DNA of 64,000 nt from Sporosarcina sp. BI001-red (lineage in GTDB: Bacteria > Bacillota > Bacilli > Bacillales_A > Planococcaceae): NCBI RefSeq assembly GCF_003384035.1, contig NZ_QQAK01000012.1:186001-250000 (forward strand), read 5' to 3'. Below are positions 1 through 64,000 of the stretch, in pieces. Positions within the stretch are counted from its first letter, which is position 1. The number at the start of each line of letters is the position of its first letter. The translations under genes and the position numbers were made by a program. The notes under the pieces are model-generated. The model made no database searches, was not told where the DNA came from, and was given only the letters and a program-made list of their open reading frames with translations.

Positions 1-231
1 AGTCATAAGCAAGTTGCCTCACAACTTTTTTCCTCGTTTAAAGAAGATACAGCAGGGAAAATAGTAAAAGGTGTAGGAATTTCGCACGCACAAGGGTTAG
101 CGATGGCAGAACCGTTGAAACGCCTTATCGAAGAGAGTGGTTTTACGGATATAAGGTTTTCTTTTACGTCACCTGTCGTCAGTACGCACACGGGCGCCGG
201 AGCAATTGGATTTATGTACTACACTGAATAA
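1..231 (+). CDS. DegV family fatty-acid-binding protein, C-terminal part (5' truncated by window)
   Basis: An open frame runs from base 1 to a TAA at 229-231 and gives the last 76 residues of a protein. It ends in a segment reading SPVVSTHTGAGAIG followed by an aromatic tail. The S/T-HTGxGA signature near the end is typical of DegV proteins, which bind a fatty acid and feed the FakA fatty-acid kinase in Firmicutes. The fatty-acid-binding N-terminal half lies outside the window. In related Bacillales a degV-like gene often sits just before ypmR, which agrees with the next gene. Family assignment is good; the physiological ligand is inferred from the family. Confidence 0.8.
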   Translation, partial: SHKQVASQLFSSFKEDTAGKIVKGVGISHAQGLAMAEPLKRLIEESGFTDIRFSFTSPVVSTHTGAGAIGFMYYTE

Positions 232-293
232 CCCTTTAACTCTATGGGGGATTTAAGAGTCTGATAACTAAAACGAAATGAGGAAATTTGATA

Positions 294-1112
294 ATGAGAA
301 GAAGAGCATGGATACTATTACTTGCCTTCTCATTGGTGCTAACGGGATGTGATCAGGTGTTCAGAAATAATGCAGAACCTTTTACCGAAAGAAGAGACAT
401 AGAGTTCTCCAATTGGGATATTCCAACAAACTTTGTGCCGAAGTCTTTACATGTTGTGGGGTTGGGAGATTCGTTGACACAAGGTGTGGGGGATGAAGAG
501 AAAAAGGGCGGTTATTTTGAACGGGTAGCTTCAGACCTGACTGAATGGGAAGGAATTTCTTTTGTTGAAACAGAGAACTTGGCAAAACGTGGTCGCCGGA
601 GTGACCAACTTGCCAAACAACTTGAAGAAACAGATATTCAAGCGTCCATTAAAGATGCAGACATAATCTTTATTACCATTGGTGGTAACGATATTATGAA
701 AGTATTGAAAGCCAATTTGTTCAAACTGAAAACAAAACCATTTTATAAGGAAATGGACAAATACGAACAGCGTTTAGATGAGGTTTTTGGAACGATTCGT
801 GCACTCAATCCTGACGCTCCAATTATCATGTCGGGACTGTACAATCCAATATTACTCATTACGGATGAAGTGAAAGAGTTTGATGAAATCATTGATGATT
901 GGAATGCGGTAATTGAAGCAAGAATTGAATTGGACGGAAACAGCTGTTTTGTACCCGTTGCTGATTTGTTTGAAGAAAATACAAATGTTGTCTATCATAC
1001 GGACTTTTTTCATCCGAATGCTCAAGGCTATACGTTGATGGAAGAACGCTATTTAAAATACTTGGAGGAATGTGGTTTGCAAGAAACACTCCAAGGGGAA
1101 ATGGACAGGTAG
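294..1112 (+). CDS. ypmR: SGNH/GDSL lipase-esterase lipoprotein YpmR
   Basis: Encodes 272 residues. The N-terminus is a lipoprotein signal with lipobox LTGC, so the protein should be anchored on the outer face of the membrane. SGNH-hydrolase blocks are visible in order: GDSLTQG (nucleophile Ser) near residue 60, GGND near residue 130, and DFFHPNAQGY near residue 240 with the catalytic Asp and His. The family hydrolyses ester or acyl bonds; the substrate of YpmR is unknown. ATG 294 is preferred over an in-frame TTG at 288 because the GAGG ribosome site ends at 283. The next gene, ypmS, starts 11 bases downstream, as in B. subtilis, suggesting co-translation. Confidence 0.9.
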   Translation: MRRRAWILLLAFSLVLTGCDQVFRNNAEPFTERRDIEFSNWDIPTNFVPKSLHVVGLGDSLTQGVGDEEKKGGYFERVASDLTEWEGISFVETENLAKRGRRSDQLAKQLEETDIQASIKDADIIFITIGGNDIMKVLKANLFKLKTKPFYKEMDKYEQRLDEVFGTIRALNPDAPIIMSGLYNPILLITDEVKEFDEIIDDWNAVIEARIELDGNSCFVPVADLFEENTNVVYHTDFFHPNAQGYTLMEERYLKYLEECGLQETLQGEMDR

Positions 1113-1123
1113 GAGATGATCGC

Positions 1124-1702
1124 TTGAACCGATGGAAAATCGCGTTTTTTACATTATCAGGAATGATAGCAGCAGGATTTGCAGGCGTTCTCTTTTTATT
1201 AGGATCGGCAGGAACTTCAGATCCTTTACCTTCAACAGAAGTGTTTGAAGATGGGGATGCTAATATCCTAACAGTGCGAACGACTAAGAAAGATTTTGAA
1301 GGAATCGCGAACACATATATTCGTGAAGCAATGAAAGGCGAGAAACTACCTGTCCAAATGAAAGTGAAGGATGACGTGATTCTCTACTCGGAGCTAACCG
1401 TCTTTTCGTTTACTCTCCCCGTGATTATGCACTTCGATCCCATTGTACAAAAAGATGGAAACTTGATTTTGAAACAGTCTTCCATGGAATTAGGTCAGTT
1501 AAACATTCCGCCATCCACGGTTTTAAAAGTTTTACGTGATTCAGTGAAGTTACCTTCTTGGATGATCGTTCGTCCTAAAGAAGAAGAGCTTTTCATTGAT
1601 TTATCGAAAGTTCCTGTCTCAAAGGATGTATCGGTACGAGCAAAATCGTTCAACCTAGAAAAGGATGAAATCTTACTTGAAGTATCCATCCTGAAAAAAT
1701 AA
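1124..1702 (+). CDS. ypmS: YpmS family membrane-anchored protein
   Basis: Encodes 192 residues. One N-terminal transmembrane segment (about residues 7-28) is followed by an extracytoplasmic domain with alternating short strands, as in the DUF2140/YpmS family. The start is taken as TTG at 1124, preceded by AGGAG at 1111-1115. An upstream ATG at 1070 would overlap ypmR by about 40 bases and add a poor N-terminus. The gene follows ypmR closely and precedes msrA by 15 bases, so it belongs to the same operon. Function is unknown; the pairing with a lipase-like lipoprotein suggests an envelope role (inference). Confidence 0.85.
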   Translation: MNRWKIAFFTLSGMIAAGFAGVLFLLGSAGTSDPLPSTEVFEDGDANILTVRTTKKDFEGIANTYIREAMKGEKLPVQMKVKDDVILYSELTVFSFTLPVIMHFDPIVQKDGNLILKQSSMELGQLNIPPSTVLKVLRDSVKLPSWMIVRPKEEELFIDLSKVPVSKDVSVRAKSFNLEKDEILLEVSILKK

Positions 1703-1717
1703 GGAGTGGTCTACGTC

Positions 1718-2239
1718 ATGAAACAATATGCAACGTTTGCAGGTGGCTGTTTTTGGTGTATGGTAAAGCCTTTTCATAAGTACGATGGCGTGCTTTCAGT
1801 AGTTTCTGGCTATACAGGTGGAGACATCCCAAATCCCTCTTACGAACTTGTCTGTTCAGAAACAACAGGTCATCGGGAAGCAGTTCAGATCGAATTTGAC
1901 GACGAAGTCATTTCATATCGGGAATTATTGGATATTTTTTGGCGTCAGATTGACCCGACAGATAGTGGGGGACAATTTTTCGATCGGGGCGAGTCGTACC
2001 AAACCGCTATTTTTTATCATTCAGCTGACCAGCAGAAGGAAGCAGAACAATCCAAGCTAGAACTAGAAAAGTCAGGGAAATTCACAAAATCAATCGCGAC
2101 AGAAATTTTACCGGCTAAATCGTTTTATTTGGCAGAAGAGGGTCATCAAGATTATTATAAGAAAAATCCAGGGCATTACAAACGCTATTCAGTTGGGTCT
2201 GGTAGAGAAAGTTTTAAATCAGAGAATTGGAGTGAGTGA
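1718..2239 (+). CDS. msrA: Peptide-methionine (S)-S-oxide reductase MsrA
   Basis: Encodes 173 residues. The GGCFWCM motif near the N-terminus carries the catalytic cysteine, and the conserved EGHQDYY segment lies near the C-terminus. The enzyme reduces the S-epimer of methionine sulfoxide in oxidised proteins, with electrons from thioredoxin. ATG 1718 follows AAGGAG at 1701-1706; a GTG inside that ribosome site is less likely. The stop overlaps the leader of msrB, so both enzymes, which repair the two sulfoxide epimers, are translated from one mRNA. Confidence 0.95.
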
Positions 2240-2241
2240 TC

Positions 2242-2664
2242 ATGAAAGAGGATTTGAAAAATCGAATAACCGAAATGCAATATCATGTCACACAGGAACA
2301 AGGTACTGAGCCCCCATTCCGTAATGAGTTCGACAACCATTTTGAAGATGGAATCTATGTAGACCTTATTTCAGGAGAGCCCCTATTTAGTTCTAAAGAT
2401 AAATATGATGCAGGATGTGGGTGGCCAAGTTTTACAAAACCTATTGAAAAAGAAGAAGTGACTGAGCACTTCGACACGGCTCACGGGATGCGTAGAACTG
2501 AAGTACGTAGTAAAACTGCAAACTCTCATTTAGGACATGTCTTCCCGGATGGTCCCGGGGAAGCTGGAACGCGTTATTGCATTAACTCAGCTGCGCTCCG
2601 TTTTGTTCCTCTTGAAAAGTTTGACGAAGAAGGTCTGGGCGACTACAAAGCTCAATTCCAATAA
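2242..2664 (+). CDS. msrB: Peptide-methionine (R)-S-oxide reductase MsrB
   Basis: Encodes 140 residues. [20 protein letters not shown] and the catalytic [11 protein letters not shown] are all present. The two CxxC zinc motifs of many MsrB proteins are absent, which is normal for the B. subtilis-type zinc-free form. It reduces the R-epimer of methionine sulfoxide and complements MsrA. ATG 2242 lies 2 bases after the msrA stop and follows a GGAGTGAG site at 2229-2236. The gene is cytoplasmic and in the ypmR-ypmS-msrA-msrB-yozE cluster. Confidence 0.95.
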
Positions 2665-2680
2665 GAAAGGAGGTCCGTGG

Positions 2681-2902
2681 ATGGACCGTTCCTTTTATCA
2701 ATTTGTATGTTCATATCGCGGTGGTGAAAAACATGATCCACATGCAATATTTGCAGAACGTATGTTTAATGATCACAGTTTTCCAAGGTATGAGAGATCG
2801 TTTGATCCACTGTCACGGTATATCGAAGAAAAAGCCGATCCTCAAATGCCATCAATTCTGTTTGACGAACTGTATCGGCACTTTGAAGATCGATTCCTTT
2901 AA
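2681..2902 (+). CDS. yozE: YozE family SAM-like fold protein
   Basis: Encodes 73 residues starting MDRSFYQFV. The pattern of a short aromatic N-terminus, FAERMFNDHSFP and a helical C-terminus matches the YozE/SAM-like (sterile alpha motif-like) family of Bacillales. AGGAGG at 2668-2673 precedes ATG 2681. It directly follows msrB. The role is not known; members are small cytoplasmic all-helical proteins. Confidence 0.85.
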   Translation: MDRSFYQFVCSYRGGEKHDPHAIFAERMFNDHSFPRYERSFDPLSRYIEEKADPQMPSILFDELYRHFEDRFL

Positions 2903-2905
2903 ATG

Positions 2906-2935
2906 GGCGGTGGAACCGTTGCAATACCGCCTGTT
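2906..2935 (+). terminator. Weak terminator-like hairpin after yozE
   Basis: GGCGGT at 2906-2911 pairs with ACCGCC at 2926-2931 and is followed by TGTTT. The stem has six pairs and the T-run is poor, so termination may be partial, with some readthrough into deoD. Confidence 0.4.
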
Positions 2936-2982
2936 TAACTGTATGATAAGTACAGAAAATGAAAAAGAGGTGCTATGTAGAG

Positions 2983-3687
2983 ATGAGTATACATATTAAT
3001 GCGAAAAAAGGCGATGTAGCCGATACGATCCTGCTTCCTGGAGATCCTCTCCGCGCGAAGTATATTGCTGAAACATTTCTTGAAGACGTTGTACAATACA
3101 ACGAAGTGCGTAACATGTTCGGTTATACTGGGACATACAAAGGGAAGCGAATTTCTGTTCAAGGAACTGGAATGGGTGTTCCATCTATCTCCATCTATAC
3201 GACTGAACTTATGCAAGAATTCGGCGTAAAGAAACTGATTCGTGTTGGAACTTGTGGCGCTATTCAAAAAGACGTTAAAGTACGTGACGTCATCCTTGCT
3301 CAAAGTGCTACAACGAATTCACCTATTAACCGCACGTTCTTCAATGGTGTGGACTATGCACCAACAGCAAACTTTGATTTGCTTTTGAAAGCTTATAATG
3401 CAGGAAAAGAAAAAGGCTTACATCTTCAAGTAGGGAATGTCTTCACGGAAGACTTCTTCTATAACGAGCATTCAGAACACGAAAAACTAGCATCATATGG
3501 AGTTTTAGCTGTTGAGATGGAAACAGCTGCATTGTACACACTTGCAGCTAAGCATGGTTGCCAAGCTCTTTCTGTTCTTACAGTAAGCGATCACATTCTT
3601 ACAGGTGAAGCAACAACTTCTGAAGAACGTCAAATTACGTTCAATGACATGATTGAAGTCGCTTTAGAAGCTGCAATTCAGGAATAA
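2983..3687 (+). CDS. deoD: Purine-nucleoside phosphorylase DeoD
   Basis: Encodes 234 residues, the usual size of the hexameric DeoD-type phosphorylase. Visible signatures are [14 protein letters not shown] near the N-terminus, [12 protein letters not shown] (phosphate/ribose region), RVGTCGAI and VEMETAALY (ribose-binding Glu). It splits purine nucleosides with phosphate to base and (deoxy)ribose-1-phosphate in the salvage pathway. ATG 2983 follows an AGAGG site at 2966-2970. A strong terminator follows, so the gene ends its transcript. It is the only purine-salvage gene near this cluster; purD lies about 47 kb away. Confidence 0.95.
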
Positions 3688-3696
3688 TCCAAATGA

Positions 3697-3726
3697 GGGC
3701 CGCGGTCAAGTTAGCGGCCCTTTTTT
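3697..3726 (+). terminator. Intrinsic terminator of deoD
   Basis: GGGCCGC at 3697-3703 pairs perfectly with GCGGCCC at 3714-3720, followed by six T. Confidence 0.93.
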
Positions 3727-3765
3727 GACTAAATACGCATTACGAAGTAGAAAGTGGGATCGCGA

Positions 3766-5262
3766 ATGGACGAAAATGAACAAAATGAGCAGAACCGGGC
3801 ACCAGAGCCAGAGCAACACTCCGCTCACAATCGATATTTTAAGATAAAACCGTTCTCCTTCGTCATGTTGATTTTCACATTAGTCATTCTTACTGCAGGA
3901 ATTACGTTCTTTGCCCTTACGTTTGGTGATGACAAAGTTGTCGAAGTCGTAAGTCCTCAAAAAATCGATCGACAAGAATTCCAAAAGTTTTATGATGCCT
4001 ATGACGAAATTAAGAAAAACTATTTTCAAGATATTGACGACAAAGTTGTATTGGATGGCGCGATAAATGGAATGGTAGATGCTTTAGATGATCCGTATTC
4101 AGATTACTTGAATACAGAGGAAACTGAAAATCTTATGGAGAACATCTCATCCAGCTTCCAAGGTATCGGTGCTGAGATTCAAGAAGCTGACGGCTATATC
4201 AAAGTTGTATCCCCTATTAAAAATTCACCTGCTGAAAAAGTAGGTTTATTGCCAAATGACCTGATTCAGGCGGTCGATGGCAAAAGCATTCAAGGCATGT
4301 CTTCTTCAGAAGCTGTCCAGCTCATACGTGGTGAAAAAGGGTCGACTGTTACGTTAACGATAAAGCGCGGAGAAAAAGCAGAACCTTTCGAAGTGAAGAT
4401 TAAACGTGACGATATTCCGATTGAAACCGTCTATACAGAAATGCTGGATGGAGGAATTGCACATATTCGTATGACAACATTCTCGGAGCATACGTACGAC
4501 GAGTTACTAACAGCGTTAGACGATATGGAAGCAAAAGGAATGAAGGGACTCGTACTAGATGTACGACAAAATCCAGGCGGTGTCTTAGATGGCGCACTGA
4601 AAATTTCCGATCTGTTTTTGGATAAAGGAAAAACAGTCCTTCAAACGCAAGAAAAAGGGAAGAAACCAGTACTCTACCCCGCATCTGGCGGACGTAAAGT
4701 GAAAGTACCTGTTGCACTCGTTGTCGATGATGGTAGTGCATCTGCTTCTGAAATTTTAGCGGGCGCTTTAAAGGAATCCTCAGATATTCCAATCGTCGGT
4801 ATTAAGACATTTGGTAAAGGTACAGTACAATCTCCTCTAGATATGAAAGATGGTTCAAACTTGAAGATCACAACTGCAAAATGGTTAACACCAGATGGCA
4901 ATTGGATTCATAAAAAAGGAATTGAGCCTGATGTTAAAGTCGACTATCCATCCTATGCGATGCTACCTTTCCTAGACCCATCTGAAGAGATGAAGGAAGG
5001 ACATGTTTCAGCTAATACAGAGACTGCTAAAGAAATGTTGAAGGCAGTAGGCTATGACGCTGGAAAAATTGATGGCTTATTCGATGAGAAAACGACACAA
5101 GCTGTCAAAAAACTTCAAGCAGATCTTAAACTTGAGGAAACGGGTGTTTTGACAGGAGATACTGCAATTGGTCTCATGAACAAACTCCGCGAAAAAATCG
5201 AAAAAGACGATCCACAGTTGTTGAAAGCGAAACAAGTTGTGCTCGACAAAGTCGGTAAATGA
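3766..5262 (+). CDS. ctpA: Carboxy-terminal processing protease, S41 family (CtpA/CtpB type) with peptidoglycan-binding domain
   Basis: Encodes 498 residues. A charged N-terminus and one transmembrane segment (about residues 30-52) are followed by a helical cap, a PDZ domain (about 110-200; GIGAEI, PAEKVGLLPNDLI) and the S41 catalytic domain. The catalytic Ser lies in DDGSASASEILAGAL, and the catalytic Lys in FGKGTVQ. A C-terminal PG_binding_1 domain (about 420-485) contains YDAGKIDGLFDEKT. The protein should act outside the membrane, trimming substrate C-termini near the wall. ATG 3766 is used; a GTG at 3754 in the same frame is an alternative. Whether it is functionally CtpA or CtpB cannot be decided here. 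Confidence 0.9.
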   Translation: MDENEQNEQNRAPEPEQHSAHNRYFKIKPFSFVMLIFTLVILTAGITFFALTFGDDKVVEVVSPQKIDRQEFQKFYDAYDEIKKNYFQDIDDKVVLDGAINGMVDALDDPYSDYLNTEETENLMENISSSFQGIGAEIQEADGYIKVVSPIKNSPAEKVGLLPNDLIQAVDGKSIQGMSSSEAVQLIRGEKGSTVTLTIKRGEKAEPFEVKIKRDDIPIETVYTEMLDGGIAHIRMTTFSEHTYDELLTALDDMEAKGMKGLVLDVRQNPGGVLDGALKISDLFLDKGKTVLQTQEKGKKPVLYPASGGRKVKVPVALVVDDGSASASEILAGALKESSDIPIVGIKTFGKGTVQSPLDMKDGSNLKITTAKWLTPDGNWIHKKGIEPDVKVDYPSYAMLPFLDPSEEMKEGHVSANTETAKEMLKAVGYDAGKIDGLFDEKTTQAVKKLQADLKLEETGVLTGDTAIGLMNKLREKIEKDDPQLLKAKQVVLDKVGK

Positions 5263-5265
5263 GCT

Positions 5266-5300
5266 AAAGGCGCCCAATCCAACCGGATTGGACGCCTTTT
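5266..5300 (+). terminator. Intrinsic terminator of the ctp gene
   Basis: A 12-bp stem with one mismatch (GGCGcCCAATCC with GGATTGGaCGCC), a four-base loop, then TTTT. Confidence 0.9.
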
Positions 5301-5322
5301 CTACTAGAAAGGAATGGTAATT

Positions 5323-6219
5323 ATGATTGATGTGTATTTATATAGCGGATTTTTAGGGAGCGGTAAAACATCACTTCTGCTAAACTCTATTGCGCAACTA
5401 AAAGCAGCAGGGAAGAAGCCGGCTGTTTTGATGAATGAGTTCGGGGAGCTACCCGTGGACTCAGATTCCGTATCAGCATCAGGGGAAGTGCCGTTAAAAG
5501 AATTATTGAGTGGGTGCATTTGCTGTACGGGGTCTGAAAAGACGGAAGCGCAGCTACAAGCGCTTCTAGAAGACTATGAAGGCATAGATGTCATCTTGAT
5601 AGAAACAACCGGTGCTGCACACCCTGTGGAGGCATTAGACGCTGTCTATTCCCCTTTATTTGCAGATCGACTTCAAGTGAAAGGAATTGTAACAGTGGCG
5701 GATGCACCACGCTGGCTCCATCGTGAAGAGCTTTCACCTAGAATTCACTCATTGATGTTGGAACAAGTTCGCCATGCTCATATTATTGCTTTAAACAAGT
5801 CTGACTTGGTGACTGAGTCTCAATTAGCGTCAATCTCTATGGAGCTAGCGAACTTAAACACGTCTGCACCTATTGTACAGACAGTCCAAGGGAAATTAGA
5901 TTTCTCATTCATTGAAAAAACATTGTCAGCCGAGAAGTCTGCACAGCAGCCGATTATTTCAGGCAAGAACTTACCGCTTTCATCGAAAGTCATTACGTTT
6001 CTGAATCCAGTGAAAAAAGAGGATGTAGAGGCATGGACGGCTTTACTTCCTGATACCGTATATCGCATGAAGGGATATATCCCAATTGAGGGTGTGAAAA
6101 ATCCAATGCTGTTCCAATATGCCTATGGTATGGTGAACTGGATGCCGGAATATGTTAGGATGCCCGAGCGCCTTGTTGTGATTGGTGAAGGCATTGACCA
6201 AATTGACTGGATTCATTAA
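5323..6219 (+). CDS. COG0523/CobW-family GTP-binding metallochaperone
   Basis: Encodes 298 residues. GFLGSGKTS (P-loop) lies near residue 10, followed by the MNEFGE segment, the metal-binding GCICC (CxCC) motif, ETTG switch and the NKSD guanine-specificity motif. A CobW C-terminal domain follows. The family uses GTP hydrolysis to deliver Zn or other metals to target proteins. ATG 5323 is favoured over ATG 5314, which abuts the AGAAAGGA ribosome site. No Zur-box was recognised upstream. The gene stands alone between two terminated units, so its metal and client are not indicated by context. Confidence 0.85.
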   Translation: MIDVYLYSGFLGSGKTSLLLNSIAQLKAAGKKPAVLMNEFGELPVDSDSVSASGEVPLKELLSGCICCTGSEKTEAQLQALLEDYEGIDVILIETTGAAHPVEALDAVYSPLFADRLQVKGIVTVADAPRWLHREELSPRIHSLMLEQVRHAHIIALNKSDLVTESQLASISMELANLNTSAPIVQTVQGKLDFSFIEKTLSAEKSAQQPIISGKNLPLSSKVITFLNPVKKEDVEAWTALLPDTVYRMKGYIPIEGVKNPMLFQYAYGMVNWMPEYVRMPERLVVIGEGIDQIDWIH

Positions 6220-6414
6220 ATAGACGCTTTATGATGCCTTGTCAATAGGATTTGTTATCCAATAATTCATCCCATACCCATAGATATCCATAGAGATCTT
6301 TCTTCAACTCTATTTTTAAAGACATAGAGATAGGGAGTGGAGATGTATCCAAGGTGTTCCAATTTTACATCCTCCTTCTTCGTTTACGATAGTTTCCGAA
6401 GGGAGGCGTACAAG

Positions 6415-7263
6415 ATGAAAAAATCGATAGCAGTCATCTTACTCGGTTCGGCACTCGTATTGCCGAACACTAGCCAGGCAGAAGCTTCTACTCTTGACTC
6501 TGTCCAAGTGAACAAAGTAGTAAAAACAATAACAGTGGAGGGGAATTTGCAACAACTCCCAACACAGCTTCAATACAATAAGGAGGACCTACAAGCTTAC
6601 TACAATGGGTTAGCTAGTTGGTTTATGCAACACTATGCAAAACCACAACAAAAACCTGTAGAAAAGCCGCATGCTCCTGTTGAAAAACCATCGCCGACAC
6701 CAAAGCCAGACCAGAAGCCGGTGCCTGAAGTGAAACCGGAAAAACCAACGCCTCCAGCAACTGAAAAGCCAGTGCCGACACCAAAGCCAGAGCAAAAGCC
6801 GGACACCACTCCAGTTCCGACACCACCAGCTAAGCCGGCACCACAAGAAAAACCTGATCAAACACCTGACCAAGGTCAAGTTTCTGCGAGTCAAATCGAA
6901 CAAGCGGTTTTGACGCTTACAAATGCAGAACGTCAAAAAGCAGGATTGAAACCTCTTCAAATGGATGAGAAATTGATGCAGACTGCACGTGCAAAATCTG
7001 CAGACATGGCATCTAAAAACTACTTTTCTCATACGAGCCCGACATACGGCTCACCGTTTGATCAGATGAAAGCGAACGGTATCACATACCGCGCTGCTGC
7101 TGAAAATATTGCAATGGGTCAACGAAGTGCAGAAGAAGTCGTTAAAGGTTGGATGGCGTCCCCAGGACACCGTGAAAACATCTTGACTCCTGGCTACACG
7201 CACATCGGAATCGGTTACGATGCAAGAGGTAACTATTGGACACAACAATTCATTCAAAAATAA
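6415..7263 (+). CDS. Secreted CAP/SCP-domain protein (YkwD-like)
   Basis: Encodes 282 residues. A Sec signal peptide (MKKSIAVILLG..., probable cleavage after SQAEA) is followed by a short domain and a long Pro/Lys/Thr/Glu linker (about residues 78-155) built from repeats such as KPVEKP, PTPKP and EQKP. A C-terminal CAP domain (about 160-282) contains LTNAERQKAGL, YFSHTSP, ENIAMG and GHRENIL. GGGAGG at 6401-6406 supports ATG 6415; an upstream ATG would put 24 residues before the signal peptide. CAP proteins in Bacillales are extracellular and often wall-associated; enzymatic activity is unproven. A bidirectional terminator follows. Confidence 0.9.
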   Translation: MKKSIAVILLGSALVLPNTSQAEASTLDSVQVNKVVKTITVEGNLQQLPTQLQYNKEDLQAYYNGLASWFMQHYAKPQQKPVEKPHAPVEKPSPTPKPDQKPVPEVKPEKPTPPATEKPVPTPKPEQKPDTTPVPTPPAKPAPQEKPDQTPDQGQVSASQIEQAVLTLTNAERQKAGLKPLQMDEKLMQTARAKSADMASKNYFSHTSPTYGSPFDQMKANGITYRAAAENIAMGQRSAEEVVKGWMASPGHRENILTPGYTHIGIGYDARGNYWTQQFIQK

Positions 7264-7308
7264 AAAAAAGCCGGTTTAGCAAAGAAAATTGCTGAACCGG
7301 CTTTTTTT
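7263..7308. terminator. Bidirectional terminator between CAP gene and MATE gene
   Basis: GCCGGTTtAGCAA pairs with TTGCTgAACCGGC with one mismatch. It is flanked by A8 on the left and T8 on the right, so it can stop transcripts from both converging genes. Confidence 0.93.
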
Positions 7309-7310
7309 TA

Positions 7311-8663
7311 TCAAATTGAAAGATCATGTTTTTTCTGAATAACTCTTAGTCTAATACTTAACGCAATTGCACCAACTGTTAACCCTGCAATCAAACCTAC
7401 CCAATATCCGAAGGGACCAAGTTCGGTATAGGTTGCGGATACATAGCCGACGGGAAGTCCAATCACCCATAGGGATATAAAGCCCATCAGGAAAGTCATG
7501 TTGACATCCTTGTAACCTCGTAACGCCCCTTGTATAGGCGCTTGAACAGCGTCCGATAACTGAAACAACGAAGCGAAAATGAAGAACTGGGCAGCAAGTG
7601 TAATAATTGAACGGTCAGTGGTATACAACGAAGCGATTGATTCCCTGAATACTAGTAATATTGCGATGCCTATAAAGCTGAAAATCACGGCAAAACTAAT
7701 GCCGAGCAAGCTATACTTCTTCGCATCCTCAGACTGGCCAGCACCAATCGATTGCCCCACTAATATGGTCGCTCCCATTGAAATACTAAGTGGAATCATA
7801 TACAACAGTGATGTGAAGTTCAATGCTACTTGATGCGCAGAAATTACTTCAGTTGAATACGAACTCATTAATAACGTAACTACTGAAAAGATGCTTGTTT
7901 CGATGAATATTGACATCCCGATCGGTACTCCTATGAACAAAATCTCTTTCCAATAAGACCAGACCGGCAACTGCCAGTGCTTCAATAACTCGTACTTTTG
8001 ATAGGGTTTACCAGCCACCGCAACAGCACCAGCAATGACAAACACAATCCAATATGTAATTCCAGACGCATAACCGGCGCCAGCTCCACCAAGTTCAGGG
8101 AATCCGAAATGACCGTAGATCAATAAGTAGTTCAATAACACATTGATTGGAGCGGAAATAAGGATGATGAACATTGATACACGAGTAGAACCAAGTGCAT
8201 CAAAAAATGATCGTAATACGGTGTATGCGAATAATGGTGCTAGACCGATGCTCATTCCTTTTAAATAGTCAATCGCTACACCACTCACTGGTGCTTCCAG
8301 TGACATGGTCCTAATAATCGGGAAGAAGACCAATAAAATGAATCCGAAAACGACAGTTGCTAAAGCGATGGATACATAGAGTCCTTGTTGCACAGACGGT
8401 TGAACGCGCTCGGTACGTCGAGCACCTACGTGCTGAGCAATAATCGGTGTAAGTGCCATAAGGATTCCAGCAAGACCGGTGTAAACGGGTATCCAAAATG
8501 ATGATCCGATTGTGACTCCTGCTAAATGGTATGTATCGTACCTTCCAGTCATAAGAATATCAAAGAATGTCACTAAGTATAAAGCCACCTGTGTAATTAA
8601 AATCGGCATGACAATTTTGGCAAAATGGAACGATTTTCTTTCCACAGGAAGAGAAGATTCCAC
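7311..8663 (-). CDS. MATE family multidrug/toxin exporter (NorM/YojI-like)
   Basis: Encodes 450 residues with about 12 hydrophobic segments in two homologous halves. MPILITQVALYLVTFFDILMTGRY in helix 1 and the GxxxAxxxQxxG-type segments of each half are typical of MATE exporters, which expel cationic drugs in exchange for Na+ or H+. GTG start at 8663, preceded by GGAGGG six bases upstream. In B. subtilis a MATE gene (yojI) also lies in the odhAB-yojNO region, so this fits conserved synteny. Substrate unknown. It is transcribed divergently from murG. Confidence 0.88.
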   Translation of the reverse strand: MESSLPVERKSFHFAKIVMPILITQVALYLVTFFDILMTGRYDTYHLAGVTIGSSFWIPVYTGLAGILMALTPIIAQHVGARRTERVQPSVQQGLYVSIALATVVFGFILLVFFPIIRTMSLEAPVSGVAIDYLKGMSIGLAPLFAYTVLRSFFDALGSTRVSMFIILISAPINVLLNYLLIYGHFGFPELGGAGAGYASGITYWIVFVIAGAVAVAGKPYQKYELLKHWQLPVWSYWKEILFIGVPIGMSIFIETSIFSVVTLLMSSYSTEVISAHQVALNFTSLLYMIPLSISMGATILVGQSIGAGQSEDAKKYSLLGISFAVIFSFIGIAILLVFRESIASLYTTDRSIITLAAQFFIFASLFQLSDAVQAPIQGALRGYKDVNMTFLMGFISLWVIGLPVGYVSATYTELGPFGYWVGLIAGLTVGAIALSIRLRVIQKKHDLSI

Positions 8664-8691
8664 GGATTTCCCTCCTTTTTTATTTCAACCC

Positions 8692-8720
8692 TTATTGTAT
8701 CATGCTTATTTTGGTATACT
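8692..8720 (+). promoter_or_regulatory. Predicted sigma-A promoter of murG (extended -10)
   Basis: TATACT at 8715-8720 is preceded by TGG, giving an extended -10. The -35 is weak (TTATTG at 8692-8697, spacer 17). The ribosome site AGAGGTGA and ATG of murG follow. Confidence 0.6.
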
Positions 8721-8781
8721 ATCAAAAGAAACAGATGAGATTGACTTTATTTTTTAACGATAGAAGAGGTGAACGGCCCTA

Positions 8782-9864
8782 ATGAAACGGCCAGTAATCG
8801 TATTGACAGGTGGAGGAACGGCAGGGCATGTCTCCGTAAACGAAGCAATTATCCCTGCATTTTTAGAAAGAGGATACGAGATTCACTATATCGGATCCCA
8901 TGAAGGAATTGAGCGAGACCTAATCGGCACAGGTCATCCAGAAGTGACCTACCATGCAATTGATAGTGGTAAACTAAGACGTTATTTTTCAATGAAAAAT
9001 TTCACGGATCCTTTTCGTGTAGGTGCAGGAGTTTTACAGGCGTATTCAATTTTGCGTAAATTAAAGCCTGAAATCATCTTCTCTAAGGGAGGATTTGTTT
9101 CAGTACCCGTTGTGCTTGCTGCTAAGCTAGCGCGTATTCCTGTCGTCGCTCACGAATCAGATGTATCTCCTGGACTCGCCAACAAAATAGCGCTTCCATT
9201 TGTGAAGCATATTTTTACTGTGTTTGAAGAAACGCTCTCATATGTCCCTTCTGATAGATCTTCTTGTACGGGAGCGATTATCCGTCCCGAACTATTTGAA
9301 GGAGATCGAAAGACTGGGCTTCGCATGTCTGGTTTGACTGAAGAGAAGCCAGTTGTCATCGTAATGGGAGGCAGCCAAGGTTCTGCAGTACTCAATGATG
9401 CACTAAGAGGAAACCTGCAAACTATTTTACAAGACTTTCAAATCATTCACCTATGTGGAAAAGGGAATTTAGATGAGTCACTTGACCAAACAGAAGGGTA
9501 TGTCCAGTTTGAATACGTAACTGAGGGATTACCTCACTTGATGGCTGCTTCTGAATTAGCGCTATCCCGTGCAGGTTCAAACGCTATTTTTGAATTGCTC
9601 GCAGTTCGTATACCGATGCTTCTTGTCCCGTTGTCTGCGGAAAAAAGCCGTGGTGACCAAATTCTGAATGCTAAACATTTTAAGAAACTTGGTTTTGCAC
9701 ATGTCATTAATGAGGAAGACATCACTGTAGCGTCATTATTAGCTGGTCTAATTGACCTTGCAGAAGACAAAAAGAACATCATTTCGACAATGGATCAAAC
9801 GGATGCAACCAAAACTCCGGAAGAAATGGCGAATCTAATTCTCTCATGTAGAACGAACTCATAA
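8782..9864 (+). CDS. murG: MurG-type UDP-GlcNAc:lipid I N-acetylglucosaminyltransferase
   Basis: Encodes 360 residues. GGGTAGHV (N-terminal glycine loop), FSKGGFVSVPV, HESDVSPGLANK, GGSQGS and LSRAGSNAIFEL (UDP-GlcNAc site) appear in the family order. MurG adds GlcNAc to lipid I to form lipid II on the inner membrane face. The gene is not in a division-wall cluster here; it sits alone before odhA. Several Bacillus species carry such a second murG near odhAB, so this may be a paralogue rather than the dcw copy (inference). No clear terminator follows. Confidence 0.88.
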   Translation: MKRPVIVLTGGGTAGHVSVNEAIIPAFLERGYEIHYIGSHEGIERDLIGTGHPEVTYHAIDSGKLRRYFSMKNFTDPFRVGAGVLQAYSILRKLKPEIIFSKGGFVSVPVVLAAKLARIPVVAHESDVSPGLANKIALPFVKHIFTVFEETLSYVPSDRSSCTGAIIRPELFEGDRKTGLRMSGLTEEKPVVIVMGGSQGSAVLNDALRGNLQTILQDFQIIHLCGKGNLDESLDQTEGYVQFEYVTEGLPHLMAASELALSRAGSNAIFELLAVRIPMLLVPLSAEKSRGDQILNAKHFKKLGFAHVINEEDITVASLLAGLIDLAEDKKNIISTMDQTDATKTPEEMANLILSCRTNS

Positions 9865-9905
9865 AACCGATTATCCACAAAATGGACACTTGCGTTTTTT
9901 TAACT

Positions 9906-10018
9906 CTTGCATAGCGAGTCTGCAAGGTGTAAACTAGTCCGCGGATAATACATGTTGATACTAGAACGAAACCCTTTCAGTTCAAGTGTTTGCATGGTAA
10001 CATAGTAAAGGATATAAA
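9906..10018 (+). promoter_or_regulatory. odhA promoter region
   Basis: TTGCAT at 9990-9995 and TATAAA at 10013-10018 with a 17-base spacer form a good sigma-A promoter for odhA. Upstream, CTTGCA (9906-9911) and TGCAAG (9921-9926) form a short inverted repeat without a T-run. It might be an operator, but no known site was recognised. Confidence 0.65.
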
Positions 10019-10062
10019 AATTTACGCAACATGCCAAAAGGCAAATGTGGAGGTAATAACTC

Positions 10063-12885
10063 ATGTCGAACAGTGTTGGTTTCGAGCGTTCACCGTATGC
10101 AGCTTTTTCAGGTCCGAACCTTGGTTATGTAATGGAAATGTATGAGCTTTACAAAAATGCACCAGAATCCATCGATCCGGAGCTTGCAGAATTCTTCAAG
10201 CGAAACGGTACACCTGAAAGTGGAGACGATCGCCTCTCAAATCTAGCAAAACAAGATGGAGCTAAAGGAAGTCCAGCAGATTTCCGTAAAGTTCTTTCCG
10301 CATACAAACTCATGGATGCAATTCGGGCATACGGACACTTAAACGCTGATATTTACCCGCTGAATGACCGTCCAAAAGACGCTTCAAGAATTGAACTTTC
10401 AGCTTATGATCTATCTGAACGTGATCTTGAGGCAATGCCAGCTTCACTCTTCTTAAAAGAAGTTCCTTCTCAAGTGGAGAATGCACTAGATGCAGTGAAC
10501 TATTTGAAATCCTTATACACGGGCAAAATCGCTTATGAATTCGCTCACTTGATTGAAGAAGAGGAAAAGCAATGGATTCAAGAAAATATTGAATCTGGAA
10601 AGTTAGCGATTTCCCTTACTGCAGATGATAAAAAACAATTGTTAGACCGTCTGACTAGAATCGAAGGTTTTGAGAAGTTCATCCACAGAACCTTTGTAGG
10701 CGCGAAACGGTTCTCGATTGAAGGACTTGACACGCTTGTCGTATTCCTCGACGAACTAGTGCTACGTTCTGAAGAAGCACAAACGAAAAAAATGTTGATT
10801 GGTATGGCGCACAGAGGACGTCTGAACGTTCTTACGCATATCCTCAACAAACCTTATGAGATGATGTTCGCAGAGTTTGCAGGCGTCCCATCAGGGCCAT
10901 TTTTACCTGAAAATGGTTCAGTAGAAGTAACTCGTGGCTGGTTTGGTGATGTAAAGTATCACCTTGGTGCTTTGTACAAAGGCCAAACAGGAATGGATCG
11001 TTTTCTTGCGTACAATCCATCTCACTTAGAAGTCGTAAATCCTGTAATCGCAGGACAAACACGAGCTGCCCAAGAGAACACGGATCACCCAGGTATTCCA
11101 GTTCAAGATACCAATGCTGCCTATGCAGTAATGGTCCACGGAGATGCTGCGTTCCCTGGTGAAGGAATTACACAGGAAACTTTCAACTTCAGTCGCGTTC
11201 GCGGATTCCAGACTGGTGGATCTATTCACGTCATTGCGAATAATATGATTGGGTTTACGACGGAGTACTACGATTCGCGTTCCACACATTATTCTTCAGA
11301 TATGGCAAAAGGATTTGAAATACCGATTCTGCACGTAAATGCAGATAGTCCTGAAGATGTTATCGCCGCAGCATTACTCGCATTTAACTACCGACAGAAA
11401 TTCGGTAAGGACATTCTTATAGATCTAATCGGCTACCGTCGTTACGGTCACAATGAAATGGACGAACCGATGGTTACAAACCCTGTCATGTATCAAGATG
11501 TTCACAACCATCCGACAGCTCGTCAGTTGTATGGCGAAAAGTTAGCGAACGAAGGTATTTTGACTACCCAAGACGTTGAGACATTAGATGCCGAGGTATT
11601 TGCAGAAATGCAACGTGCTTATGACAAAGTGAAAGAGACTTCGTCGGATACGAGCAATAATTCCGATGCGACTCCTGATGCAGTACTCGCAGGATATCCG
11701 CGAGATCTTCAAACAGGTGTATCAGAAGAACGTCTTCGTCGGATGAATGAAGAATTGCTCTCTTATCCTGAAAGCTTCAATGTATTCGGGAAATTGGATC
11801 GCATTTTGAAACGTCGCCAAGATCCGTTTAACGGAAAAGGGAAAATCGATTGGGCACATGCGGAACAGCTTGCATTTGGATCAATTCTTCAAGACGGTAA
11901 ACCAATCCGGATGTCTGGCCAAGATATCCAGCGTGGTACGTTTGCACACCGTCATCTTGTGTTACACGATGAGAAAACAGGAGAAGAATTTGTACCACTA
12001 CATCACATCAGTGATTCAAACGCATCATTTGTTGCGTACAACAGTCCTTTGACTGAAGCGGGTGTCGTAGGGTATGAGTTCGGTTATAACCTAGAAGAAG
12101 AGAAGACAGTCACAGTTTGGGAAGCGCAATATGGAGATTTCTCCAATATGGCTCAAGTAATGTACGACCAATTCATCTCATCCAGTAACGCGAAGTGGGG
12201 TCAACAATCCGGTTTGATCATGATGTTGCCGCACGGTTACGAAGGGCAAGGACCGGAGCACTCAAGCAGCCGTATCGAACGCTACTTGCAACTTTGTGCT
12301 GAAAACAACTGGACAGTTGCGAACATTTCAAGTGCAGCAAACTACTTCCACGTACTTCGCAGACAAGCAGCGATACTTGGAGATGAAGCTGAACGTCCAC
12401 TCGTTATTGCAACACCTAAATCACTTCTTCGTCATCCACTAGTGGGTGCTGATCTTGCCGAACTGACGGAAGGTCATTTTGAAACAGTATTGGAAGAACC
12501 GAATACTGGAAAAAATGTAGATAGCGTGAAGAAAGTGATTTTGACTAGTGGTAAAATGGCAATTGACTTGGCAGAGAAAGTGAAGGGTGGAGTAGGATTC
12601 GACCACTTGCATATTGCACGTGTGGAACAATTGTATCCATTCCCATCTGACAAATTGTCTGCAATCATTCAACGATTCCCGAACGCTGAAGAGATTGTTT
12701 GGGTCCAAGAAGAGCCGAAGAATATGGGTTCATGGTCATTCGCGCTACCTTATTTACATGAGATTTCTCAAGGACTGAAAGTGAATTACACAGGGCGTAT
12801 TCATCGTGCAAGTCCTTCTGAAGGAAACGGCACAATGCACAAACTCGAACAACAACGTATCATTGAAGAAGCGCTTAAAAACTAA
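10063..12885 (+). CDS. odhA: 2-oxoglutarate dehydrogenase E1 component
   Basis: Encodes 940 residues, matching the family length. The N-terminal segment (FSGPNLGYVMEMYELYK... ELAEFFKRNG) is the E2-binding/early region. MAHRGRLNVL, HGDAAFPGEG and ANNMIGFTT belong to the thiamine diphosphate domain. The C-terminal half contains LMMLPHGYEGQGPEHSSSR and RLYP-like WVQEEPKNMGSW. The enzyme decarboxylates 2-oxoglutarate and passes the succinyl group to OdhB lipoyl groups in the TCA cycle. GGAGGT precedes ATG 10063. OdhB follows after 164 bases. Confidence 0.96.
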   Translation: MSNSVGFERSPYAAFSGPNLGYVMEMYELYKNAPESIDPELAEFFKRNGTPESGDDRLSNLAKQDGAKGSPADFRKVLSAYKLMDAIRAYGHLNADIYPLNDRPKDASRIELSAYDLSERDLEAMPASLFLKEVPSQVENALDAVNYLKSLYTGKIAYEFAHLIEEEEKQWIQENIESGKLAISLTADDKKQLLDRLTRIEGFEKFIHRTFVGAKRFSIEGLDTLVVFLDELVLRSEEAQTKKMLIGMAHRGRLNVLTHILNKPYEMMFAEFAGVPSGPFLPENGSVEVTRGWFGDVKYHLGALYKGQTGMDRFLAYNPSHLEVVNPVIAGQTRAAQENTDHPGIPVQDTNAAYAVMVHGDAAFPGEGITQETFNFSRVRGFQTGGSIHVIANNMIGFTTEYYDSRSTHYSSDMAKGFEIPILHVNADSPEDVIAAALLAFNYRQKFGKDILIDLIGYRRYGHNEMDEPMVTNPVMYQDVHNHPTARQLYGEKLANEGILTTQDVETLDAEVFAEMQRAYDKVKETSSDTSNNSDATPDAVLAGYPRDLQTGVSEERLRRMNEELLSYPESFNVFGKLDRILKRRQDPFNGKGKIDWAHAEQLAFGSILQDGKPIRMSGQDIQRGTFAHRHLVLHDEKTGEEFVPLHHISDSNASFVAYNSPLTEAGVVGYEFGYNLEEEKTVTVWEAQYGDFSNMAQVMYDQFISSSNAKWGQQSGLIMMLPHGYEGQGPEHSSSRIERYLQLCAENNWTVANISSAANYFHVLRRQAAILGDEAERPLVIATPKSLLRHPLVGADLAELTEGHFETVLEEPNTGKNVDSVKKVILTSGKMAIDLAEKVKGGVGFDHLHIARVEQLYPFPSDKLSAIIQRFPNAEEIVWVQEEPKNMGSWSFALPYLHEISQGLKVNYTGRIHRASPSEGNGTMHKLEQQRIIEEALKN

Positions 12886-12921
12886 TTATATATGTTGAAT
12901 TAAACAATCCGACCAGTTGCC

Positions 12922-12954
12922 GTTGTTTTCCGCTCTAGGCGGACGCTTTCCGCT
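12922..12954. repeat. Remnant of a GC-rich intergenic repeat (TTTCCGC type) between odhA and odhB
   Basis: The segment contains TTTTCCGCTCTAGGCGGACG followed by CTTTCCGC. It resembles the first arm of a GC-rich repeat I know from intergenic DNA of several Bacillaceae (TTTCCGCTCCAGGCGGACGC...). Only the first part is present. The match is from memory, not from a search. Confidence 0.45.
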
Positions 12955-13049
12955 TCAAACAACTAATATGTCTGAGCTCGTGGAGATTTTTACATCAATA
13001 TACAAAGTAATTCCTGAACGATTGAACGATATAAGAGGAGGAAATTATT

Positions 13050-14285
13050 GTGGCAGAGATCCGAGTACCTGAACTGGCAGAATCGATTACCGAAGGAACA
13101 ATTGCAAAATGGCTAAAACAACCAGGTGAATCAGTAGACAAAGGTGAATTCATCGTTGAACTTGAAACAGACAAAGTAAACGTGGAAGTAATTTCAGAAG
13201 AAGCCGGAACTGTTCAAGAACTAATGGCGGCTGAAGGCGATACTGTTGAAGTCGGTCAAGTCATTGCAATTGTTGGAGCAGGTTCTGGAGCACCCGCTCA
13301 GCAACCAACTGCACCCGCTCAAGCTGCACAAGAACAACCTGCACCTGCAGCATCTGAACCAGTTGCTGCGCAAGCACCGGCTGAAGCATCATCAGGAGAT
13401 CGTTTGATTGCAAGTCCTGCGGCTCGTAAACTAGCGCGTGAAAAAGGCATTAACTTAGCTGACATTTCGCCAGTAGATCCTATGGGTCGTGTACGCGTGC
13501 AAGACGTGGAAGCACACGGTACTGCTCCTAAAGCACAACCAGCAGCACCAGCAGCTGCTCCTAAACAACAAGCAAAAGTGGATGATGGCCGTGTAGAGCG
13601 CGTGAAAATGAGCCGCCGTCGTCAAACAATTGCAAAGCGTTTGCTTGAAGTGAAGCAAAACACAGCAATGCTTACAACATTCAACGAGATTGATATGACG
13701 AACGTAATGGAACTTCGTTCACGTAAGAAAGACGAATTCTTTGATAAGAACGATGTCCGTCTAGGGTTCATGTCATTCTTCACTAAAGCAGTTGTCGCTG
13801 CGCTTAAGAAATATCCTAAAGTCAACTCTGAGCTTGATGGCGATGAGTTGATCATGAAAAACTACTTCGACATCGGTATCGCGGTATCTACAGATGGCGG
13901 ACTAGTTGTACCAAACGTTGTCGATGCAGACCGTAAAAACTTCGCTGAAATCGAAGCGACTATCGGGGAACTTGCTAAAAAAGCACGCGACAACAAATTG
14001 ACGCTTGCTGACATGTCAGGCGGTTCATTCACAATCACAAACGGTGGAGTATTCGGTTCACTTTTATCTACACCAATCCTTAACGGGACTCAAGTAGGTA
14101 TTCTTGGAATGCACACGATTCAAAAACGTCCGATTGCTGTCGGTAATAACGTTGAAATTCGTCCAATGATGTACGTGGCGCTTTCTTATGATCACCGTGT
14201 CATCGATGGAAAAGATTCAGTTGGTTTCTTGAAAATGATTAAGGAATTGATCGAAAATCCAGAAGATCTTCTTCTTGGATCATAA
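13050..14285 (+). CDS. odhB: Dihydrolipoyl succinyltransferase, E2 of 2-oxoglutarate dehydrogenase
   Basis: Encodes 411 residues. The lipoyl domain (about 2-77) has the modified Lys in ETDKVNVEV. An Ala/Pro/Gln-rich linker (about 78-115), an E3/E1-binding domain ([13 protein letters not shown]..., about 118-155), a second linker and the catalytic domain (about 180-411) follow. The catalytic site is [19 protein letters not shown] start at 13050 follows GAGGAGG. It forms the core of the 2-oxoglutarate dehydrogenase complex with OdhA and transfers succinyl to CoA. Followed by an imperfect hairpin, then a DUF6501 gene. Confidence 0.96.
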
Positions 14286-14293
14286 TTGATAGG

Positions 14294-14325
14294 CTGAGCC
14301 CTCCGCTGTTTGAGGGGGGACTTAG
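14294..14325 (+). terminator. Imperfect hairpin after odhB, probable terminator
   Basis: CTGAGCCCTCC pairs with the G-run plus ACTTAG at 14313-14324 with one mismatch and G-T pairs. A pyrimidine-rich tail (CTTACACTTTTCTTT) follows. Confidence 0.5.
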
Positions 14326-14361
14326 TCTTACACTTTTCTTTAGGAAAGGCGGGATCCATTA

Positions 14362-14562
14362 ATGTCTTCGTTCAAAGATTGGCTTCATGCACCAGCAATC
14401 CGGCAGGTCGTTTGCAAACATGCAGATGCAGAAAAATACTTAGTGACAAACGTACTCACACCAGGCAAGGCCTATGATGTGAAAAACGAAACAGAAGAGT
14501 TTCTTTTCGTCGTTGACAACACAGGCCACGTTGGCGGGTATTACAAAACCTATTTCGAGTGA
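14362..14562 (+). CDS. Small conserved protein, DUF6501-like
   Basis: Encodes 66 residues. The sequence VTNVLTPGKAYDVKNETEEF and VDNTGHVGGYYKTYFE resembles a small Bacillales family recalled as DUF6501. It looks like a compact beta-rich cytoplasmic domain without membrane segments. AGGAAAGGCGG at about 14341-14351 supports the ATG. It lies between odhB and yojN with hairpins on both sides. Function unknown; family label moderately sure. Confidence 0.7.
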   Translation: MSSFKDWLHAPAIRQVVCKHADAEKYLVTNVLTPGKAYDVKNETEEFLFVVDNTGHVGGYYKTYFE

Positions 14563-14597
14563 CATACAGGTAGCTGTAAGTTAAACTAATGATGACT

Positions 14598-14634
14598 AAA
14601 ACGACCTGATGCGGTTAGAGCATCAGGTCGTTTT
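14598..14634 (+). terminator. Intrinsic terminator ending just before the yojN ribosome site
   Basis: ACGACCTGATGC at 14601-14612 pairs perfectly with GCATCAGGTCGT (14620-14631), then TTTTATA. The T-run ends only four bases before AGGAGG of yojN, so it may terminate the upstream transcript or attenuate yojNO. Confidence 0.88.
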
Positions 14635-14656
14635 ATATAGGAGGAGACAAGAGATT

Positions 14657-15520
14657 ATGAACTTGTTAACCAAACAAATCCAAGAACTACGTACAACGAG
14701 GGTGCATTCAGAAGAAGAGCAACTGCTCATTCAAGAGGGAGGGTATGTAAGCCCGACACCTAATTTGTTTGATGATATTCTAATTGCTCTTTCATTGAAA
14801 AAACCGGTTTTACTGAAAGGACCTTCAGGCAGCGGAAAAACCCGTCTAGCTCAAAGTATTTCGGCACTGTTCCAACAGCCGATGCAAAGTGTCAACTGTT
14901 CGGTGGATCTGGATGCTGAAGCGTTACTAGGTTTCAAAACGATTGTGACAAAAGATGGAGAGAGCGTCATTGAATTTGTTAATGGCCCTGTCGTAACAGC
15001 CATGAAACGCGGTCATATTTTATATATTGATGAAATCAATATGGCCAAGCCAGAAACGTTACCGATCCTGCATAGCCTTCTCGATCATCGGCGAATGATT
15101 ACGAATCCATTTACAGGAGAAGTCATCGTGGCACATGAAGACTTTACGGTAATCTCAGCAATTAATGAAGGCTATATCGGAACTTCGCCAATGAATGAAG
15201 CACTCAAAAACCGCTTTGTATCATTTTCGATACCTTATTTGGAAGCGCAGCAATTACGAAACGTATTGGAGAATGCAGTGCCTGAAGCAAAAATATCTAT
15301 CGTTGACACGATTATGAGTATTTCAGGAGATTTGTCGAAACAAACTGCTAACGGCTTGCTGGCTGACGAAGCAGCTTCCGTTAGAAGTCTAATCGATGCC
15401 CTTCAACTCGCAGTCCACATGCCGGTAGAACGAGCTGTGACCTATGCAATTGCTGAGCTTCTAGAAGACAAATTGGAACGCTATCTGGTGAACGAATTGA
15501 CAGCTACTTGGGTGAAATGA
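14657..15520 (+). CDS. yojN: MoxR-type AAA+ ATPase YojN
   Basis: Encodes 287 residues. Walker A is GPSGSGKTRLA near residue 57 and Walker B is HILYIDEINMA near residue 125. The sensor region has SAINEGYIGTSPMNEALKNRF. These are features of the MoxR/NorQ/GvpN branch of AAA+ ATPases, which remodel partner complexes together with VWA proteins. ATG 14657 is used with AGGAGG at 14639-14644. The VWA partner yojO starts 9 bases after the stop. The pair next to odhAB is also found in B. subtilis; the client complex is not known. Confidence 0.9.
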   Translation: MNLLTKQIQELRTTRVHSEEEQLLIQEGGYVSPTPNLFDDILIALSLKKPVLLKGPSGSGKTRLAQSISALFQQPMQSVNCSVDLDAEALLGFKTIVTKDGESVIEFVNGPVVTAMKRGHILYIDEINMAKPETLPILHSLLDHRRMITNPFTGEVIVAHEDFTVISAINEGYIGTSPMNEALKNRFVSFSIPYLEAQQLRNVLENAVPEAKISIVDTIMSISGDLSKQTANGLLADEAASVRSLIDALQLAVHMPVERAVTYAIAELLEDKLERYLVNELTATWVK

Positions 15521-15529
15521 GGGATCGTG

Positions 15530-17434
15530 ATGGATAAGGTCAATCGGTTCATACAGTTTAATGACGAATCCGTTGAGACACGTAAAATTCTACTTTATGA
15601 AAAGATTGCTCAATCGTTGGCGAATGCACCTTTTGTGAAGATAACCGAGCGTCAATTAATCGAATATCAGCCAAAAGATGCGACACTTGCGATGAGCGTG
15701 TTTTGGAGACATCGTCCTGAGCAGGTGACACATTTAGGGCGTCTTTCCGACATCTATTTACTTGCTGCAGGCTTTTACCGACACTTCGACTTAGCAGAAT
15801 GGAAATCTTTCACTTTGGTAATGAAGTCAAGTCATCATCCCAAATTAGCCGGTCAATTAATGATGATGTTTGAAGAATTCAGATTGATGGAATCCATACA
15901 AAGAACGCGTGTCGGAACGCAGAGAGCCTTCCAGGTACGCAGTAAAGTGTACGCGGAATTCCATAAAGACCGACTTTTATCGAATGCCAAGCGAGGGTTT
16001 CTGGCAGATGCGTTAGTTAACCAATTATTTTTGGATATCCATTTAGGAATGACAACCTCTCCGCATGAATCGTTCGAACAGTATCCTATGGATCGTATCC
16101 GGCAAGTAACACAACGGGCATATGAGATAGAAACAACCTCACAGAGTGGTGTACTGGCAAAAAGAATTATAGAACTAGTGGAAGAACAACTAACAGGAGA
16201 CATTATTCTGCCCTTATACACGTTCGGAGAATTCTTCGAAGAAGACAAAAAGATGAATATAGATGTTAGGGCGATGTCTGATCCAGGAGATCCAGAAAAC
16301 CAGGACGTGAAGGAAACAATAGAAGAGGAGTTTCGTGCCTGGCATCGGGAAACTGAAGATGACAAGGGGACACATCTGGAATTTGAACTCCAACAAGGCA
16401 AACAAGGAGCTGCAGATGCTTCAGGAGCAACACCAGGGGATGAGAATGCAGAAGCTCAAGCGTTCGGGTTGGGGAGCTCGGAAGCGAATGATAAAGAAGG
16501 AATGCCAAAACAGCAAACTGACTTGGACGGTGACCGTTTAGAACGACCTTCAGTTAAAGCCGGTTCGGATTACGGTCCAGCCCATACACGGGTCATGTTC
16601 AGTGTAACGAAAATGCCGAATATCGAAAAAGCTTCATCAACTAGAATGCTAACAGAGTGGCGAAATAATCATTTACCAATTGTACGTGGTCTTGTTACTG
16701 AGATGAAAAAAAGACTGGAAAGAAAAAAGCAACAAAAACGTGAAAACTTGACGAAAGGTCGCCTTTCTTCAAAGCTAACGACCATGCTAACGGATGATCG
16801 CCCTAAACCATTCTATCGTAAACAAGCACCTTCACCAGAGCTTGATGCGGTATTCGGCTTACTCGTAGATGGCTCAGCTTCCATGATCGACAAAGTGGAG
16901 GAGACAAAAGAAGCAGTCATCCTTTTTCATGACGTCTTACGGAAACTTCGTGTATCTCATGAAATTACTACCTATTACGAAGATGCCTTTGAATCATCCA
17001 AAGAAGAGCAACCAAACTTTTTCGAAGTGATGCACTCGTTCGATGAAACACATATCGATAGTGGTCCAGCAATCATGAATTTTGAAGCTCACGAAGATAA
17101 CCGAGACGGATTTGCGATTCGATGGATGGCTAATCGACTCGCAAATAGACCTGAACAGCATAAGTTCTTACTCGTATTCTCTGACGGTGAACCCTCTGCA
17201 TTTGGATACGATCGTAATGGAATTGTCGATACTGCAGAGGCTGTTTGGGAGACGGAGAAGCGGGGGATATCAGTCGTGCATTTGTTTTTATCAACACAAC
17301 AACCAACTGAAGACCAAAAAGCGTTGTTCGCAACGATGTTTGGAAACAAAACCGCTGCGTCTGATTCAGTAGAAGAATTCGCCAGCCAAACGCTACGTAT
17401 CCTTAGAAAGCTGCTCGCGATTGCAGCTCAATAA
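15530..17434 (+). CDS. yojO: VWA-domain protein YojO (NorD/CobT-like), partner of YojN
   Basis: Encodes 634 residues. A helical N-terminal half is followed by an acidic low-complexity region (about residues 240-345), a Lys/Arg-rich helix (about 390-415) and a C-terminal von Willebrand factor A domain (about 445-635). Its MIDAS motif is VDGSASM, and a later acidic residue lies in FSDGEPS. Such proteins act with MoxR ATPases in metal- or cofactor-insertion and enzyme activation systems (NorQ/NorD, CobS/CobT). GTG 15527 directly precedes ATG 15530, which is chosen. No membrane segment is seen, so it should be cytoplasmic. Confidence 0.88.
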   Translation: MDKVNRFIQFNDESVETRKILLYEKIAQSLANAPFVKITERQLIEYQPKDATLAMSVFWRHRPEQVTHLGRLSDIYLLAAGFYRHFDLAEWKSFTLVMKSSHHPKLAGQLMMMFEEFRLMESIQRTRVGTQRAFQVRSKVYAEFHKDRLLSNAKRGFLADALVNQLFLDIHLGMTTSPHESFEQYPMDRIRQVTQRAYEIETTSQSGVLAKRIIELVEEQLTGDIILPLYTFGEFFEEDKKMNIDVRAMSDPGDPENQDVKETIEEEFRAWHRETEDDKGTHLEFELQQGKQGAADASGATPGDENAEAQAFGLGSSEANDKEGMPKQQTDLDGDRLERPSVKAGSDYGPAHTRVMFSVTKMPNIEKASSTRMLTEWRNNHLPIVRGLVTEMKKRLERKKQQKRENLTKGRLSSKLTTMLTDDRPKPFYRKQAPSPELDAVFGLLVDGSASMIDKVEETKEAVILFHDVLRKLRVSHEITTYYEDAFESSKEEQPNFFEVMHSFDETHIDSGPAIMNFEAHEDNRDGFAIRWMANRLANRPEQHKFLLVFSDGEPSAFGYDRNGIVDTAEAVWETEKRGISVVHLFLSTQQPTEDQKALFATMFGNKTAASDSVEEFASQTLRILRKLLAIAAQ

Positions 17435-17435
17435 A

Positions 17436-17476
17436 AAACGCAAAACCACCTTATAATGGGCGGTTTTGCGTTTTCT
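17436..17476. terminator. Bidirectional terminator between yojO and telA
   Basis: AACGCAAAACCaCC pairs with GGgCGGTTTTGCGTT around a seven-base loop, with A6 before and TTTTC after. The telA stop codon (complement of 17451-17453) lies inside the loop, so the telA coding end forms half of the stem. Confidence 0.9.
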
Positions 17477-18647
17477 CATGGATATTAAGAAGACGTTGTT
17501 TTAACTCTTCTTCCATTCTACCGATTTCACGTTCAGCTTCTTTTCGCTTCACGCGACCATCAGCTTGGATGACAAGAGTTTCTTCGATTGTTTGGATCAA
17601 GTTTTCCTGAGTCTTTTTCAACGTATCAATTTCAATAATGCCGCGTTCATTTTCTTTTGCGGTTTCAATTGAATTCAATTTCAGCATTTCAGAATTACGA
17701 AGCAGTAGATCATTTGTAGTCTTTGTAACAAGTCGCTGGGATTCAACAGCTTTCTTTTGGCGGTTCAATGTTAAGGCAATTGCAATCTGGTTTTTCCATA
17801 ACGGAATTGACGTCATAATCGATGATTGAATTTTTTCTGCAAGCGTTTGGTTCGTTTGTTGAATCATACGGATTTGAGGCGCGCTTTGGATGGTAAGCTG
17901 ACGAGACAATTGCAAGTCATATAGACGTTTTTCCAGCCGATCGAGAAACTGGCTCATATCATTTACTTCTTGGATGGTCATCTGATCATTTGAACTCTGT
18001 GCATCTGCGCGCATCTGCGGAATCGTGATAGTTGCTAGTTCATCGCGCTTTATTTCTGCAGCTGCTATATAGACGTTAAGAGCTTGGAAATAGGTCTTAT
18101 TCTGTTCGTATAAATTATCGAGCATATGCACATCTTCTATTAAACCTCTTTTGGAATGTTCCAGTTGTACACCAATCCGGTCGATTTGAGTACTGAGTTT
18201 TTGATACTTCGTCATCATTTCTTGAATAGAACGGGAGGCTTTGTTAAAGAGGCGACTTAGGCCAGTCTTTTTCTTTTCAGATAAATCGTCCGGATCGATC
18301 TCTGAAAGTTTCCCCATCAAATCGTTCAATACATCACCAACAGGACCAATGTCTTTACTTTGGACGTGGTCCAACATTTTATGAGAAAAACGCGACAGTT
18401 CGTTTTGTGCTGTAGCACCGTAGGTTAAAATTGCTTCATAATCGCCCACAGGAATCTGATCGGCGAGTTCCTTAGCTTTTTGCTGTTCTTCTGGAGATAA
18501 GCGATCCATTAAAGCGACAGATGCATTGTTTTCGGGTTGTTCTGTTTGCATTTCTTTAGGTAACATCGGTTCGCTTCTATCAAACGGACTACTGAGTAAA
18601 TCATCAAAAGATTTTACATCATTATTCATTGGCTGATTTTCGGTCAT
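17451..18647 (-). CDS. yaaN: TelA/YaaN family toxic-anion-resistance-like protein
   Basis: Encodes 398 residues, mostly long helices with coiled-coil character. The region around DVLNDLMGKLSEIDPDDLSEKK and the central SRSIQEMMTKYQKLSTQIDRI match the TelA family, originally tied to tellurite resistance. The real cellular role is unclear. ATG at 18647 follows AAGGAG; further upstream codons lie within xpaC. It overlaps the end of xpaC by 26 bases, so the two are co-translated, as xpaC-yaaN are in B. subtilis. Confidence 0.88.
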   Translation of the reverse strand: MTENQPMNNDVKSFDDLLSSPFDRSEPMLPKEMQTEQPENNASVALMDRLSPEEQQKAKELADQIPVGDYEAILTYGATAQNELSRFSHKMLDHVQSKDIGPVGDVLNDLMGKLSEIDPDDLSEKKKTGLSRLFNKASRSIQEMMTKYQKLSTQIDRIGVQLEHSKRGLIEDVHMLDNLYEQNKTYFQALNVYIAAAEIKRDELATITIPQMRADAQSSNDQMTIQEVNDMSQFLDRLEKRLYDLQLSRQLTIQSAPQIRMIQQTNQTLAEKIQSSIMTSIPLWKNQIAIALTLNRQKKAVESQRLVTKTTNDLLLRNSEMLKLNSIETAKENERGIIEIDTLKKTQENLIQTIEETLVIQADGRVKRKEAEREIGRMEEELKQRLLNIHEKTQNRPL

Positions 18648-19296
18648 CGAGTAGTTCTCCTTTCGAGTGAGGCAAGGATTTTTTGCGTGCCATTGTAATA
18701 TCAACATAGTCGAGTTCTAGTTGTAAGGCTGCTAAATCAGTTGCTAGTGCATCTTGCAAATCACTTTCCAACTGGTGGGTGACATCTGTAATTGTTTCTC
18801 GAGTATGTTGAAGTGCAATACGAACTTCTTTTTCTTTCAATTGTTGGTTGGCAAGTAGAGCATATTTAGATGTTAGTTCAACGGCAGAATCCAGATGCGC
18901 ATAAAAGAATTGTTCCGTTTGATAAAACTTCTTTGGATCATTTCGTACAATCGTGAGCACTTTTCTAGATAGGTTACTCAACTCATATACTTGACGGAAA
19001 GCCTGGACCGAGCGAACCTGTCCATATAGACTATTCAATTTTTTAATTTTGTTCTTGGCTTCTTGGAGTTGTAATTCAATATGTCGGTATTCAGAGCGTG
19101 TCATCCCGAGTTCTTTCACTGATGAGCTTAACTGGACTTGTTTAATCGCAAAAGTACCACCAAGGTACATAGCGATGAGTATACCAGTTGCCGCAAATGG
19201 GTTGAGGCCAGTTCCGAGTAACAAAAAGAGATAGGTTCCAAAACTGACGGGCGCCACGATGAAGTGCCGCATAAAAAACTGTTTGAGTTTTTTCAT
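18622..19296 (-). CDS. xpaC: XpaC family membrane-associated protein
   Basis: Encodes 224 residues. Two hydrophobic segments (about residues 13-30 and 34-50) precede a long helical cytoplasmic-looking domain. Length, topology and adjacency to the telA/yaaN gene match XpaC (annotated from X-phosphate hydrolysis, but not a proven phosphatase). AAGGAGGG precedes the ATG at 19296. The operon faces yojO and is read toward it. Function in the cell is unknown. Confidence 0.83.
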   Translation of the reverse strand: MKKLKQFFMRHFIVAPVSFGTYLFLLLGTGLNPFAATGILIAMYLGGTFAIKQVQLSSSVKELGMTRSEYRHIELQLQEAKNKIKKLNSLYGQVRSVQAFRQVYELSNLSRKVLTIVRNDPKKFYQTEQFFYAHLDSAVELTSKYALLANQQLKEKEVRIALQHTRETITDVTHQLESDLQDALATDLAALQLELDYVDITMARKKSLPHSKGELLDDRKSANE

Positions 19297-19445
19297 CTTC
19301 GGTCAGCCCTCCTTAGTCGTTAGTGTTTATATCTTTATTACGTGTAAGTGGGAGCAAAAGTTTCATCGTTTCGTTAATCTCTCTCTAGTATACCGTATTA
19401 AGTCCGTTCAGACGAACAATTGAAATACTGTTTAGTTCGGATTGC

Positions 19446-19474
19446 TTGGAAAAATTGTTGATGCTTTGTATAAT
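19446..19474 (+). promoter_or_regulatory. Sigma-A promoter of the DUF1033 gene
   Basis: TTGGAA at 19446-19451, 17-base spacer, perfect TATAAT at 19469-19474. Confidence 0.8.
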
Positions 19475-19504
19475 TGTCAACTGTATAGGAGGAGTGGTCT
19501 TAGC

Positions 19505-19810
19505 ATGTATGAAGTGATTTACATGAAAGCGGATTATGAACCTTGGTGGATGTTTGAAGGATGGGAAGAAATGGTTCGCTTAAGGCAATCATTTGAGGAA
19601 TTAGAAGAAGCAATCGCATTTGCAAACTCAATTATGGATGAAATGCGTGGATGTTTTTCAAAGGAAAAGACTCGTAAAGAGGCTTTCACTGCTTTTTGGA
19701 ATCCAGGCGAGAGTACGTATTGTGATGGGTGTGACGATGATATGCAGTTGTATCACGGTGTCTTTATGTTACACGACAAAAAGCCTTTTTGTTTTGTTAA
19801 AGAAAAATAA
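19505..19810 (+). CDS. DUF1033 family protein
   Basis: Encodes 101 residues beginning MYEVIYMKADYEPWWMFEGWE, the aromatic-rich start typical of DUF1033. A cysteine-bearing CDGCDDDMQLYHG segment lies near the C-terminus. ATG 19505 follows AGGAGG. Members occur widely in Bacillales and Lactobacillales; function unknown. It is monocistronic, with its own promoter, and is followed by the csp promoter. Confidence 0.82.
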   Translation: MYEVIYMKADYEPWWMFEGWEEMVRLRQSFEELEEAIAFANSIMDEMRGCFSKEKTRKEAFTAFWNPGESTYCDGCDDDMQLYHGVFMLHDKKPFCFVKEK

Positions 19811-19833
19811 TTAGAATATTTCATTAGATATAT

Positions 19834-19861
19834 TTGACAATTTAAAGTGGTATGTTATAGT
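19834..19861 (+). promoter_or_regulatory. Sigma-A promoter of the csp gene
   Basis: TTGACA at 19834-19839, 16-base spacer and TATAGT at 19856-19861, with an extended-minus-10 TGT just before it. The predicted start near 19868 gives a leader of about 145 bases. Confidence 0.85.
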
Positions 19862-19901
19862 GGAAGTAAGGTTAATAGCAAGTGCTCGCGACGAGAGACG
19901 T

Positions 19902-19969
19902 ATTCACGTATTACAAAAAGTAATCGGCAGCGTCGGTACTTTTTGTAATACGTGAATTTTCTTTTTTTG
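19902..19969 (+). promoter_or_regulatory. csp leader: 21-bp perfect hairpin followed by a T-rich tract
   Basis: The arms at 19902-19922 and 19937-19957 are perfectly complementary over 21 bases with a 14-base loop. They are followed by TTTTCTTTTTTTG. A small CTCG/CGAG hairpin lies just upstream (about 19885-19895). The element lies between promoter and start codon, so it could be a leader terminator/attenuator, a temperature-sensitive structure, or the end of a roughly 100-nt small RNA. Confidence 0.75.
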
Positions 19970-20014
19970 TAGCTGGTTCATGTATTAGCAATTATTATTT
20001 GGGGGTTTTCATTT

Positions 20015-20215
20015 ATGAAACAAGGTACAGTTAAGTGGTTCAACGCAGAAAAAGGTTTCGGTTTCATCGAGGTTGACGGAGAAGACGACGTATTCGTACA
20101 CTTCTCAGCTATTCAAGGAGAAGGTTTCAAATCTTTGGACGAAGGCCAGCAGGTTGAGTTCGAAATCGTTGAAGGTAACCGCGGTCTACAAGCTGCAAAC
20201 GTTTCTAAAATCTAA
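20015..20215 (+). CDS. csp: Cold-shock protein, CspA/CspB family
   Basis: Encodes 66 residues. [12 protein letters not shown] (RNP1) and VFVHFSAI (RNP2) are intact, so this is a single five-strand OB-fold that binds single-stranded RNA and DNA. It acts as an RNA chaperone, especially after temperature downshift. GGGGG upstream of the ATG gives the ribosome site. The gene has a strong promoter, a long structured leader and a strong terminator, making a monocistronic unit. Which csp paralogue it is cannot be told. Confidence 0.96.
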
Positions 20216-20227
20216 TAACAAACAAAA

Positions 20228-20261
20228 GGGGACCCACTTATCTGAGTGGGTTCCCTTTTTT
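20228..20261 (+). terminator. Intrinsic terminator of csp
   Basis: GGGgACCCACT pairs with AGTGGGTtCCC, then T6. Confidence 0.92.
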
Positions 20262-20266
20262 ATGCC

Positions 20267-21016
20267 TTATGGCTGCGTAACCGATTCCATGGAGGAAGTG
20301 ACGATTAAATCCTCTTTTCCTTTTACCTTCATGACGGATTCACGCTTCACTTCTCCGAACCCTTCTACAAAATACTTACGGTTACTATAAGTGTCTCCCT
20401 TATCTTCAATGACAATCGCGTGTTCAAACTTTTTATAGGGAGTTTCCACAGTAGCGTCGGTATCGACAACTGTCCATTTCCCGAAAGTAGCCCCTTTTTC
20501 GAAAGGCTTTTGCAAATAAACACCAGTCACTTCCATTTTTTTAATCGCTGCTACTGGAGGTGCATTCTCTTCTACATCGACATGTTTTTCTTCTAAAATC
20601 AAGATTCGATCTTTTTCCACTTTGTATAGCTTTCGTATTATTGCTGCACCGTTGTTCTCGTAAATCATCACGTAGTCTTCATATGGATGAGAAACCTGAA
20701 CATCCAGCTCCGCAAACTCATTTCCATCTCCTTCATAATGAGCTTTTGAACTGTCAGGGAGCAAGTAGTCACGCATGGCGGGATCTTTAATTTTACCAGT
20801 AGGATCATCCAGTTCTTCAACGCCATCATTGTCGTGATCTTTGTCTTTTATTTCTCCACCGGCATCCGTTTCGGTTTTATCAAGGGGATTCTGTTGGCCG
20901 CTGTTCCCGGAATTATCAGGTGCAGTGACATCTTCACCATTCAGTTTGGAACAAGCGGAGACGATAAGGAGACTAATGAGTAAGAACATTAAAAACAGAA
21001 ACCTTTTTATAGTCAA
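20267..21016 (-). CDS. Predicted lipoprotein of unknown function
   Basis: Encodes 249 residues. The signal ends in lipobox VSAC, predicting lipid attachment. An Asn/Asp/Gly-rich segment (about 25-65) with KDHDNDGVEELDD follows. That short Asp-rich run resembles a calcium-binding loop but is too short to call. The rest is a beta-rich domain with no recognised family. A TTG start is used, close behind AAGGAG, so an internal ATG nine codons later is possible. The gene converges on csp. Confidence 0.72.
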   Translation of the reverse strand: MTIKRFLFLMFLLISLLIVSACSKLNGEDVTAPDNSGNSGQQNPLDKTETDAGGEIKDKDHDNDGVEELDDPTGKIKDPAMRDYLLPDSSKAHYEGDGNEFAELDVQVSHPYEDYVMIYENNGAAIIRKLYKVEKDRILILEEKHVDVEENAPPVAAIKKMEVTGVYLQKPFEKGATFGKWTVVDTDATVETPYKKFEHAIVIEDKGDTYSNRKYFVEGFGEVKRESVMKVKGKEDLIVTSSMESVTQP

Positions 21017-21092
21017 CCACTCCTTTTCGAATAGTATTGCCGTATTCTAGAAAAGAATGTGCATGAGGATTTCATTAAATTTTAGAAGGAAA

Positions 21093-21126
21093 ACAAAAAA
21101 GCAACCGCTAAAATAGCAGTTGCTTC
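21093..21126 (-). terminator. Terminator of the ABC-F gene
   Basis: AGCAACcGCTA pairs with TAGCaGTTGCT. Read on the minus strand it is followed by a T6 tract. Confidence 0.85.
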
Positions 21127-21154
21127 TTGTTTAAAGTAGAGAACTATCAGGAAA

Positions 21155-22762
21155 TCATTTCACAGAAGGCTGTGCTTCTTTCCACTCCAAATACTCATCA
21201 TAGCTCATCATCTTATCGAAAATGGTACCATCATCATTAATTTCAATTACGCGATTGGCAATTGTTTGGATGAACTGATGGTCATGAGAAGTGAATATCA
21301 TAACGCCTTTGTAAGCAATTAGCCCGTTGTTTAACGCTTGAATCGATTCGAGATCCAAGTGGTTTGTCGGCTCATCTAATAAGATGACATTTGAATGAGT
21401 CAACATCATTTTAGAAAGCATACAACGAACTTTTTCTCCACCAGATAGAACAGATGGTTTTTTGTTCACTTCTTCGCCTGAGAAGAGCATTCTACCGAGG
21501 AAACCACGTAAGAACGTCTCAGTTTCATCTTCTGGTGAATAAGGACGTAACCACTCAACTAGTGATTTCTCGTTACCTTCGAAGAATTCACTATTGTCGA
21601 TAGGGAAGTAAGCTTGTGAAGTGGTAACGCCCCATTTAACAGTTCCTGCATCCGGTTCTTGCTTCTCCGCTAGAACTTCAAGTAAAGCTGTTTTTGCAAG
21701 AGGATTCCCAACAAGAATAACTTTATCTTCTTTGTTCAATGTAAATGAGGCATCTTTCAACAATTGAACTCCGTCTTGAGTTTTAGATAGATCACGAACC
21801 ATTAAGACGTCATTTCCGATGTCACGTCCCATTTGGAAGTTCACATATGGATAGCGACGTGATGATGGTTTAATATCATCAATATCAATTTTATCCAACG
21901 TCTTTTTACGTGACGTTGCTTGTTTAGATTTTGAAGCGTTCGCGCTAAATCGTGCAATGAAGGCTTGTAATTCTTTTACCTTTTCTTCTTTTTTCTTATT
22001 CTGTTCTTGGGATAGTTTAAGCGCTAGTTGGCTAGACTCATACCAGAAATCATAGTTACCTGCGTAGATTTGAATTTTACTGAAGTCCAAGTCCGCAATA
22101 TGGGTACATACTTTGTTCAAGAAGTGACGGTCGTGAGATACAACGATAACTGTATTCTCAAAGTTGATCAAGAACTCTTCTAACCATTGGATTGCTTTTA
22201 AGTCCAAGTGGTTCGTCGGCTCATCCAGTAGCAAGACGTCCGGCTTACCAAATAGGGCTTGAGCAAGTAAGACCTTCACTTTGTCAGAACCGTTAAGTTC
22301 GGACATTTTCATTGTATGCAACTTGTCAGAAATTCCAAGGCCTTGCAAGAGGATTGCTGCTTCGGATTCAGCTTCCCATCCGTTAAGCTCTCCAAATTCA
22401 CCTTCAAGTTCAGCTGCGCGCATGCCGTCCTCATCTGAAAAATCTTCTTTCATATAAATCGCATTTTTTTCAGTCATAATATCATAGAGACGCTTGTGTC
22501 CCATAATGACCGTTTCAAGAACTTCCTCTTCTTCGAATTCGAAGTGATCCTGTTTGAGTACTGCCAGGCGGTCGTCATTATTTAAAATGACATTCCCAGT
22601 TTGCGGCTCAATTTCACCGGAAAGTATTTTAATGAATGTTGATTTACCCGCACCATTCGCACCGATTAGCCCGTAACAATTCCCTGGGTTAAACTGTATA
22701 TTAACATCTTCAAATAGTTTCCGGTCTCCGAATCGAAGACTTATATTACTTACTGCTAACAT
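21155..22762 (-). CDS. ABC-F family ATPase (YbiT/YkpA type)
   Basis: Encodes 535 residues with two ABC domains and no membrane segment. The first has GANGAGKST and the signature LNGSDKVKVLLAQAL with LLLDEPTNHLD. The second has a degenerate Walker A (VGNPLAKTALLE), LSGGEKVRCMLSKM and a second LDEPTNHLD. A charged linker of about 80 residues joins them. ABC-F proteins act on the ribosome. This length and the altered second P-loop fit the YbiT/YkpA housekeeping branch rather than antibiotic resistance. The start is ATG at 22762 after AGGAGG. Confidence 0.9.
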   Translation of the reverse strand: MLAVSNISLRFGDRKLFEDVNIQFNPGNCYGLIGANGAGKSTFIKILSGEIEPQTGNVILNNDDRLAVLKQDHFEFEEEEVLETVIMGHKRLYDIMTEKNAIYMKEDFSDEDGMRAAELEGEFGELNGWEAESEAAILLQGLGISDKLHTMKMSELNGSDKVKVLLAQALFGKPDVLLLDEPTNHLDLKAIQWLEEFLINFENTVIVVSHDRHFLNKVCTHIADLDFSKIQIYAGNYDFWYESSQLALKLSQEQNKKKEEKVKELQAFIARFSANASKSKQATSRKKTLDKIDIDDIKPSSRRYPYVNFQMGRDIGNDVLMVRDLSKTQDGVQLLKDASFTLNKEDKVILVGNPLAKTALLEVLAEKQEPDAGTVKWGVTTSQAYFPIDNSEFFEGNEKSLVEWLRPYSPEDETETFLRGFLGRMLFSGEEVNKKPSVLSGGEKVRCMLSKMMLTHSNVILLDEPTNHLDLESIQALNNGLIAYKGVMIFTSHDHQFIQTIANRVIEINDDGTIFDKMMSYDEYLEWKEAQPSVK

Positions 22763-22889
22763 AATTGACCTCCTAAAATTCACACTTTGCCCATTATAGC
22801 ACGTATTGTCGTTAGGGTGGGGGAAATTACAGTGGCAAAATTCAATTTTCAAGCTTACAATACATCTATGAGTATATCGTCTAAATTGT

Positions 22890-23141
22890 TCAAGAACTTT
22901 CTTTCTTTTGAAGGGCTCTCCGATTTTTATAAGCTGACAACGTACCAAGTTCTTTATTGATCAAATACTCCATTTGGACATAATCTTTCCGCGAGGGCAA
23001 CAACTGGGGATCAAGTCCGCTCATCGTGTTAATGAAGTAGTACCCATTGATTTGTCGGAACACAACGACTGTGTCAGGAAACGAGTCGAATACACTTTTT
23101 ACTTGATACTTCCGTGTATAGGACCAATGAATTATTTGCAT
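22890..23141 (-). CDS. Small hypothetical protein
   Basis: Encodes about 83 residues with a mixed alpha/beta look and no signal peptide. A ribosome site AAAGGA lies eight bases before the chosen ATG at 23141; a second in-frame ATG is three codons upstream. No family recognised. It reads in the same direction as the ABC-F gene, 127 bases before it, and may share its transcript. The clean ribosome site favours a real gene. Confidence 0.6.
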   Translation of the reverse strand: MQIIHWSYTRKYQVKSVFDSFPDTVVVFRQINGYYFINTMSGLDPQLLPSRKDYVQMEYLINKELGTLSAYKNRRALQKKESS

Positions 23142-23224
23142 GGCTTTCATCCTTTCACAGAAAATTATACGACCTCAAAAAAACAAACGCAAGTTCGATG
23201 AATTAGATTTAGAAAGGAATCCTT

Positions 23225-24418
23225 ATGAATCCTAACGTCCTCACTCCTAAAAAAACAATTCTTATGATTTTTGCGATTTTTGCCGTGTCGTTGAACATGC
23301 GACCTGCTATCACGTCAATCGGTCCGCTGCTCGAAACGATTCGGGTACAATTGTCATTGACGAATGCACAAGTTAGTCTACTTACTGCCTTACCGGTTAT
23401 TTGCATGGGCGTATTCGCATCGCTTGCACCTGTATTGAATCGTCGTTTAGGATTAAATGTAACTATGATTGTAATGGTTGCGATTATTGGTGTAATGACG
23501 GCACTCCGTGGATTCGTACCCACGTATCCCATGCTCCTACTTTCTTCCATAGGAGTGGGGATTGCGATTGCGATTGCTGGGCCACTTCTTTCCGCGATGA
23601 TCAAACAAAACTTTCCACATCGGGCAGGGCCCGTCATAGGGATCTATTCGTTTGGTCTCGGGGCTGGGGCAACAGTAAGTACTGGATTATCCGCTTACTT
23701 CTATGAAGTCACCGGATCCTATCCATTCGCACTCTGTATATGGGCGGTACTTGCTTTTGTTGGGATCGCAGTATGGCTTGCTGCAGGAACCGATCAGCTT
23801 GTAGTTCGACAACAAGTGGAAAGATTATCTGGAGAAGAATTGAGCAAATTCCGTTCGCCTTGGAAAAACAGAAAAGCATGGCTGTTCCTCTTATTCTTCG
23901 GACTGCAGTCTGCTGCTTTCTTCTCAATAGTTATCTGGCTAGCACCTATCGCAATGTCGAAAGGAATGACGATTGTTCAGGCGGGTACACTAGTCAGTCT
24001 CATGACAGTCGTTCAAATTGTCTTGAATATTACGATTCCGCTTATGATGGAACGGTATCCAGGAAGAAAAATGTGGCTGCTGTTTATTCTCCTCATTGGC
24101 TTGGTTGCAGTGGCTATGTTTGGAACTGGTCATTTACCGTTTTTGTGGGTAGGCGCGCTTTTAATGGGAGTACCTTTAGGCGGGATGTTCCCAATCGCAC
24201 TCGTGCTGCCGCTGGATGAGACTGAAAATGCGGTAGAAACGAATTCTTGGACAGCAATGATGCAAACCGGGGGTTACATCATCGGTGGGCTATTGCCGTT
24301 AGTTATCGGGATGTTATACGACATCACGGAAAATCATCAAGTGACAATCGCATTATTTGGTCTATTATTTTTAGGAATGATCTTCTTGGCGATATTAATA
24401 GGGGATAGAGAAGAATGA
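23225..24418 (+). CDS. MFS transporter, CynX/NimT family
   Basis: Encodes 397 residues with 12 predicted transmembrane segments. LNMRPAITSIGPLL in helix 1 is the hallmark of the cyanate/nitroimidazole (CynX/NimT/YycB) branch of the major facilitator superfamily. AAAGGA precedes ATG 23225. No carbonic anhydrase or cyanase gene is adjacent, so a cyanate role is not supported by context. Followed directly by a terminator, so it is monocistronic. Confidence 0.87.
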   Translation: MNPNVLTPKKTILMIFAIFAVSLNMRPAITSIGPLLETIRVQLSLTNAQVSLLTALPVICMGVFASLAPVLNRRLGLNVTMIVMVAIIGVMTALRGFVPTYPMLLLSSIGVGIAIAIAGPLLSAMIKQNFPHRAGPVIGIYSFGLGAGATVSTGLSAYFYEVTGSYPFALCIWAVLAFVGIAVWLAAGTDQLVVRQQVERLSGEELSKFRSPWKNRKAWLFLLFFGLQSAAFFSIVIWLAPIAMSKGMTIVQAGTLVSLMTVVQIVLNITIPLMMERYPGRKMWLLFILLIGLVAVAMFGTGHLPFLWVGALLMGVPLGGMFPIALVLPLDETENAVETNSWTAMMQTGGYIIGGLLPLVIGMLYDITENHQVTIALFGLLFLGMIFLAILIGDREE

Positions 24419-24428
24419 ATGAATTGGA

Positions 24429-24465
24429 AAAGGGATGCCCGTTTGGGGCATCCCTTTGTTTTTTT
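24429..24465 (+). terminator. Intrinsic terminator of the MFS gene
   Basis: AAAGGGATGCCC pairs with GGGCATCCCTTT, then GTTTTTTTG. Confidence 0.93.
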
Positions 24466-24584
24466 GTATAGCCGATTATTGAATATCAGAAAAAAGTTAT
24501 TTCTTTTTTTATCAAGAATTGTGTACTTACTCACAACGATCATTGCCGCGGTCGTTGTTCAGCAGTTGTTTCCTAACATAAGCA

Positions 24585-24682
24585 ACGCAAACCCTACCTA
24601 CTTTTGCGTCCTTGCGGCCCTATAGCCGCGCCAGTTTGAATACGTATAATGGGTAAACATTCCGCAGAATGCCAGTATTCAA
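24585..24682 (+). other. Gene-free interval with several short stems
   Basis: The interval between the MFS terminator and the patatin gene (24466-24839) has no convincing gene. Inside it ACGCAAA/TTTGCGT (24585-24591 with 24603-24609), GCGGC/GCCGC (24614-24629) and TTGAATAC/GTATTCAA (24636-24643 with 24675-24682) are nested one after another. A structured RNA is possible, but no known riboswitch class fits. Confidence 0.3.
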
Positions 24683-24839
24683 GAATCAGCTAACTGGTTA
24701 TAACTTAGTAATCATAACATCTTATTGTTAGTTCGTCAACCTGTGTCGAAGGGAGGCTTGGTTTAATGGGCTAACTAGTTCTAAAAGGAAGGGATATTTC
24801 TTACAGTAAGCTATAAGGCTTTAGAAAGGTGGAGAATGA

Positions 24840-25748
24840 GTGGAAATTGATGGCGTCTTTTCAGGTGGTGGATTAAAAGGGCTCGCGTTAGTAGGTGCGT
24901 GTAAAGTTTTCGAGCAAAATGGATACACATTTAAGCGATCAGTTGGCACAAGCGCTGGTGCAATTGTCGCTGCCATGTTAGCAGCGGGATACACGGCCAG
25001 GGAAATGGAAGAAATTATGCAACAACAAAACTTTCCTGAACTACTAGATGCAAGAAAGACAATTATACCCATTCCATTTATGAAATGGATTCAGCTCTAT
25101 TGGCGTATGGGACTCTACCAAGGAACGGCTCTGGAAAATTGGTTTAGTGACATCATGGCCCAAAAAGGGGTGTATACTTTTGCGGATCTACCAGAAGGGT
25201 CGCTTAAAATCATTGTCTCCGACTTAACAAACGGAAAACTGATCGTACTTCCTGATGATTTAGGGGAGTATGGGTTACGGCCAGATTTTTTCCCGGTGGC
25301 ACGCGCGTTAAGAATGAGCACGAGTATTCCTTTCTTTTTCGAACCGGTCATTCTTCATTCATTAGCTGGAAATTCTGTCACTGTAGATGGGGGCGTTCTT
25401 AGTAATTTTCCTCTATGGGTCTTTAATGAACCTGAGAATGGAGAGACACGCCCGATCGTCGGTATGAAATTAAGTCATAATCCAGAAGATAAGAAAAAAA
25501 CAGTGATCCGTAATGGATTAGGCCTTTACGAAGCACTTTTTACAACAATGAAGGATGCTCACGATGAAAAACACGTTTCCAAAAGACTTGAAAAAGATGT
25601 GCTATTTATTCCCACTGATGGAATTTCCGCTGTTCAATTCGATTTGACCGATGAGCAAAAAGATACTCTAGTTATTAGCGGGGAAGTCTCCGCCACAAAT
25701 TTTTTGAAACAATGGGGAAAGACAGCGATGATACGTAGAATTGTTTGA
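24840..25748 (+). CDS. Patatin-like phospholipase (YqhO-like)
   Basis: Encodes 302 residues. SGGGLKGLALVGA is the oxyanion glycine loop, VGTSAGAI carries the GxSxG nucleophile near residue 40, and DGGVLSNFPL provides the catalytic Asp of the Ser-Asp dyad. The enzyme is expected to hydrolyse acyl esters of lipids. There is no signal peptide, so it should act in the cytoplasm or at the inner membrane face. GTG start at 24840, with AAGGTGGAG upstream. Confidence 0.88.
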   Translation: MEIDGVFSGGGLKGLALVGACKVFEQNGYTFKRSVGTSAGAIVAAMLAAGYTAREMEEIMQQQNFPELLDARKTIIPIPFMKWIQLYWRMGLYQGTALENWFSDIMAQKGVYTFADLPEGSLKIIVSDLTNGKLIVLPDDLGEYGLRPDFFPVARALRMSTSIPFFFEPVILHSLAGNSVTVDGGVLSNFPLWVFNEPENGETRPIVGMKLSHNPEDKKKTVIRNGLGLYEALFTTMKDAHDEKHVSKRLEKDVLFIPTDGISAVQFDLTDEQKDTLVISGEVSATNFLKQWGKTAMIRRIV

Positions 25749-25787
25749 AAAGTTAAGCAACTAACCATGTTGTTTATTGTCGATGAA

Positions 25788-25796
25788 TGGTATAAT
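25788..25796 (+). promoter_or_regulatory. Extended -10 promoter of the GGDEF gene
   Basis: TGG followed by perfect TATAAT (25791-25796). No good -35 hexamer at 17 bases, as is usual for extended -10 promoters. Confidence 0.6.
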
Positions 25797-25842
25797 AGTC
25801 TTAAGTAATAGTAACTGTTTAGCTGAAAGGGCGGTGTTCGGT

Positions 25843-27414
25843 ATGAAGATATCTTTAAAGCATTTGCTATTAGCCATCGCGTGGCTTTCAATCACGCTTA
25901 CATTAGCAAGCAGTCTTTATGCCGGATATCGTGCTGACCAGCAAACTCTTGAAAAAACAACTTTGGAAACAAACTTTGCCTATGCGCAGAAACTTGCCAA
26001 AATGACAGAAGATTATTTATTGAGAACGGAAACGATCCTAGCCTATTCAGCGACCGATCTGTCGACCTATATGAACTATGCCGATTTTAAACAATTAAAT
26101 TACGAAGCAGAGCGATTACTTCACCAAACCGAGTCATTGAGTTCAGTTATCATTACAGATAAAGGTGGAATAATTCAAGGAGCTTCTTCAGAAATCAGGA
26201 CTCTTGTAGGCCAACCTATCTCAGATGATGTGGGAATCGACACATTAACAACAGGTAAGCCCGCCATCAGTAAGCCTTTTTATGCTCAAACTGGAAACTT
26301 AGTTGTGTTTATATCCACACCAATCCAAGATGCATCAGGTCACGTGATTGGGCTAATCGGTGGAAGTATCTATCTGAAGGAAGAAAATGTGCTGAATGAT
26401 CTCTTGGGGCAACACTTTTATGAAGATGGCTCTTACGTATATGTCGTAGATGAAGATGGAATGCTGATGTATCACTTGGATGGAAAACGAGTAGGGGAGT
26501 ATGTAAAACAGAACCCGGTAATCTCTGAGTTAAGGAAGGGACACAGTGGCAGCATGAGGCTGTTGAATAGCAAAAATCAAGATATGTTAGCAGGTTACGC
26601 TTCAATCCCTCTGACAAGATGGGGTGTTGTTTCTCAAAGACCTACTGAAATCGCATTGGCATCGTCAAAAGTGATGGTGAAAGAAATGATCTTGAAGTCG
26701 CTTCCTTTCATTTTACTATCTGCTCTTATCATTCTATATTTTGCTTCTAAAATAGCAAAACCTCTTGAAAAGTTGGCTAGTTATGCTACAGATCAATTAG
26801 AAAGAGATGGACATGCAACACTCAAGAGCGGTGCATGGTACCACGAGGCCATTCAGCTAGAGCTCGCTTTGACGGATAGCTTTAGCCGTTTTCAGGATAA
26901 AGTCGATCATTTCATACAAGAATCATCTACAGATGCACTTACAGGCTTATTAAATAGACGAGCCCTTAACGAACAAGCGAGAATTCTAGTAGAACAGAAA
27001 GTGTCTTTTTCCTTGGTTATTTTAGATATCGACCGATTCAAACGAGTAAATGATACTTACGGTCATAATATGGGGGATGAAGTCTTAAAATATCTAGCAG
27101 AAAAGTTAACAAAGCAGACAAATGACAATGGATTGTGCTACCGTTTTGGTGGTGAAGAGTTCGTGATCTTGTTTCCCTTAATAGACTATAAGCAAGCAAG
27201 TGAATTGATAAACGAAATCAGAGTTGACGTGTCGAACGAAGATAGTCCAATCGGAGAGCCAATCACATTTTCAGCAGGTGTCGCAAGCATGCCAGAGCAC
27301 GCTGAACACTTCTTAAGACTTCTTGAACTAGCAGATGAATGTCTATATCAAGCGAAGGAAACAGGTCGTAACAAGGTGGTCAATGTGAATGACAGGGCAA
27401 TCACTAGTAGGTAA
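25843..27414 (+). CDS. Membrane diguanylate cyclase: Cache sensor plus GGDEF domain
   Basis: Encodes 523 residues. One N-terminal transmembrane helix (about 7-27) is followed by an extracellular dCache-type sensor (about 30-275), a second transmembrane helix (about 283-303), a short HAMP-like linker and a GGDEF domain (about 355-515). The active-site motif GGEEF at about residues 436-440 is intact, predicting synthesis of c-di-GMP. The RxxD inhibitory site normally just before it is replaced (NDNG), so product inhibition should be weak or absent. The sensed ligand is unknown. ATG 25843 follows AAAGGGCGGTG. Confidence 0.9.
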   Translation: MKISLKHLLLAIAWLSITLTLASSLYAGYRADQQTLEKTTLETNFAYAQKLAKMTEDYLLRTETILAYSATDLSTYMNYADFKQLNYEAERLLHQTESLSSVIITDKGGIIQGASSEIRTLVGQPISDDVGIDTLTTGKPAISKPFYAQTGNLVVFISTPIQDASGHVIGLIGGSIYLKEENVLNDLLGQHFYEDGSYVYVVDEDGMLMYHLDGKRVGEYVKQNPVISELRKGHSGSMRLLNSKNQDMLAGYASIPLTRWGVVSQRPTEIALASSKVMVKEMILKSLPFILLSALIILYFASKIAKPLEKLASYATDQLERDGHATLKSGAWYHEAIQLELALTDSFSRFQDKVDHFIQESSTDALTGLLNRRALNEQARILVEQKVSFSLVILDIDRFKRVNDTYGHNMGDEVLKYLAEKLTKQTNDNGLCYRFGGEEFVILFPLIDYKQASELINEIRVDVSNEDSPIGEPITFSAGVASMPEHAEHFLRLLELADECLYQAKETGRNKVVNVNDRAITSR

Positions 27415-27478
27415 ACTTCCATGTAGCTTGAAAAAGTGGTAGACTGGACAACAGCTCAAAAAGAAGCAGGTGTTGAAT

Positions 27479-28462
27479 ATGATTGGTAGAAATGATCCGT
27501 GCCCGTGCGGCAGCGGAAAGAAATATAAGAAGTGCTGTGCAGGTAAAGAAGAACTGACAGTAGAAGTCGTGCAAGCTGAAGAATTGGAACGTGTTTTACA
27601 ATCGTTTTATGATGAATATCCAAAACAAAAAGACTTTGATGATTATCGAAAGTTCGCTATTCAATGGAAACTTCCCCTATCTAAAGCCTATTCGGAAGAA
27701 ATGATCGAGGCTATTGCGCTAGACGAGTTCTTTTTCCATGACCGGACAGATATTTGGGAAGGATTTGTGCGCAAGCAATTGAAGAAGATCGTTCGCCCTT
27801 CCGTTATCAAGGTTCTTGAAAGCTGGTCGGTCCCACAAACACTTCTAGGACAAGTTGTTAAGTCAGAGGACTCTTATTTAACTGTGTATGATCGGTTAAA
27901 TAATCAGACCGTTTTGTTACGCAGAGAGTCTGAGAAACCAGTTCCTGAAGACGTTCATCTTTGGTGCTTTACTTTACCAGATGGAGTGGATGGAGTTCTA
28001 GCAGTCTCGACACTAATCTTTTTCCCAGTCGATCAAAGTTCTGTGTTTGATGAATTTGTGACTGAGTTTAGCAACGTCGATCAAGATTCTGAAACGTACA
28101 TGAAAAACCACTCAGTTACCTTATGGGAAAAGTTATCGGAAAATGGATACAAAGGGGAAGAGTTCACTGATTTTGAACAAGGTGTCCTCGCAAGGATTTC
28201 CTCGTTTTTAGAAGCGAACGATCGCAAATCGGATGAGCTCCTGGAACTGATCGAGGATTATTTAGTAGAGGAACAGCCAAATGCCCGCAAGGATGTCGCG
28301 ATTGCAGCTGGTGCAATCCGTTATGGACAAGAACACGCGTTATTTAAAACCCTTGAGCTCACAGTGAAAGCAATTGCCGATGAATTCGGGGTATCTCCAT
28401 CCTCGCTGAATCGCTATTACAACGGAATCACGGATTACGCAAAATTGAAAACGAACGCATAA
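27479..28462 (+). CDS. SEC-C motif protein
   Basis: Encodes 327 residues. The N-terminus IGRNDPCPCGSGKKYKKCC is a SEC-C zinc-binding motif like that at the end of SecA. The remaining 300 residues are helix-rich with no recognised enzyme motif, ending in a helix-turn-helix-like segment (VKAIADEFGVSPSSLNRYYN). SEC-C is a small metal-binding adaptor module in bacteria, so a protein- or ribosome-binding role is likely (inference). ATG 27479 chosen; in-frame GTG 27470 is an alternative. A strong terminator follows. Confidence 0.8.
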   Translation: MIGRNDPCPCGSGKKYKKCCAGKEELTVEVVQAEELERVLQSFYDEYPKQKDFDDYRKFAIQWKLPLSKAYSEEMIEAIALDEFFFHDRTDIWEGFVRKQLKKIVRPSVIKVLESWSVPQTLLGQVVKSEDSYLTVYDRLNNQTVLLRRESEKPVPEDVHLWCFTLPDGVDGVLAVSTLIFFPVDQSSVFDEFVTEFSNVDQDSETYMKNHSVTLWEKLSENGYKGEEFTDFEQGVLARISSFLEANDRKSDELLELIEDYLVEEQPNARKDVAIAAGAIRYGQEHALFKTLELTVKAIADEFGVSPSSLNRYYNGITDYAKLKTNA

Positions 28463-28471
28463 ACAAATGTA

Positions 28472-28501
28472 CCCCCTGCTCAATTTTGAGCAGGGGGTTT
28501 T
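28472..28501 (+). terminator. Intrinsic terminator of the SEC-C gene
   Basis: CCCCCTGCTCAA pairs perfectly with TTGAGCAGGGGG, then TTTTCGTTT. Confidence 0.93.
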
Positions 28502-28540
28502 CGTTTAAAGACTTTTATTTGTAACTTAATGATTTATTGT

Positions 28541-28860
28541 GAAAGTGATTGTAAACTGTGGGGAGTGATTATAAAACTTGGATGGTGATTGTAAACCTTG
28601 GAAAGTGATCATAAACCTCTGGAAGTGATCATAAATCTTGGGAAGTGCTCATAAAACTTGAAAATTGCTCATAAATCTCTGAAAGTGCTCATAAAACTTG
28701 GAAAGTGATCATAAATCTCTGAAAGTGCTCATAAACCCTGGAAAGCGCTCATAAACCTCTGGAAGTGATCATAAACCTCAAGAAGTGATCATAAAACTCT
28801 GAAAGTGCTCATAAACCTGAAGAAGCGCACATAAACCATAAAAAAACCTCATAAGTTATT
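28541..28860. repeat. Array of 16 tandem 20-bp units, exact period, non-coding
   Basis: Sixteen consecutive 20-base units run without one insertion or deletion. The core GTGMTCATAAA (M is A or C) starts at 28545 and recurs at every twentieth base; the last unit is decayed. The remaining nine positions are A/G-rich before the core and usually CCTTG or CCTCT after it. Early units have GATTGTAAA or GATTATAAA. Because 20 is not a multiple of three and each unit holds ATAA, every frame meets stops, so the array is not coding. It lies between the terminators of two converging genes. Confidence 0.95.
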
Positions 28861-29037
28861 GGAAATCACAACGATGAAGGCAGCTATTGAGTAGTATCAC
28901 GATAAGAATCGGCACTTCAAGAAAACTAATCAAAAGTTTGATACAATCCAGCAAAGTTCAAGGGATTAATTGGTAGCGCTACGCTTTTTTATTGCACAGG
29001 TCATGCTCCACCGTTCAGATCGACTTCATGCACTGCA

Positions 29038-29197
29038 CAAAGCGCTCATAAAATTTGAAAAGTGATCATAAACTATGAAACTCGCTCATAAATCTTGAAA
29101 AGTGATCATATTTCACAAAAAGCGCTCATAAACCAAGAAAAGTGCTCATAAATCACAAAATGTGCTCATAAATCCCTAAAAGTGATCATAACCCAAA
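29038..29197. repeat. Second array of eight 20-bp units, related to the first
   Basis: Eight units with the same core (GYGMTCATAAA; first core at 29042) and again an exact 20-base period. Their A-rich flank (AAAA before the core) differs from the first array, and its phase is shifted by 17 bases. A 177-base spacer (28861-29037) separates the two arrays. It contains the palindrome GTAGCGCTAC (about 28972-28981), followed by CGC and T6, and one decayed 20-base unit at 28921 that keeps the phase of array one. Confidence 0.93.
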
Positions 29198-29220
29198 GTC
29201 ATCAGTCAAGTCCCGAAACA

Positions 29221-29262
29221 AAAAAGCTGCTGGATATCAGTTTTCCTGACATCCAGCAGCTT
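29221..29262 (-). terminator. Terminator of the HAD hydrolase gene
   Basis: AAGCTGCTGGATaTCAG pairs with CTGAcATCCAGCAGCTT. On the minus strand T6 follows the stem. Confidence 0.9.
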
Positions 29263-29269
29263 TTCTTCT

Positions 29270-29962
29270 TCAATATACAGCTTTTGCTTTAACCCTGAAT
29301 TCATCCCAATTACTAATTTCATAAGTTGGTTTGTTTTCTGTTGGATTTTCCAAGCCATTTGGGTTATACCAACACGTGTCAATCCCAAAGTTAACGCCAC
29401 CGCGAATGTCAGAAGTAAGGGAATCCCCTGTCATCAAAACACGGGACTTATCTGTTACCCCAAGACGATCCATTGCCTCTTGGAAAATTTCAGGACGTGG
29501 CTTTTGGAAGCCGGTTTCGTCAGAGGACACAATCGTTTCAAAGCGATTATTCAACGAAGAACAAGCAACTCGAGCAATCTGAGCTTTGATGAAACCATTC
29601 GTTACAATTGCAAGACGTACATCGCCTAAGCTGTCTAACATATCGATGACGCCATCTATTAGATGAGCTTCTTTACCAAGCAATGTTAAATAAGTTTCAG
29701 AGAAGCTTAAAGGATCAAGCTCAATACCGAACTTGTCAAACAATTGACGGAAACGACTTACATTCAATTCTTCCATAGTCGTTGTGCCTTCTTCCAATTG
29801 TCTCCAAAGCACCTTGCAAATGGCATGATATTCTGTTCGATAACTATCGAGTCCCTCTTCGAGACCTGCCTCTATAAATGCACTACGAAATGCAATCCGC
29901 TCGCCCTTATCAAACTCTAAAAGCGTATCGTCTAAGTCGAAAAAGAAAACATCATAATTCAT
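29270..29962 (-). CDS. HAD superfamily hydrolase, YjjG/YfnB type
   Basis: Encodes 230 residues. FFFDLDDTLLEF is HAD motif I with the nucleophile and acid Asp, IVTNGF is motif II, QKPRPEIF holds the motif III Lys, and MTGDSLTSDIRGG is motif IV. A helical cap lies between motifs I and II. The best family fit is the YjjG/YfnB branch, which dephosphorylates nucleoside monophosphates including non-canonical pyrimidines. The start is ATG at 29962 after AGGTGATG; upstream in-frame codons are ignored. Confidence 0.88.
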   Translation of the reverse strand: MNYDVFFFDLDDTLLEFDKGERIAFRSAFIEAGLEEGLDSYRTEYHAICKVLWRQLEEGTTTMEELNVSRFRQLFDKFGIELDPLSFSETYLTLLGKEAHLIDGVIDMLDSLGDVRLAIVTNGFIKAQIARVACSSLNNRFETIVSSDETGFQKPRPEIFQEAMDRLGVTDKSRVLMTGDSLTSDIRGGVNFGIDTCWYNPNGLENPTENKPTYEISNWDEFRVKAKAVY

Positions 29963-30190
29963 CCAATCATCACCTGTCTGCAATTTTAGTTTTAGAAAGT
30001 ATAGCACTCATGACTGTTTTAAAACAAGCTTTCAAATTTTTGATGTACATTCTCATTAAAATTCAAGGCACGATAGAGAGGTAACTGAAATTCTGTTTTT
30101 ATCATAAGAAATAAATCATTTATTCGTTTAAGTTTCGAGCGGAAGGGTATCACAAAAAGAGAAGCAGATCATGAGGAGGTCGAAGCGATA

Positions 30191-30982
30191 ATGACAGTAA
30201 ACGAAGAACTTCAAACTCTGAAAGATTACCATTGTGAAAACAGGTGTGTACTAAGTGTGTATTTGAATACCAACCCAGCTGATCCCGATCAGCAGAAAGG
30301 TGCTTGGAAGATCCATTTGAAATCTGGGTTAAAACGCCTAGAGGAATACTTAGAAGCTTCGAATGACAAAGAACTTGCAGCATTTAAAAAAGCGAAAGCT
30401 AGAGTGACAGAAGAAATTGAAAAAAATCAAAATGACTTAAAAAAGGGTGTCATACTTTTTGCAGCGGACGATCCTGATCTATGGTCTGTCCACTATGTTC
30501 AGATTGCAGTGAAGACGAGCTTCCATTGGGAGGATCATCCTGTAATCGAAGAACTTCAATATATGTTGAAAGCGTATCCTAATTCAGGAATCATCATGCC
30601 AAGTATAGGGAATGTGCGGATCCTAGATACTGCGATGGGCTACGTAGCTGATGATTTAGTCTATTATTTCGACTCAGGTTTAGACGTGTGGCGGGAACAA
30701 AAAGGCATGAACCCCTCAGGTAACCGAGGGACAGGCGGTAGCCACGTTGATGACTTGGATCAGCGCCTAAAAGAAAACTTAGAACGCTTCTATAAATCCA
30801 TGGCCTCTGATATAGATAAGATGAAAAAAGATCGTCATTGGGACGAGATCCACGTGATTGGTGAAGCAGAGTCTTCTCAATCGTTCGCTTCAGCGATGAA
30901 TCAGAAACCTAAAAGTGTAACACATAAAAATTTAAACAACTCGACTCCAGATAAAGTGCTACATGAAGTCTTTGAAAAATAA
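30191..30982 (+). CDS. VLRF1-type bacterial eRF1-like protein (baeRF family)
   Basis: Encodes 263 residues. VLSVYLNTNPADPDQQKGAWKIHL at the start, KGVILFAADD in the middle and a C-terminal RNase H-like segment fit the VLRF1/bacterial archaeo-eukaryotic release-factor-like group. Homologues release peptides from stalled ribosomes or are predicted to do so. No GGQ-like triplet is present; the central RGTGGSHVDDLDQRLKEN region is in the expected place. GAGGAGG precedes ATG 30191. Monocistronic with its own terminator. Exact activity inferred. Confidence 0.78.
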   Translation: MTVNEELQTLKDYHCENRCVLSVYLNTNPADPDQQKGAWKIHLKSGLKRLEEYLEASNDKELAAFKKAKARVTEEIEKNQNDLKKGVILFAADDPDLWSVHYVQIAVKTSFHWEDHPVIEELQYMLKAYPNSGIIMPSIGNVRILDTAMGYVADDLVYYFDSGLDVWREQKGMNPSGNRGTGGSHVDDLDQRLKENLERFYKSMASDIDKMKKDRHWDEIHVIGEAESSQSFASAMNQKPKSVTHKNLNNSTPDKVLHEVFEK

Positions 30983-30996
30983 ATAATTCTGCTAAG

Positions 30997-31024
30997 CCGT
31001 CCCTTTTATGAGGGGCGGTTTTTT
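30997..31024 (+). terminator. Terminator of the eRF1-like gene
   Basis: CCGTCCC pairs with GGGGCGG (one wobble), then T6. Confidence 0.87.
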
Positions 31025-31101
31025 CTCAATATATTGACAAATCGCATTCTGTGTCAAACTGTGGTAGGATTTATAACAAAACTAGATAGGACGTGACATT
31101 G

Positions 31102-31476
31102 ATGATTTCTATTACTATTCCTGAAATTGATGTAAAAATTGAACAACGACTTCAAAAAGTATCTGCAAATATCGTTCCGATCAAACCAATATGCGGATTT
31201 GTGGACTTGCACGAAATTCCCCGTGACAAAGGCGGAATCATTTTATTCTACAACAAACAAGATGAATTGTTGTTTGTCGGAAAAGCACGTAAGCTACGTC
31301 CCCGCGTAAAAAAACATTTGGAAGATAACGTATCTCCATTAAAACCACATCGCGATGAAGTGAACAAAATTGCTGTAATCTCTGTGGAAGATGCTATGGA
31401 ACGTGAAATTTACGAAACGTACATCATTAATACGATGGAAGCTAAATACAATACAGACAAAGTCTTTTTCGAGTAA
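31102..31476 (+). CDS. GIY-YIG domain protein (UvrC N-terminal-like)
   Basis: Encodes 124 residues. GGIILFYNKQDELLFVGKARKLRPRVKKHLE corresponds to the GIY-YIG core (GI-L-Y at the first tyrosine position, F replacing Y in the second half, and the conserved Arg on the helix). The YE of EREIYETYIIN supplies the acidic residue. It resembles single-domain nucleases annotated as nucleotide excision repair endonucleases in Bacillales. ATG 31102 is chosen among ATG, TTG and GTG in the same frame. The next gene follows after 20 bases. Confidence 0.75.
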   Translation: MISITIPEIDVKIEQRLQKVSANIVPIKPICGFVDLHEIPRDKGGIILFYNKQDELLFVGKARKLRPRVKKHLEDNVSPLKPHRDEVNKIAVISVEDAMEREIYETYIINTMEAKYNTDKVFFE

Positions 31477-31496
31477 GTCAAAAGGAGGCGAGCACT

Positions 31497-32741
31497 TTGG
31501 ACAAACGAATTGAAGCTGTGCTAGAAGAATTAAAAAAAACGCTGGGTCTTCAGCAATTTGTTCTTCATACACACTCACTTTCACAAGAAGTGTCTGCATT
31601 TGGCGGATTTGACATCTTGCTAACTGCAGACTGGCTTCCGCCTGCAACTGCTACCCCCGAGGACGATGACATGCTTCCAGATGGGACGGTTTCAACTAGA
31701 TACTCTCTGCGTTTTCAGCAATTGCTTTTTGCCGTAACACAAGGGGAGCGCTCTTTTGCTGATTCTGTCGCTTCAAGTGAAGAGCAGTTCATTCAATGGA
31801 TGGAGCAACAAACAGGATTCCGCGGTGGAGAAGATTTTGTTCTAACCAATCGCCACGAAAATGGAATCGAAGGTGCTAGTGTACATAACAATATTCCTAT
31901 ACATACGGACGGATTCCTAGAGATCGAATGGGATAGTCTTGGTCGAATCATGACGTGTCACCTGCCAATTATTGCATCTAATCAGTTTGAGGAAGGACCT
32001 TTTACTCTTACCCTCGAAGCGATTGAACCACTTGTAAGGCAGCAACTCACGCCAATTCGATTGCCAATTGAAGATGAAGCCCGATTTGCAGATTACTACG
32101 CAATCGATGAGGTGTTCATCGCTCAAGATGGAACTATTTTACCTTATTTCACTGAAGAACAGTCAGCCAGGTTTCCTCGGACTGTTTTACAATGGGCATC
32201 GACTTCAAAACGACAATTTGAAAGACAGGCGATTCAACCATTTGGAACTGAACTAACTGCTGAAGAAGCATTTACTGTTCTCAACCAACCTTTTAGTGGA
32301 GTAACAGACGAAGATCTTCAAGGCTGTATTCAATCTACGACATCGTTTTTGTCTTCCGTGCTTCCAAAAGAATCAGGCGAATGGGAACTTTATCGGATTA
32401 TGCGGCGACCGGGAATTATTGAAGTCGTATGTCGTAAATTAGGCGAAACCGCGGGTCCACTTCGAAGAAAGCTTTTAATCCTGCTGAATAAAGATACATA
32501 TGAAGTGATGAATTTCATGGATTCAAGTGATATGTCACAACTTTTCGAAGGATTCACACAACCTCTCACCGAAGCGGTTTCTCAGGTAGAAGCTTTTGAA
32601 ATAATGGTTTCGTCGATTACAATCGATCCGAAGTATGTGTTCCATCAAGCATCCGGGACATACAAACTTAGCGGATTGTTGGATTCTGAGGATTGTGTAG
32701 ATGCTGTGACAGGTGAACTGAAACAACTAAATGATTTGTAA
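31497..32741 (+). CDS. Conserved hypothetical cytoplasmic protein
   Basis: Encodes 414 residues with no signal peptide or membrane segment. It looks like several alpha/beta repeats of about 120 residues. The segment YYAIDEVFIAQDGTILPYF is a candidate for a recurring strand pattern, but no family was recognised. TTG start at 31497 after AAAGGAGGCG. It sits 20 bases behind the GIY-YIG gene and 32 bases before the symporter gene, so it is probably in one transcript with both. Confidence 0.7.
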   Translation: MDKRIEAVLEELKKTLGLQQFVLHTHSLSQEVSAFGGFDILLTADWLPPATATPEDDDMLPDGTVSTRYSLRFQQLLFAVTQGERSFADSVASSEEQFIQWMEQQTGFRGGEDFVLTNRHENGIEGASVHNNIPIHTDGFLEIEWDSLGRIMTCHLPIIASNQFEEGPFTLTLEAIEPLVRQQLTPIRLPIEDEARFADYYAIDEVFIAQDGTILPYFTEEQSARFPRTVLQWASTSKRQFERQAIQPFGTELTAEEAFTVLNQPFSGVTDEDLQGCIQSTTSFLSSVLPKESGEWELYRIMRRPGIIEVVCRKLGETAGPLRRKLLILLNKDTYEVMNFMDSSDMSQLFEGFTQPLTEAVSQVEAFEIMVSSITIDPKYVFHQASGTYKLSGLLDSEDCVDAVTGELKQLNDL

Positions 32742-32773
32742 ACTTTTTGGTTTGCTTGAAACGGGGTTTGGAA

Positions 32774-34096
32774 ATGAGAGAACGGGAACAATGGACATCT
32801 AAAATTGGATTTATATTAGCAGCAGCCGGAAGCGCAATTGGTCTGGGTGCTATTTGGAAATTCCCTTATATGGCGGGCATGAACGGTGGAAGCGTTTTTG
32901 TGTTGTTATTCATAGTGAGTACACTGCTAATCGGATTGCCGATTTTACTGGCCGAATTCGTCATCGGTAGACGGGGTCAGGCAGACGTCGTCACGTCACT
33001 TACGAAGTTGTCTAAAGGCAAGAACTGGAACTGGGTCGGATGGATGGGTCTTGTTGCATCTTTCATCATTTTATCGTTTTATAGCGTTGTTGGCGGGTGG
33101 ATCTTATCATATCTCATTCGTTCATTGACCGGGGGACTTTCTGGTGCCAACTTTGGTGGATTATTTAATGACATTATTGCAGATCCAACGGAAGTGCTCA
33201 TCGCACAAGCTGCGTTTCTTGCGATTACCGTTTGGATTGTCCAAAGTGGAATTAGAGGGGGAATTGAGCGTGCAAGTCGCTGGATGATGCCGTTGCTATT
33301 CATCTTTTTCATCTTGCTTGCGGTCCGTTCTTTGACCCTGGACGGTGCAATGGAAGGAATTCGCTTCTTATTCGTACCAGACTGGAGCTACTTGACACCA
33401 AAAACGGTTCTCTTAGCTCTAGGTCAAGCATTTTTCTCACTAAGTGTTGGTGTAACAGCGATGATGACGTATGCTTCGTACTTACAAAAAGAGGAGCGAC
33501 TCGGTCAATCCGCTCTTAATGTGTCGATATTAAATATCGTCATTTCTTTGCTCGCAGGTATCGTTATTTTCCCAGCTGTATTTGCGCTTGGTCAATCGCC
33601 AACTGAAGGACCTGGACTTATTTTTGTTGTTCTCCCAGCAATTTTCAATGAAATCCCATTCGGTGGATTTTTCTTGATTGTGTTCTTCATTCTCATGCTG
33701 TTTGCGACATTGACATCTGCTATTGCGATGCTTGAAATTGTTGTTTCTACTGGAATTCGAAAAAAACACGATCGCCGCAAACGAGCAGCTTGGATATTTG
33801 GTGGACTGATTTTCTTAGTTGGAATCCCTAGTGCCTTATCGTTTGGCGTTCTTGGAGATATTGAAATCTTTGGCGGCTCTATATTTGACTTCGCTGACCT
33901 ACTCACAAGCCGAATTGCCATGCCACTCGGCGCACTAGCGGTCTCCATCTTCGCAGGATATGTGCTTAGCCAGAAAGACACTTCGGATGAGTTAGATATG
34001 AATCCAACTCTCCATAAATTATGGAAAGCATTAGTTCGATATATAGTTCCAGCTGCCATTGTCATCATTTTTGTGACTTGGGTGGTTGGATTGTAA
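32774..34096 (+). CDS. Sodium:neurotransmitter symporter (NSS) family transporter, YocR/YhdH type
   Basis: Encodes 440 residues with 11-12 transmembrane helices. The first helix carries AAAGSAIGLGAIWKFPYM, the NSS signature around the Na+ and substrate sites (LeuT fold). FILSFYSVVGGW in helix 3 and FFSLSVG in helix 6 also fit. The bacterial branch imports amino acids with sodium; the substrate is not evident. ATG 32774 is used with a weak GGGG site. A clean terminator follows. Confidence 0.9.
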   Translation: MREREQWTSKIGFILAAAGSAIGLGAIWKFPYMAGMNGGSVFVLLFIVSTLLIGLPILLAEFVIGRRGQADVVTSLTKLSKGKNWNWVGWMGLVASFIILSFYSVVGGWILSYLIRSLTGGLSGANFGGLFNDIIADPTEVLIAQAAFLAITVWIVQSGIRGGIERASRWMMPLLFIFFILLAVRSLTLDGAMEGIRFLFVPDWSYLTPKTVLLALGQAFFSLSVGVTAMMTYASYLQKEERLGQSALNVSILNIVISLLAGIVIFPAVFALGQSPTEGPGLIFVVLPAIFNEIPFGGFFLIVFFILMLFATLTSAIAMLEIVVSTGIRKKHDRRKRAAWIFGGLIFLVGIPSALSFGVLGDIEIFGGSIFDFADLLTSRIAMPLGALAVSIFAGYVLSQKDTSDELDMNPTLHKLWKALVRYIVPAAIVIIFVTWVVGL

Positions 34097-34101
34097 ATAA
34101 A

Positions 34102-34134
34102 AAGTCATGTGCTGATTAGGCACATGACTTTTTT
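34102..34134 (+). terminator. Intrinsic terminator of the NSS gene
   Basis: AAGTCATGTGC pairs with GCACATGACTT, T6 follows. Confidence 0.93.
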
Positions 34135-34242
34135 AAAATATAAATTACAGAAAATTGAAACCCATCCTGCGATAATACGTATAATTACTAAAGAAACCGT
34201 TTTCATAAGTAATTCATACATAAATAGGAGAGAGGGATTGTG

Positions 34243-34884
34243 ATGAGGGGGCGATTAACTACAAAGAATTTCGGATTAGTTACTGCAACGATTCTAGTTT
34301 GTATGATTTCTGTAGGATGCACACAAGGATCTGCAACTGAAAAGATAGAGACTGTTTCTGCACCTAAAACTGAAACAGCCGCCGTTTCAAACACGGAAAA
34401 AGAGATCAAAATCATAGAAGCGGTGTTGCAAGAAGAATTGAATGGTCCTGATGAGTTGTATATACAATTGTCAGAAGCAGCTATGGGAGGAACAGAACTA
34501 GATAGTGTGAAGCAAAAAGAAAATGAAATGAAACTAGAGAGTTATATGAAAGAGAAGTTTTTACCCTATTACACGGAAGAAGGCTTAAAACGAGCACGGG
34601 GCACAAATATGTTGTATCAGTACCAATCCCAATTCGAACCTGACTCTGAAAGTGCAATTAAACTGATAGATTCAGAAGTGAAGCAGAGCGAAATTGATAC
34701 CGCAAGTAATCAGTATCATGTGAAGGCTACCGTTGAGTACACCTCACCAGATGAAGAACCTTCTCTTCATGAGTTAGAAGGAAAGGTAATCTTTTCTACT
34801 AAAGAAGGTAAAATTGGGGTCATACAATTTGGACAGATGGATTCCTCTCTTTCAAAAAAAATACGGAATTGGTCAGAGGAATAA
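34243..34884 (+). CDS. Predicted lipoprotein of unknown function
   Basis: Encodes 213 residues. A signal ending in SVGC is a plausible lipobox. Thr/Ala/Glu-rich residues follow (about 25-50), then a mostly helical N-terminal half and a beta-rich C-terminal half (YHVKATVEYTS ... GKVIFSTKEGKIG), which recalls the NTF2-like/DUF4829-type secreted proteins of Bacillales. AGGAGAGAGGG precedes ATG 34243, with a GTG one codon earlier. Converges with the next gene across a shared terminator. Confidence 0.72.
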   Translation: MRGRLTTKNFGLVTATILVCMISVGCTQGSATEKIETVSAPKTETAAVSNTEKEIKIIEAVLQEELNGPDELYIQLSEAAMGGTELDSVKQKENEMKLESYMKEKFLPYYTEEGLKRARGTNMLYQYQSQFEPDSESAIKLIDSEVKQSEIDTASNQYHVKATVEYTSPDEEPSLHELEGKVIFSTKEGKIGVIQFGQMDSSLSKKIRNWSEE

Positions 34885-34917
34885 AACACGTCAAAGTACA
34901 AAGAGAATGAACAAATT

Positions 34918-34964
34918 AAATGGAATGCCAGCGATCTATTAGATAGTTCGCCGGCATTCCATTT
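34918..34964. terminator. Bidirectional terminator
   Basis: AAATGGAATGCC and the following GCGA pair with TCGC and GGCATTCCATTT (one mismatch), with T5 after and A-rich sequence before. Confidence 0.9.
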
Positions 34965-34965
34965 T

Positions 34966-35487
34966 TCATACCGATTTTTCTGCTTGTCTCTCCCAAACAA
35001 CAGCGATTTTCTCAAGAAGTTCGTTAAGCGGGATAGCCAAATTATTAACTGGGATGTTAACTTGAGAAGCAAGAAGATATTTATTAGCCTTATTTGCCAT
35101 CCTTTTTGTAGTGTCCGTCCGATTTATAATTAGATCGGGGTCAAATGTATAGATTGCTAAAAATGGCTGTCCCGATTCTTCTATCATCCCAATATTTGCG
35201 ATGTCATCCCAGTTTACCAGACCAGCGCCGATATAACTTGAATTATCGGTAATGCCCTCGTTAGATACAATAAGTGCAGGTTGATGAATAATAACTCTTT
35301 TAATATAAAAGATGGAACTAAAACCACAAACCAGAAATAGCCCAATTCCTATAAGCCCTATATAGATAGGAGCCTCTCCGACGATTAAAAGTAATGTTAG
35401 AAATAATCCAAATGCGGATGTCAAAATACATACGATACCAAATCCTAACATTCTTCCTCTTTTAGGAAATACCACTAATTCTTCCAT
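34966..35487 (-). CDS. Small membrane protein, STM3941-family-like
   Basis: Encodes 173 residues. Two hydrophobic segments (about 20-42 and 48-68) precede a PH-like beta domain: IVSNEGITDNSSYIGAGLVNWDDIANIGM followed by an AIYTFDPDLII strand. This two-helix-plus-PH layout resembles the STM3941 family, whose members are of unknown function. ATG at 35487 is chosen; the ribosome site is GAAAGAGAG. Ends in the shared terminator. Confidence 0.65.
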   Translation of the reverse strand: MEELVVFPKRGRMLGFGIVCILTSAFGLFLTLLLIVGEAPIYIGLIGIGLFLVCGFSSIFYIKRVIIHQPALIVSNEGITDNSSYIGAGLVNWDDIANIGMIEESGQPFLAIYTFDPDLIINRTDTTKRMANKANKYLLASQVNIPVNNLAIPLNELLEKIAVVWERQAEKSV

Positions 35488-35624
35488 AGACTCAACTCTC
35501 TTTCTATTTTTAAAGTCTACCATTCCAAAAACTAGTTGTACAAAAAGGAGTGTGAAAATTTCAGTTTAACCAACATAGAACTATTAACATGAATTATACT
35601 TTATGTACTAGAGGAGGAGGGAGT

Positions 35625-36030
35625 ATGGTGAGTAAACTATTGTCATTCTACTCGTTTTTAGTTACAGTAAAAGTAAAAAACCTTTATTAAAGCGTTTAAA
35701 AAAGAGGATTGTGATAAGCAAATCACAAAAGTTAAAGTTAGGGATCGTCAGATGGATTACAACCACTATCCCTTAATCAAGGAGCAGCTCATTTAAATTT
35801 TCGGGGTATCGAGTGACAGGACTCTAAGAGAAGTCAAAGGAGCACCTATGATGAGCTGCGAAATCGAAATGTATGATGATACTGACAGGGAAGAGAAGAT
35901 GACTGCTTTTGCATTCTGAAATAATCATATTCTTCAGATGATTGATGGAAAATTCCGTGAAATTTCCAGTCTCGATTTCCTATGAGAAGCAATCCGGAAA
36001 GAACTATATAGCGTTGAAGTGATAGAATAA
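35625..36030 (+). pseudogene. Decayed gene for a small secreted or lipoprotein-like protein
   Basis: GAGGAGGAGGG precedes ATG 35625, but that frame closes after 21 codons. From about 35690 another frame continues to TAA at 36028-36030 with three in-frame stops (TAA, TGA, TGA) yet protein-like text throughout, including ITKVKVRDRQMDYNHYP, EIEMYDDTDREEKMTAF and MIDGKFREISSLDFL. One frameshift and three nonsense changes explain it. The ancestor resembled short Bacillales lipoproteins with a charged beta-rich body. Confidence 0.7.
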
Positions 36031-36071
36031 AGACAACTAGCCGGGGCAAGATAGAATCAGGGGGAAAACAA

Positions 36072-36896
36072 ATGACAACGTACCAACTCAATGAGCAAAC
36101 GACAAAGTTTCTAAATGAGCACAAATTATTCCAAGACGATGAAATTCAACAAATTCAACTCCAGCATCGTTTAAGTCTTGTAGAAGCGTTTAACCTTCCA
36201 AAAGGAGGGAGGATTTTAGAAATAGGATGCGGCCAAGGAGATACTACAATGGCAATCGCTCACTCAATTGGACATACAGGGAAGGTAGTTGCAATCGACA
36301 ATGCCAGTCGGGATTACGGATCTCCATTCACGCTAGGTCAAGCAACCGACCACATTTTGCAATCCTCTTTAGGAGAACGGATTACATTTCACTTAGAAAC
36401 GGATTTTAATAATTTCGAAGTTGAAGTTCCATTCGATGTCGCCGTATTTTCACACTGCTCCTGGTACTTTAAAAATCCATTTGAGCTTCTAGGATTCCTT
36501 AAAAGGGTTCGCGGCCTAGCTAAGCGGATTTGCTTTGCAGAATGGGATCTTCAATTTACAGAAATGTCGCAAAGATCCCATTTCGTTGCTGTTTCAATTC
36601 TAGCGCTTTACTCACAATTTGTGGAGAATGAGAGTAATGTTCAAAATCTATTTAACAAATCCCAAATCCAGCAGTTACTTGAACAAGCTGGATTCCAAAT
36701 TGAAAAGGATAAGATAGTAGATGCGACATTTTTACCTGACGCAAAGTGGGAAAAAGGCTATGCAAATAGTATTCGCACAGAACTCGTCCAGGCTGCTCCA
36801 AGAATGGAAACCCTTTTAACTAGTTATTATGAGTTAATGAATGAGTGTAAAGATGAAGAACGTTCATTGAACAGTTTTGTAATTACTGCAAGTTAA
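36072..36896 (+). CDS. Class I SAM-dependent methyltransferase
   Basis: Encodes 274 residues. RILEIGCGQGDTTMAIA is the SAM-binding motif I near residue 48, and VVAIDN is motif II with the ribose-binding acid. VAVFSHCSWYF stands at the motif IV position. Acceptor substrate not indicated. AGGGGGAAAAC precedes ATG 36072. It is followed by a strong terminator and stands alone. Confidence 0.85.
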   Translation: MTTYQLNEQTTKFLNEHKLFQDDEIQQIQLQHRLSLVEAFNLPKGGRILEIGCGQGDTTMAIAHSIGHTGKVVAIDNASRDYGSPFTLGQATDHILQSSLGERITFHLETDFNNFEVEVPFDVAVFSHCSWYFKNPFELLGFLKRVRGLAKRICFAEWDLQFTEMSQRSHFVAVSILALYSQFVENESNVQNLFNKSQIQQLLEQAGFQIEKDKIVDATFLPDAKWEKGYANSIRTELVQAAPRMETLLTSYYELMNECKDEERSLNSFVITAS

Positions 36897-36937
36897 CATA
36901 CCTAGGAATGGAATTACATTAAAATCATTTTACAGAC

Positions 36938-36967
36938 AAAAAGCCATCCATCTGGATGGCTTTTTTT
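36938..36967 (+). terminator. Intrinsic terminator of the methyltransferase gene
   Basis: AAAAAGCCATCC pairs with GGATGGCTTTTTTT around a four-base loop. Confidence 0.92.
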
Positions 36968-37046
36968 AAATCAGCTTCATGTTTCTCTGATTAAGATCTA
37001 TCTAGAAGGGGAATAGAATAGTAACAAAAAAGTGGAGGGAGTAACA

Positions 37047-37409
37047 ATGCCTGTAAAAATTAAACGAATTTATGAAGAAAAGGAAAAGTCGGATGGAGTA
37101 CGCATTTTAGTCGATCGGGTGTGGCCACGAGGAGTCAGCAAAGAAGACGCACATGTAGATGAGTGGGTCAAAGAAGTAGGACCAAGCAAAGAACTTCGTC
37201 AGTGGTTTGACCATGACACGGACAAGTACGATGATTTCAAGGTGAAATATAAGAAAGAGCTGAAAAAGAACGAAGAACAAAAAGAAGCATTGGAAAAGTT
37301 AAAGCAATTGACCAAGGAACATGACAAAAAGGTTACGCTTGTGTTTGCAGCGAAAGATGAAAAACATAATCAGGCAGCTGTCATAAAAGAGATTTTGGAT
37401 CATCAATAA
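37047..37409 (+). CDS. DUF488 family protein (YeaO-like)
   Basis: Encodes 120 residues. RIYEEKEKSDGVRILVDRVWPRGV, WVKEVGPSKELRQWFDHD and VTLVFAAKDEKHNQA are the DUF488/YeaO signatures. Members are small cytoplasmic proteins without assigned activity. GTGGAGGGA precedes ATG 37047. The gene is monocistronic and converges with the YqcI-family gene over a shared hairpin. Confidence 0.88.
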   Translation: MPVKIKRIYEEKEKSDGVRILVDRVWPRGVSKEDAHVDEWVKEVGPSKELRQWFDHDTDKYDDFKVKYKKELKKNEEQKEALEKLKQLTKEHDKKVTLVFAAKDEKHNQAAVIKEILDHQ

Positions 37410-37446
37410 TCGTGTTTGAAAGTAATTGAAATACGATCCATTCCAT

Positions 37447-37476
37447 AAAAGCCGTCGTTTAGGACGGCTTTTGTCT
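37447..37476. terminator. Bidirectional terminator overlapping the YqcI-family stop codon
   Basis: AAAAGCCGTC pairs with GACGGCTTTT. The stop codon of the minus-strand gene (complement of 37459-37461) lies in the loop. Confidence 0.9.
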
Positions 37477-38205
37477 CTGTTCCTTATGCATAAACGGACA
37501 TTTCCCTTGAATCGGATCGCTGTCGTCACCGATGAAGAACTGTTTCCACTCGTTATGTTCTGGATCTCCAAAGTGGCTAATATCAGGATGTTTCGGCAAA
37601 TGATCCCACGCCTCTACACGTTCCCGAACTTTATCCCGTGACATGATCCCGCCTTTCTCAGTACCTTTTAGTCCTTTGAAAATTTTGCGTGGTTGAAATC
37701 CAAGCACCATCGCATTTCCTAGGTCTCGCGTCTTTCGTTGCTTATAAGCAGGGGTATTGCCGAATGCGAAAATGGGTTCGCCATGGAATCGGAAATCCCA
37801 CAAATGATGGTCTGGGTCCCGTGGACTTTCGTTTGGCCACTTAATTTCATCAACCTCATGTAAATACTGGAGAATACTCCAAAACTGATTGCGATAGGCT
37901 TCGAGTGTTCTTTCTGTTGTAAAAGGTTCTACGAAAACGAACAATCCGTGCCTTTTGTGCTTAGGATCTTCAAAGAGAGCTAAGAAATCGATGAGTGCCA
38001 ACGGAAGATTACTCCAATCGTTATGCGTGATATAGGCATAACGCAATTCACCTTTAAGCTGGCCATTAATGCCAAAATAGCACGGAAACGTCTTATCCGT
38101 TACGGTATTTTTAAATGTTTCGTATTCAGAAAGCAACCACTCAGGTAAATCCTCTCGTGTTTCCAAATCCTCTTTTGTTAACAAAGCACTTTTTGTATGA
38201 ATCAA
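37459..38205 (-). CDS. YqcI/YcgG family protein
   Basis: Encodes 248 residues. FPCYFGINGQLKGELRYAYI near the N-terminus and the C-terminal GKCPFMH are characteristic. The central DFRFHGEPIFAFGNTPAY also fits. The family is conserved in Bacillales and has no firm function; the CPF/H residues suggest metal or heme binding (inference). TTG start at 38205 with GGAAGGGAAGG six bases upstream. Confidence 0.83.
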   Translation of the reverse strand: MIHTKSALLTKEDLETREDLPEWLLSEYETFKNTVTDKTFPCYFGINGQLKGELRYAYITHNDWSNLPLALIDFLALFEDPKHKRHGLFVFVEPFTTERTLEAYRNQFWSILQYLHEVDEIKWPNESPRDPDHHLWDFRFHGEPIFAFGNTPAYKQRKTRDLGNAMVLGFQPRKIFKGLKGTEKGGIMSRDKVRERVEAWDHLPKHPDISHFGDPEHNEWKQFFIGDDSDPIQGKCPFMHKEQRQKPS

Positions 38206-38258
38206 TCCATGCCTTCCCTTCCTATCATTTCTTTACGTCTAACAATACGCCTCGAAAT

Positions 38259-38288
38259 TTGTTACTATGACTATGTATAAATTATAGA
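38259..38288 (+). promoter_or_regulatory. Predicted promoter of the dedA leader RNA
   Basis: TTGTTA at 38259-38264, 18-base spacer, TATAGA at 38283-38288. Another TATAAA lies at 38276. Start near 38295. Confidence 0.5.
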
Positions 38289-38310
38289 AACATTTCATAT
38301 ACTACTAATC

Positions 38311-38413
38311 ACAGAGGCGCGGCACATCTCTGTCCCGCGATTGGGGCACTTTCGGCAGAAGGTGGAAAAGAATACGCAGCCTATTCCGACTAGGGATTGC
38401 CTAGTAGTGCCGC
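38311..38413 (+). ncRNA. Candidate structured RNA or riboswitch-like leader upstream of dedA
   Basis: ACAGAG/CTCTGT (38311-38316 with 38328-38333) interlocks with CGCGG/CCGCG (38318-38322 with 38335-38339) as an H-type pseudoknot. GGCACT/AGTGCC (38345-38350 with 38406-38411) encloses GAATA/TATTC and CTAGG/CCTAG hairpins. As an alternative, GCGGCAC (38319-38325) pairs perfectly with GTGCCGC (38407-38413). TTGGGGCACTT and TAGTAGTGC followed by GCAACC recall the c-di-GMP-II riboswitch core, but the rest of that fold is not clear. Confidence 0.5.
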
Positions 38414-38502
38414 AACCTAACTAATGTCACCTTAATTTAACGTCTACAACACTATTCAAAAACAGCCAGACCATGCTGAGCTACATATAGGTTCAAAAAG
38501 TT

Positions 38503-38540
38503 AACCAGCTTCACTACATTTCGGTGTAGTGAAGCTGGTT
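38503..38540 (+). terminator. Very strong 16-bp hairpin after the structured RNA
   Basis: The arms 38503-38518 and 38525-38540 are perfectly complementary with loop TTTCGG. The plus strand lacks a good T-run (ATTTAG). On the minus strand AAC then T5 follows, so it could stop either direction or act as a stable RNA 3' end. Confidence 0.6.
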
Positions 38541-38793
38541 ATTTAGTGTGTTTCCTGTACTCCATCGAAATAGTCTACTACTTAATTTGGCAATTAGGGA
38601 AATTGAAATTCAGGCACTCTATCACGATTCTGCTTAACAAAGGTCACTTTTAAACTTTGAAACTCAATGAGTTCATGCAGGACAAGCAAAACAAATTGAA
38701 GTATGATAATGTAGGTTACTTGATTCGACTGGCAACAGGTGGGCAGTTTATGAAGTAATACGACTTTATAAAGTAATGAAAGTGAGAATCTAC

Positions 38794-39441
38794 ATGTCAT
38801 TCATTCAAAACATAGTCAGTTTCATCTTACACATTGATGAACATTTAATCGAAATCATCCAAAATTTTGGAACTTGGTCCTATGTCATTCTCTTTCTAAT
38901 TGTTTTTACGGAAACAGGTATCGTGATTTTTCCGTTTTTACCAGGAGACTCACTTTTGTTTGCAGCAGGAGCTCTGGCATCAGCTAGTGAGGTATTTAAC
39001 ATAGGACTGCTGTTGTTCGTTTTCTTTACTGCCGCAGTTATCGGTGACACTGTCAATTATCATATCGGGAAGACGCTAGGAACCGCTGTCACCCAAAAAC
39101 GATGGATGGGGCGTTTGATTAATCAGGAAAAAGTTGATAAGGCTGAAAAGTTCTTTAACAAACATGGTGGCAAAACGATTGTAATTGCTCGATTCATGCC
39201 ATTTATCCGGACGTTCATTCCTTTCATTGCGGGCTCCAGCCGAATGAATTACCGCTATTTCCTCACCTACAATATTTTAGGGGCAGCTCTTTGGGTCGGT
39301 CTTTTCACAATTGTCGGCTATCTGTTTGGAAATATTCCATTTGTTAAAGAAAATTTCTCCACGATCATCATGGCCGTAATAGTCCTTTCAATATTGCCTC
39401 CAATCATATCTTACGTAGTAAGCCATTTACGGAAAAAGTAA
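38794..39441 (+). CDS. DedA family membrane protein
   Basis: Encodes 215 residues with several hydrophobic helices. FTETGIVIFPFLPGDSLLFAAG and ARFMPFIRTFIPFIAGSSRM are DedA (VTT/SNARE-associated) signatures with the conserved Arg and Pro. DedA proteins are linked to lipid-carrier recycling (undecaprenyl phosphate or phosphatidylethanolamine flipping in Bacillus). ATG 38794 is preferred over ATG 38776 because AAAGTGAG lies at 38779-38786. A structured RNA and hairpin lie 250-480 bases upstream. Confidence 0.88.
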   Translation: MSFIQNIVSFILHIDEHLIEIIQNFGTWSYVILFLIVFTETGIVIFPFLPGDSLLFAAGALASASEVFNIGLLLFVFFTAAVIGDTVNYHIGKTLGTAVTQKRWMGRLINQEKVDKAEKFFNKHGGKTIVIARFMPFIRTFIPFIAGSSRMNYRYFLTYNILGAALWVGLFTIVGYLFGNIPFVKENFSTIIMAVIVLSILPPIISYVVSHLRKK

Positions 39442-39520
39442 TGGAAGAATCTATTTTTCGCAAGATATACATGTTGTCTTTCCATCCCTCTGTATGCTAA
39501 GAGTCCATACAAGAGGATCA

Positions 39521-39571
39521 GCATCTCGTTTAGCATCCCTTTTTAAGGTGAGCTGAACGGGATGCTTTTTT
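39521..39571 (+). terminator. Terminator after dedA
   Basis: GCATCtCGTTtAGC pairs with GCTgAACGgGATGC (two mismatches), then T6. Confidence 0.85.
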
Positions 39572-39735
39572 CGCGAGGACCCAAAAGAGGAGCAAATTAC
39601 TAGTACGAAAAGACGTTTTTACTTGCTTGAATGAAAAATCATAAAACTTATTGGAATCCCTCTTTTTAATCCAAAACTTCTGTATGAAGCAGGGTGGCTT
39701 GAGCCATTCTGTAAGCATAGAGAGGGGAAATTAGC

Positions 39736-40281
39736 ATGAGACAATTAGTTTACATGGGTATGTGCGTCTTGCTACTGGCGGCATGTGGAAACCGCGAAGA
39801 CTTGAATAATGAAAGAACAGCTAAACAAGAGGTCATGTCAAGTCAATTAAAAACAGGAGCCTTTGCTAAAGAGAAAAATCCTGAAACGCGACAAAAACTT
39901 GTGGAATCCGTCTTAAAAGACACTAAATTTGGCGATTTTGTTAGCGTAGAAGGGCTAGATACAAAAGAACCGTATTCTTTGGAAATCGAATACAAAGGTA
40001 AAGAGAACCTCTCAGAAAAAATGACAATAAAAAGCATGCAACTAACAGTACGTGATGCCGTATATGCTATAAAAGAACTCGGTCTTAACATTGACAATAT
40101 TTCGGTAAACGTTAAATATCCCTTTACAGATAACTATGGAAATTCTTTTTATCGTTATGTCATTAAATCGAATTACTCTGGTTCTACAGTAGAAAGGTTG
40201 AATGCAGATAGGAAGAAGTTCAAAGAAGAGAACTTACCAATTGTTGCTGATGAATGGTGGTCACATCCATCATTTGAATAA
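39736..40281 (+). CDS. Predicted lipoprotein of unknown function
   Basis: Encodes 181 residues. The short signal MRQLVYMGMCVLLLAACGN ends in lipobox LAAC. The mature part is charged and alpha/beta mixed (YSLEIEYKGKENLSEKMTIKSMQ, VKYPFTDNYGNSFYRYVIKS), with no family recognised. GAGGGG precedes ATG 39736. It stands alone between a terminator and a long gene-free interval. Confidence 0.7.
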   Translation: MRQLVYMGMCVLLLAACGNREDLNNERTAKQEVMSSQLKTGAFAKEKNPETRQKLVESVLKDTKFGDFVSVEGLDTKEPYSLEIEYKGKENLSEKMTIKSMQLTVRDAVYAIKELGLNIDNISVNVKYPFTDNYGNSFYRYVIKSNYSGSTVERLNADRKKFKEENLPIVADEWWSHPSFE

Positions 40282-40891
40282 TAACTTGTGAAAACAGACT
40301 TAGAATAAATTAAAAGTTCCCAACTAATGGACTCCTGAAATGCAGAATTCCCCTCTTATTGGTACATGACATTCAATAGAATCGCTTGAACTCCCAAGTA
40401 GGAGTATTTAGAGAGTTCTGCCCTCGTTGAGTTCCTTATGACACTACAGTTTAGTAACCTTTGCCTATTGGTTTGCATTAATTCTTTAGAAAACAGCGTA
40501 CTGGTCGTTTGCTTGTTAGTCGAGACCGTAGTGTAACCTCAAACACAAGTGAAATTCTTTCATTAGGAAAATCCTTCATTATTTTCTCGTAATCACTTCA
40601 AGTCAATAGTTCTTGGAGTGGAATTGTTTAGTATTGATCACTGCTTGATATAAATACATAAAACCTATAAATAGCAATTCATTTTTAATTATTTTTCCGA
40701 ATACGAATTTTTCGTCTTACTTAGATTTACAAGGTAATAATTGAGAGGAGATTACTTTTATCTAGGTACTTAGTTTCGATAAAAGTTGAGGGAAGTATTT
40801 TCTAAATGTGGCGATAGAAATTATGGCGTATAGATCAAATCCATTTGCAGATAATAAGTAATAAGGTTTGAAAATGTGAGGGGAGAACATC
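40282..40891. other. 610-base gene-free interval
   Basis: AT-rich with no convincing coding frame. A 12-codon open stretch starting at 40824 (MAYRSNPFADNK) lacks a ribosome site and is not called. No terminator or known RNA was found. The ribosome site GAGGGGAG of the next gene is at the right end. Confidence 0.6.
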
Positions 40892-41623
40892 ATGAAACGT
40901 ATTGGCATTTTAGCACTCATTGCTAGCGGTTTAACAATCATCTTTTTCACATTCAATGTCTTCGCCACGGATAGAGGACGACCGTATTACGAAGAGAAGG
41001 GGTATGTGCTATGGGATATCAAAACAAATGATAAGGTTGTAGCAATTACTTTCGATGATGGACCCCATCCTAAATATACCGAGGAAATCTTAGACGTTTT
41101 GGAAAAGAATCAAGCAAAAGCAACATTTTTCACACTGGGCCAACATGCTGAAAAGTATCCCGACATCGTACTCAGAGAATTTAATGATGGGCACGAGGTA
41201 GCAAATCATACGTATTCACACTCACGATTCAAAACGGCTAAACAATTCAAACAGGAATTAATTGATACGAACGAAGTAATTTACGGCATCACAGGGACAT
41301 ATCCCAAACTTTTCAGACCCGTTGAAGGAAACTATAATGACCGACTGATCAATATTGCAGTAAAGCAGAACTTTAAAGTCGTTATGTGGTCTTGGCACCA
41401 GGACACTGAAGACTGGAAAAAACCTGGGGTTAATAAAATAGTTGAAAAAGTATTAACTGGAACAAAACCAGGAGATGTGATACTTTTCCATGATGGTGGA
41501 GGGGAACGATCTCAAACGGTTCAGGCACTTGAAAAGATCTTACCTAAGCTAAAAGAGCAAGGATATCGATTTGTTACAGTCAGTGAACTAATGGACAATA
41601 CCAATGCAGAAACGTTACATTGA
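40892..41623 (+). CDS. Polysaccharide deacetylase (NodB fold), exported
   Basis: Encodes 243 residues. A signal peptide or membrane anchor (about 5-25) precedes the NodB domain. TFDDGPHPKYT carries the catalytic Asp and metal Asp, HTYSHSR the two metal His residues, FRPVEGNYND motif 3 and LFHDGGGERS motif 5 with the catalytic His. The protein likely removes acetyl groups from peptidoglycan or chitin-like oligosaccharides outside the membrane. GAGGGGAG precedes ATG 40892. Confidence 0.88.
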   Translation: MKRIGILALIASGLTIIFFTFNVFATDRGRPYYEEKGYVLWDIKTNDKVVAITFDDGPHPKYTEEILDVLEKNQAKATFFTLGQHAEKYPDIVLREFNDGHEVANHTYSHSRFKTAKQFKQELIDTNEVIYGITGTYPKLFRPVEGNYNDRLINIAVKQNFKVVMWSWHQDTEDWKKPGVNKIVEKVLTGTKPGDVILFHDGGGERSQTVQALEKILPKLKEQGYRFVTVSELMDNTNAETLH

Positions 41624-41924
41624 ACAACTAAGATTGAATGCTTGACCACTTGGGAGCGACTTCTTGTAAAAGGGGGCGCTTCTTTGTTTTACATACATAT
41701 AGGTCCGGAGTTTCCCTACGACTTTTGCAATTACTACTAGATAACAGATTATTCTTTTATACTGTTTTTACCCCTTTACGAACTTACATACGAACTACTT
41801 TTTTTATTTTCCAATGCCCTACAAGAAATAATCTCCATTCTTTCAAAAGATTTGTCCGCATACTCTCGTTCTAATTCCTGTATACTTATAGTCACAAAGA
41901 TAGTAACGGACAGAGGGTAATCAT
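41624..41924. other. 301-base gene-free interval
   Basis: A poorly formed hairpin (GAGCG with CGCTT, 41652-41685) followed by TCTTTGTTTT may end the deacetylase transcript. CCTGTATACT at about 41878 could be an extended -10 for the hydrolase. Confidence 0.4.
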
Positions 41925-42890
41925 ATGAATAGGGTAAAGAGAAATTGGAAGAAATATTTGCTGATTGTTGTCATTGTTTTTGTTGCGTTCCAAGTCATAG
42001 GTGGAATATTTTTTTATGACCTTGCCATTAAGAGGGGACCGAAAGACTTCTTACAAAATAATGCAGACTTAGAGGTCGCCGATGAAACAATGGATTTGTA
42101 TGTAAAAGGGGATTGGATTGACTGGGTCAACGACCAGGACTTTGAAGAACTGACGATGGAATCACGAGATGGATTAAAATTAACAGGTTACTTTTTACCT
42201 GCTGCTACCCCAACCGATAAGCTTGTCATTTTGACTCATGGCTATTTAGGGAATGCAAAGCAAATGGGGCTATTTGGTATTTTCTATTATCAGGAGCTAG
42301 GATATAACATTTTCATGCCAGATGCTCGTGGTCATGGTAAGAGTGAAGGGGATTATTATGGTTTTGGATGGCCGGATAGACTAGATTTAATCGACTGGAC
42401 GAATACCTTGGTAGGAAAATTAGGACAAAAAACGGAAGTCGTCTATCATGGATTATCGATGGGGGCTGCAACAGTACTCATGGCGAGTGGAGAAGAAGAG
42501 TTACCGACACAAGTGAAAGCAATCGTAGCGGATAGCCCATATGGATCGGTCTACCAATTGTTTGCCTATCAAATGAAGCGGATGTTTCACCTTCCTGCAT
42601 TTCCATTGTTAGATAGTACAAGTCTAGTGACGAAGTTGCGTGCGGGCTACTTGTTTACGGAAGCAAGTGCTCTTAAAGCTGTGCGGAAAACAGATGTACC
42701 GATATTGTACATCCATGGAAAAGCGGATACCTTTGTTCCGTATAGGAATGCAATTGAATTATACGACAATACCTCCAGCAGTTCAGAGCTTTTCTTAGTC
42801 GATGGGGCAAATCATGGAGAGTCGTATGCCAAGCAGCCCGAGGAATACAAACAAAAAGTTAAGCAGTTTCTCATGCATACAGTTAAATGA
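41925..42890 (+). CDS. Membrane-anchored alpha/beta hydrolase (YqkD-like)
   Basis: Encodes 321 residues. A transmembrane anchor (about 10-30) is followed by a hydrolase fold: ILTHGYLGNAKQ (oxyanion), DARGHGKSEG, HGLSMGAATVL with the nucleophile Ser, DTFVPYRN with the acid and GANHGESYA with the catalytic His. Topology places the domain outside the cell. Substrate unknown; YqkD-type relatives are annotated as esterases/peptidases. Ribosome site GAGGG upstream. Confidence 0.85.
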   Translation: MNRVKRNWKKYLLIVVIVFVAFQVIGGIFFYDLAIKRGPKDFLQNNADLEVADETMDLYVKGDWIDWVNDQDFEELTMESRDGLKLTGYFLPAATPTDKLVILTHGYLGNAKQMGLFGIFYYQELGYNIFMPDARGHGKSEGDYYGFGWPDRLDLIDWTNTLVGKLGQKTEVVYHGLSMGAATVLMASGEEELPTQVKAIVADSPYGSVYQLFAYQMKRMFHLPAFPLLDSTSLVTKLRAGYLFTEASALKAVRKTDVPILYIHGKADTFVPYRNAIELYDNTSSSSELFLVDGANHGESYAKQPEEYKQKVKQFLMHTVK

Positions 42891-43095
42891 TCAGAGTGTC
42901 TCGATGTTTTCTGAAATTGAAACAACCTGTCTAAAAATGATCAAAGGTAAACTCAATTTGCTTATTAACTCTTGAGTGCTCATTTGTTTTTGCCTGTGAG
43001 AGTTCAATTCGTGTTACGATGACTATTAGTAAGAGAGAAAGATATTGACTGTAAAAAAATATCAGTGGATTTCACTTTAAAGGGGGTGCTTATAG

Positions 43096-43188
43096 TTGGA
43101 GAATCATCTACGATTGTCTGATACTTCAAACACTCATGCGAAGCCAGTAATTAGAAAGGCGATACTTTGCATGGGGCGTATCATTTAA
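43096..43188 (+). CDS. Possible 30-residue small protein
   Basis: TTG 43096 is preceded by AAAGGGGGTG (about 43079-43088) at good spacing and opens a 30-codon frame ending at 43188. The product is basic with no membrane segment. The rest of the interval 42891-43262 has no other gene. The only support is the ribosome site, so confidence is low. Confidence 0.3.
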   Translation: MENHLRLSDTSNTHAKPVIRKAILCMGRII

Positions 43189-43262
43189 TTTTATCGCTAC
43201 GAAATTTTCTGATCAATTGGCTTTGCTCACGTTTATCTATTCAAGATAAGGAGCGAGTGAAA

Positions 43263-43541
43263 TTGACATATATTAACGCACAGAGTATTTTACCTAAACA
43301 ACTTATAAATGAAATTCAAAAATATGTGCAAGGGGAAACGCTCTACATTCCTAAGCACGAAAATGACCATCAAAAATGGGGAGCTTCTAGTGGCAACAGA
43401 CGCCGGTTAGATCTCCGCAATGCTACGATTCGAGATTCCTATACAAAAGGGACTTGTATGGAGGATCTAGCTCAGGAGTATTATCTCTCTGTTGAAACTA
43501 TCAAAAAGATTGTCTACTCCTATCATAAAAATAAGTGTTGA
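43263..43541 (+). CDS. CD3324 family small DNA-binding-like protein
   Basis: Encodes 92 residues. TYINAQSILPKQLINEIQKYVQGETLYIPK and the WGASSGNRRRLDLRN segment match the CD3324 family, which ends in a helix-turn-helix (MEDLAQEYYLSVETIKKIVY). A regulatory or nucleic-acid-binding role is likely. TTG 43263 is chosen: AAGGAG lies nine bases upstream; an earlier GTG is too close to it. A GC-rich terminator starts at the stop codon. Confidence 0.78.
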   Translation: MTYINAQSILPKQLINEIQKYVQGETLYIPKHENDHQKWGASSGNRRRLDLRNATIRDSYTKGTCMEDLAQEYYLSVETIKKIVYSYHKNKC

Positions 43542-43587
43542 ACCCCCCCCCGTGCGAATGGTTAACCATTTGCACGGGGGGTTGTTA
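43542..43587 (+). terminator. Terminator of the CD3324-like gene
   Basis: A run of C followed by GTGCgAATGG pairs with CCATTTGCAC and a run of G, with only the palindromic centre TTAA unpaired, then TTGTT. C-rich on one arm, G-rich on the other. Confidence 0.85.
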
Positions 43588-43689
43588 TGTAGAAAACATT
43601 TCTAAATCATTCTTGGTCTAGCACAGCAACTACTATTCCGTTAGACTATTTGTAAAGAATGTATAGCTAAAATTCAGGAGTGATAAGAG

Positions 43690-44340
43690 ATGACAGAAAG
43701 ATTTATAAAAAATGAGCAGTTCAATTATATTTGTAAACAAGTGGCATTCATTAAAGATAGTACGAAGCAACATATTCCTCCCGGAGTATTAGCCACTGTT
43801 TATGATGTATCAAATGAAAAAATTATGAACTGTGTCCCAGATATGAGTGCAGAGCAAAAAGGAATATTGGATTTTTCTAGGCTGAAGACAGTAGAAGAGT
43901 ATGACCTAGCCATTAAAAAGCTTGATGCCTATCGCATGCCTTTCCCGACAGTGACAGAGCAACAACTTAAGAAACTGTTCCCAAAAAGTAAAAAACTGAA
44001 GCTACCTGATTTGAGTAGCGTTGACTTGAAGTGTGTCACATATTTAAGTTGGAATGATAGCAGATCCAACAAAAAGTATTTACTCTATGAGCTTGATATG
44101 CAATTAGTTGGGATCGAGTGTTCATTTTCACCATCTCCCAGGAAAAATACGTGTTCCATATGTAAATGTCAGTCTGAAGTAACCTATTTCACTACAAAAA
44201 CTAAGGAGAGACATCAAAATAATCCTGATTATTTCAGATCCATTGGCAATCTTATTTGTGCAGATAGTCATGAATGCAATAAAAATATAACGGGTGTGGC
44301 TTATCTAGAGACGTTATTAAGAGATTCTCTAAGAAAATAA
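43690..44340 (+). CDS. FusB/FusC-type elongation factor G-binding protein
   Basis: Encodes 216 residues, the length of FusB. A helical N-terminal domain (about 1-85) precedes a C-terminal treble-clef zinc domain with CSIC at 155-158, C190 and C196, and KTKERHQNNPDYFRSIGNLICADSHEC, the FusB-family signature. FusB proteins bind EF-G and free it from ribosomes stalled by fusidic acid. In Bacillales, chromosomal copies may serve translation under stress as well. AGGAGTGATAAGAG precedes ATG 43690. Confidence 0.85.
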   Translation: MTERFIKNEQFNYICKQVAFIKDSTKQHIPPGVLATVYDVSNEKIMNCVPDMSAEQKGILDFSRLKTVEEYDLAIKKLDAYRMPFPTVTEQQLKKLFPKSKKLKLPDLSSVDLKCVTYLSWNDSRSNKKYLLYELDMQLVGIECSFSPSPRKNTCSICKCQSEVTYFTTKTKERHQNNPDYFRSIGNLICADSHECNKNITGVAYLETLLRDSLRK

Positions 44341-44459
44341 CGAACTTCACCTCATTAGCTTCTATTTATGAAGCTAATCAGTGTATCTGTTTTAGTGAAA
44401 TGGTAATGTAAGCATATATGCAGTAACGTCTTTTGCGATGTACCTGAATTGCATACACC

Positions 44460-44750
44460 ATGGATGATCCAGCATCTATTATTCAAGTTACATAAGCAAC
44501 GGCAAGTCCAGCCTCTATGCATTTGGAATTTACTGTAGATGATGTGTTTGAAGATGAAACTCCATTTGCTCACTCTATGAAAATTGTTGATAGTGAAGGA
44601 AACGAATATCATCATGAATCATTTAATATAGGCAAAAATGATCATCAAACATTTTTAAAAGTTAATTTCCCAATAAGTTCTTACAAAAATGCTGAAAAAT
44701 TGAGCTTGGTTATTGAAACTGTCGGAGACGTAGAGTTATTAAGAGAATAA
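44460..44750 (+). pseudogene. Remnant of a larger protein (possibly anti-sigma/DUF4179-DUF5643-like C-terminus)
   Basis: One frame reads PASIIQVT, then a stop, then ATASPASMHLEFTVDDVF and about 65 more residues ending LVIETVGDVELLRE. The text continues sensibly across the stop, so this is the decayed end of a longer protein. The IIQV...HLEF beta pattern recalls C-terminal beta domains of Firmicute anti-sigma-like proteins. An intact frame alone exists from ATG 44517, without a ribosome site. Confidence 0.5.
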
Positions 44751-44830
44751 GTGGCTTCGAGGTCCCATAATTTTATTTAGTCTATGTTTTCATATGGATC
44801 TAATTATAATAAAGAACGTTTTCAGATGAA

Positions 44831-44880
44831 GAGGCAATCTCAAAAGGTTTTCACCATTTGAGATTGCCTCTTCTATTTTT
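44831..44880 (+). terminator. Intrinsic terminator
   Basis: GAGGCAATCTCAAA pairs perfectly with TTTGAGATTGCCTC, followed by TTCTATTTTT. No intact gene is just upstream. Confidence 0.87.
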
Positions 44881-45027
44881 TATGAAGTAGTTATATCAAG
44901 TTTTGTTACCCTTTTTATTGCCCAGTTTGCGGAGTGTGGTTACTTTTTTTAATAGTAAATATTGTTGTATAGAGTATTCACCCTCTCCATGTATCTCACT
45001 TGTACAATTTTAATTGCTGACGATTCT

Positions 45028-45576
45028 CTATTCTTCAGAGTTCCAAACTCGTTCAACAACCTCTTGGCCCCCATCAAATTGAAGTAGGAAGATGTCAGGA
45101 TTGCTGAGCTTCTTCCAATTTACAAATCCAAAGTTTTCGTCATAATTCTTTAACGCGAGAGATAATAAATTGCCATGCGTCACAATAACAGATGTCTCTG
45201 CTTCACTCATTTTAATCTCCTCAAGCACCTCAACAACTCGTTTAGTCGCCTCTAGGCTGGATTCCCCTCCTGCGAAACTTAGTTCCATCTCCTCGAAACT
45301 AGCTTCCAATTTCTCTAACCAATCCGAGAGATCTTCGGTGCTTAGCACTCGTTCTGTCAACCGTTCATCGGTCTCAATTGTAATTCCAGTTCTTTTGGCA
45401 AAAGGGGAGATAGACTGAATCGAACGCTCGAATGGACTCGAAATAATTCGATCAAAATGGATAGTCGATAAGAACTCAGCTAACATATCAGCTTGTTGCA
45501 TGCCTAGTTCAGTCAGTGGTGCTTCAGCTTCTTGACCTTGCGCTTCACAATGCCTGATTACGTATAACTTCTTCAA
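45028..45576 (-). CDS. Histidine phosphatase / phosphoglycerate mutase family protein
   Basis: Encodes 182 residues. YVIRHCEAQG is the RHG-type motif with the phosphorylated His (Cys replaces the usual Gly), ISSPFERSIQS holds the Arg of the pocket, and VIVTHGNLL the second His. The family has phosphatase or mutase activity toward small phospho-compounds; substrate unknown. TTG 45576 follows AGGTGTGAT; a GTG three codons earlier is too close to the ribosome site. Confidence 0.85.
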   Translation of the reverse strand: MKKLYVIRHCEAQGQEAEAPLTELGMQQADMLAEFLSTIHFDRIISSPFERSIQSISPFAKRTGITIETDERLTERVLSTEDLSDWLEKLEASFEEMELSFAGGESSLEATKRVVEVLEEIKMSEAETSVIVTHGNLLSLALKNYDENFGFVNWKKLSNPDIFLLQFDGGQEVVERVWNSEE

Positions 45577-45878
45577 TATGATCACACCTATCCATTTTCT
45601 TTTAGAGATTCATTATCTTCTCGAGCACAATCAAAATAATTTCTGTTTCATCGTTATAGTCATCTAGATAGAAGGGGTGAATATTGATAGTGACATGTAA
45701 TTCGATGAAAAAAGCTTGTTCCTAGAACTTCATAGTTTAAAACGAATTTCGATCCTCCTGTTTTAATGGACTGTTCAAAGTTTTAAGGAACAAAAAGATT
45801 GTTAGAAACCGGTTTAATGGACCCAGTATAACGGTGGTTGAGTCCATCAGCATTTCCTCATAGTTTGTAACATAGGCT
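45577..45878. other. 302-base gene-free interval
   Basis: AT-rich, no coding frame, hairpin or promoter recognised with confidence between the histidine phosphatase start and the end of the DUF1648 gene. Confidence 0.6.
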
Positions 45879-46985
45879 TTAAGCAAAGAAAGAAATGAGC
45901 AATATAATTATTATAGGTACGAATAGGACGAGATATCCGATTGGATTGCCAAAATTGATGCTCCAACCAATTCCGAATCGTTTTTCTACAAAGATAGAAG
46001 GATCTTGTTTATTGACATAAAAGACCCCAAGTTTCCAATGGTCATCCATATCATCGTCTGTAGCACTGGTGGTTTCATTTTCCTCAACAGACACTACAAT
46101 GCGTGAACCGCCTTGGCCAACTTTAAAAGCATAGATTGCTGAAGAAACCAATATTAGAACTAGAAAACCAAGAGGCACTGCCATCATCAACGTTTCGTTT
46201 TGTAATGCACCATCAATTGTAGTGAGTTGTAAGAATCCGAATAGAATTGTCAATAGTATCGTTATTAATAACAAAAACCAGCTGGAATACTTACGGAATG
46301 CCAGTTGTTGAAGTTGAGAAGACTTCTTTTTGCCTACATTCAATTTAATTCCTGACAGTTTTGTTGCCACATTAATTCCAAGCATCATTACTTGCATTAC
46401 AAAAAGGATGAGCAATAAGGCAATCGAAGAGAATGGTGATTTTTGACTATATGCATCTGGTTGACCATCAGGGCCCCAATGCATCGGAATCTGATCAGGC
46501 AACAAACTGTATTGGCTAGCTGTGTAAACAAGCAGTCCGATCGTCACGAACATCGGTAGCACATACATAAAATTCGGCAACATGGAATCTTTTGCGTGAT
46601 TTTGCAGATCAGCAATTCGAACTTGTTTTAACCCTGAATTCCAGTTATTCACTTGCTTCAATTTCATCGTTTTTGCGTGGAAATAGAGATACAGCGCCAT
46701 GCTTAGTAACAGCAGACCAGATTGGATTGCTAATCCTGTGAAAACGAGTTGGTTCTCTGATACGGAAGTGGTAGTTGACCATACCAATAACGCTATTAGT
46801 GAAAGGGTACCTATTATAAAAACGAGTGCAGAGTATCTGCGTCTAAACGAAAGAATAGATGGATCCATTGCATACTCTTCGGGAATGGTAACTCCAAAGA
46901 CAATCGTGCGCTTTAACAAAAATGGAATAGCGGATTGTATGACAATCAGGAAAGCAAGTGTGACTAGAAAAATCGCTAATGACAT
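45879..46985 (-). CDS. DUF1648/DUF5808-type multi-spanning membrane protein
   Basis: Encodes 368 residues with about eight transmembrane segments. SLLPDQIPMHWGPDGQPDAYSQKSP is the DUF1648 signature, and KLGVFYVNKQDPSIFVEKRFGIGWSINFG is the DUF5808 signature near the C-terminus. Function unknown; such proteins are often controlled by an adjacent GntR regulator, as here, and some relatives respond to cell-wall stress. It starts four bases after the GntR stop. Confidence 0.85.
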   Translation of the reverse strand: MSLAIFLVTLAFLIVIQSAIPFLLKRTIVFGVTIPEEYAMDPSILSFRRRYSALVFIIGTLSLIALLVWSTTTSVSENQLVFTGLAIQSGLLLLSMALYLYFHAKTMKLKQVNNWNSGLKQVRIADLQNHAKDSMLPNFMYVLPMFVTIGLLVYTASQYSLLPDQIPMHWGPDGQPDAYSQKSPFSSIALLLILFVMQVMMLGINVATKLSGIKLNVGKKKSSQLQQLAFRKYSSWFLLLITILLTILFGFLQLTTIDGALQNETLMMAVPLGFLVLILVSSAIYAFKVGQGGSRIVVSVEENETTSATDDDMDDHWKLGVFYVNKQDPSIFVEKRFGIGWSINFGNPIGYLVLFVPIIIILLISFFA

Positions 46986-46989
46986 GTGG

Positions 46990-47373
46990 TTATTCCCCCT
47001 TTAAATCTACAAGAATAGATGAAGCATGCTGCCCAATCTCTTCAGGACTCATACCGAGCACAAGAGCTTCAGCGATAATAGGTTTAAGTTGCTCGATAAT
47101 CCTGTGACAATTTTCATTCGTGATACCTTCTTGAACTATAGGATTAATGATAGCCCCGGATTTCGGGACAATCCGTATGATTCCTTTATGCACCAGCTCA
47201 TGATAGGACTTATTGACAGTGTGCATATTCACACTGAGGTCTGAAGCAAGAGCCCTCACGGAAGGTAACGCATCGCCTCCTTTTAATTGACCCCGTGCAA
47301 TCAATTCAATGATCTGATTGGCTAATTGTGTGTAAATTGGAATATCTGAAGTTGGTTCGATTTGTATGAACAA
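46990..47373 (-). CDS. GntR family (YtrA-type) transcriptional regulator
   Basis: Encodes 127 residues. PIYTQLANQIIELIARGQLKGG and LPSVRALASDLSVNMHTVNKSYHELVHKGII form the winged helix typical of GntR proteins. The short helical C-terminus (about 70-127) is of the YtrA subgroup, with no large ligand domain. TTG start at 47373 with AGGAGG seven bases before. It shares an operon with the DUF1648 gene and probably represses it. Confidence 0.9.
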   Translation of the reverse strand: MFIQIEPTSDIPIYTQLANQIIELIARGQLKGGDALPSVRALASDLSVNMHTVNKSYHELVHKGIIRIVPKSGAIINPIVQEGITNENCHRIIEQLKPIIAEALVLGMSPEEIGQHASSILVDLKGE

Positions 47374-47457
47374 CTGGTCGCCTCCTAACTGTTCTATTAT
47401 TAGTATAGCAGAACTGTTCTAATATATGTATAACAAACGTGTAGTTTAAAAAGATAT

Positions 47458-47487
47458 TTGACGAGACACCGTTTAGTGTCCTATAAT
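47458..47487 (+). promoter_or_regulatory. Sigma-A promoter of the ArsR-SRPBCC operon
   Basis: TTGACG at 47458-47463, 18-base spacer, perfect TATAAT at 47482-47487. Confidence 0.85.
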
Positions 47488-47509
47488 AAATATGACACTG
47501 AATGGTGTC
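47465..47509 (+). promoter_or_regulatory. Two tandem operators GACAC-N6-GTGTC flanking the -10 box
   Basis: GACAC-N6-GTGTC occurs at 47465-47480 (inside the promoter spacer) and again at 47494-47509 (downstream of the -10). Centres are 29 bases apart, and the two sites together also form a larger inverted repeat. This is a clear candidate for autorepression by the ArsR-type protein encoded just downstream. Confidence 0.8.
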
Positions 47510-47577
47510 TCTTTCTAATGTTTTAGACGTATAACAAGACAAATGATAGGGAAAATTGAAAGAGGAGGAGGTTGATC

Positions 47578-47904
47578 TTGAACGAAAAAAACTCAGTGAC
47601 AGACGTTTATGGCGCAGTTGCTGATCCGACGAGGCGGAAACTAATTAGACTGTTGGCTGATATTGATGAACTGCCACTGCATGAGATAACGGTTCATTTT
47701 CAAATGGGGCGCACAGCCGTTTCTAAACATTTGTCAATTCTTAAGGAAGCTGGTCTCGTGAATGCTCGAAGAGTTGGCAGGGAAACGAGGTACCGTCTCA
47801 ATGCGGAACCGCTGAAAGAAATTCAAGATTGGGTTACCTTCTACGAAGGATTCTGGAAAGACCGCTTTGCAAAACTAAACAAATTATTGGAGGAAGAATT
47901 ATGA
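47578..47904 (+). CDS. ArsR family winged-helix regulator
   Basis: Encodes 108 residues. DPTRRKLIRLLADIDELPLHEITVHFQMGRTAVSKHLSILKEAGLV is the ArsR DNA-binding region; no metal-binding cysteines are present, so it is not a classic metal sensor. The C-terminal helix (VTFYEGFWKDRFAKLNKLL) is common in ArsR regulators fused in operons with SRPBCC proteins. TTG 47578 follows GAGGAGGAGG. The stop overlaps the ATG of the next gene. Confidence 0.9.
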   Translation: MNEKNSVTDVYGAVADPTRRKLIRLLADIDELPLHEITVHFQMGRTAVSKHLSILKEAGLVNARRVGRETRYRLNAEPLKEIQDWVTFYEGFWKDRFAKLNKLLEEEL

Positions 47905-48314
47905 AACCTGATGTATCTTTAGATTTTCAATATAAAAGTTCGATCGATAAAGTTTGGAATGCGTTAACCAATTCAGAAAAGCTGGCAAAATGGATCTGGG
48001 ATAATGATTTTAAAGCAGAAGTTGGACATAAGTTTCAATTCCGTGCAGAGCCAAACGAATGGTGGAATGGGATTGTAGATAGTGAAGTATTAGTAGTGGA
48101 GGAGCCTCATACAATTTCTTATACATGGGTAAGTGCAGGAGAAGCGACAACTGTCACATGGACATTGAAAGAAAGTGCAGAGGGAGGAACAGAGCTACAT
48201 TTCGAACAATCTGGATTTAGTGAAGAAACCAAAGCACGCCAAGGGGCGATCGAGGGTGCTAAATATTCCTGGACGATGATGGGCGATCAGCTCGAAAAAT
48301 TATTGGCAGCTTAA
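47901..48314 (+). CDS. SRPBCC (AHSA1-like) domain protein
   Basis: Encodes 137 residues of a START/Bet v1-like fold: LDFQYKSSIDKVWNALTNSEKLAKWIW at the start and GGTELHFEQSGF followed by a long C-terminal helix. It likely binds a hydrophobic ligand. The ATGA overlap with the ArsR gene shows translational coupling. ArsR-SRPBCC pairs are common in Bacillales, but the ligand is not known. Confidence 0.88.
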   Translation: MKPDVSLDFQYKSSIDKVWNALTNSEKLAKWIWDNDFKAEVGHKFQFRAEPNEWWNGIVDSEVLVVEEPHTISYTWVSAGEATTVTWTLKESAEGGTELHFEQSGFSEETKARQGAIEGAKYSWTMMGDQLEKLLAA

Positions 48315-48418
48315 GTGCACTAAGAAAACTACACAAAAAAGACCAAGTGCGTCAACACTCAGTCAAATTATGTGGCTGCTCAAGATGCGTTGTTGGTCAG
48401 AGGAAATACGTGTTTACT

Positions 48419-48462
48419 AGTAACCATCTCATCTATTAAGGGGAAGATGGTTACTTTTTTTT
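48419..48462 (+). terminator. Terminator of the ArsR-SRPBCC operon
   Basis: AGTAACCATCT pairs with AGATGGTTACT, followed by T8. Confidence 0.88.
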
Positions 48463-48473
48463 GTTAACCACTT

Positions 48474-49202
48474 TTACTCATCTAATTCCTCAACAACTTC
48501 CGCATGTTCTTTCTTACTCTTCAAAATTGCTATGAAAGCATCAAGTTCACTTTTAGATAACTCGTCCAAGCGGTCTAACTGACCTTTTAAATAAGCCGTA
48601 GTAGGGTCGTCACTTTCAGTTTCTTTAATGAAATACGTGGCAATTGAACCTGTAATCATTCCAAGTAGCCCGATACCGAAGACCATTAGGACGATGGCAA
48701 TGATTCTTCCTAAACCAGTTTCTACTGAAATATCACCATAGCCAACAGTAGTTGCAGTAACGACACTCCACCACAATGCATCCTCATATGTAGTAATGGA
48801 TGGTTCAATAAATCGGATGGGAATTGCTGCTGCAAATATCAAGATTACGGTGAATGTCAAAATTCGTTGTAATCCGTTAATTTCTAAAATCGCAAGGGCA
48901 GGTTTCGCATACCTTTTCACAATGGTGAATGCTCGAACCACACGGATTAGACGGGCTAATCGAGCTAATTGGAACACCGAATCAAACGGAATAATAGCAA
49001 TAATATCAAATGGATTTTTCTTAATGAATTCTAATTTATTGTTACTTTTGAAGAAACGAATGGATACATCTACAAAGAAGATGAACCAAACGATTTTATC
49101 AATATATTGTAAAGACTCATTTTGAATCCAGATAAAAGAAACGGAGAGGATGGCTAGTGAGAACATAAAGAGTTCATAGATGAGTTTAAAACGTTTTTTC
49201 AT
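48474..49202 (-). CDS. Voltage-gated-like potassium channel
   Basis: Encodes 242 residues. Hydrophobic S1-S4-like helices include the Arg-bearing ARLARLIRVVRAFTIVKR (S4-like). A pore domain follows with the K+ selectivity filter TATTVGYGDIS and a final helix. A C-terminal coiled-coil-like segment (about 200-242) ends the protein. This is a complete six-helix Kv-type subunit that should form a tetramer. ATG 49202 is chosen; the GGAG is 14 bases upstream, so start confidence is moderate. Confidence 0.88.
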   Translation of the reverse strand: MKKRFKLIYELFMFSLAILSVSFIWIQNESLQYIDKIVWFIFFVDVSIRFFKSNNKLEFIKKNPFDIIAIIPFDSVFQLARLARLIRVVRAFTIVKRYAKPALAILEINGLQRILTFTVILIFAAAIPIRFIEPSITTYEDALWWSVVTATTVGYGDISVETGLGRIIAIVLMVFGIGLLGMITGSIATYFIKETESDDPTTAYLKGQLDRLDELSKSELDAFIAILKSKKEHAEVVEELDE

Positions 49203-49477
49203 GACAACGGGTGACACTCCTTCAGTGATCAATAGGGATTAAAGTAATTATAATACTATATAAGCCGGGCAGTTTCTATTAATCAAGAAATAGAGTTGTT
49301 CGCGGGTTTCATAATCGAGTAAAACACTTTTGCCCATTCAGTAAAATAATTCGCTACATAATTTGTCGTTTTTTGTCGAAACGATTAATATGACTACTGA
49401 AATAGGGCGATTTACGTCCGTATAAACACATAAAACGAACATTTTTATTCGATGTCATTAAAACGTACGGTTTCATG

Positions 49478-49506
49478 TTGACCAAATGTTAATAGATTGG
49501 TAAGAT
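49478..49506 (+). promoter_or_regulatory. Promoter of the purD riboswitch transcript
   Basis: TTGACC at 49478-49483, 17-base spacer, TAAGAT at 49501-49506. Confidence 0.75.
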
Positions 49507-49525
49507 GGTTACGAACTTACTTATA

Positions 49526-49598
49526 TCTCTCATATATCTCCGGGAATATGGCCCGAACGTTTCTACCCGATAACCGTAAATTATCGGACTATGAGAGA
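49526..49598 (+). promoter_or_regulatory. Guanine-type purine riboswitch aptamer
   Basis: P1 is CTCTCAT (49527-49533) paired with ATGAGAG (49591-49597). Between them are ATATCTCCGGGAATATGGCCCG (P2), the GTTTCTACC junction, CCGATAACCGTAAATTATCGG (P3) and the GGACTAT junction. These are the conserved purine-riboswitch elements. C in the GACTA junction predicts guanine/hypoxanthine rather than adenine. Aptamer and the following hairpin form a typical transcription-termination switch. Confidence 0.95.
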
Positions 49599-49654
49599 AA
49601 GTGCACCCTTTACTTAAAATAGGTCTGTCCTTTTTTGTAAAAGGTAACTTATCC

Positions 49655-49705
49655 AGAGCAGGGAACTTTCTCTTTTTCGAGAATGTTCCCTGCTCTTTTC
49701 TATTT
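49655..49705 (+). terminator. Riboswitch terminator before purD
   Basis: AGAGCAGGGAAC with TTCTC pairs with GAGAA and GTTCCCTGCTCT, then TTTTC and TATTTTT. It lies 57-129 bases after the aptamer, as expected for ligand-induced termination. Confidence 0.92.
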
Positions 49706-49822
49706 TTACGAGTCGTCCGAATATGGCATTGCAATGGCGTTTAAAGGCGTTCGCCATTGTAAACACTAGGTTCCAAAATTTAAAACGATGTACATATTTT
49801 CATTAACCGTAGGGGTGATTCC

Positions 49823-51094
49823 ATGAACGTATTAGTGATTGGCAGAGGCGGTCGCGAGCATGCGCTGGCGAAGAAATGTTCGATGAGTAAACGTGTTCAA
49901 ACTGTATTTGTTGCACCCGGCAATCCAGGGATGGAAGATGTAGCAGAACTAGTTCCGATTTCAGAAGAAAATCATTACGAACTAATTGCGTTCGCTAAAA
50001 AACATAACGTTTCATTAACGATCATAGGTCCTGAAACACCGTTGGTCAATGGCATTGTGGACGATTTCAAAGCAGCGGGCCTACAAGTATTCGGTCCTGA
50101 CAAACAAGCTGCCATTATTGAAGGAAGTAAGACATTCTTAAACAAGCTCATGAAGACGTATCGAATTCCAACTGCTGCCTATGCAACCTTTACAGATTTT
50201 GAAACCGCTTTGCTTCATTTAGATAAAGTCGGCGTTCCGATTGTAATTAAAGCAGATGGACTTACTGATGGAAAAGGTGTCGTCGTTGCCCACACGAAAG
50301 AAGAGGCTGTTGAAGCACTTCTAGAATTGCTCGTGCAAGCAAAGTTTGGAGAAGCTTCGACATCTGTCATTATGGAGGAATTCCTGGAAGGTGAAGAATT
50401 TTCATTAATGGCTTTTGTGAATGGCAAGAATGTCTATCCGATGGAGATCGCACAAGGCCATAAGCGGGCATTTGACGGAGACACCGGTCCGAATACAGAG
50501 GGAATGGGAGCCTATTCCCCAGTTCCACAAATTCCCAAATACGTAATTTCAGACGCCATCGAACTAATTTTAGAACCTGCTGCGTACGCCATGGTAGCAG
50601 AAGATCGTTCTTTTACAGGTGTTCTCTACGCAGGAGTAATCGTAACAAATAAAGGACCGAAAGTAATTGAACTCCATGCATGTTTTGGTGATCCCGAGAC
50701 GCAAGTCGTTTTGCCGCGATTAAAAAATGATTTGGTTGAAACACTCCTCGCTGTACTCGAAGGTAAGTCATACGAACTTGAATGGGATACCGCATCTGTC
50801 ATCGGAGTTGTCATCGCAGCTGAAGGTTATCCAGATGAAGTTGCCATAGGAACTCAGCTAGTTGGTTTGGATACGATTAGTGCTGATCTAGATATTTATC
50901 ATTCTAGTACTTCGAAGAATGAAAACGGAGAGTTTGTGACAAATGGCAGCCGAGTGGTCCTTGCGACTGCGAAGGGAAAGGACCTTCTTACTGCGCAGAC
51001 GTTGGTTTATAAGGAGTTAGAAAAGATTCATGAAGAGGGTGTATTTTGGAGAAGTGATATTGGATATCGTGCTATTCAGTATGATTTTTCTTGA
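49823..51094 (+). CDS. purD: Phosphoribosylamine-glycine ligase (PurD), divergent copy
   Basis: Encodes 423 residues, the normal length, with ATP-grasp layout: GRGGREHA at the N-terminus, GPETPLVNGI, the ATP-grasp core (about 100-290) and the C-terminal domain. It would ligate 5-phosphoribosylamine and glycine in purine synthesis. Several normally invariant stretches are altered: QGHKR (usually QDHKR), NTEGMGAYSP (NTGGMGAYSP), IELHACFGDPE (IEFNARFGDPE, which includes a metal-ligating Asn), and ADGLTDGKG. Each change needs only one or two base substitutions. No other pur genes adjoin. Activity is therefore uncertain. Confidence 0.88.
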   Translation: MNVLVIGRGGREHALAKKCSMSKRVQTVFVAPGNPGMEDVAELVPISEENHYELIAFAKKHNVSLTIIGPETPLVNGIVDDFKAAGLQVFGPDKQAAIIEGSKTFLNKLMKTYRIPTAAYATFTDFETALLHLDKVGVPIVIKADGLTDGKGVVVAHTKEEAVEALLELLVQAKFGEASTSVIMEEFLEGEEFSLMAFVNGKNVYPMEIAQGHKRAFDGDTGPNTEGMGAYSPVPQIPKYVISDAIELILEPAAYAMVAEDRSFTGVLYAGVIVTNKGPKVIELHACFGDPETQVVLPRLKNDLVETLLAVLEGKSYELEWDTASVIGVVIAAEGYPDEVAIGTQLVGLDTISADLDIYHSSTSKNENGEFVTNGSRVVLATAKGKDLLTAQTLVYKELEKIHEEGVFWRSDIGYRAIQYDFS

Positions 51095-51184
51095 AATCTA
51101 TAATAACTATCTAATTCCTTCGAACAATTCCAGGAAATAAATATTAGAAATAATGAAATCTAGTCTTTCAAACTAATGCCATGT

Positions 51185-51226
51185 AAAACCACCCTTGTCG
51201 CTCTAATTAAAAGGTGTGGTTTTTTG
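51185..51226 (+). terminator. Probable terminator of purD
   Basis: AAAACCAC pairs with GTGGTTTT around a long loop, with CCcTT/AAaGG extending the stem; T6 follows. Confidence 0.75.
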
Positions 51227-51345
51227 CGTTTGACCTGTGAAGTGAAAAGTAGGAAAGTAATGAGATTCGTCTTACTTTTGCAACTCACTAAACATATGAT
51301 GTGTCGTTACAACACCTTACTTTTCGTGCTTTCTAATTAATCAAA

Positions 51346-51366
51346 ATTGGGCGATTATGGTATGAT
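51346..51366 (+). promoter_or_regulatory. Promoter block C of a recurrent intergenic module
   Basis: ATTGGG-YGATTATGGTATGAT: TATGAT at 51361-51366 preceded by TGG (extended -10). The same block precedes genes at 55303 and 62234. The interval 51095-51477 otherwise holds only the purD terminator. Confidence 0.55.
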
Positions 51367-51477
51367 AGGATAAATACTGTTCTTCCAATTGCGGTCCAGT
51401 TGATTTCATAGTCAAAGTGATGCTGATGTCTTCAGAAGTTAGTAAGTTGATCTGAGAAAAGAAAGTGGGAGACAAAC

Positions 51478-52170
51478 ATGAAAATAATCGGTCTTATCGG
51501 TGGAATGAGTTGGGAATCTTCAGCTGAATATTACAAAATCATCAACGAAGAAATTAAAAAAAGATTAGGTGGATTACACTCAGCAAAATGTCTTTTATAC
51601 AGTGTTGATTTTGAAGAAATTGAACGTTTTCAGACCCAAGGTGAGTGGGAAAATGCTGGTGAAAAATTAGGAGACGCAGCTAGCTCACTAGAAAAAGCCG
51701 GGGCAGAATTTATTCTTATATGCACGAATACTATGCATAAGGTTGTAGATGCCATACAATCAAAAATCAATATCCCCATATTGCATATCGCTGATGCTAC
51801 AGCAGAACAAATTAACAAACAAGAGATAACAAATATAGGATTACTTGGAACCCGATACACGATGGAACAGGACTTTTATAAATCACGGATCGAATCTAAG
51901 GGGATAAATGTTATTGTACCTGAGGCGGAAGAAAGAGAGATTGTAAACAAGATCATTTTTGATGAATTATGCCTTGGTAAGATTCATCAAGAATCCAGGG
52001 AGTATTATAAACGTATTATTCAAAACCTGATAATCTCTGGAGCCCAAGGGATTATACTAGGCTGTACTGAAATTGGACTATTAATAAAGCCAGGTGATTC
52101 CGAGGTTCCTCTATTTGATACAACCCATATACATGCTCTGGAAGCAGTAAACTTATCTTTGAAAAATTAA
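51478..52170 (+). CDS. Aspartate/glutamate racemase family protein (RacX/YgeA-like)
   Basis: Encodes 230 residues. IGLIGGMSWESSAEYYKIIN is the family N-terminus, CTNTMHK holds the first catalytic Cys and LGCTEIGLL the second. GTRYTMEQDFY also fits. This is a PLP-independent two-cysteine racemase; the broad-spectrum or aspartate branch seems likely. GAAAGTGGGAGAC precedes ATG 51478. It is in one unit with a short gene that starts at its stop codon. Confidence 0.9.
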   Translation: MKIIGLIGGMSWESSAEYYKIINEEIKKRLGGLHSAKCLLYSVDFEEIERFQTQGEWENAGEKLGDAASSLEKAGAEFILICTNTMHKVVDAIQSKINIPILHIADATAEQINKQEITNIGLLGTRYTMEQDFYKSRIESKGINVIVPEAEEREIVNKIIFDELCLGKIHQESREYYKRIIQNLIISGAQGIILGCTEIGLLIKPGDSEVPLFDTTHIHALEAVNLSLKN

Positions 52171-52356
52171 ATGCTTGTTCAAGAAATCATCAATGAGTGG
52201 GATTCTATACGTATTCTTAATATGGGAGAGCCCGAAGATGAATACACACCGGCAGTAAAAGAAATAGCAGAGCTACTCAGTGATATGAAAACTGTTGATC
52301 CATTATCGATAGAGATACAACATCAAAACTTTGTTAGTGGCTTGGAAAAAGTCTAA
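52171..52356 (+). CDS. Short DUF1871-like protein, probably truncated
   Basis: Encodes 61 residues. INEWDSIRILNMGEPEDEYTPAVKEIAELL matches the N-terminal half of DUF1871-type proteins, which are usually about 80-90 residues. The C-terminal helix is missing and replaced by an unrelated tail, so it may be a remnant. The ATG follows the racemase stop directly (TAAATG) with no clear ribosome site; re-initiation is possible. Confidence 0.55.
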   Translation: MLVQEIINEWDSIRILNMGEPEDEYTPAVKEIAELLSDMKTVDPLSIEIQHQNFVSGLEKV

Positions 52357-52555
52357 CTTACTCCACAGAATATATCATTGAAAAGAGCTATCCTGCTGCG
52401 TTAACTATCTGGAGAGAGTTATCATAAGTATTTTTTAATATAATCGAGGGCGTTAACTGAACACCTGTCGCCCAGCAAACCGACCACTATGCCAAAGCGT
52501 AATTTATATAGGTATAATGATTCAAAATTTAGGACATTAAAAGGAGAGAACTTAA

Positions 52556-52999
52556 ATGGAAATATATCAAGCGACGATTGAGGACTTAGAAGGAGTTTCA
52601 AAGTTATTTAATTCATACCGTATGTTTTATGAAAAAACTTCAGACTTAGAGGGAGCAAGAATTTATATAAAAGAGCGTTTAGAAAATAAAGATTCCGTAA
52701 TACTTGTTGTTAAAAAAGATCAAAAGTATCTAGGTTTTACGCAACTTTATCCTACGTTTTCATCAATCTCAATGAAAACTGCTTGGATATTAAATGATTT
52801 ATATATTGATTCTGATGCTAGAAAACAAGGAATTGGAGAAATGCTTTTACATAAGGCGAAAGATTTCGCTATTGAAACAAGTGCCAAAAGTATAAGTCTA
52901 AGTACGGCATTGGATAACTTATCTGCTCAAAGACTGTATGAGAAGAATGGGTATGTAAGGGACTCTGAATTTTGTCAATATGAATTAAATTTACTTTAA
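52556..52999 (+). CDS. GNAT family N-acetyltransferase
   Basis: Encodes 147 residues. LNDLYIDSDARKQGIGEMLL is motif A with the acetyl-CoA pyrophosphate loop (R/K-x-x-G-I-G), and NLSAQRLYEKNGYVRD is motif B. Substrate unknown. AAAGGAGAG precedes ATG 52556; TATAAT at 52513-52518 may be its -10. The gene lies in the accessory zone with short spacing to no other gene. Confidence 0.88.
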   Translation: MEIYQATIEDLEGVSKLFNSYRMFYEKTSDLEGARIYIKERLENKDSVILVVKKDQKYLGFTQLYPTFSSISMKTAWILNDLYIDSDARKQGIGEMLLHKAKDFAIETSAKSISLSTALDNLSAQRLYEKNGYVRDSEFCQYELNLL

Positions 53000-53163
53000 T
53001 AGTTTTTACTGCCTTCAAGAGTAGGGCGCGTTAATAGATATGGTCAACGCTACAGAAGATAATTGTAGAATAATACCATTTAAAAGTGTTTGAGAACAAA
53101 GTCGAAGAATTGTCGAGATGTTTTTGAAAGGTCATTTGTTATAGAAAGTTAAACCATATTACG

Positions 53164-53213
53164 GGGTTGTTCTAAAAGTCGATTATTAGTCGATTTTTAG
53201 AACAACCCTTTTT
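53164..53213 (+). terminator. Strong terminator hairpin after the GNAT gene
   Basis: GGGTTGTTCTAAAAgTCGA pairs with TCGAtTTTTAGAACAACCC (one mismatch), loop of seven, then T5. Confidence 0.85.
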
Positions 53214-53262
53214 ATGGTTTGAAATAACGCTCGCTTTAAGCACTACTATAAGATTGGTCTAT

Positions 53263-53823
53263 TTAAACTAAAGCTGGGGTTAATACAAACAAAATATGAT
53301 TGGATTCATCCCTTTTGTTTAAAAATCGATGTTTGACATTTGGTGGAATGCGTACAACATCTCCTTCGTTTAGTAAGTATTCGGTACCTTCAAGTTCGAC
53401 ATAAGCTTGTCCTTTCATGACGACTGCAATTTCTTCTTTGTCATCGTGTGAAAAGTGGCTTTCCGTAGTGGAAGCATGTGCATTTAAATCCATTATTAAG
53501 AGGTCAATTCGTGCTTTCATGAAATCTGGCGTCAAAACATCATAGACAATATGGTCGTTATTTTCACGATACACCTTCTTTCGATCTTTCTTTCTAGAAA
53601 TGAGTGAATCGATATCAATTTCATTAATGAATAGCGTAAACAATGGCACATTTAATGCTTGTGCAATCAGTTCTAGTACACTTAACGATGGATTTGCTTG
53701 TCCTCTTTCTATTTGGCTAATAAGTGAGGTACTGATTCCTGCATAGTCGGCGAATTCACGAATTGTCATACCCGTCTTTTTACGATATTGTAAGACCGTT
53801 TGTCCGAGTCGATGGTTGTTCAT
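53263..53823 (-). CDS. XRE-family regulator with cupin sensor domain
   Basis: Encodes 186 residues. The N-terminal helix-turn-helix (MTIREFADYAGISTSLISQIERGQANPSL) is XRE type. The C-terminal cupin_2 barrel (about 105-186) contains ESHFSHDDKEEIAVVMKGQAYVELEG and GDVVRIPPNVKHRF. Such regulators often control a neighbouring transporter or amino-acid gene. AAAGGA precedes the ATG at 53823. It is divergent from the EamA gene, which may be its target. Confidence 0.9.
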   Translation of the reverse strand: MNNHRLGQTVLQYRKKTGMTIREFADYAGISTSLISQIERGQANPSLSVLELIAQALNVPLFTLFINEIDIDSLISRKKDRKKVYRENNDHIVYDVLTPDFMKARIDLLIMDLNAHASTTESHFSHDDKEEIAVVMKGQAYVELEGTEYLLNEGDVVRIPPNVKHRFLNKRDESNHILFVLTPALV

Positions 53824-53849
53824 ATCGAAAATCCTTTCTAAAATAATGT

Positions 53850-53884
53850 ATGTTTAACCCTTTTTGTGCTTACTTACTAAACAT
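53850..53884. promoter_or_regulatory. Inverted repeat in the XRE-cupin/EamA divergent region
   Basis: ATGTTTA at 53850-53856 and TAAACAT at 53878-53884 form an exact inverted repeat with a 21-base spacer. A regulator site is plausible. Confidence 0.4.
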
Positions 53885-53997
53885 GGAGAATGAACACTGT
53901 TATCGATGATATTTTTGTTTTATACTTGCCTCTGCACCTGTACATTATAACGCATATTTTTTATTATTGTAAACACACATCAAGGAGGAGAATAGAT

Positions 53998-54909
53998 TTG
54001 AAATCACCACTTATTTCTTACATGGCTTTATTTTTAGGCGTATTTGCTTTATCTACTTCAGCTATCTTCGTGAAATTAGCAGATGCACCTGCGACAATTA
54101 CTGCATTTTATAGGATATTTTTTGCAACAGTAATACTTTTACCATTTTTGTTCTTCAATAAAAAGAACCGAACAGAATTATTTTCAATATCAAAAAAACA
54201 ATGGGGAATTGGGGTATTATCGGGCGGATTTCTAGCAATTCATTATGTATTGTGGTTTGAATCATTAAACTACACTTCTGTAGCTAGTTCGACGGTTATA
54301 GTTACACTGCAGCCACTTTTCTCAATAATTGGAGGCTATTTCCTTTTTAAGGAGCGCTTCCGAAAAGGGGCTGTAATTGGCTGTCTCGTCGCAATTTTAG
54401 GAAGTATTATTATTGGATGGCAAGACTTTCAAATGAGTGGACAAGCCTTATTTGGCGATATACTTGCTTTTATTGCGGCGGGGGTCATTACAGGATACTT
54501 CTTCATTGGACAGCTTATTCGTAAAGAGATATCTCTTGTTCTATATTCAATTATTGGGTATGGAAGCAGTGCGATATTTTTAGGAACTTTTGCATTCAGT
54601 CAGCAACTACCTTTCTTTGATTATTCCGTAGATACATGGTGGTCCTTTATTGGATTAGCGTTTGTTGCAACCATATTAGGACAAACAATTTTTAATTGGC
54701 TATTGAAATGGATAAGTACCTCAGTTATTTCAATGAGTATATTAGGAGAAACAATAGGCACTTGCATACTCGCTTATTTCATTTTGGATGAGGTGATTTC
54801 TTTACAACAGGGAATGGGGATAGCAATTATTTTGATCGGTCTAGCATTATTTTTACTACAACAAAAAAATGTTAATAAAAAGCCAGATCAATCGGCGTTC
54901 AAAGAATAG
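53998..54909 (+). CDS. EamA/DMT family transporter
   Basis: Encodes 303 residues with ten transmembrane helices in two EamA repeats (for example SVASSTVIVTLQPLFSIIGGYFLFKERF at the end of the first). These transporters export amino acids or metabolites. TTG 53998 is chosen with AAGGAGGAG seven bases before; an ATG far upstream would add an implausible N-terminus. It is divergent from the XRE-cupin gene, and regulation by that protein is inferred. Confidence 0.88.
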   Translation: MKSPLISYMALFLGVFALSTSAIFVKLADAPATITAFYRIFFATVILLPFLFFNKKNRTELFSISKKQWGIGVLSGGFLAIHYVLWFESLNYTSVASSTVIVTLQPLFSIIGGYFLFKERFRKGAVIGCLVAILGSIIIGWQDFQMSGQALFGDILAFIAAGVITGYFFIGQLIRKEISLVLYSIIGYGSSAIFLGTFAFSQQLPFFDYSVDTWWSFIGLAFVATILGQTIFNWLLKWISTSVISMSILGETIGTCILAYFILDEVISLQQGMGIAIILIGLALFLLQQKNVNKKPDQSAFKE

Positions 54910-55032
54910 ATTTTATTCACGTACAACGATTGGATGAATCCCCTTAAAATAACCTCTTTGGTATATGTGGCTCATTTCGATAACACAATCGAGGACTTTG
55001 GTTGAACAACAAGAGATCGTCTACTGATGCTC

Positions 55033-55124
55033 TTTTTATGTCGAATCCGGACGATAACTTGTCGTTTCAACACCATATATTCCTTGCTCTTTAAATACTC
55101 CTAATTGGTTTATTATGGTATTAT
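55033..55124 (+). repeat. Intergenic promoter module, copy A
   Basis: ATGTCGaATCCggACgATAACTTgTC followed by CAACACC, TTAAATACTCCTAATTGG and TTATTATGGTATTAT. It aligns with copy B (62085-62169) over about 85 bases and its right end with copy C (51346-51366). Lies in the gene-free interval 54910-55302. Confidence 0.7.
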
Positions 55125-55302
55125 ATAATAAATATTGTAATTCACAACTAGGCCATTGTCTTGAAAAGGAGTAAGAAGTGTCTGGGCAAGGAACTTTCGC
55201 GTTTGTTTCGAACATCGACACAATTCTCTAGTTCCTTTACGTTTTTAAATGAAGGATTCATCCCTCTTTTATCGAATTGTAAAACTATAGGAGGGATTAT
55301 TC

Positions 55303-55554
55303 ATGACAATCGAAGACGAAAACAAATTATCGGATATGCTGCTACAAAGTCTATATGACTATCACTTTGCCTATAACGGAGAAAGCTACACTCTTCCTAA
55401 ATCAATGCTAAGTGCTGACGTAAATAGCAAATTGGCCATTGAATATCTTATCGATAAGGAATATGCAGTGGACACTGGAAAAGAATCGGCGAATCTTGTT
55501 TTAGCAATAACTGAGAAAGGCATGGAATATATAAAAAGTAAGCACATTCATTAA
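55303..55554 (+). CDS. Small hypothetical protein, possible winged helix
   Basis: Encodes 83 residues, cytoplasmic, helix-rich with a beta-hairpin-like SKLAIEYLIDKEYAVDTGKESANLVLAITEKG ending, which resembles a winged-helix recognition region. No family is certain. A good ribosome site (TATAGGAGGGA) precedes ATG 55303. It is preceded by promoter module copy A. Confidence 0.6.
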   Translation: MTIEDENKLSDMLLQSLYDYHFAYNGESYTLPKSMLSADVNSKLAIEYLIDKEYAVDTGKESANLVLAITEKGMEYIKSKHIH

Positions 55555-55613
55555 ATAGGAAACAGAGACCGTCCTCATAAAGATGATATTTGTGCACCAA
55601 AACTCTCATGTAC

Positions 55614-55648
55614 GCTTAAACATTCACTGTTAGTTCACGAACCGGTAG
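55614..55648. repeat. Dispersed intergenic repeat R1 (decayed)
   Basis: CTTAAACATTCACTGTTAGTTCACGAACCGGTA shares the pattern of R2-R4: TTTAAAC-ATTCACGTTTGTTTCAC-CACAGGTA. Confidence 0.5.
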
Positions 55649-55673
55649 CATCCGCTTTTTGAAATTCATCACT

Positions 55674-55715
55674 AAAACCCATGCCTAGTAAATAAATTTA
55701 CTAGGCATGGGTTTT
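55674..55715. terminator. Bidirectional perfect 19-bp terminator hairpin
   Basis: Arms 55674-55692 and 55697-55715 are perfectly complementary with a TAAA loop, with AAAA before and TTTT after. The rest of the interval 55555-55994 has no gene. Confidence 0.88.
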
Positions 55716-55994
55716 AGGCATTTCTATTGGATAAGAAAAATATTTCCACAAGAAAGGCCATTTGATCATAAGGTATTTTAATATTCTTTAAAATACAGTC
55801 TGATAATCATTTCATCAATCAGCATAATAGGGTAGATGTAATTGAATCGTTTAGTAAACAATTTAATACAGTTGTTGGACCTTCCATACGACTACATCAA
55901 GAGAGGGGAGGGAAATGGATATATATTTCTATATTAATATGATCAGAAACATTATTCCTGCCTTTTTCCCAAACTAGTTAGTAATCAGAGAGGG

Positions 55995-56258
55995 AGGAAA
56001 GATTATTTAAAGAAGCTACCATATGCCGTGGAAACTGTATTGGTGGAGTATATTATTCTCTTTGACACACATTTACCAGGCAAACTGGAAGGGTTGTATA
56101 TCCATTGCTCAATTGCACTTAATGCTTCCATGGATGATTCTAGTGACATCGACTTTATAACCGTAACAGACCGTCGATTACAAAAGAAAGATTTCAAGAC
56201 TTTCTCGTTTATTCATTCCGGTTTAAATGCTGCTCAAGAAACTTACATGTTTGTATAA
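55995..56258 (+). pseudogene. Truncated nucleotidyltransferase (aminoglycoside-adenylyltransferase-like N-terminus)
   Basis: The frame reads LKKLPYAVETVLVEYIILFDTHLPG..., then LYIHCSIALNASMDDSSDIDFITVTDRRL. This matches the nucleotidyltransferase core (G-S-x-A-L-G ... S-D-I-D), with the first Gly of the motif changed to Cys and the second to Asn. The product ends about 75 residues in, without the helical C-terminal domain. The frame has no initiating ATG with a ribosome site (GTG 56028 is internal). Confidence 0.65.
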
Positions 56259-56287
56259 ACCTTCACGTTTGTTTCACACACAGCGTA
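56254..56287. repeat. Dispersed intergenic repeat R2
   Basis: TATAAACcTTCACGTTTGTTTCACaCACAGcGTA, aligned with R3 and R4. Confidence 0.65.
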
Positions 56288-56297
56288 TCTGACAATT

Positions 56298-56321
56298 AAA
56301 ACCACTCTCAGTGGTTTTTTT
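56298..56321 (+). terminator. Terminator just after R2
   Basis: AAAACCACT pairs with AGTGGTTTT, loop CTC, then T7 in total. Confidence 0.82.
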
Positions 56322-56472
56322 GTTATTCTTGAAAAAGCTTCTATCACAAGACCTTTCATAAATGTTTAGCTCACAGGTAGCTTTCATGAAAACCAACTGA
56401 ATAAAGTGGTATAGTTAGAAAAATAAAAAGGCATGTAAACAGTATTTATTCAGCCAAGATTGAGGGATTTTC

Positions 56473-57273
56473 GTGTATCTAATGATAATTTTTTTAGCGT
56501 TTGGTATATTGACGGGATTTTTATCAAGTATGTTCGGATTTGGCGGGGGACTAGTTGTAATACCCGTATTGTATTTGTTGTTACCGAAACTGAATGTACC
56601 TGACTCATTGGTTATGCATGTTGCAATAGGAACGTCGCTTGCTATCATGATTGTCAATTCAATAAACTCAACAATATCCCATCATCGTAAAGCACATATT
56701 ATATGGTTCATCTTTTTCCAGCTAGCACCCGCAATTGCAGTAGGGGCATTAATCGGAGGCCTTTCCTCACCCTTTGTCACAGGCGATGTTCTCAGATACT
56801 TATTTATACTTCTTGTTATTTATACACTAGTATCTTCTCTACTTAAAAGATCATTTATCGAGGTTAACACGGAGAGCATTATGATGCCAAGTCGTACCAA
56901 AACATCATTTGTAGGAGTGGGGATTGGTTTTATTGCCACATTACTTGGTGTTGGTGGAAGTTTGATGACTATCCCGTTCTTGCGAAATTGTCGATTAAAA
57001 ATGGTCAATGCCGTCTCGCTCGCGACCCCATTAAGCCTACCTATAGCAATCTTAGGGGCTGGAACCTCTATATTTAATGGATTGCAGCAGCCCGATCTTC
57101 CTTCTTGGTCTTTTGGCTTTGTTTATATTCCGGCATTTATTGGCATTGTTGTTGGAGGATTTATAGGCGTCCCTGTTGGAACGCGCGTTGCACATCGTCT
57201 GCCCGACCAATTATTTTCCAAGATCTATTTGGCATTGCTTGTAGTAGTGGTGTTTACCATGATTTTTGAATAA
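56473..57273 (+). CDS. TauE/SafE family sulfite/sulfonate or anion exporter
   Basis: Encodes 266 residues with seven to eight transmembrane helices. FGILTGFLSSMFGFGGGLVVIPVL in helix 1 and GVGIGFIATLLGVGGSLMTIPFL in the second repeat are the paired TauE glycine motifs. Members move organosulfur anions or sulfite. GTG 56473 is used; ATG 56482 is an alternative. No sulfur-metabolism gene is near, so substrate is not suggested by context. Confidence 0.85.
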   Translation: MYLMIIFLAFGILTGFLSSMFGFGGGLVVIPVLYLLLPKLNVPDSLVMHVAIGTSLAIMIVNSINSTISHHRKAHIIWFIFFQLAPAIAVGALIGGLSSPFVTGDVLRYLFILLVIYTLVSSLLKRSFIEVNTESIMMPSRTKTSFVGVGIGFIATLLGVGGSLMTIPFLRNCRLKMVNAVSLATPLSLPIAILGAGTSIFNGLQQPDLPSWSFGFVYIPAFIGIVVGGFIGVPVGTRVAHRLPDQLFSKIYLALLVVVVFTMIFE

Positions 57274-57349
57274 CAATTGAATAATATCGTGTTACATACG
57301 CAAGAAAAAAGACATTAACTTTCTTTCTCCATTGTTTCTAGTTTCTTAG

Positions 57350-57580
57350 TTAATTGATCAATTTGTTTTGCATAGATTCAAGTTGATTTGATTGATCTGA
57401 TTGGGTTTGTGCATCTAGAATACTTTGGTTTTCTAGTTGTTGAAGTACAATTCCTGCACCAATTGACTGAAGACCATCGCCTAATGTGGAGAGTAATGTT
57501 CCGATAAATCCAATTCTAGCAGCGTAAATTTCAGGGGAAGTACCATCTACATCCATTGGGTTATTATTGAAGTTATTAAT
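57350..57580 (-). CDS. Small hydrophobic protein, possible ATT start
   Basis: From ATG 57556 the frame encodes 68 residues: MDVDGTSPEIYAARIGFIGTLLSTLGDGLQSIGAGIVL..., a pattern known from small Bacillales proteins with one hydrophobic, glycine-rich helix. That ATG has no ribosome site. The frame stays open upstream to ATT at 57580 (adding INNFNNNP), which has AAAGGATG nine bases before it. A non-canonical ATT start is therefore plausible and would give 76 residues. Function unknown. Confidence 0.6.
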   Translation of the reverse strand: MNNFNNNPMDVDGTSPEIYAARIGFIGTLLSTLGDGLQSIGAGIVLQQLENQSILDAQTQSDQSNQLESMQNKLIN

Positions 57581-58368
57581 GGTTACACATCCTTTATTGA
57601 ATAATGGCTTATAACTTATAGTATGAAGTGGTTACCAAAACGTTGTGATAAATAAAGGCTTGTTACTTTGAATGACAATTACTATTTCGGGACATATTTG
57701 TATGTGTATTAGACTTTCTAGAATGAAGAACACACAGGAAGCTAAAAATATGCGTTTAATGACGCCGGAAGTAATCGTGTTTATAGTTGCGAGAACTTTC
57801 CTAAGTATCTTTAGCTTAGAACTGGGAATACTAAGCAAATGTGATAAACACAGTATGATTACGGGACAAGCATTTGAGTTACAGCACTCCGCGATCAAGT
57901 AGGGCTGAACATTGAGGGAGTTGGAACGATTTTTCTAATATGCAAATTACACTCTGATGATCGGAGAAAGATTCAAGGGGAGCATTAAGAAAAACGAATA
58001 CGATTTTTCTGAGGGTCAATTATTATTTCTTAAACCCTCGTAAGCGGATTAGTTTAGTAAAAGGTTCATGCCCAAGTAACTTTCAAATTTGTTTAAACAT
58101 TCACGTTTGTTTCTTGCACAAGTACCTTTCACTAACATTAAAAACAGTTTTGTTAGTCTTGCAATTTCGTAAAAATAATGGATTATAGAAACTTTCATGG
58201 TAAGGTAAAGAATATACTGATGTTGAGGCTTTGTTCGAACACAAGACTCTCATCTATTCCGTTTTTCGTAAATTCAAACACGGAACCATTGTTTAGTCCG
58301 TTTTTCACGGTGCGAAACATGAGTTAATAAATATGTATAAAAAACTATTATTAAAGGGGAATACTTTC
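57581..58368. other. About 790 gene-poor bases, holding repeat R3
   Basis: A frame at 57672-57902 has no ribosome site and no recognisable content. R3 (58091-58125, TTTAAACATTCACGTTTGTTTCttgCACAaGTA) lies inside. A CACTAACA/TGTTAG-type hairpin (about 58135-58162) follows R3 at the same relative place as the terminator after R2. Right of it, no promoter for the RidA gene was pinned down. Confidence 0.5.
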
Positions 58369-59640
58369 ATGACAAATTTCAACGCAGTATCCGCAAAAAG
58401 TACAGATAAAGCTCCAAATGGTAACGGTTTATATTCACAAACTGTAGCTTTCTCTCATTACAATAATCTTTCAGCTCAATTGCCGATCGAACCTAAAACA
58501 GGTAAATTGGTGGCTGGTGGTATAAAAGAGCAGGCTGAACAGTGCTTTAAGAATATTGAAGCAATTGTAAACAGCATCGATCACGTGATGAGCGATATCG
58601 TTAGAATCACTGTATTCGTTACGGATATCCAAGATGTTGACGCTGTAAACGAAGTGTATAAAACATTCTTCCCAACCTATGTTCCTTCACGGACAACTGT
58701 TGCAGTTGCAGCTTTGCCTATGGATGCTTTAGTACAAATAGAAGCACTTGTTACACACGGCGAAGGGTCAATTCCAAACGCACCACAAGCAGGTGATCTC
58801 ATCAAGCTGACAAATAACACGGCAAATGCACCAACATGTGCTCTGTCTACACAAACTGTATCTTTCTCTCATTACAATAATCTTTCAGCTCAGTTGCCAA
58901 TCGATCCTAAAACGGGCAGATTGGTAACAGGCGGTGCAAAAGAGCAGGCTGGACAATGCTTGAAAAACGTCAAGGCAATCTTAGAAAGTATTGACGTTCC
59001 TTTAGACGATATTGTTAAAATTAATATCTTCCTTACAAACCTTTCGGACACTGAAGCGGTAAACGAAGTGTATAAAACATTCTTCCCTGACTCAGCTATC
59101 GCTAGAGCAGTTGCCTATGTACCTGCACGAACAACAGTCGAAGCTTCAGCTTTACCTATGGGGGCTTTGGTGCAAATTGAAGCAGTAGTGTCACATGGTG
59201 ACGGTACACCACCACAAGCTATAGAAGACAGACACGGAATCGTTATATGGGCAAAAAACACTGAAAATGCACCAAAGAGTTCTTTATCTACACAAACTGT
59301 AGCATTCTCTCATTACAATCACCTCTCAGCTCAATTGCCTTTGGATCCAAAAACTGGTGAATTGGTATCTGGTGGTGTAAAAGAGCAGGCTGAACAGTGT
59401 TTGAAAAATATCAAAGCAATTGTAGAAAGCATTGACCACGTATTGGACGATGTAGTTAAAGTAAATATCTTCGTTAAAAACATTGCAGACATGGATGCGG
59501 TGGATGAAGCTTACAAAACATTCTTCCCTGGCGGAGTGCCAGCACGTAGAACAGTTGGCGTGTCAGCTTTACCTAATGATGCACTCATCCAAATCGATGT
59601 AGTTGTAGGAAACGCTGAAGGAACACCTCCAAAAGCGTAA
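58369..59640 (+). CDS. Three tandem RidA (YjgF/YER057c/UK114) domains in one protein
   Basis: Encodes 423 residues. Each third (about 1-133, 143-279, 290-423) repeats YSQ/STQTVAFSHYNNLSAQLP, KEQAEQCLKNIKAI and VP(A/S)R-T followed by ALPMGALVQIEA. The Arg that holds the substrate carboxylate in RidA is present in all three (R108, R254, R393). Domain 2 has a short insertion (DSAIARAVAY). RidA hydrolyses reactive imines/enamines from PLP enzymes and is normally a trimer. A single chain with three domains may fold as an intramolecular trimer. ATG 58369 follows AAAGGGG. Confidence 0.9.
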   Translation: MTNFNAVSAKSTDKAPNGNGLYSQTVAFSHYNNLSAQLPIEPKTGKLVAGGIKEQAEQCFKNIEAIVNSIDHVMSDIVRITVFVTDIQDVDAVNEVYKTFFPTYVPSRTTVAVAALPMDALVQIEALVTHGEGSIPNAPQAGDLIKLTNNTANAPTCALSTQTVSFSHYNNLSAQLPIDPKTGRLVTGGAKEQAGQCLKNVKAILESIDVPLDDIVKINIFLTNLSDTEAVNEVYKTFFPDSAIARAVAYVPARTTVEASALPMGALVQIEAVVSHGDGTPPQAIEDRHGIVIWAKNTENAPKSSLSTQTVAFSHYNHLSAQLPLDPKTGELVSGGVKEQAEQCLKNIKAIVESIDHVLDDVVKVNIFVKNIADMDAVDEAYKTFFPGGVPARRTVGVSALPNDALIQIDVVVGNAEGTPPKA

Positions 59641-60187
59641 TAGATTTTTTGTAAATACTGGAACGATCAAAGTACCACGTTAATGCCGATGGTGCATGTA
59701 AAAAAAGCAGTTCCTATAGTAAAACGCATCGAGATTTTAGCCGATTATGGCTGAGATCTCGATGTTTTTTGTTTTAGAGTATGACAAACGTCAGCCTGCA
59801 TACAGTCAAACAACGCTTATTCAATTCATCCGCAAGGTAATGCATTGAGAGCGTGCGATTAACACAGATCTGTCAGAGATCCTATTCACGTATGAGAAGA
59901 ACCAGATGATCGACTGAATGGGGGGGCAAACGTACTACCTAACAAACAATGGTCAGAAAAAGGATTAAAGTAGCACTATACTTTTTTTGACGAAAAGAAC
60001 AGAACGGAATTATGACTCATTAGCTTTTCCGAAGTTAGAAGTAGAATCAAGGACAAAGGGACTACATATTTCTTTACAAAATGGTTTTATTGAGTAGTTT
60101 GCATCATTCTTTACAAAAGCTTTACACCATATTTTAACACTATAGTCTATAATCTAAATTGACTATGAATAGTGGGGGCCCAAAGGT
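59641..60187. other. Gene-free interval with possible decayed gene fragment
   Basis: After the RidA terminator one frame from about 59780 reads YDKRQPAYSQTTLIQFIRKV, a stop, then INTDLSEILFTYEKNQMID. It looks like worn-down coding sequence, but no family was recognised. TATAAT at about 60149 may be the -10 of the chemoreceptor gene. Confidence 0.35.
59727..59770 (+). terminator. Terminator of the tandem RidA gene
   Basis: CATCGAGAT pairs with ATCTCGATG, T6 follows. Confidence 0.9.
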
Positions 60188-61876
60188 ATGAGATTAAGCG
60201 TCAGAAGAAGAATATGGTTTGGTTTTCTACTTTTACTAACAATTTTAGTGGTTGTCGGTGTATCAGGAATATTGTCACTTTCTAAATTAAACAACGAATA
60301 TCGATTTTTAATTGATGATAAAATAAAGAAAGTACTATTATTCGAACAGATTTTGTCTGAACAAAACGAAGAAGCAAAAAATATCCGTGGATATATCATC
60401 TATAAGGATGAGTCACATGTTGACCAACGGAAGGAAAACATGAACTCAATTAATGGGAAATTGAAAGAACTGAATAAAATTGTTCGAACGCCATCGGCAC
60501 GTGAATTATTGAAGGAAGTGATAGAAGCCTCAAAAAGTTATGAAGAAATTAGTGAACTGACTATCCGAGATGTCAGTGAAGGAAATATCGAAAGTGCAAT
60601 GGCTTTAGCGGAGGAAGCTGCCTATTATCAAGATTCCGTTACAGTAACTCTAAAAAAACTAATTGACCATCAAAAAAGAGAACAAGTGAAGACGGAACAG
60701 TCTTTGCTAGCTGTTTTAAATTGGATTAAAATTGTAATAGCTAGCTTGATGATCATCGCTTTCATTGCAAGCATTGTTGTTGCTCAAAGAATCAGTATAA
60801 GTATCGCCAGACCAGTCGAGAAAATGACAGAAGCATTGAAAAAGATTGCTATGGGAGATTTTACTGCAGATGCCTTACTAATTCGAAACAAAGATGAAAT
60901 TGGAGAAATGGCTATTGCTTTCAATAAAATGACTAAAGACTTAAAGGGAATTTTATCGATGGTAAGATACTCAGCCACTCAGCTTGCAGAACAAGCTGAA
61001 AACTTATCTGCTGGTTCTGAGGAAAGTCTTGCTTCTTCTGATACTATTTCGGAAATTACAGAGAGAAATAGGTTGGCGAGCAGTTCCCAAGTAACGACAG
61101 TCACCGAATCCAATTGCTACATAGAAGAGATGCTGCAAGGGATATCTCAAATGAATGAAGACAATAATCAAATGCTACAAGCTTCCGAGTCGGTTTCTCA
61201 ACTCGTATCAACTGGAAGGAAAAGAGTGAAAGAATTTACAGAACAAATGGAGAAAATTAGTTATAGCATTTCGCAATCTTCTGTAACAATAAGTGAAATG
61301 GCTATGTATTCGGAACGAATTAGGCAAGTGACAACACTGATTACAACAATTGCTGAACAAACAAATTTACTTGCATTGAATGCTGCCATAGAAGCTGCAA
61401 GAGCGGGTGAACATGGCAAAGGATTTGCAGTCGTTGCGGAGGAAGTCAGGCATCTTGCAGAACAATCGAAACGTTCCGCGAAAGAAATAGGCAAGATGAT
61501 TGATGATATGGTTCACAAAGTGGACAGCGCGGTAGGTAGTGTTGAAGAAGGATCAAACCAAATTACAAAAGGGCAATCCGTGTCAAAAGAGACGGAGAAA
61601 GTGTTTTATGGCATTGAAGATGCAACACTTAAGATGAATGATAAACTGTCAGCTGTTAGCAGAACAATTGAACAAGTACGCACAAAGACAGATGAGGTTT
61701 TCGAGGGTTCAAAAAGAGTGGAACAGCTTGCTATTCAAGCCTCATACGAATCGAACTCGGTAAGTGCTGCAACTGAAGAACAACTTTCTGTAAATGAAGA
61801 GATTTCCTCAAATGCACAAAGTTTAGCTCAGGTTGCTGAAAAACTTCAGAACGAAGTCAGGAAATTCAAAGTTTAA
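60188..61876 (+). CDS. Methyl-accepting chemotaxis protein with 4HB-type sensor
   Basis: Encodes 562 residues. Transmembrane helix 1 (about 8-30), a four-helix-bundle extracellular sensor (about 32-180), transmembrane helix 2 (about 180-202), a HAMP domain (about 203-257) and a cytoplasmic signalling coiled coil are visible. The tip motif [20 protein letters not shown] is intact, so it should couple to CheA/CheW. Ligand unknown. The ribosome site is GTGGGGG, moderately placed. No che genes adjoin. Confidence 0.92.
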
Positions 61877-62084
61877 ATTAAAGAAAGTGGAAAAATCACA
61901 TGCGGAGTCTATAGGGGTAAGTACCGCACTGTGAGTGAATGCGGAAGTAACAGGTAGCTTAACATAAGGGTGTCCTTGGTGACAGGGACAACCTTCCTGT
62001 CTGATGAACACAACCTTCATATTAGTCTATGTGCAAACGGATATGTTTCATGACAAAACAAAGCCCTTTCTATTGAAGCTTTTA

Positions 62085-62169
62085 TTGTGTCGCATCCTGA
62101 CCATAACTTATCAAAACACCTTATATAGGTGTTTTTTAATTACTCCCAATTGGGTGATTATGGTACGAT
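62085..62169 (+). repeat. Intergenic promoter module, copy B, with internal terminator
   Basis: TGTCGcATCCtgACcATAACTTaTC, then AAAACACC-N7-GGTGTTTTTT (62113-62137, a small terminator), then TACTCCCAATTGGGTGATTATGGTACGAT. The last part has extended -10 TGGTACGAT for the downstream lipoprotein gene. It aligns with copy A (55033-55124). The interval 61877-62233 holds nothing else recognised. Confidence 0.7.
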
Positions 62170-62233
62170 GGAGATAGATTTTGGTCTTCAACTAACATGA
62201 AGTTTAGTTGAAAAGAGAGGGAGAACTTTTTAA

Positions 62234-62896
62234 ATGAGAAAGCAATTAGTTCCAATCATACTTTTACTTACAACAGCATTGTTTCTTGCAGGTTGCGCAG
62301 ATGCTCCCAAGCAAAATGATGACAGTGATCGAGTCGAAGAGAACCAATCTACTGAAAATCAGGATAGTACGAAAGTAAATGACTCTTTAGACAAAGTAGA
62401 CCACAAAGCCGAAGTAGAAGCAAAGTTAGATTCTGACCAGTCGGGAAGCGATACTAGTAGTTCTAATGAAACTTCCTCAAAAGAAACTAATGATACCAAC
62501 AACAAAGTAAACACTCCACTATCTGACTATTCTTCTAAAGAGATTGAATTTGCCCGTATTTGGTTACAGTTTGGTGCAAATCAAGACGTTGATCGGATAT
62601 ACGCTCAACATATCCCATCGGGTAAACCGCTAAATTCTAATGATGAATCGACTGTTAATTACCCAGAAGATGTTGTTCAATTATCGGGAACTCGCTTAGT
62701 AGATGGCGTGGTAACTTATAGTAGCAATGGAGATGGAACGATTAATATTTATAATGTTCCTAAGCGTTGGGATGGTCATAATCCGGCTGGTGAAGAATTT
62801 TATAAAAAAATTATTGAGGATACTGAACGAAGATCAGTTGATCTAGGTGAAGATGAAAAAGTTGAACAATTGATTAGAATACTTGAACTCGATTAG
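62234..62896 (+). CDS. Secreted lipoprotein of a Bacillales-specific family
   Basis: Encodes 220 residues. Signal peptide with lipobox LAGC, then an Asp/Ser/Asn/Thr-rich spacer (about 25-100) and a conserved C-terminal domain (about 105-220): EIEFARIWLQFGANQDVDRIYAQHIPSGKPLN, STVNYPEDVVQLSGTRLVDGVVTYSSNGDGTINIYNVPKRW. Similar lipoproteins occur in Bacillus; function unknown. GAGAGGGAG precedes ATG 62234, and module copy B provides a promoter. Confidence 0.8.
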   Translation: MRKQLVPIILLLTTALFLAGCADAPKQNDDSDRVEENQSTENQDSTKVNDSLDKVDHKAEVEAKLDSDQSGSDTSSSNETSSKETNDTNNKVNTPLSDYSSKEIEFARIWLQFGANQDVDRIYAQHIPSGKPLNSNDESTVNYPEDVVQLSGTRLVDGVVTYSSNGDGTINIYNVPKRWDGHNPAGEEFYKKIIEDTERRSVDLGEDEKVEQLIRILELD

Positions 62897-62940
62897 TATG
62901 TCCTTTGGCCAAATTGAGGGTTTATGTGAAGAGGTGAAAT

Positions 62941-63117
62941 ATGAAGTACGTAACGGGTTTGTATATTGTTATGGCTATAATGGTAGCTGTGAATTTGATC
63001 AGTGAGTTTATTTTTAAGGGTGAGTATTCAGCTATTGCCAGTTGGGCCATAGTCATGCTTTTCCTCTTAGGAGGTGTATTTTTTGCTAATGCAAGATACT
63101 ATTTGTCGAGAAAGTAA
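62941..63117 (+). CDS. Small two-helix membrane protein (58 residues)
   Basis: ATG 62941 with AGAGGTGA 8 bases upstream opens a 58-codon frame ending at TAA 63115-63117. The product has two hydrophobic helices (VTGLYIVMAIMVAVNLI and ASWAIVMLFLLGGVFF) separated by a short charged loop, and a basic end. It starts 45 bases after the lipoprotein stop, so it may share that transcript. No family recognised. Confidence 0.65.
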   Translation: MKYVTGLYIVMAIMVAVNLISEFIFKGEYSAIASWAIVMLFLLGGVFFANARYYLSRK

Positions 63118-63228
63118 TAGGCAACAAATGGTGGCAGTGGCGGAAGAAGCTACTAAAATAATCTTGAATTATCGTCGCGCTTTTTGAACCAGAGTTTGTC
63201 ATTATGAAGATCTGAGCAAAAACTATCG

Positions 63229-63268
63229 TGTTTGTTTAACCATTCACGTTTGTTTCACGCACAGGTAA
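63229..63268. repeat. Dispersed intergenic repeat R4
   Basis: GTTTAACCATTCACGTTTGTTTCACGCACAGGTA, the best conserved of the four copies. The interval 63118-63455 has no other feature except the promoter at its right end. Confidence 0.7.
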
Positions 63269-63395
63269 TTCTAATTTAATTTGTATGAGATAGAGTTTTA
63301 ATTTAATGCGACACAAGTTAATGAAATACATCTTTTGAATAGCATGGTTTAGTTTGCTCAGAAAACACTTAATATACTAATTGTTTTAAATATTA

Positions 63396-63423
63396 TTGAC
63401 AATATTTATAGATATGGTAAATT
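63396..63423 (+). promoter_or_regulatory. Promoter of the secreted protein gene
   Basis: TTGACA at 63396-63401, 16-base spacer, TAAATT at 63418-63423. Confidence 0.65.
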
Positions 63424-63455
63424 TAACATACTCAGGTGAATAAAAGGAGACCAAA

Positions 63456-63794
63456 ATGAGATATTTTAAATTAATCGCCTCAGTTTTAATCGTTTTTTGC
63501 GTAATACAGATAGCTCCGATTGTTTCCGATGCTTCTGCTTTAGATGATACATTAATTACTCAAAGTTCCGAAAAGAGAACTGTACTGAGTGATAAGTTAG
63601 TACAAGTGCAAACGTATTGTTCAGATAACAAAACTTATCAGAGAGAATTTAGAGAAAAGAAAACACTAGTTGAGACCTATAACTCTTCTGGAACAGTAGT
63701 TGGGAGCAAGATTCTTACAGAAACATATTGGACTAAGCCTATATTGATTGGTAGCGGTTGCAGAATTCAGAGCTACCAAGTTAATATCCAATAA
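63456..63794 (+). CDS. Small secreted protein of unknown function
   Basis: Encodes 112 residues. A Sec signal peptide (about 1-27, cleavage likely near SDASA) is followed by a mostly beta mature domain with two cysteines (TYCSDNKTY and GSGCRIQSY), which could form a disulfide. No family recognised. AAAAGGAGACC precedes ATG 63456 and a TTGACA promoter lies just upstream. Confidence 0.72.
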   Translation: MRYFKLIASVLIVFCVIQIAPIVSDASALDDTLITQSSEKRTVLSDKLVQVQTYCSDNKTYQREFREKKTLVETYNSSGTVVGSKILTETYWTKPILIGSGCRIQSYQVNIQ

Positions 63795-63847
63795 ACAAAT
63801 AATAAAAGAGTTCACCTGAGTATACTCTACAAATTAGGAGTCGGCCC

Positions 63848-64000
63848 TTGAAACTCTACTTAACGCTATCCCTGCGAAAACGGAAAACGCTCTATCTCAT
63901 TATCTGTCTCGTTCTTTCCTTACTGGTAGTCGGTTATTTAGGCGCTGTAAAGATTACTGAAAAGAGAGATTTAGTCGTGCAGGCCGGACTGGAAGGAAAC
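63848..64000 (+). CDS. Membrane protein, N-terminal part (3' truncated by window)
   Basis: A TTG at 63848 after TTAGGAG opens 51 codons running off the window. LRKRKTLYLIICLVLSLLVVGYLGAVKITEKRDLV gives a basic N-terminus and one transmembrane helix, as in the first helix of permeases or membrane-anchored sensors. No family can be assigned from this part. Confidence 0.6.
   Translation, partial: MKLYLTLSLRKRKTLYLIICLVLSLLVVGYLGAVKITEKRDLVVQAGLEGN

Follow-up and report, generated by a model that had tools for sequence, protein, structure and literature searches.

REP and BIME elements of enterobacteria and Pseudomonas are dispersed, intergenic sequences that lie at gene 3′ ends in many copies per genome. 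The arrays described here resemble them in each of these respects, and both have been proposed as sites for chromosome proteins. REPs, however, are palindromic, are associated with RAYT transposases and alternate in orientation within BIMEs, whereas the present arrays are direct, non-palindromic, exactly phased and bounded at 8 units, with no transposase among the most frequent families of neighbouring genes. Plasmid iterons and par centromere repeats, which are bound cooperatively on one face, are likewise direct repeats with a spacing of about two helical turns; the present arrays differ from them in occupying dozens of chromosomal loci, at gene 3′ ends and with no replication or partition family among their most frequent neighbours. 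DNA uptake sequences (DUS/USS) show species dialects and a 3′ intergenic bias, as the arrays do, but the arrays come in sets of eight and isolated cores are hardly enriched.

Bacilli have ring-shaped octamers that wrap DNA, namely RemA and Lrp-type proteins, and Lrp/AsnC octamers and LytTR-type sites are grouped here with RemA for comparison. RemA (DUF370) forms 8-mer rings, with 16-mers possible, which are thought to wrap DNA and have sites spaced ~10 bp apart (PMC8481266). Eight units of 20 bp could correspond to 16 contacts of 10 bp, a likeness we treat as a lead only; RemA sites are poorly conserved and lie upstream of promoters, while the array core is strict and found at 3′ ends. TIGR (tigRNA) arrays consist of 8–12 bp repeats separated by 9-bp spacers, often with two alternating repeat types (PMC12045711). 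An 11-bp core followed by a 9-bp spacer recalls this layout, but here there are many arrays per genome, and their spacers drift and are not guides. A guide-array reading was rejected, as the Nop-domain Tas protein (PF01798) was detected in 0 of 15 array genomes in a search that recovered its positive controls.

No description of such arrays was found in the open-access literature. As subscription literature lay outside the search, novelty is probable rather than certain.

Results

Two phased arrays share one intergenic region

The window is a 64,000-nucleotide stretch of contig C12 in the 3.52-Mb draft genome of Sporosarcina sp. BI001-red. Its relevant features are listed in Table 1, together with arrays of other cores found at further loci.

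Table 1. Coordinates of arrays and neighbouring features. Positions are those of the window unless a contig or locus is named.
Feature	Position	Strand	Details
SEC-C motif protein gene	27470..28462	+	330 aa; upstream flank; synteny anchor
Intrinsic terminator of SEC-C gene	28471..28500	+	between SEC-C gene and array 1; terminator scan
Array 1	28545..28855	+	16 units, exact 20-bp spacing, core GTGMTCATAAA
Array 2	29042..29192	+	8 units, exact 20-bp spacing; sequence-model match C12:215040-215193
Hairpin and T tract, apparent HAD-hydrolase terminator	~29223..29265	-	read in sequence; absent from terminator-scan output
HAD-like hydrolase gene	29270..30007	-	245 aa; flank; convergent
Other-core arrays	L291:2829, L293:2839, L329:1085, L209:1159, L162:11, L128:6476		

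The preliminary description of this DNA had reported sixteen units repeating every 20 bp without an indel, and this is what we find: cores of array 1 start at 28545 + 20n, the last at 28845, with zero indels. The outermost units (the first three and the last two) are degenerate. When as many as 3 mismatches are allowed, fourteen adjacent pairs of units fit a two-unit pattern; across the whole window the same pattern has 20 matches, compared with 0 in 100 dinucleotide shuffles. TRF scored array 1 at 278 for a period of 60 and 251 for a period of 20. Position 4 of the core (M) had been described as a switch between A and C. Only these two residues occur there (in order, A A A A A C C C A C C A A C C C), but their alternation is not strict in array 1; other arrays of the family do alternate.

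Array 2, which the preliminary description overlooked, starts 186 bp beyond array 1. Its M residues read C A C A C C C A, and its last unit ends in CATAAC, as other eighth units do. Array 1 was rightly called non-coding, since no ORF of ≥80 aa covers it, and its position between terminators also stands. The terminator on the left (28471–28498) is clear; that on the right, an apparent terminator recognized from the sequence and not by the scan, is placed between array 2 and the HAD-hydrolase gene.

Other repeats were observed in and around this region. A different dispersed element, GGATTAATTGGTAGCGCTNCGCT followed by T's, occupies positions 28958–28990 and is found again at many other loci of Sporosarcina, frequently close to arrays. 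In three sister species (loci L056, L058 and L059), a 21-bp array with the core ATCGAGAAA lies between the main arrays and the HAD gene. Elsewhere in the window, positions 45267–45308 contain a 21-bp tandem repeat of two copies.

The arrays form a family in Sporosarcina and other Planococcaceae

The exact pair GTGMTCATAAA-N9-GTGMTCATAAA has 79 matches in the source genome and 0 when read backwards; allowing ≤3 mismatches, the numbers are 567 and 0. Two single-contig genomes carry 59 and 53 merged array loci each, which are lower bounds because the best candidates alone were scored. With G or C accepted at position 1, the exact core pair was present in 15 of 68 Sporosarcina species and in 0 of 193 genomes from 18 other Planococcaceae genera, and the named genome-collection matches were all from Sporosarcina. 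Relatives across the family, for which a search had been proposed at the outset, emerged with a sequence model built from 27 eight-unit arrays: it detected variant-core arrays in 54 of the 68 Sporosarcina species and in 11 of 38 genomes belonging to 8 of the 18 other genera. The model gave no match in the remaining 14 of 68 Sporosarcina genomes, so that either the system is dispensable or the core there is too different for detection.

Variant cores with the same architecture include GCGCTCATAAA, CCGATCATAAA, TGCTGATAAC, GTGCTCGTA and ACGCATAAA within Sporosarcina and GCGCATAAA, TCGCTGATAAA, GTTGCTCATAA and CGAGCATAAA in other genera. At every variant-core locus with a clear array the best self-similarity lag was 20 or 21 bp (exceptions were two weak G099 loci, one extracted at a contig start), and lags of 20, 40 and 60 were prominent over all fetched loci. 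The proposal of DNA-level phasing at two helical turns thus holds for the family, with its period of 20 or 21 bp. Further 20–21-bp arrays with other cores (TGTCCGATA, CTTGAGCG, CCGCTCATT, TTCGGGCG and ACGCATAAA; Table 1) occur in the same genomes. They are perhaps parallel dialects with putative proteins of their own, and such putative dialects within one genome would include the cores TGTCCGATA and CTTGAGCG.

Long arrays were also seen a few hundred bases or less from the ends of contigs (the starts of contigs C4, C10 and C14 in G000, and in G059), and they therefore probably break short-read assemblies. The family was not present in the phage or plasmid records of the collections searched. 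One IMG/VR match (L190:9931-9990), which comprises three copies of AAATGCCTCCGAGTGCTCAT, was set aside as a chance similarity outside the family.

Array size is centred on eight, and the eighth unit is distinct

Array size has its mode at 8 units. The median was exactly 8 in 25 of 66 independent syntenic groups and between 7 and 9 in 39 of them, and the typical element has 8 sites in ~151 bp. The final unit differs from the others in two ways: position 11 is C in 28/50 eighth units as opposed to 17/350 of units 1–7, and a 21-bp step precedes unit 8 in 18/50 cases compared with 5/300 elsewhere.

Copy number nevertheless ranges from 3 to 45 units across loci, and the window locus has 16 units where sister species G010 and G007 have 8–10. 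This variation indicates that slippage or unequal exchange also acts, around the mode of 8. Confinement to a single strain and freely varying copy number had been named as signs of a slippage-driven minisatellite; the former does not apply, and copy number does vary at some loci, around that strong mode. Isolated cores numbered 11 in 470 kb, hardly above the reversed (8 matches) and scrambled (~6 matches) controls, which identifies the array as the functional object.

Cores are conserved while spacers diverge

Arrays with matching flanks in different species formed 137 pairs, with flank identity down to ~70–75%. Divergence was measured in 31 array pairs of similar size (232 unit pairs) with both flanks matching at ~85% identity. 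Between syntenic units the GMTCATAA core diverges by 0–2.6%, as compared with 43–55% for the spacer. By position, divergence is 0% at G3, 1–3% from T5 to A10, 15–37% at positions 1, 2 and 11, and 43–55% in the middle of the spacer. Changes at M were A↔C in 58 of 58 cases among the 232 unit pairs; transitions, normally the commonest kind of change, were absent. No p-value is attached to these counts, because the unit pairs share ancestry and are not independent. The contrast between core and spacer, together with the restriction at M, argues against a neutral minisatellite, and on this comparison of sequences the core is under purifying selection, in agreement with the initial view that spacing and core are kept by selection while the sequence between cores drifts.

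Positions within the core are also coupled. Where position 2 is C, M is hardly ever A (21 units, as against 225 with C), a dependence of the kind expected of a binding site. Both bases allowed at M expose an amino group on the major-groove side, so that the restriction would be compatible with readout by a single side chain. Adjacent units differ in their A/C type in 805 of 1309 cases (602±15 by permutation), which falls short of strict alternation; in eight-unit arrays the corresponding values are 212 of 350 and 169±8.

Arrays lie at gene 3′ ends, usually beyond terminators

All but 2 of the 155 arrays lie clear of ORFs. Genes flanking arrays were convergent in 58 cases, in the same direction in 56 and divergent in 5 (n=119), as compared with 149, 603 and 151 among background pairs at the same loci (n=903; chi2 p 4e-16). 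A terminator separates the array from the gene in 52/79 cases at 3′ ends versus 6/33 at 5′ ends. The preliminary description had named convergent gene ends and distance from the origin as positions of interest: arrays were found mostly at the former, usually outside terminators, and ori-proximal enrichment was weak in two genomes (38/59, p 0.04; 33/53, p 0.10). Arrays point along the leading strand at a ratio of about 2:1, in 39/53 loci of one genome and 39/59 of another, and at convergent sites in 33/45 as judged by local GC skew.

The neighbours of arrays are diverse, unrelated housekeeping genes; the 25 commonest Pfam families among 81 array neighbours include no transposase, Rep or Par family. 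Array positions are kept between species through speciation.

Discussion

On balance, the window locus probably belongs to a chromosome-wide set of phased binding-site arrays for a putative sequence-specific protein, with a possible boundary or anchor role. Subunits of this protein would bind the 8 sites cooperatively along a single face of the helix that rotates slowly, either as a filament or by wrapping the DNA around a ring-like oligomer. "One face" is approximate, because sites 20 bp apart drift by ~34 degrees per unit at 10.5 bp per turn. The complex might then separate or anchor neighbouring transcription units, and not regulate one gene, at places where positive supercoiling builds up and polymerases collide. 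DNA binding is the better supported part of this model; the boundary function is guessed from where the arrays lie. In E. coli and yeast, positive supercoils accumulate between genes that converge (PMC8360656), so that our preferred hypothesis is a topological or insulating role.

Intrinsic curvature does not distinguish the array from shuffled sequence in a wedge model (end-to-end/contour ratio 0.871 versus 0.886, p 0.17; 0.322 for a phased A-tract as positive control). A likeness to the DnaA box frame (TG-NNN-ATAA) was set aside, as the box's central CCA is missing.

Other accounts of the arrays have to be weighed against the binding-site model. Their position near gene 3′ ends would allow read-through transcripts to carry GUGMUCAUAAA (or UUUAUGAKCAC), to be bound by protein or cut into small RNAs, and a fixed number of spaced motifs is reminiscent of ring-shaped RNA-binding proteins. 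We consider a role as RNA unlikely: the arrays usually lie beyond terminators, neither strand has a stable fold (z +0.51 and −0.56), nothing scored over the Rfam gathering score, and the two-turn spacing of DNA, kept in all dialects, is not needed by single-stranded RNA. That the arrays are, or once were, a mobile MITE- or REP-like element built from eight units, whose cores persist because a transposase uses them, is improbable. Such an element would account for the discrete size, distinct end and dispersal, and 3′ intergenic placement is typical of tolerated insertions, but positions are conserved between species, frequent neighbours include no transposase, the unit is not palindromic, plasmid and phage collections lack the family, and core conservation would not last at fixed loci without a current function. 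Clean empty sites were not found, and G008 and G022 are too diverged at the window locus for insertion ends to be defined.

The arrays might also be bound by a topoisomerase, for example gyrase, which would relax positive supercoiling on the downstream side of genes, a role proposed for E. coli BIMEs; the 151–160 bp covered by an array is close to the length that gyrase wraps. A strict 8-bp core that changes between species would, however, be unexpected for gyrase specificity, which leaves this account with little probability even though placement at convergent 3′ ends matches sites of positive supercoiling (PMC8360656). Maintenance by molecular drive, through biased transformation with uptake-like sequences, is very improbable. 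Species dialects and 3′ placement recall DUS/USS, but those are mostly single sites and not bounded arrays, and isolated array cores are hardly enriched over controls. We regard as equally remote a neutral minisatellite that spreads by slippage and is homogenized by gene conversion. Copy numbers from 3 to 45 and the existence of 40-bp higher-order copies would suit it; against it stand the divergence of spacers relative to cores, the A↔C-only changes and the size mode at 8, and gene conversion is unlikely to act in 8-bp tracts that leave the 9-bp spacers untouched.

For the Planococcaceae as a whole, we tentatively suggest a broader possibility, which we hold with less confidence than the binding-site model itself: that eight-site, two-turn-phased arrays at convergent gene ends, a lineage-specific putative oligomer that wraps or coats them and whose sequence preference coevolves with its sites, and their parallel dialects constitute a chromosome-organizing system. 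The binding-site model would imply that a whole bacterial family has an abundant DNA-binding protein with a part in shaping the chromosome or in insulating transcription units. The array could be used as bait for this putative protein, and the natural dialects would allow joint change in a DNA-binding protein and its hundreds of sites to be followed.
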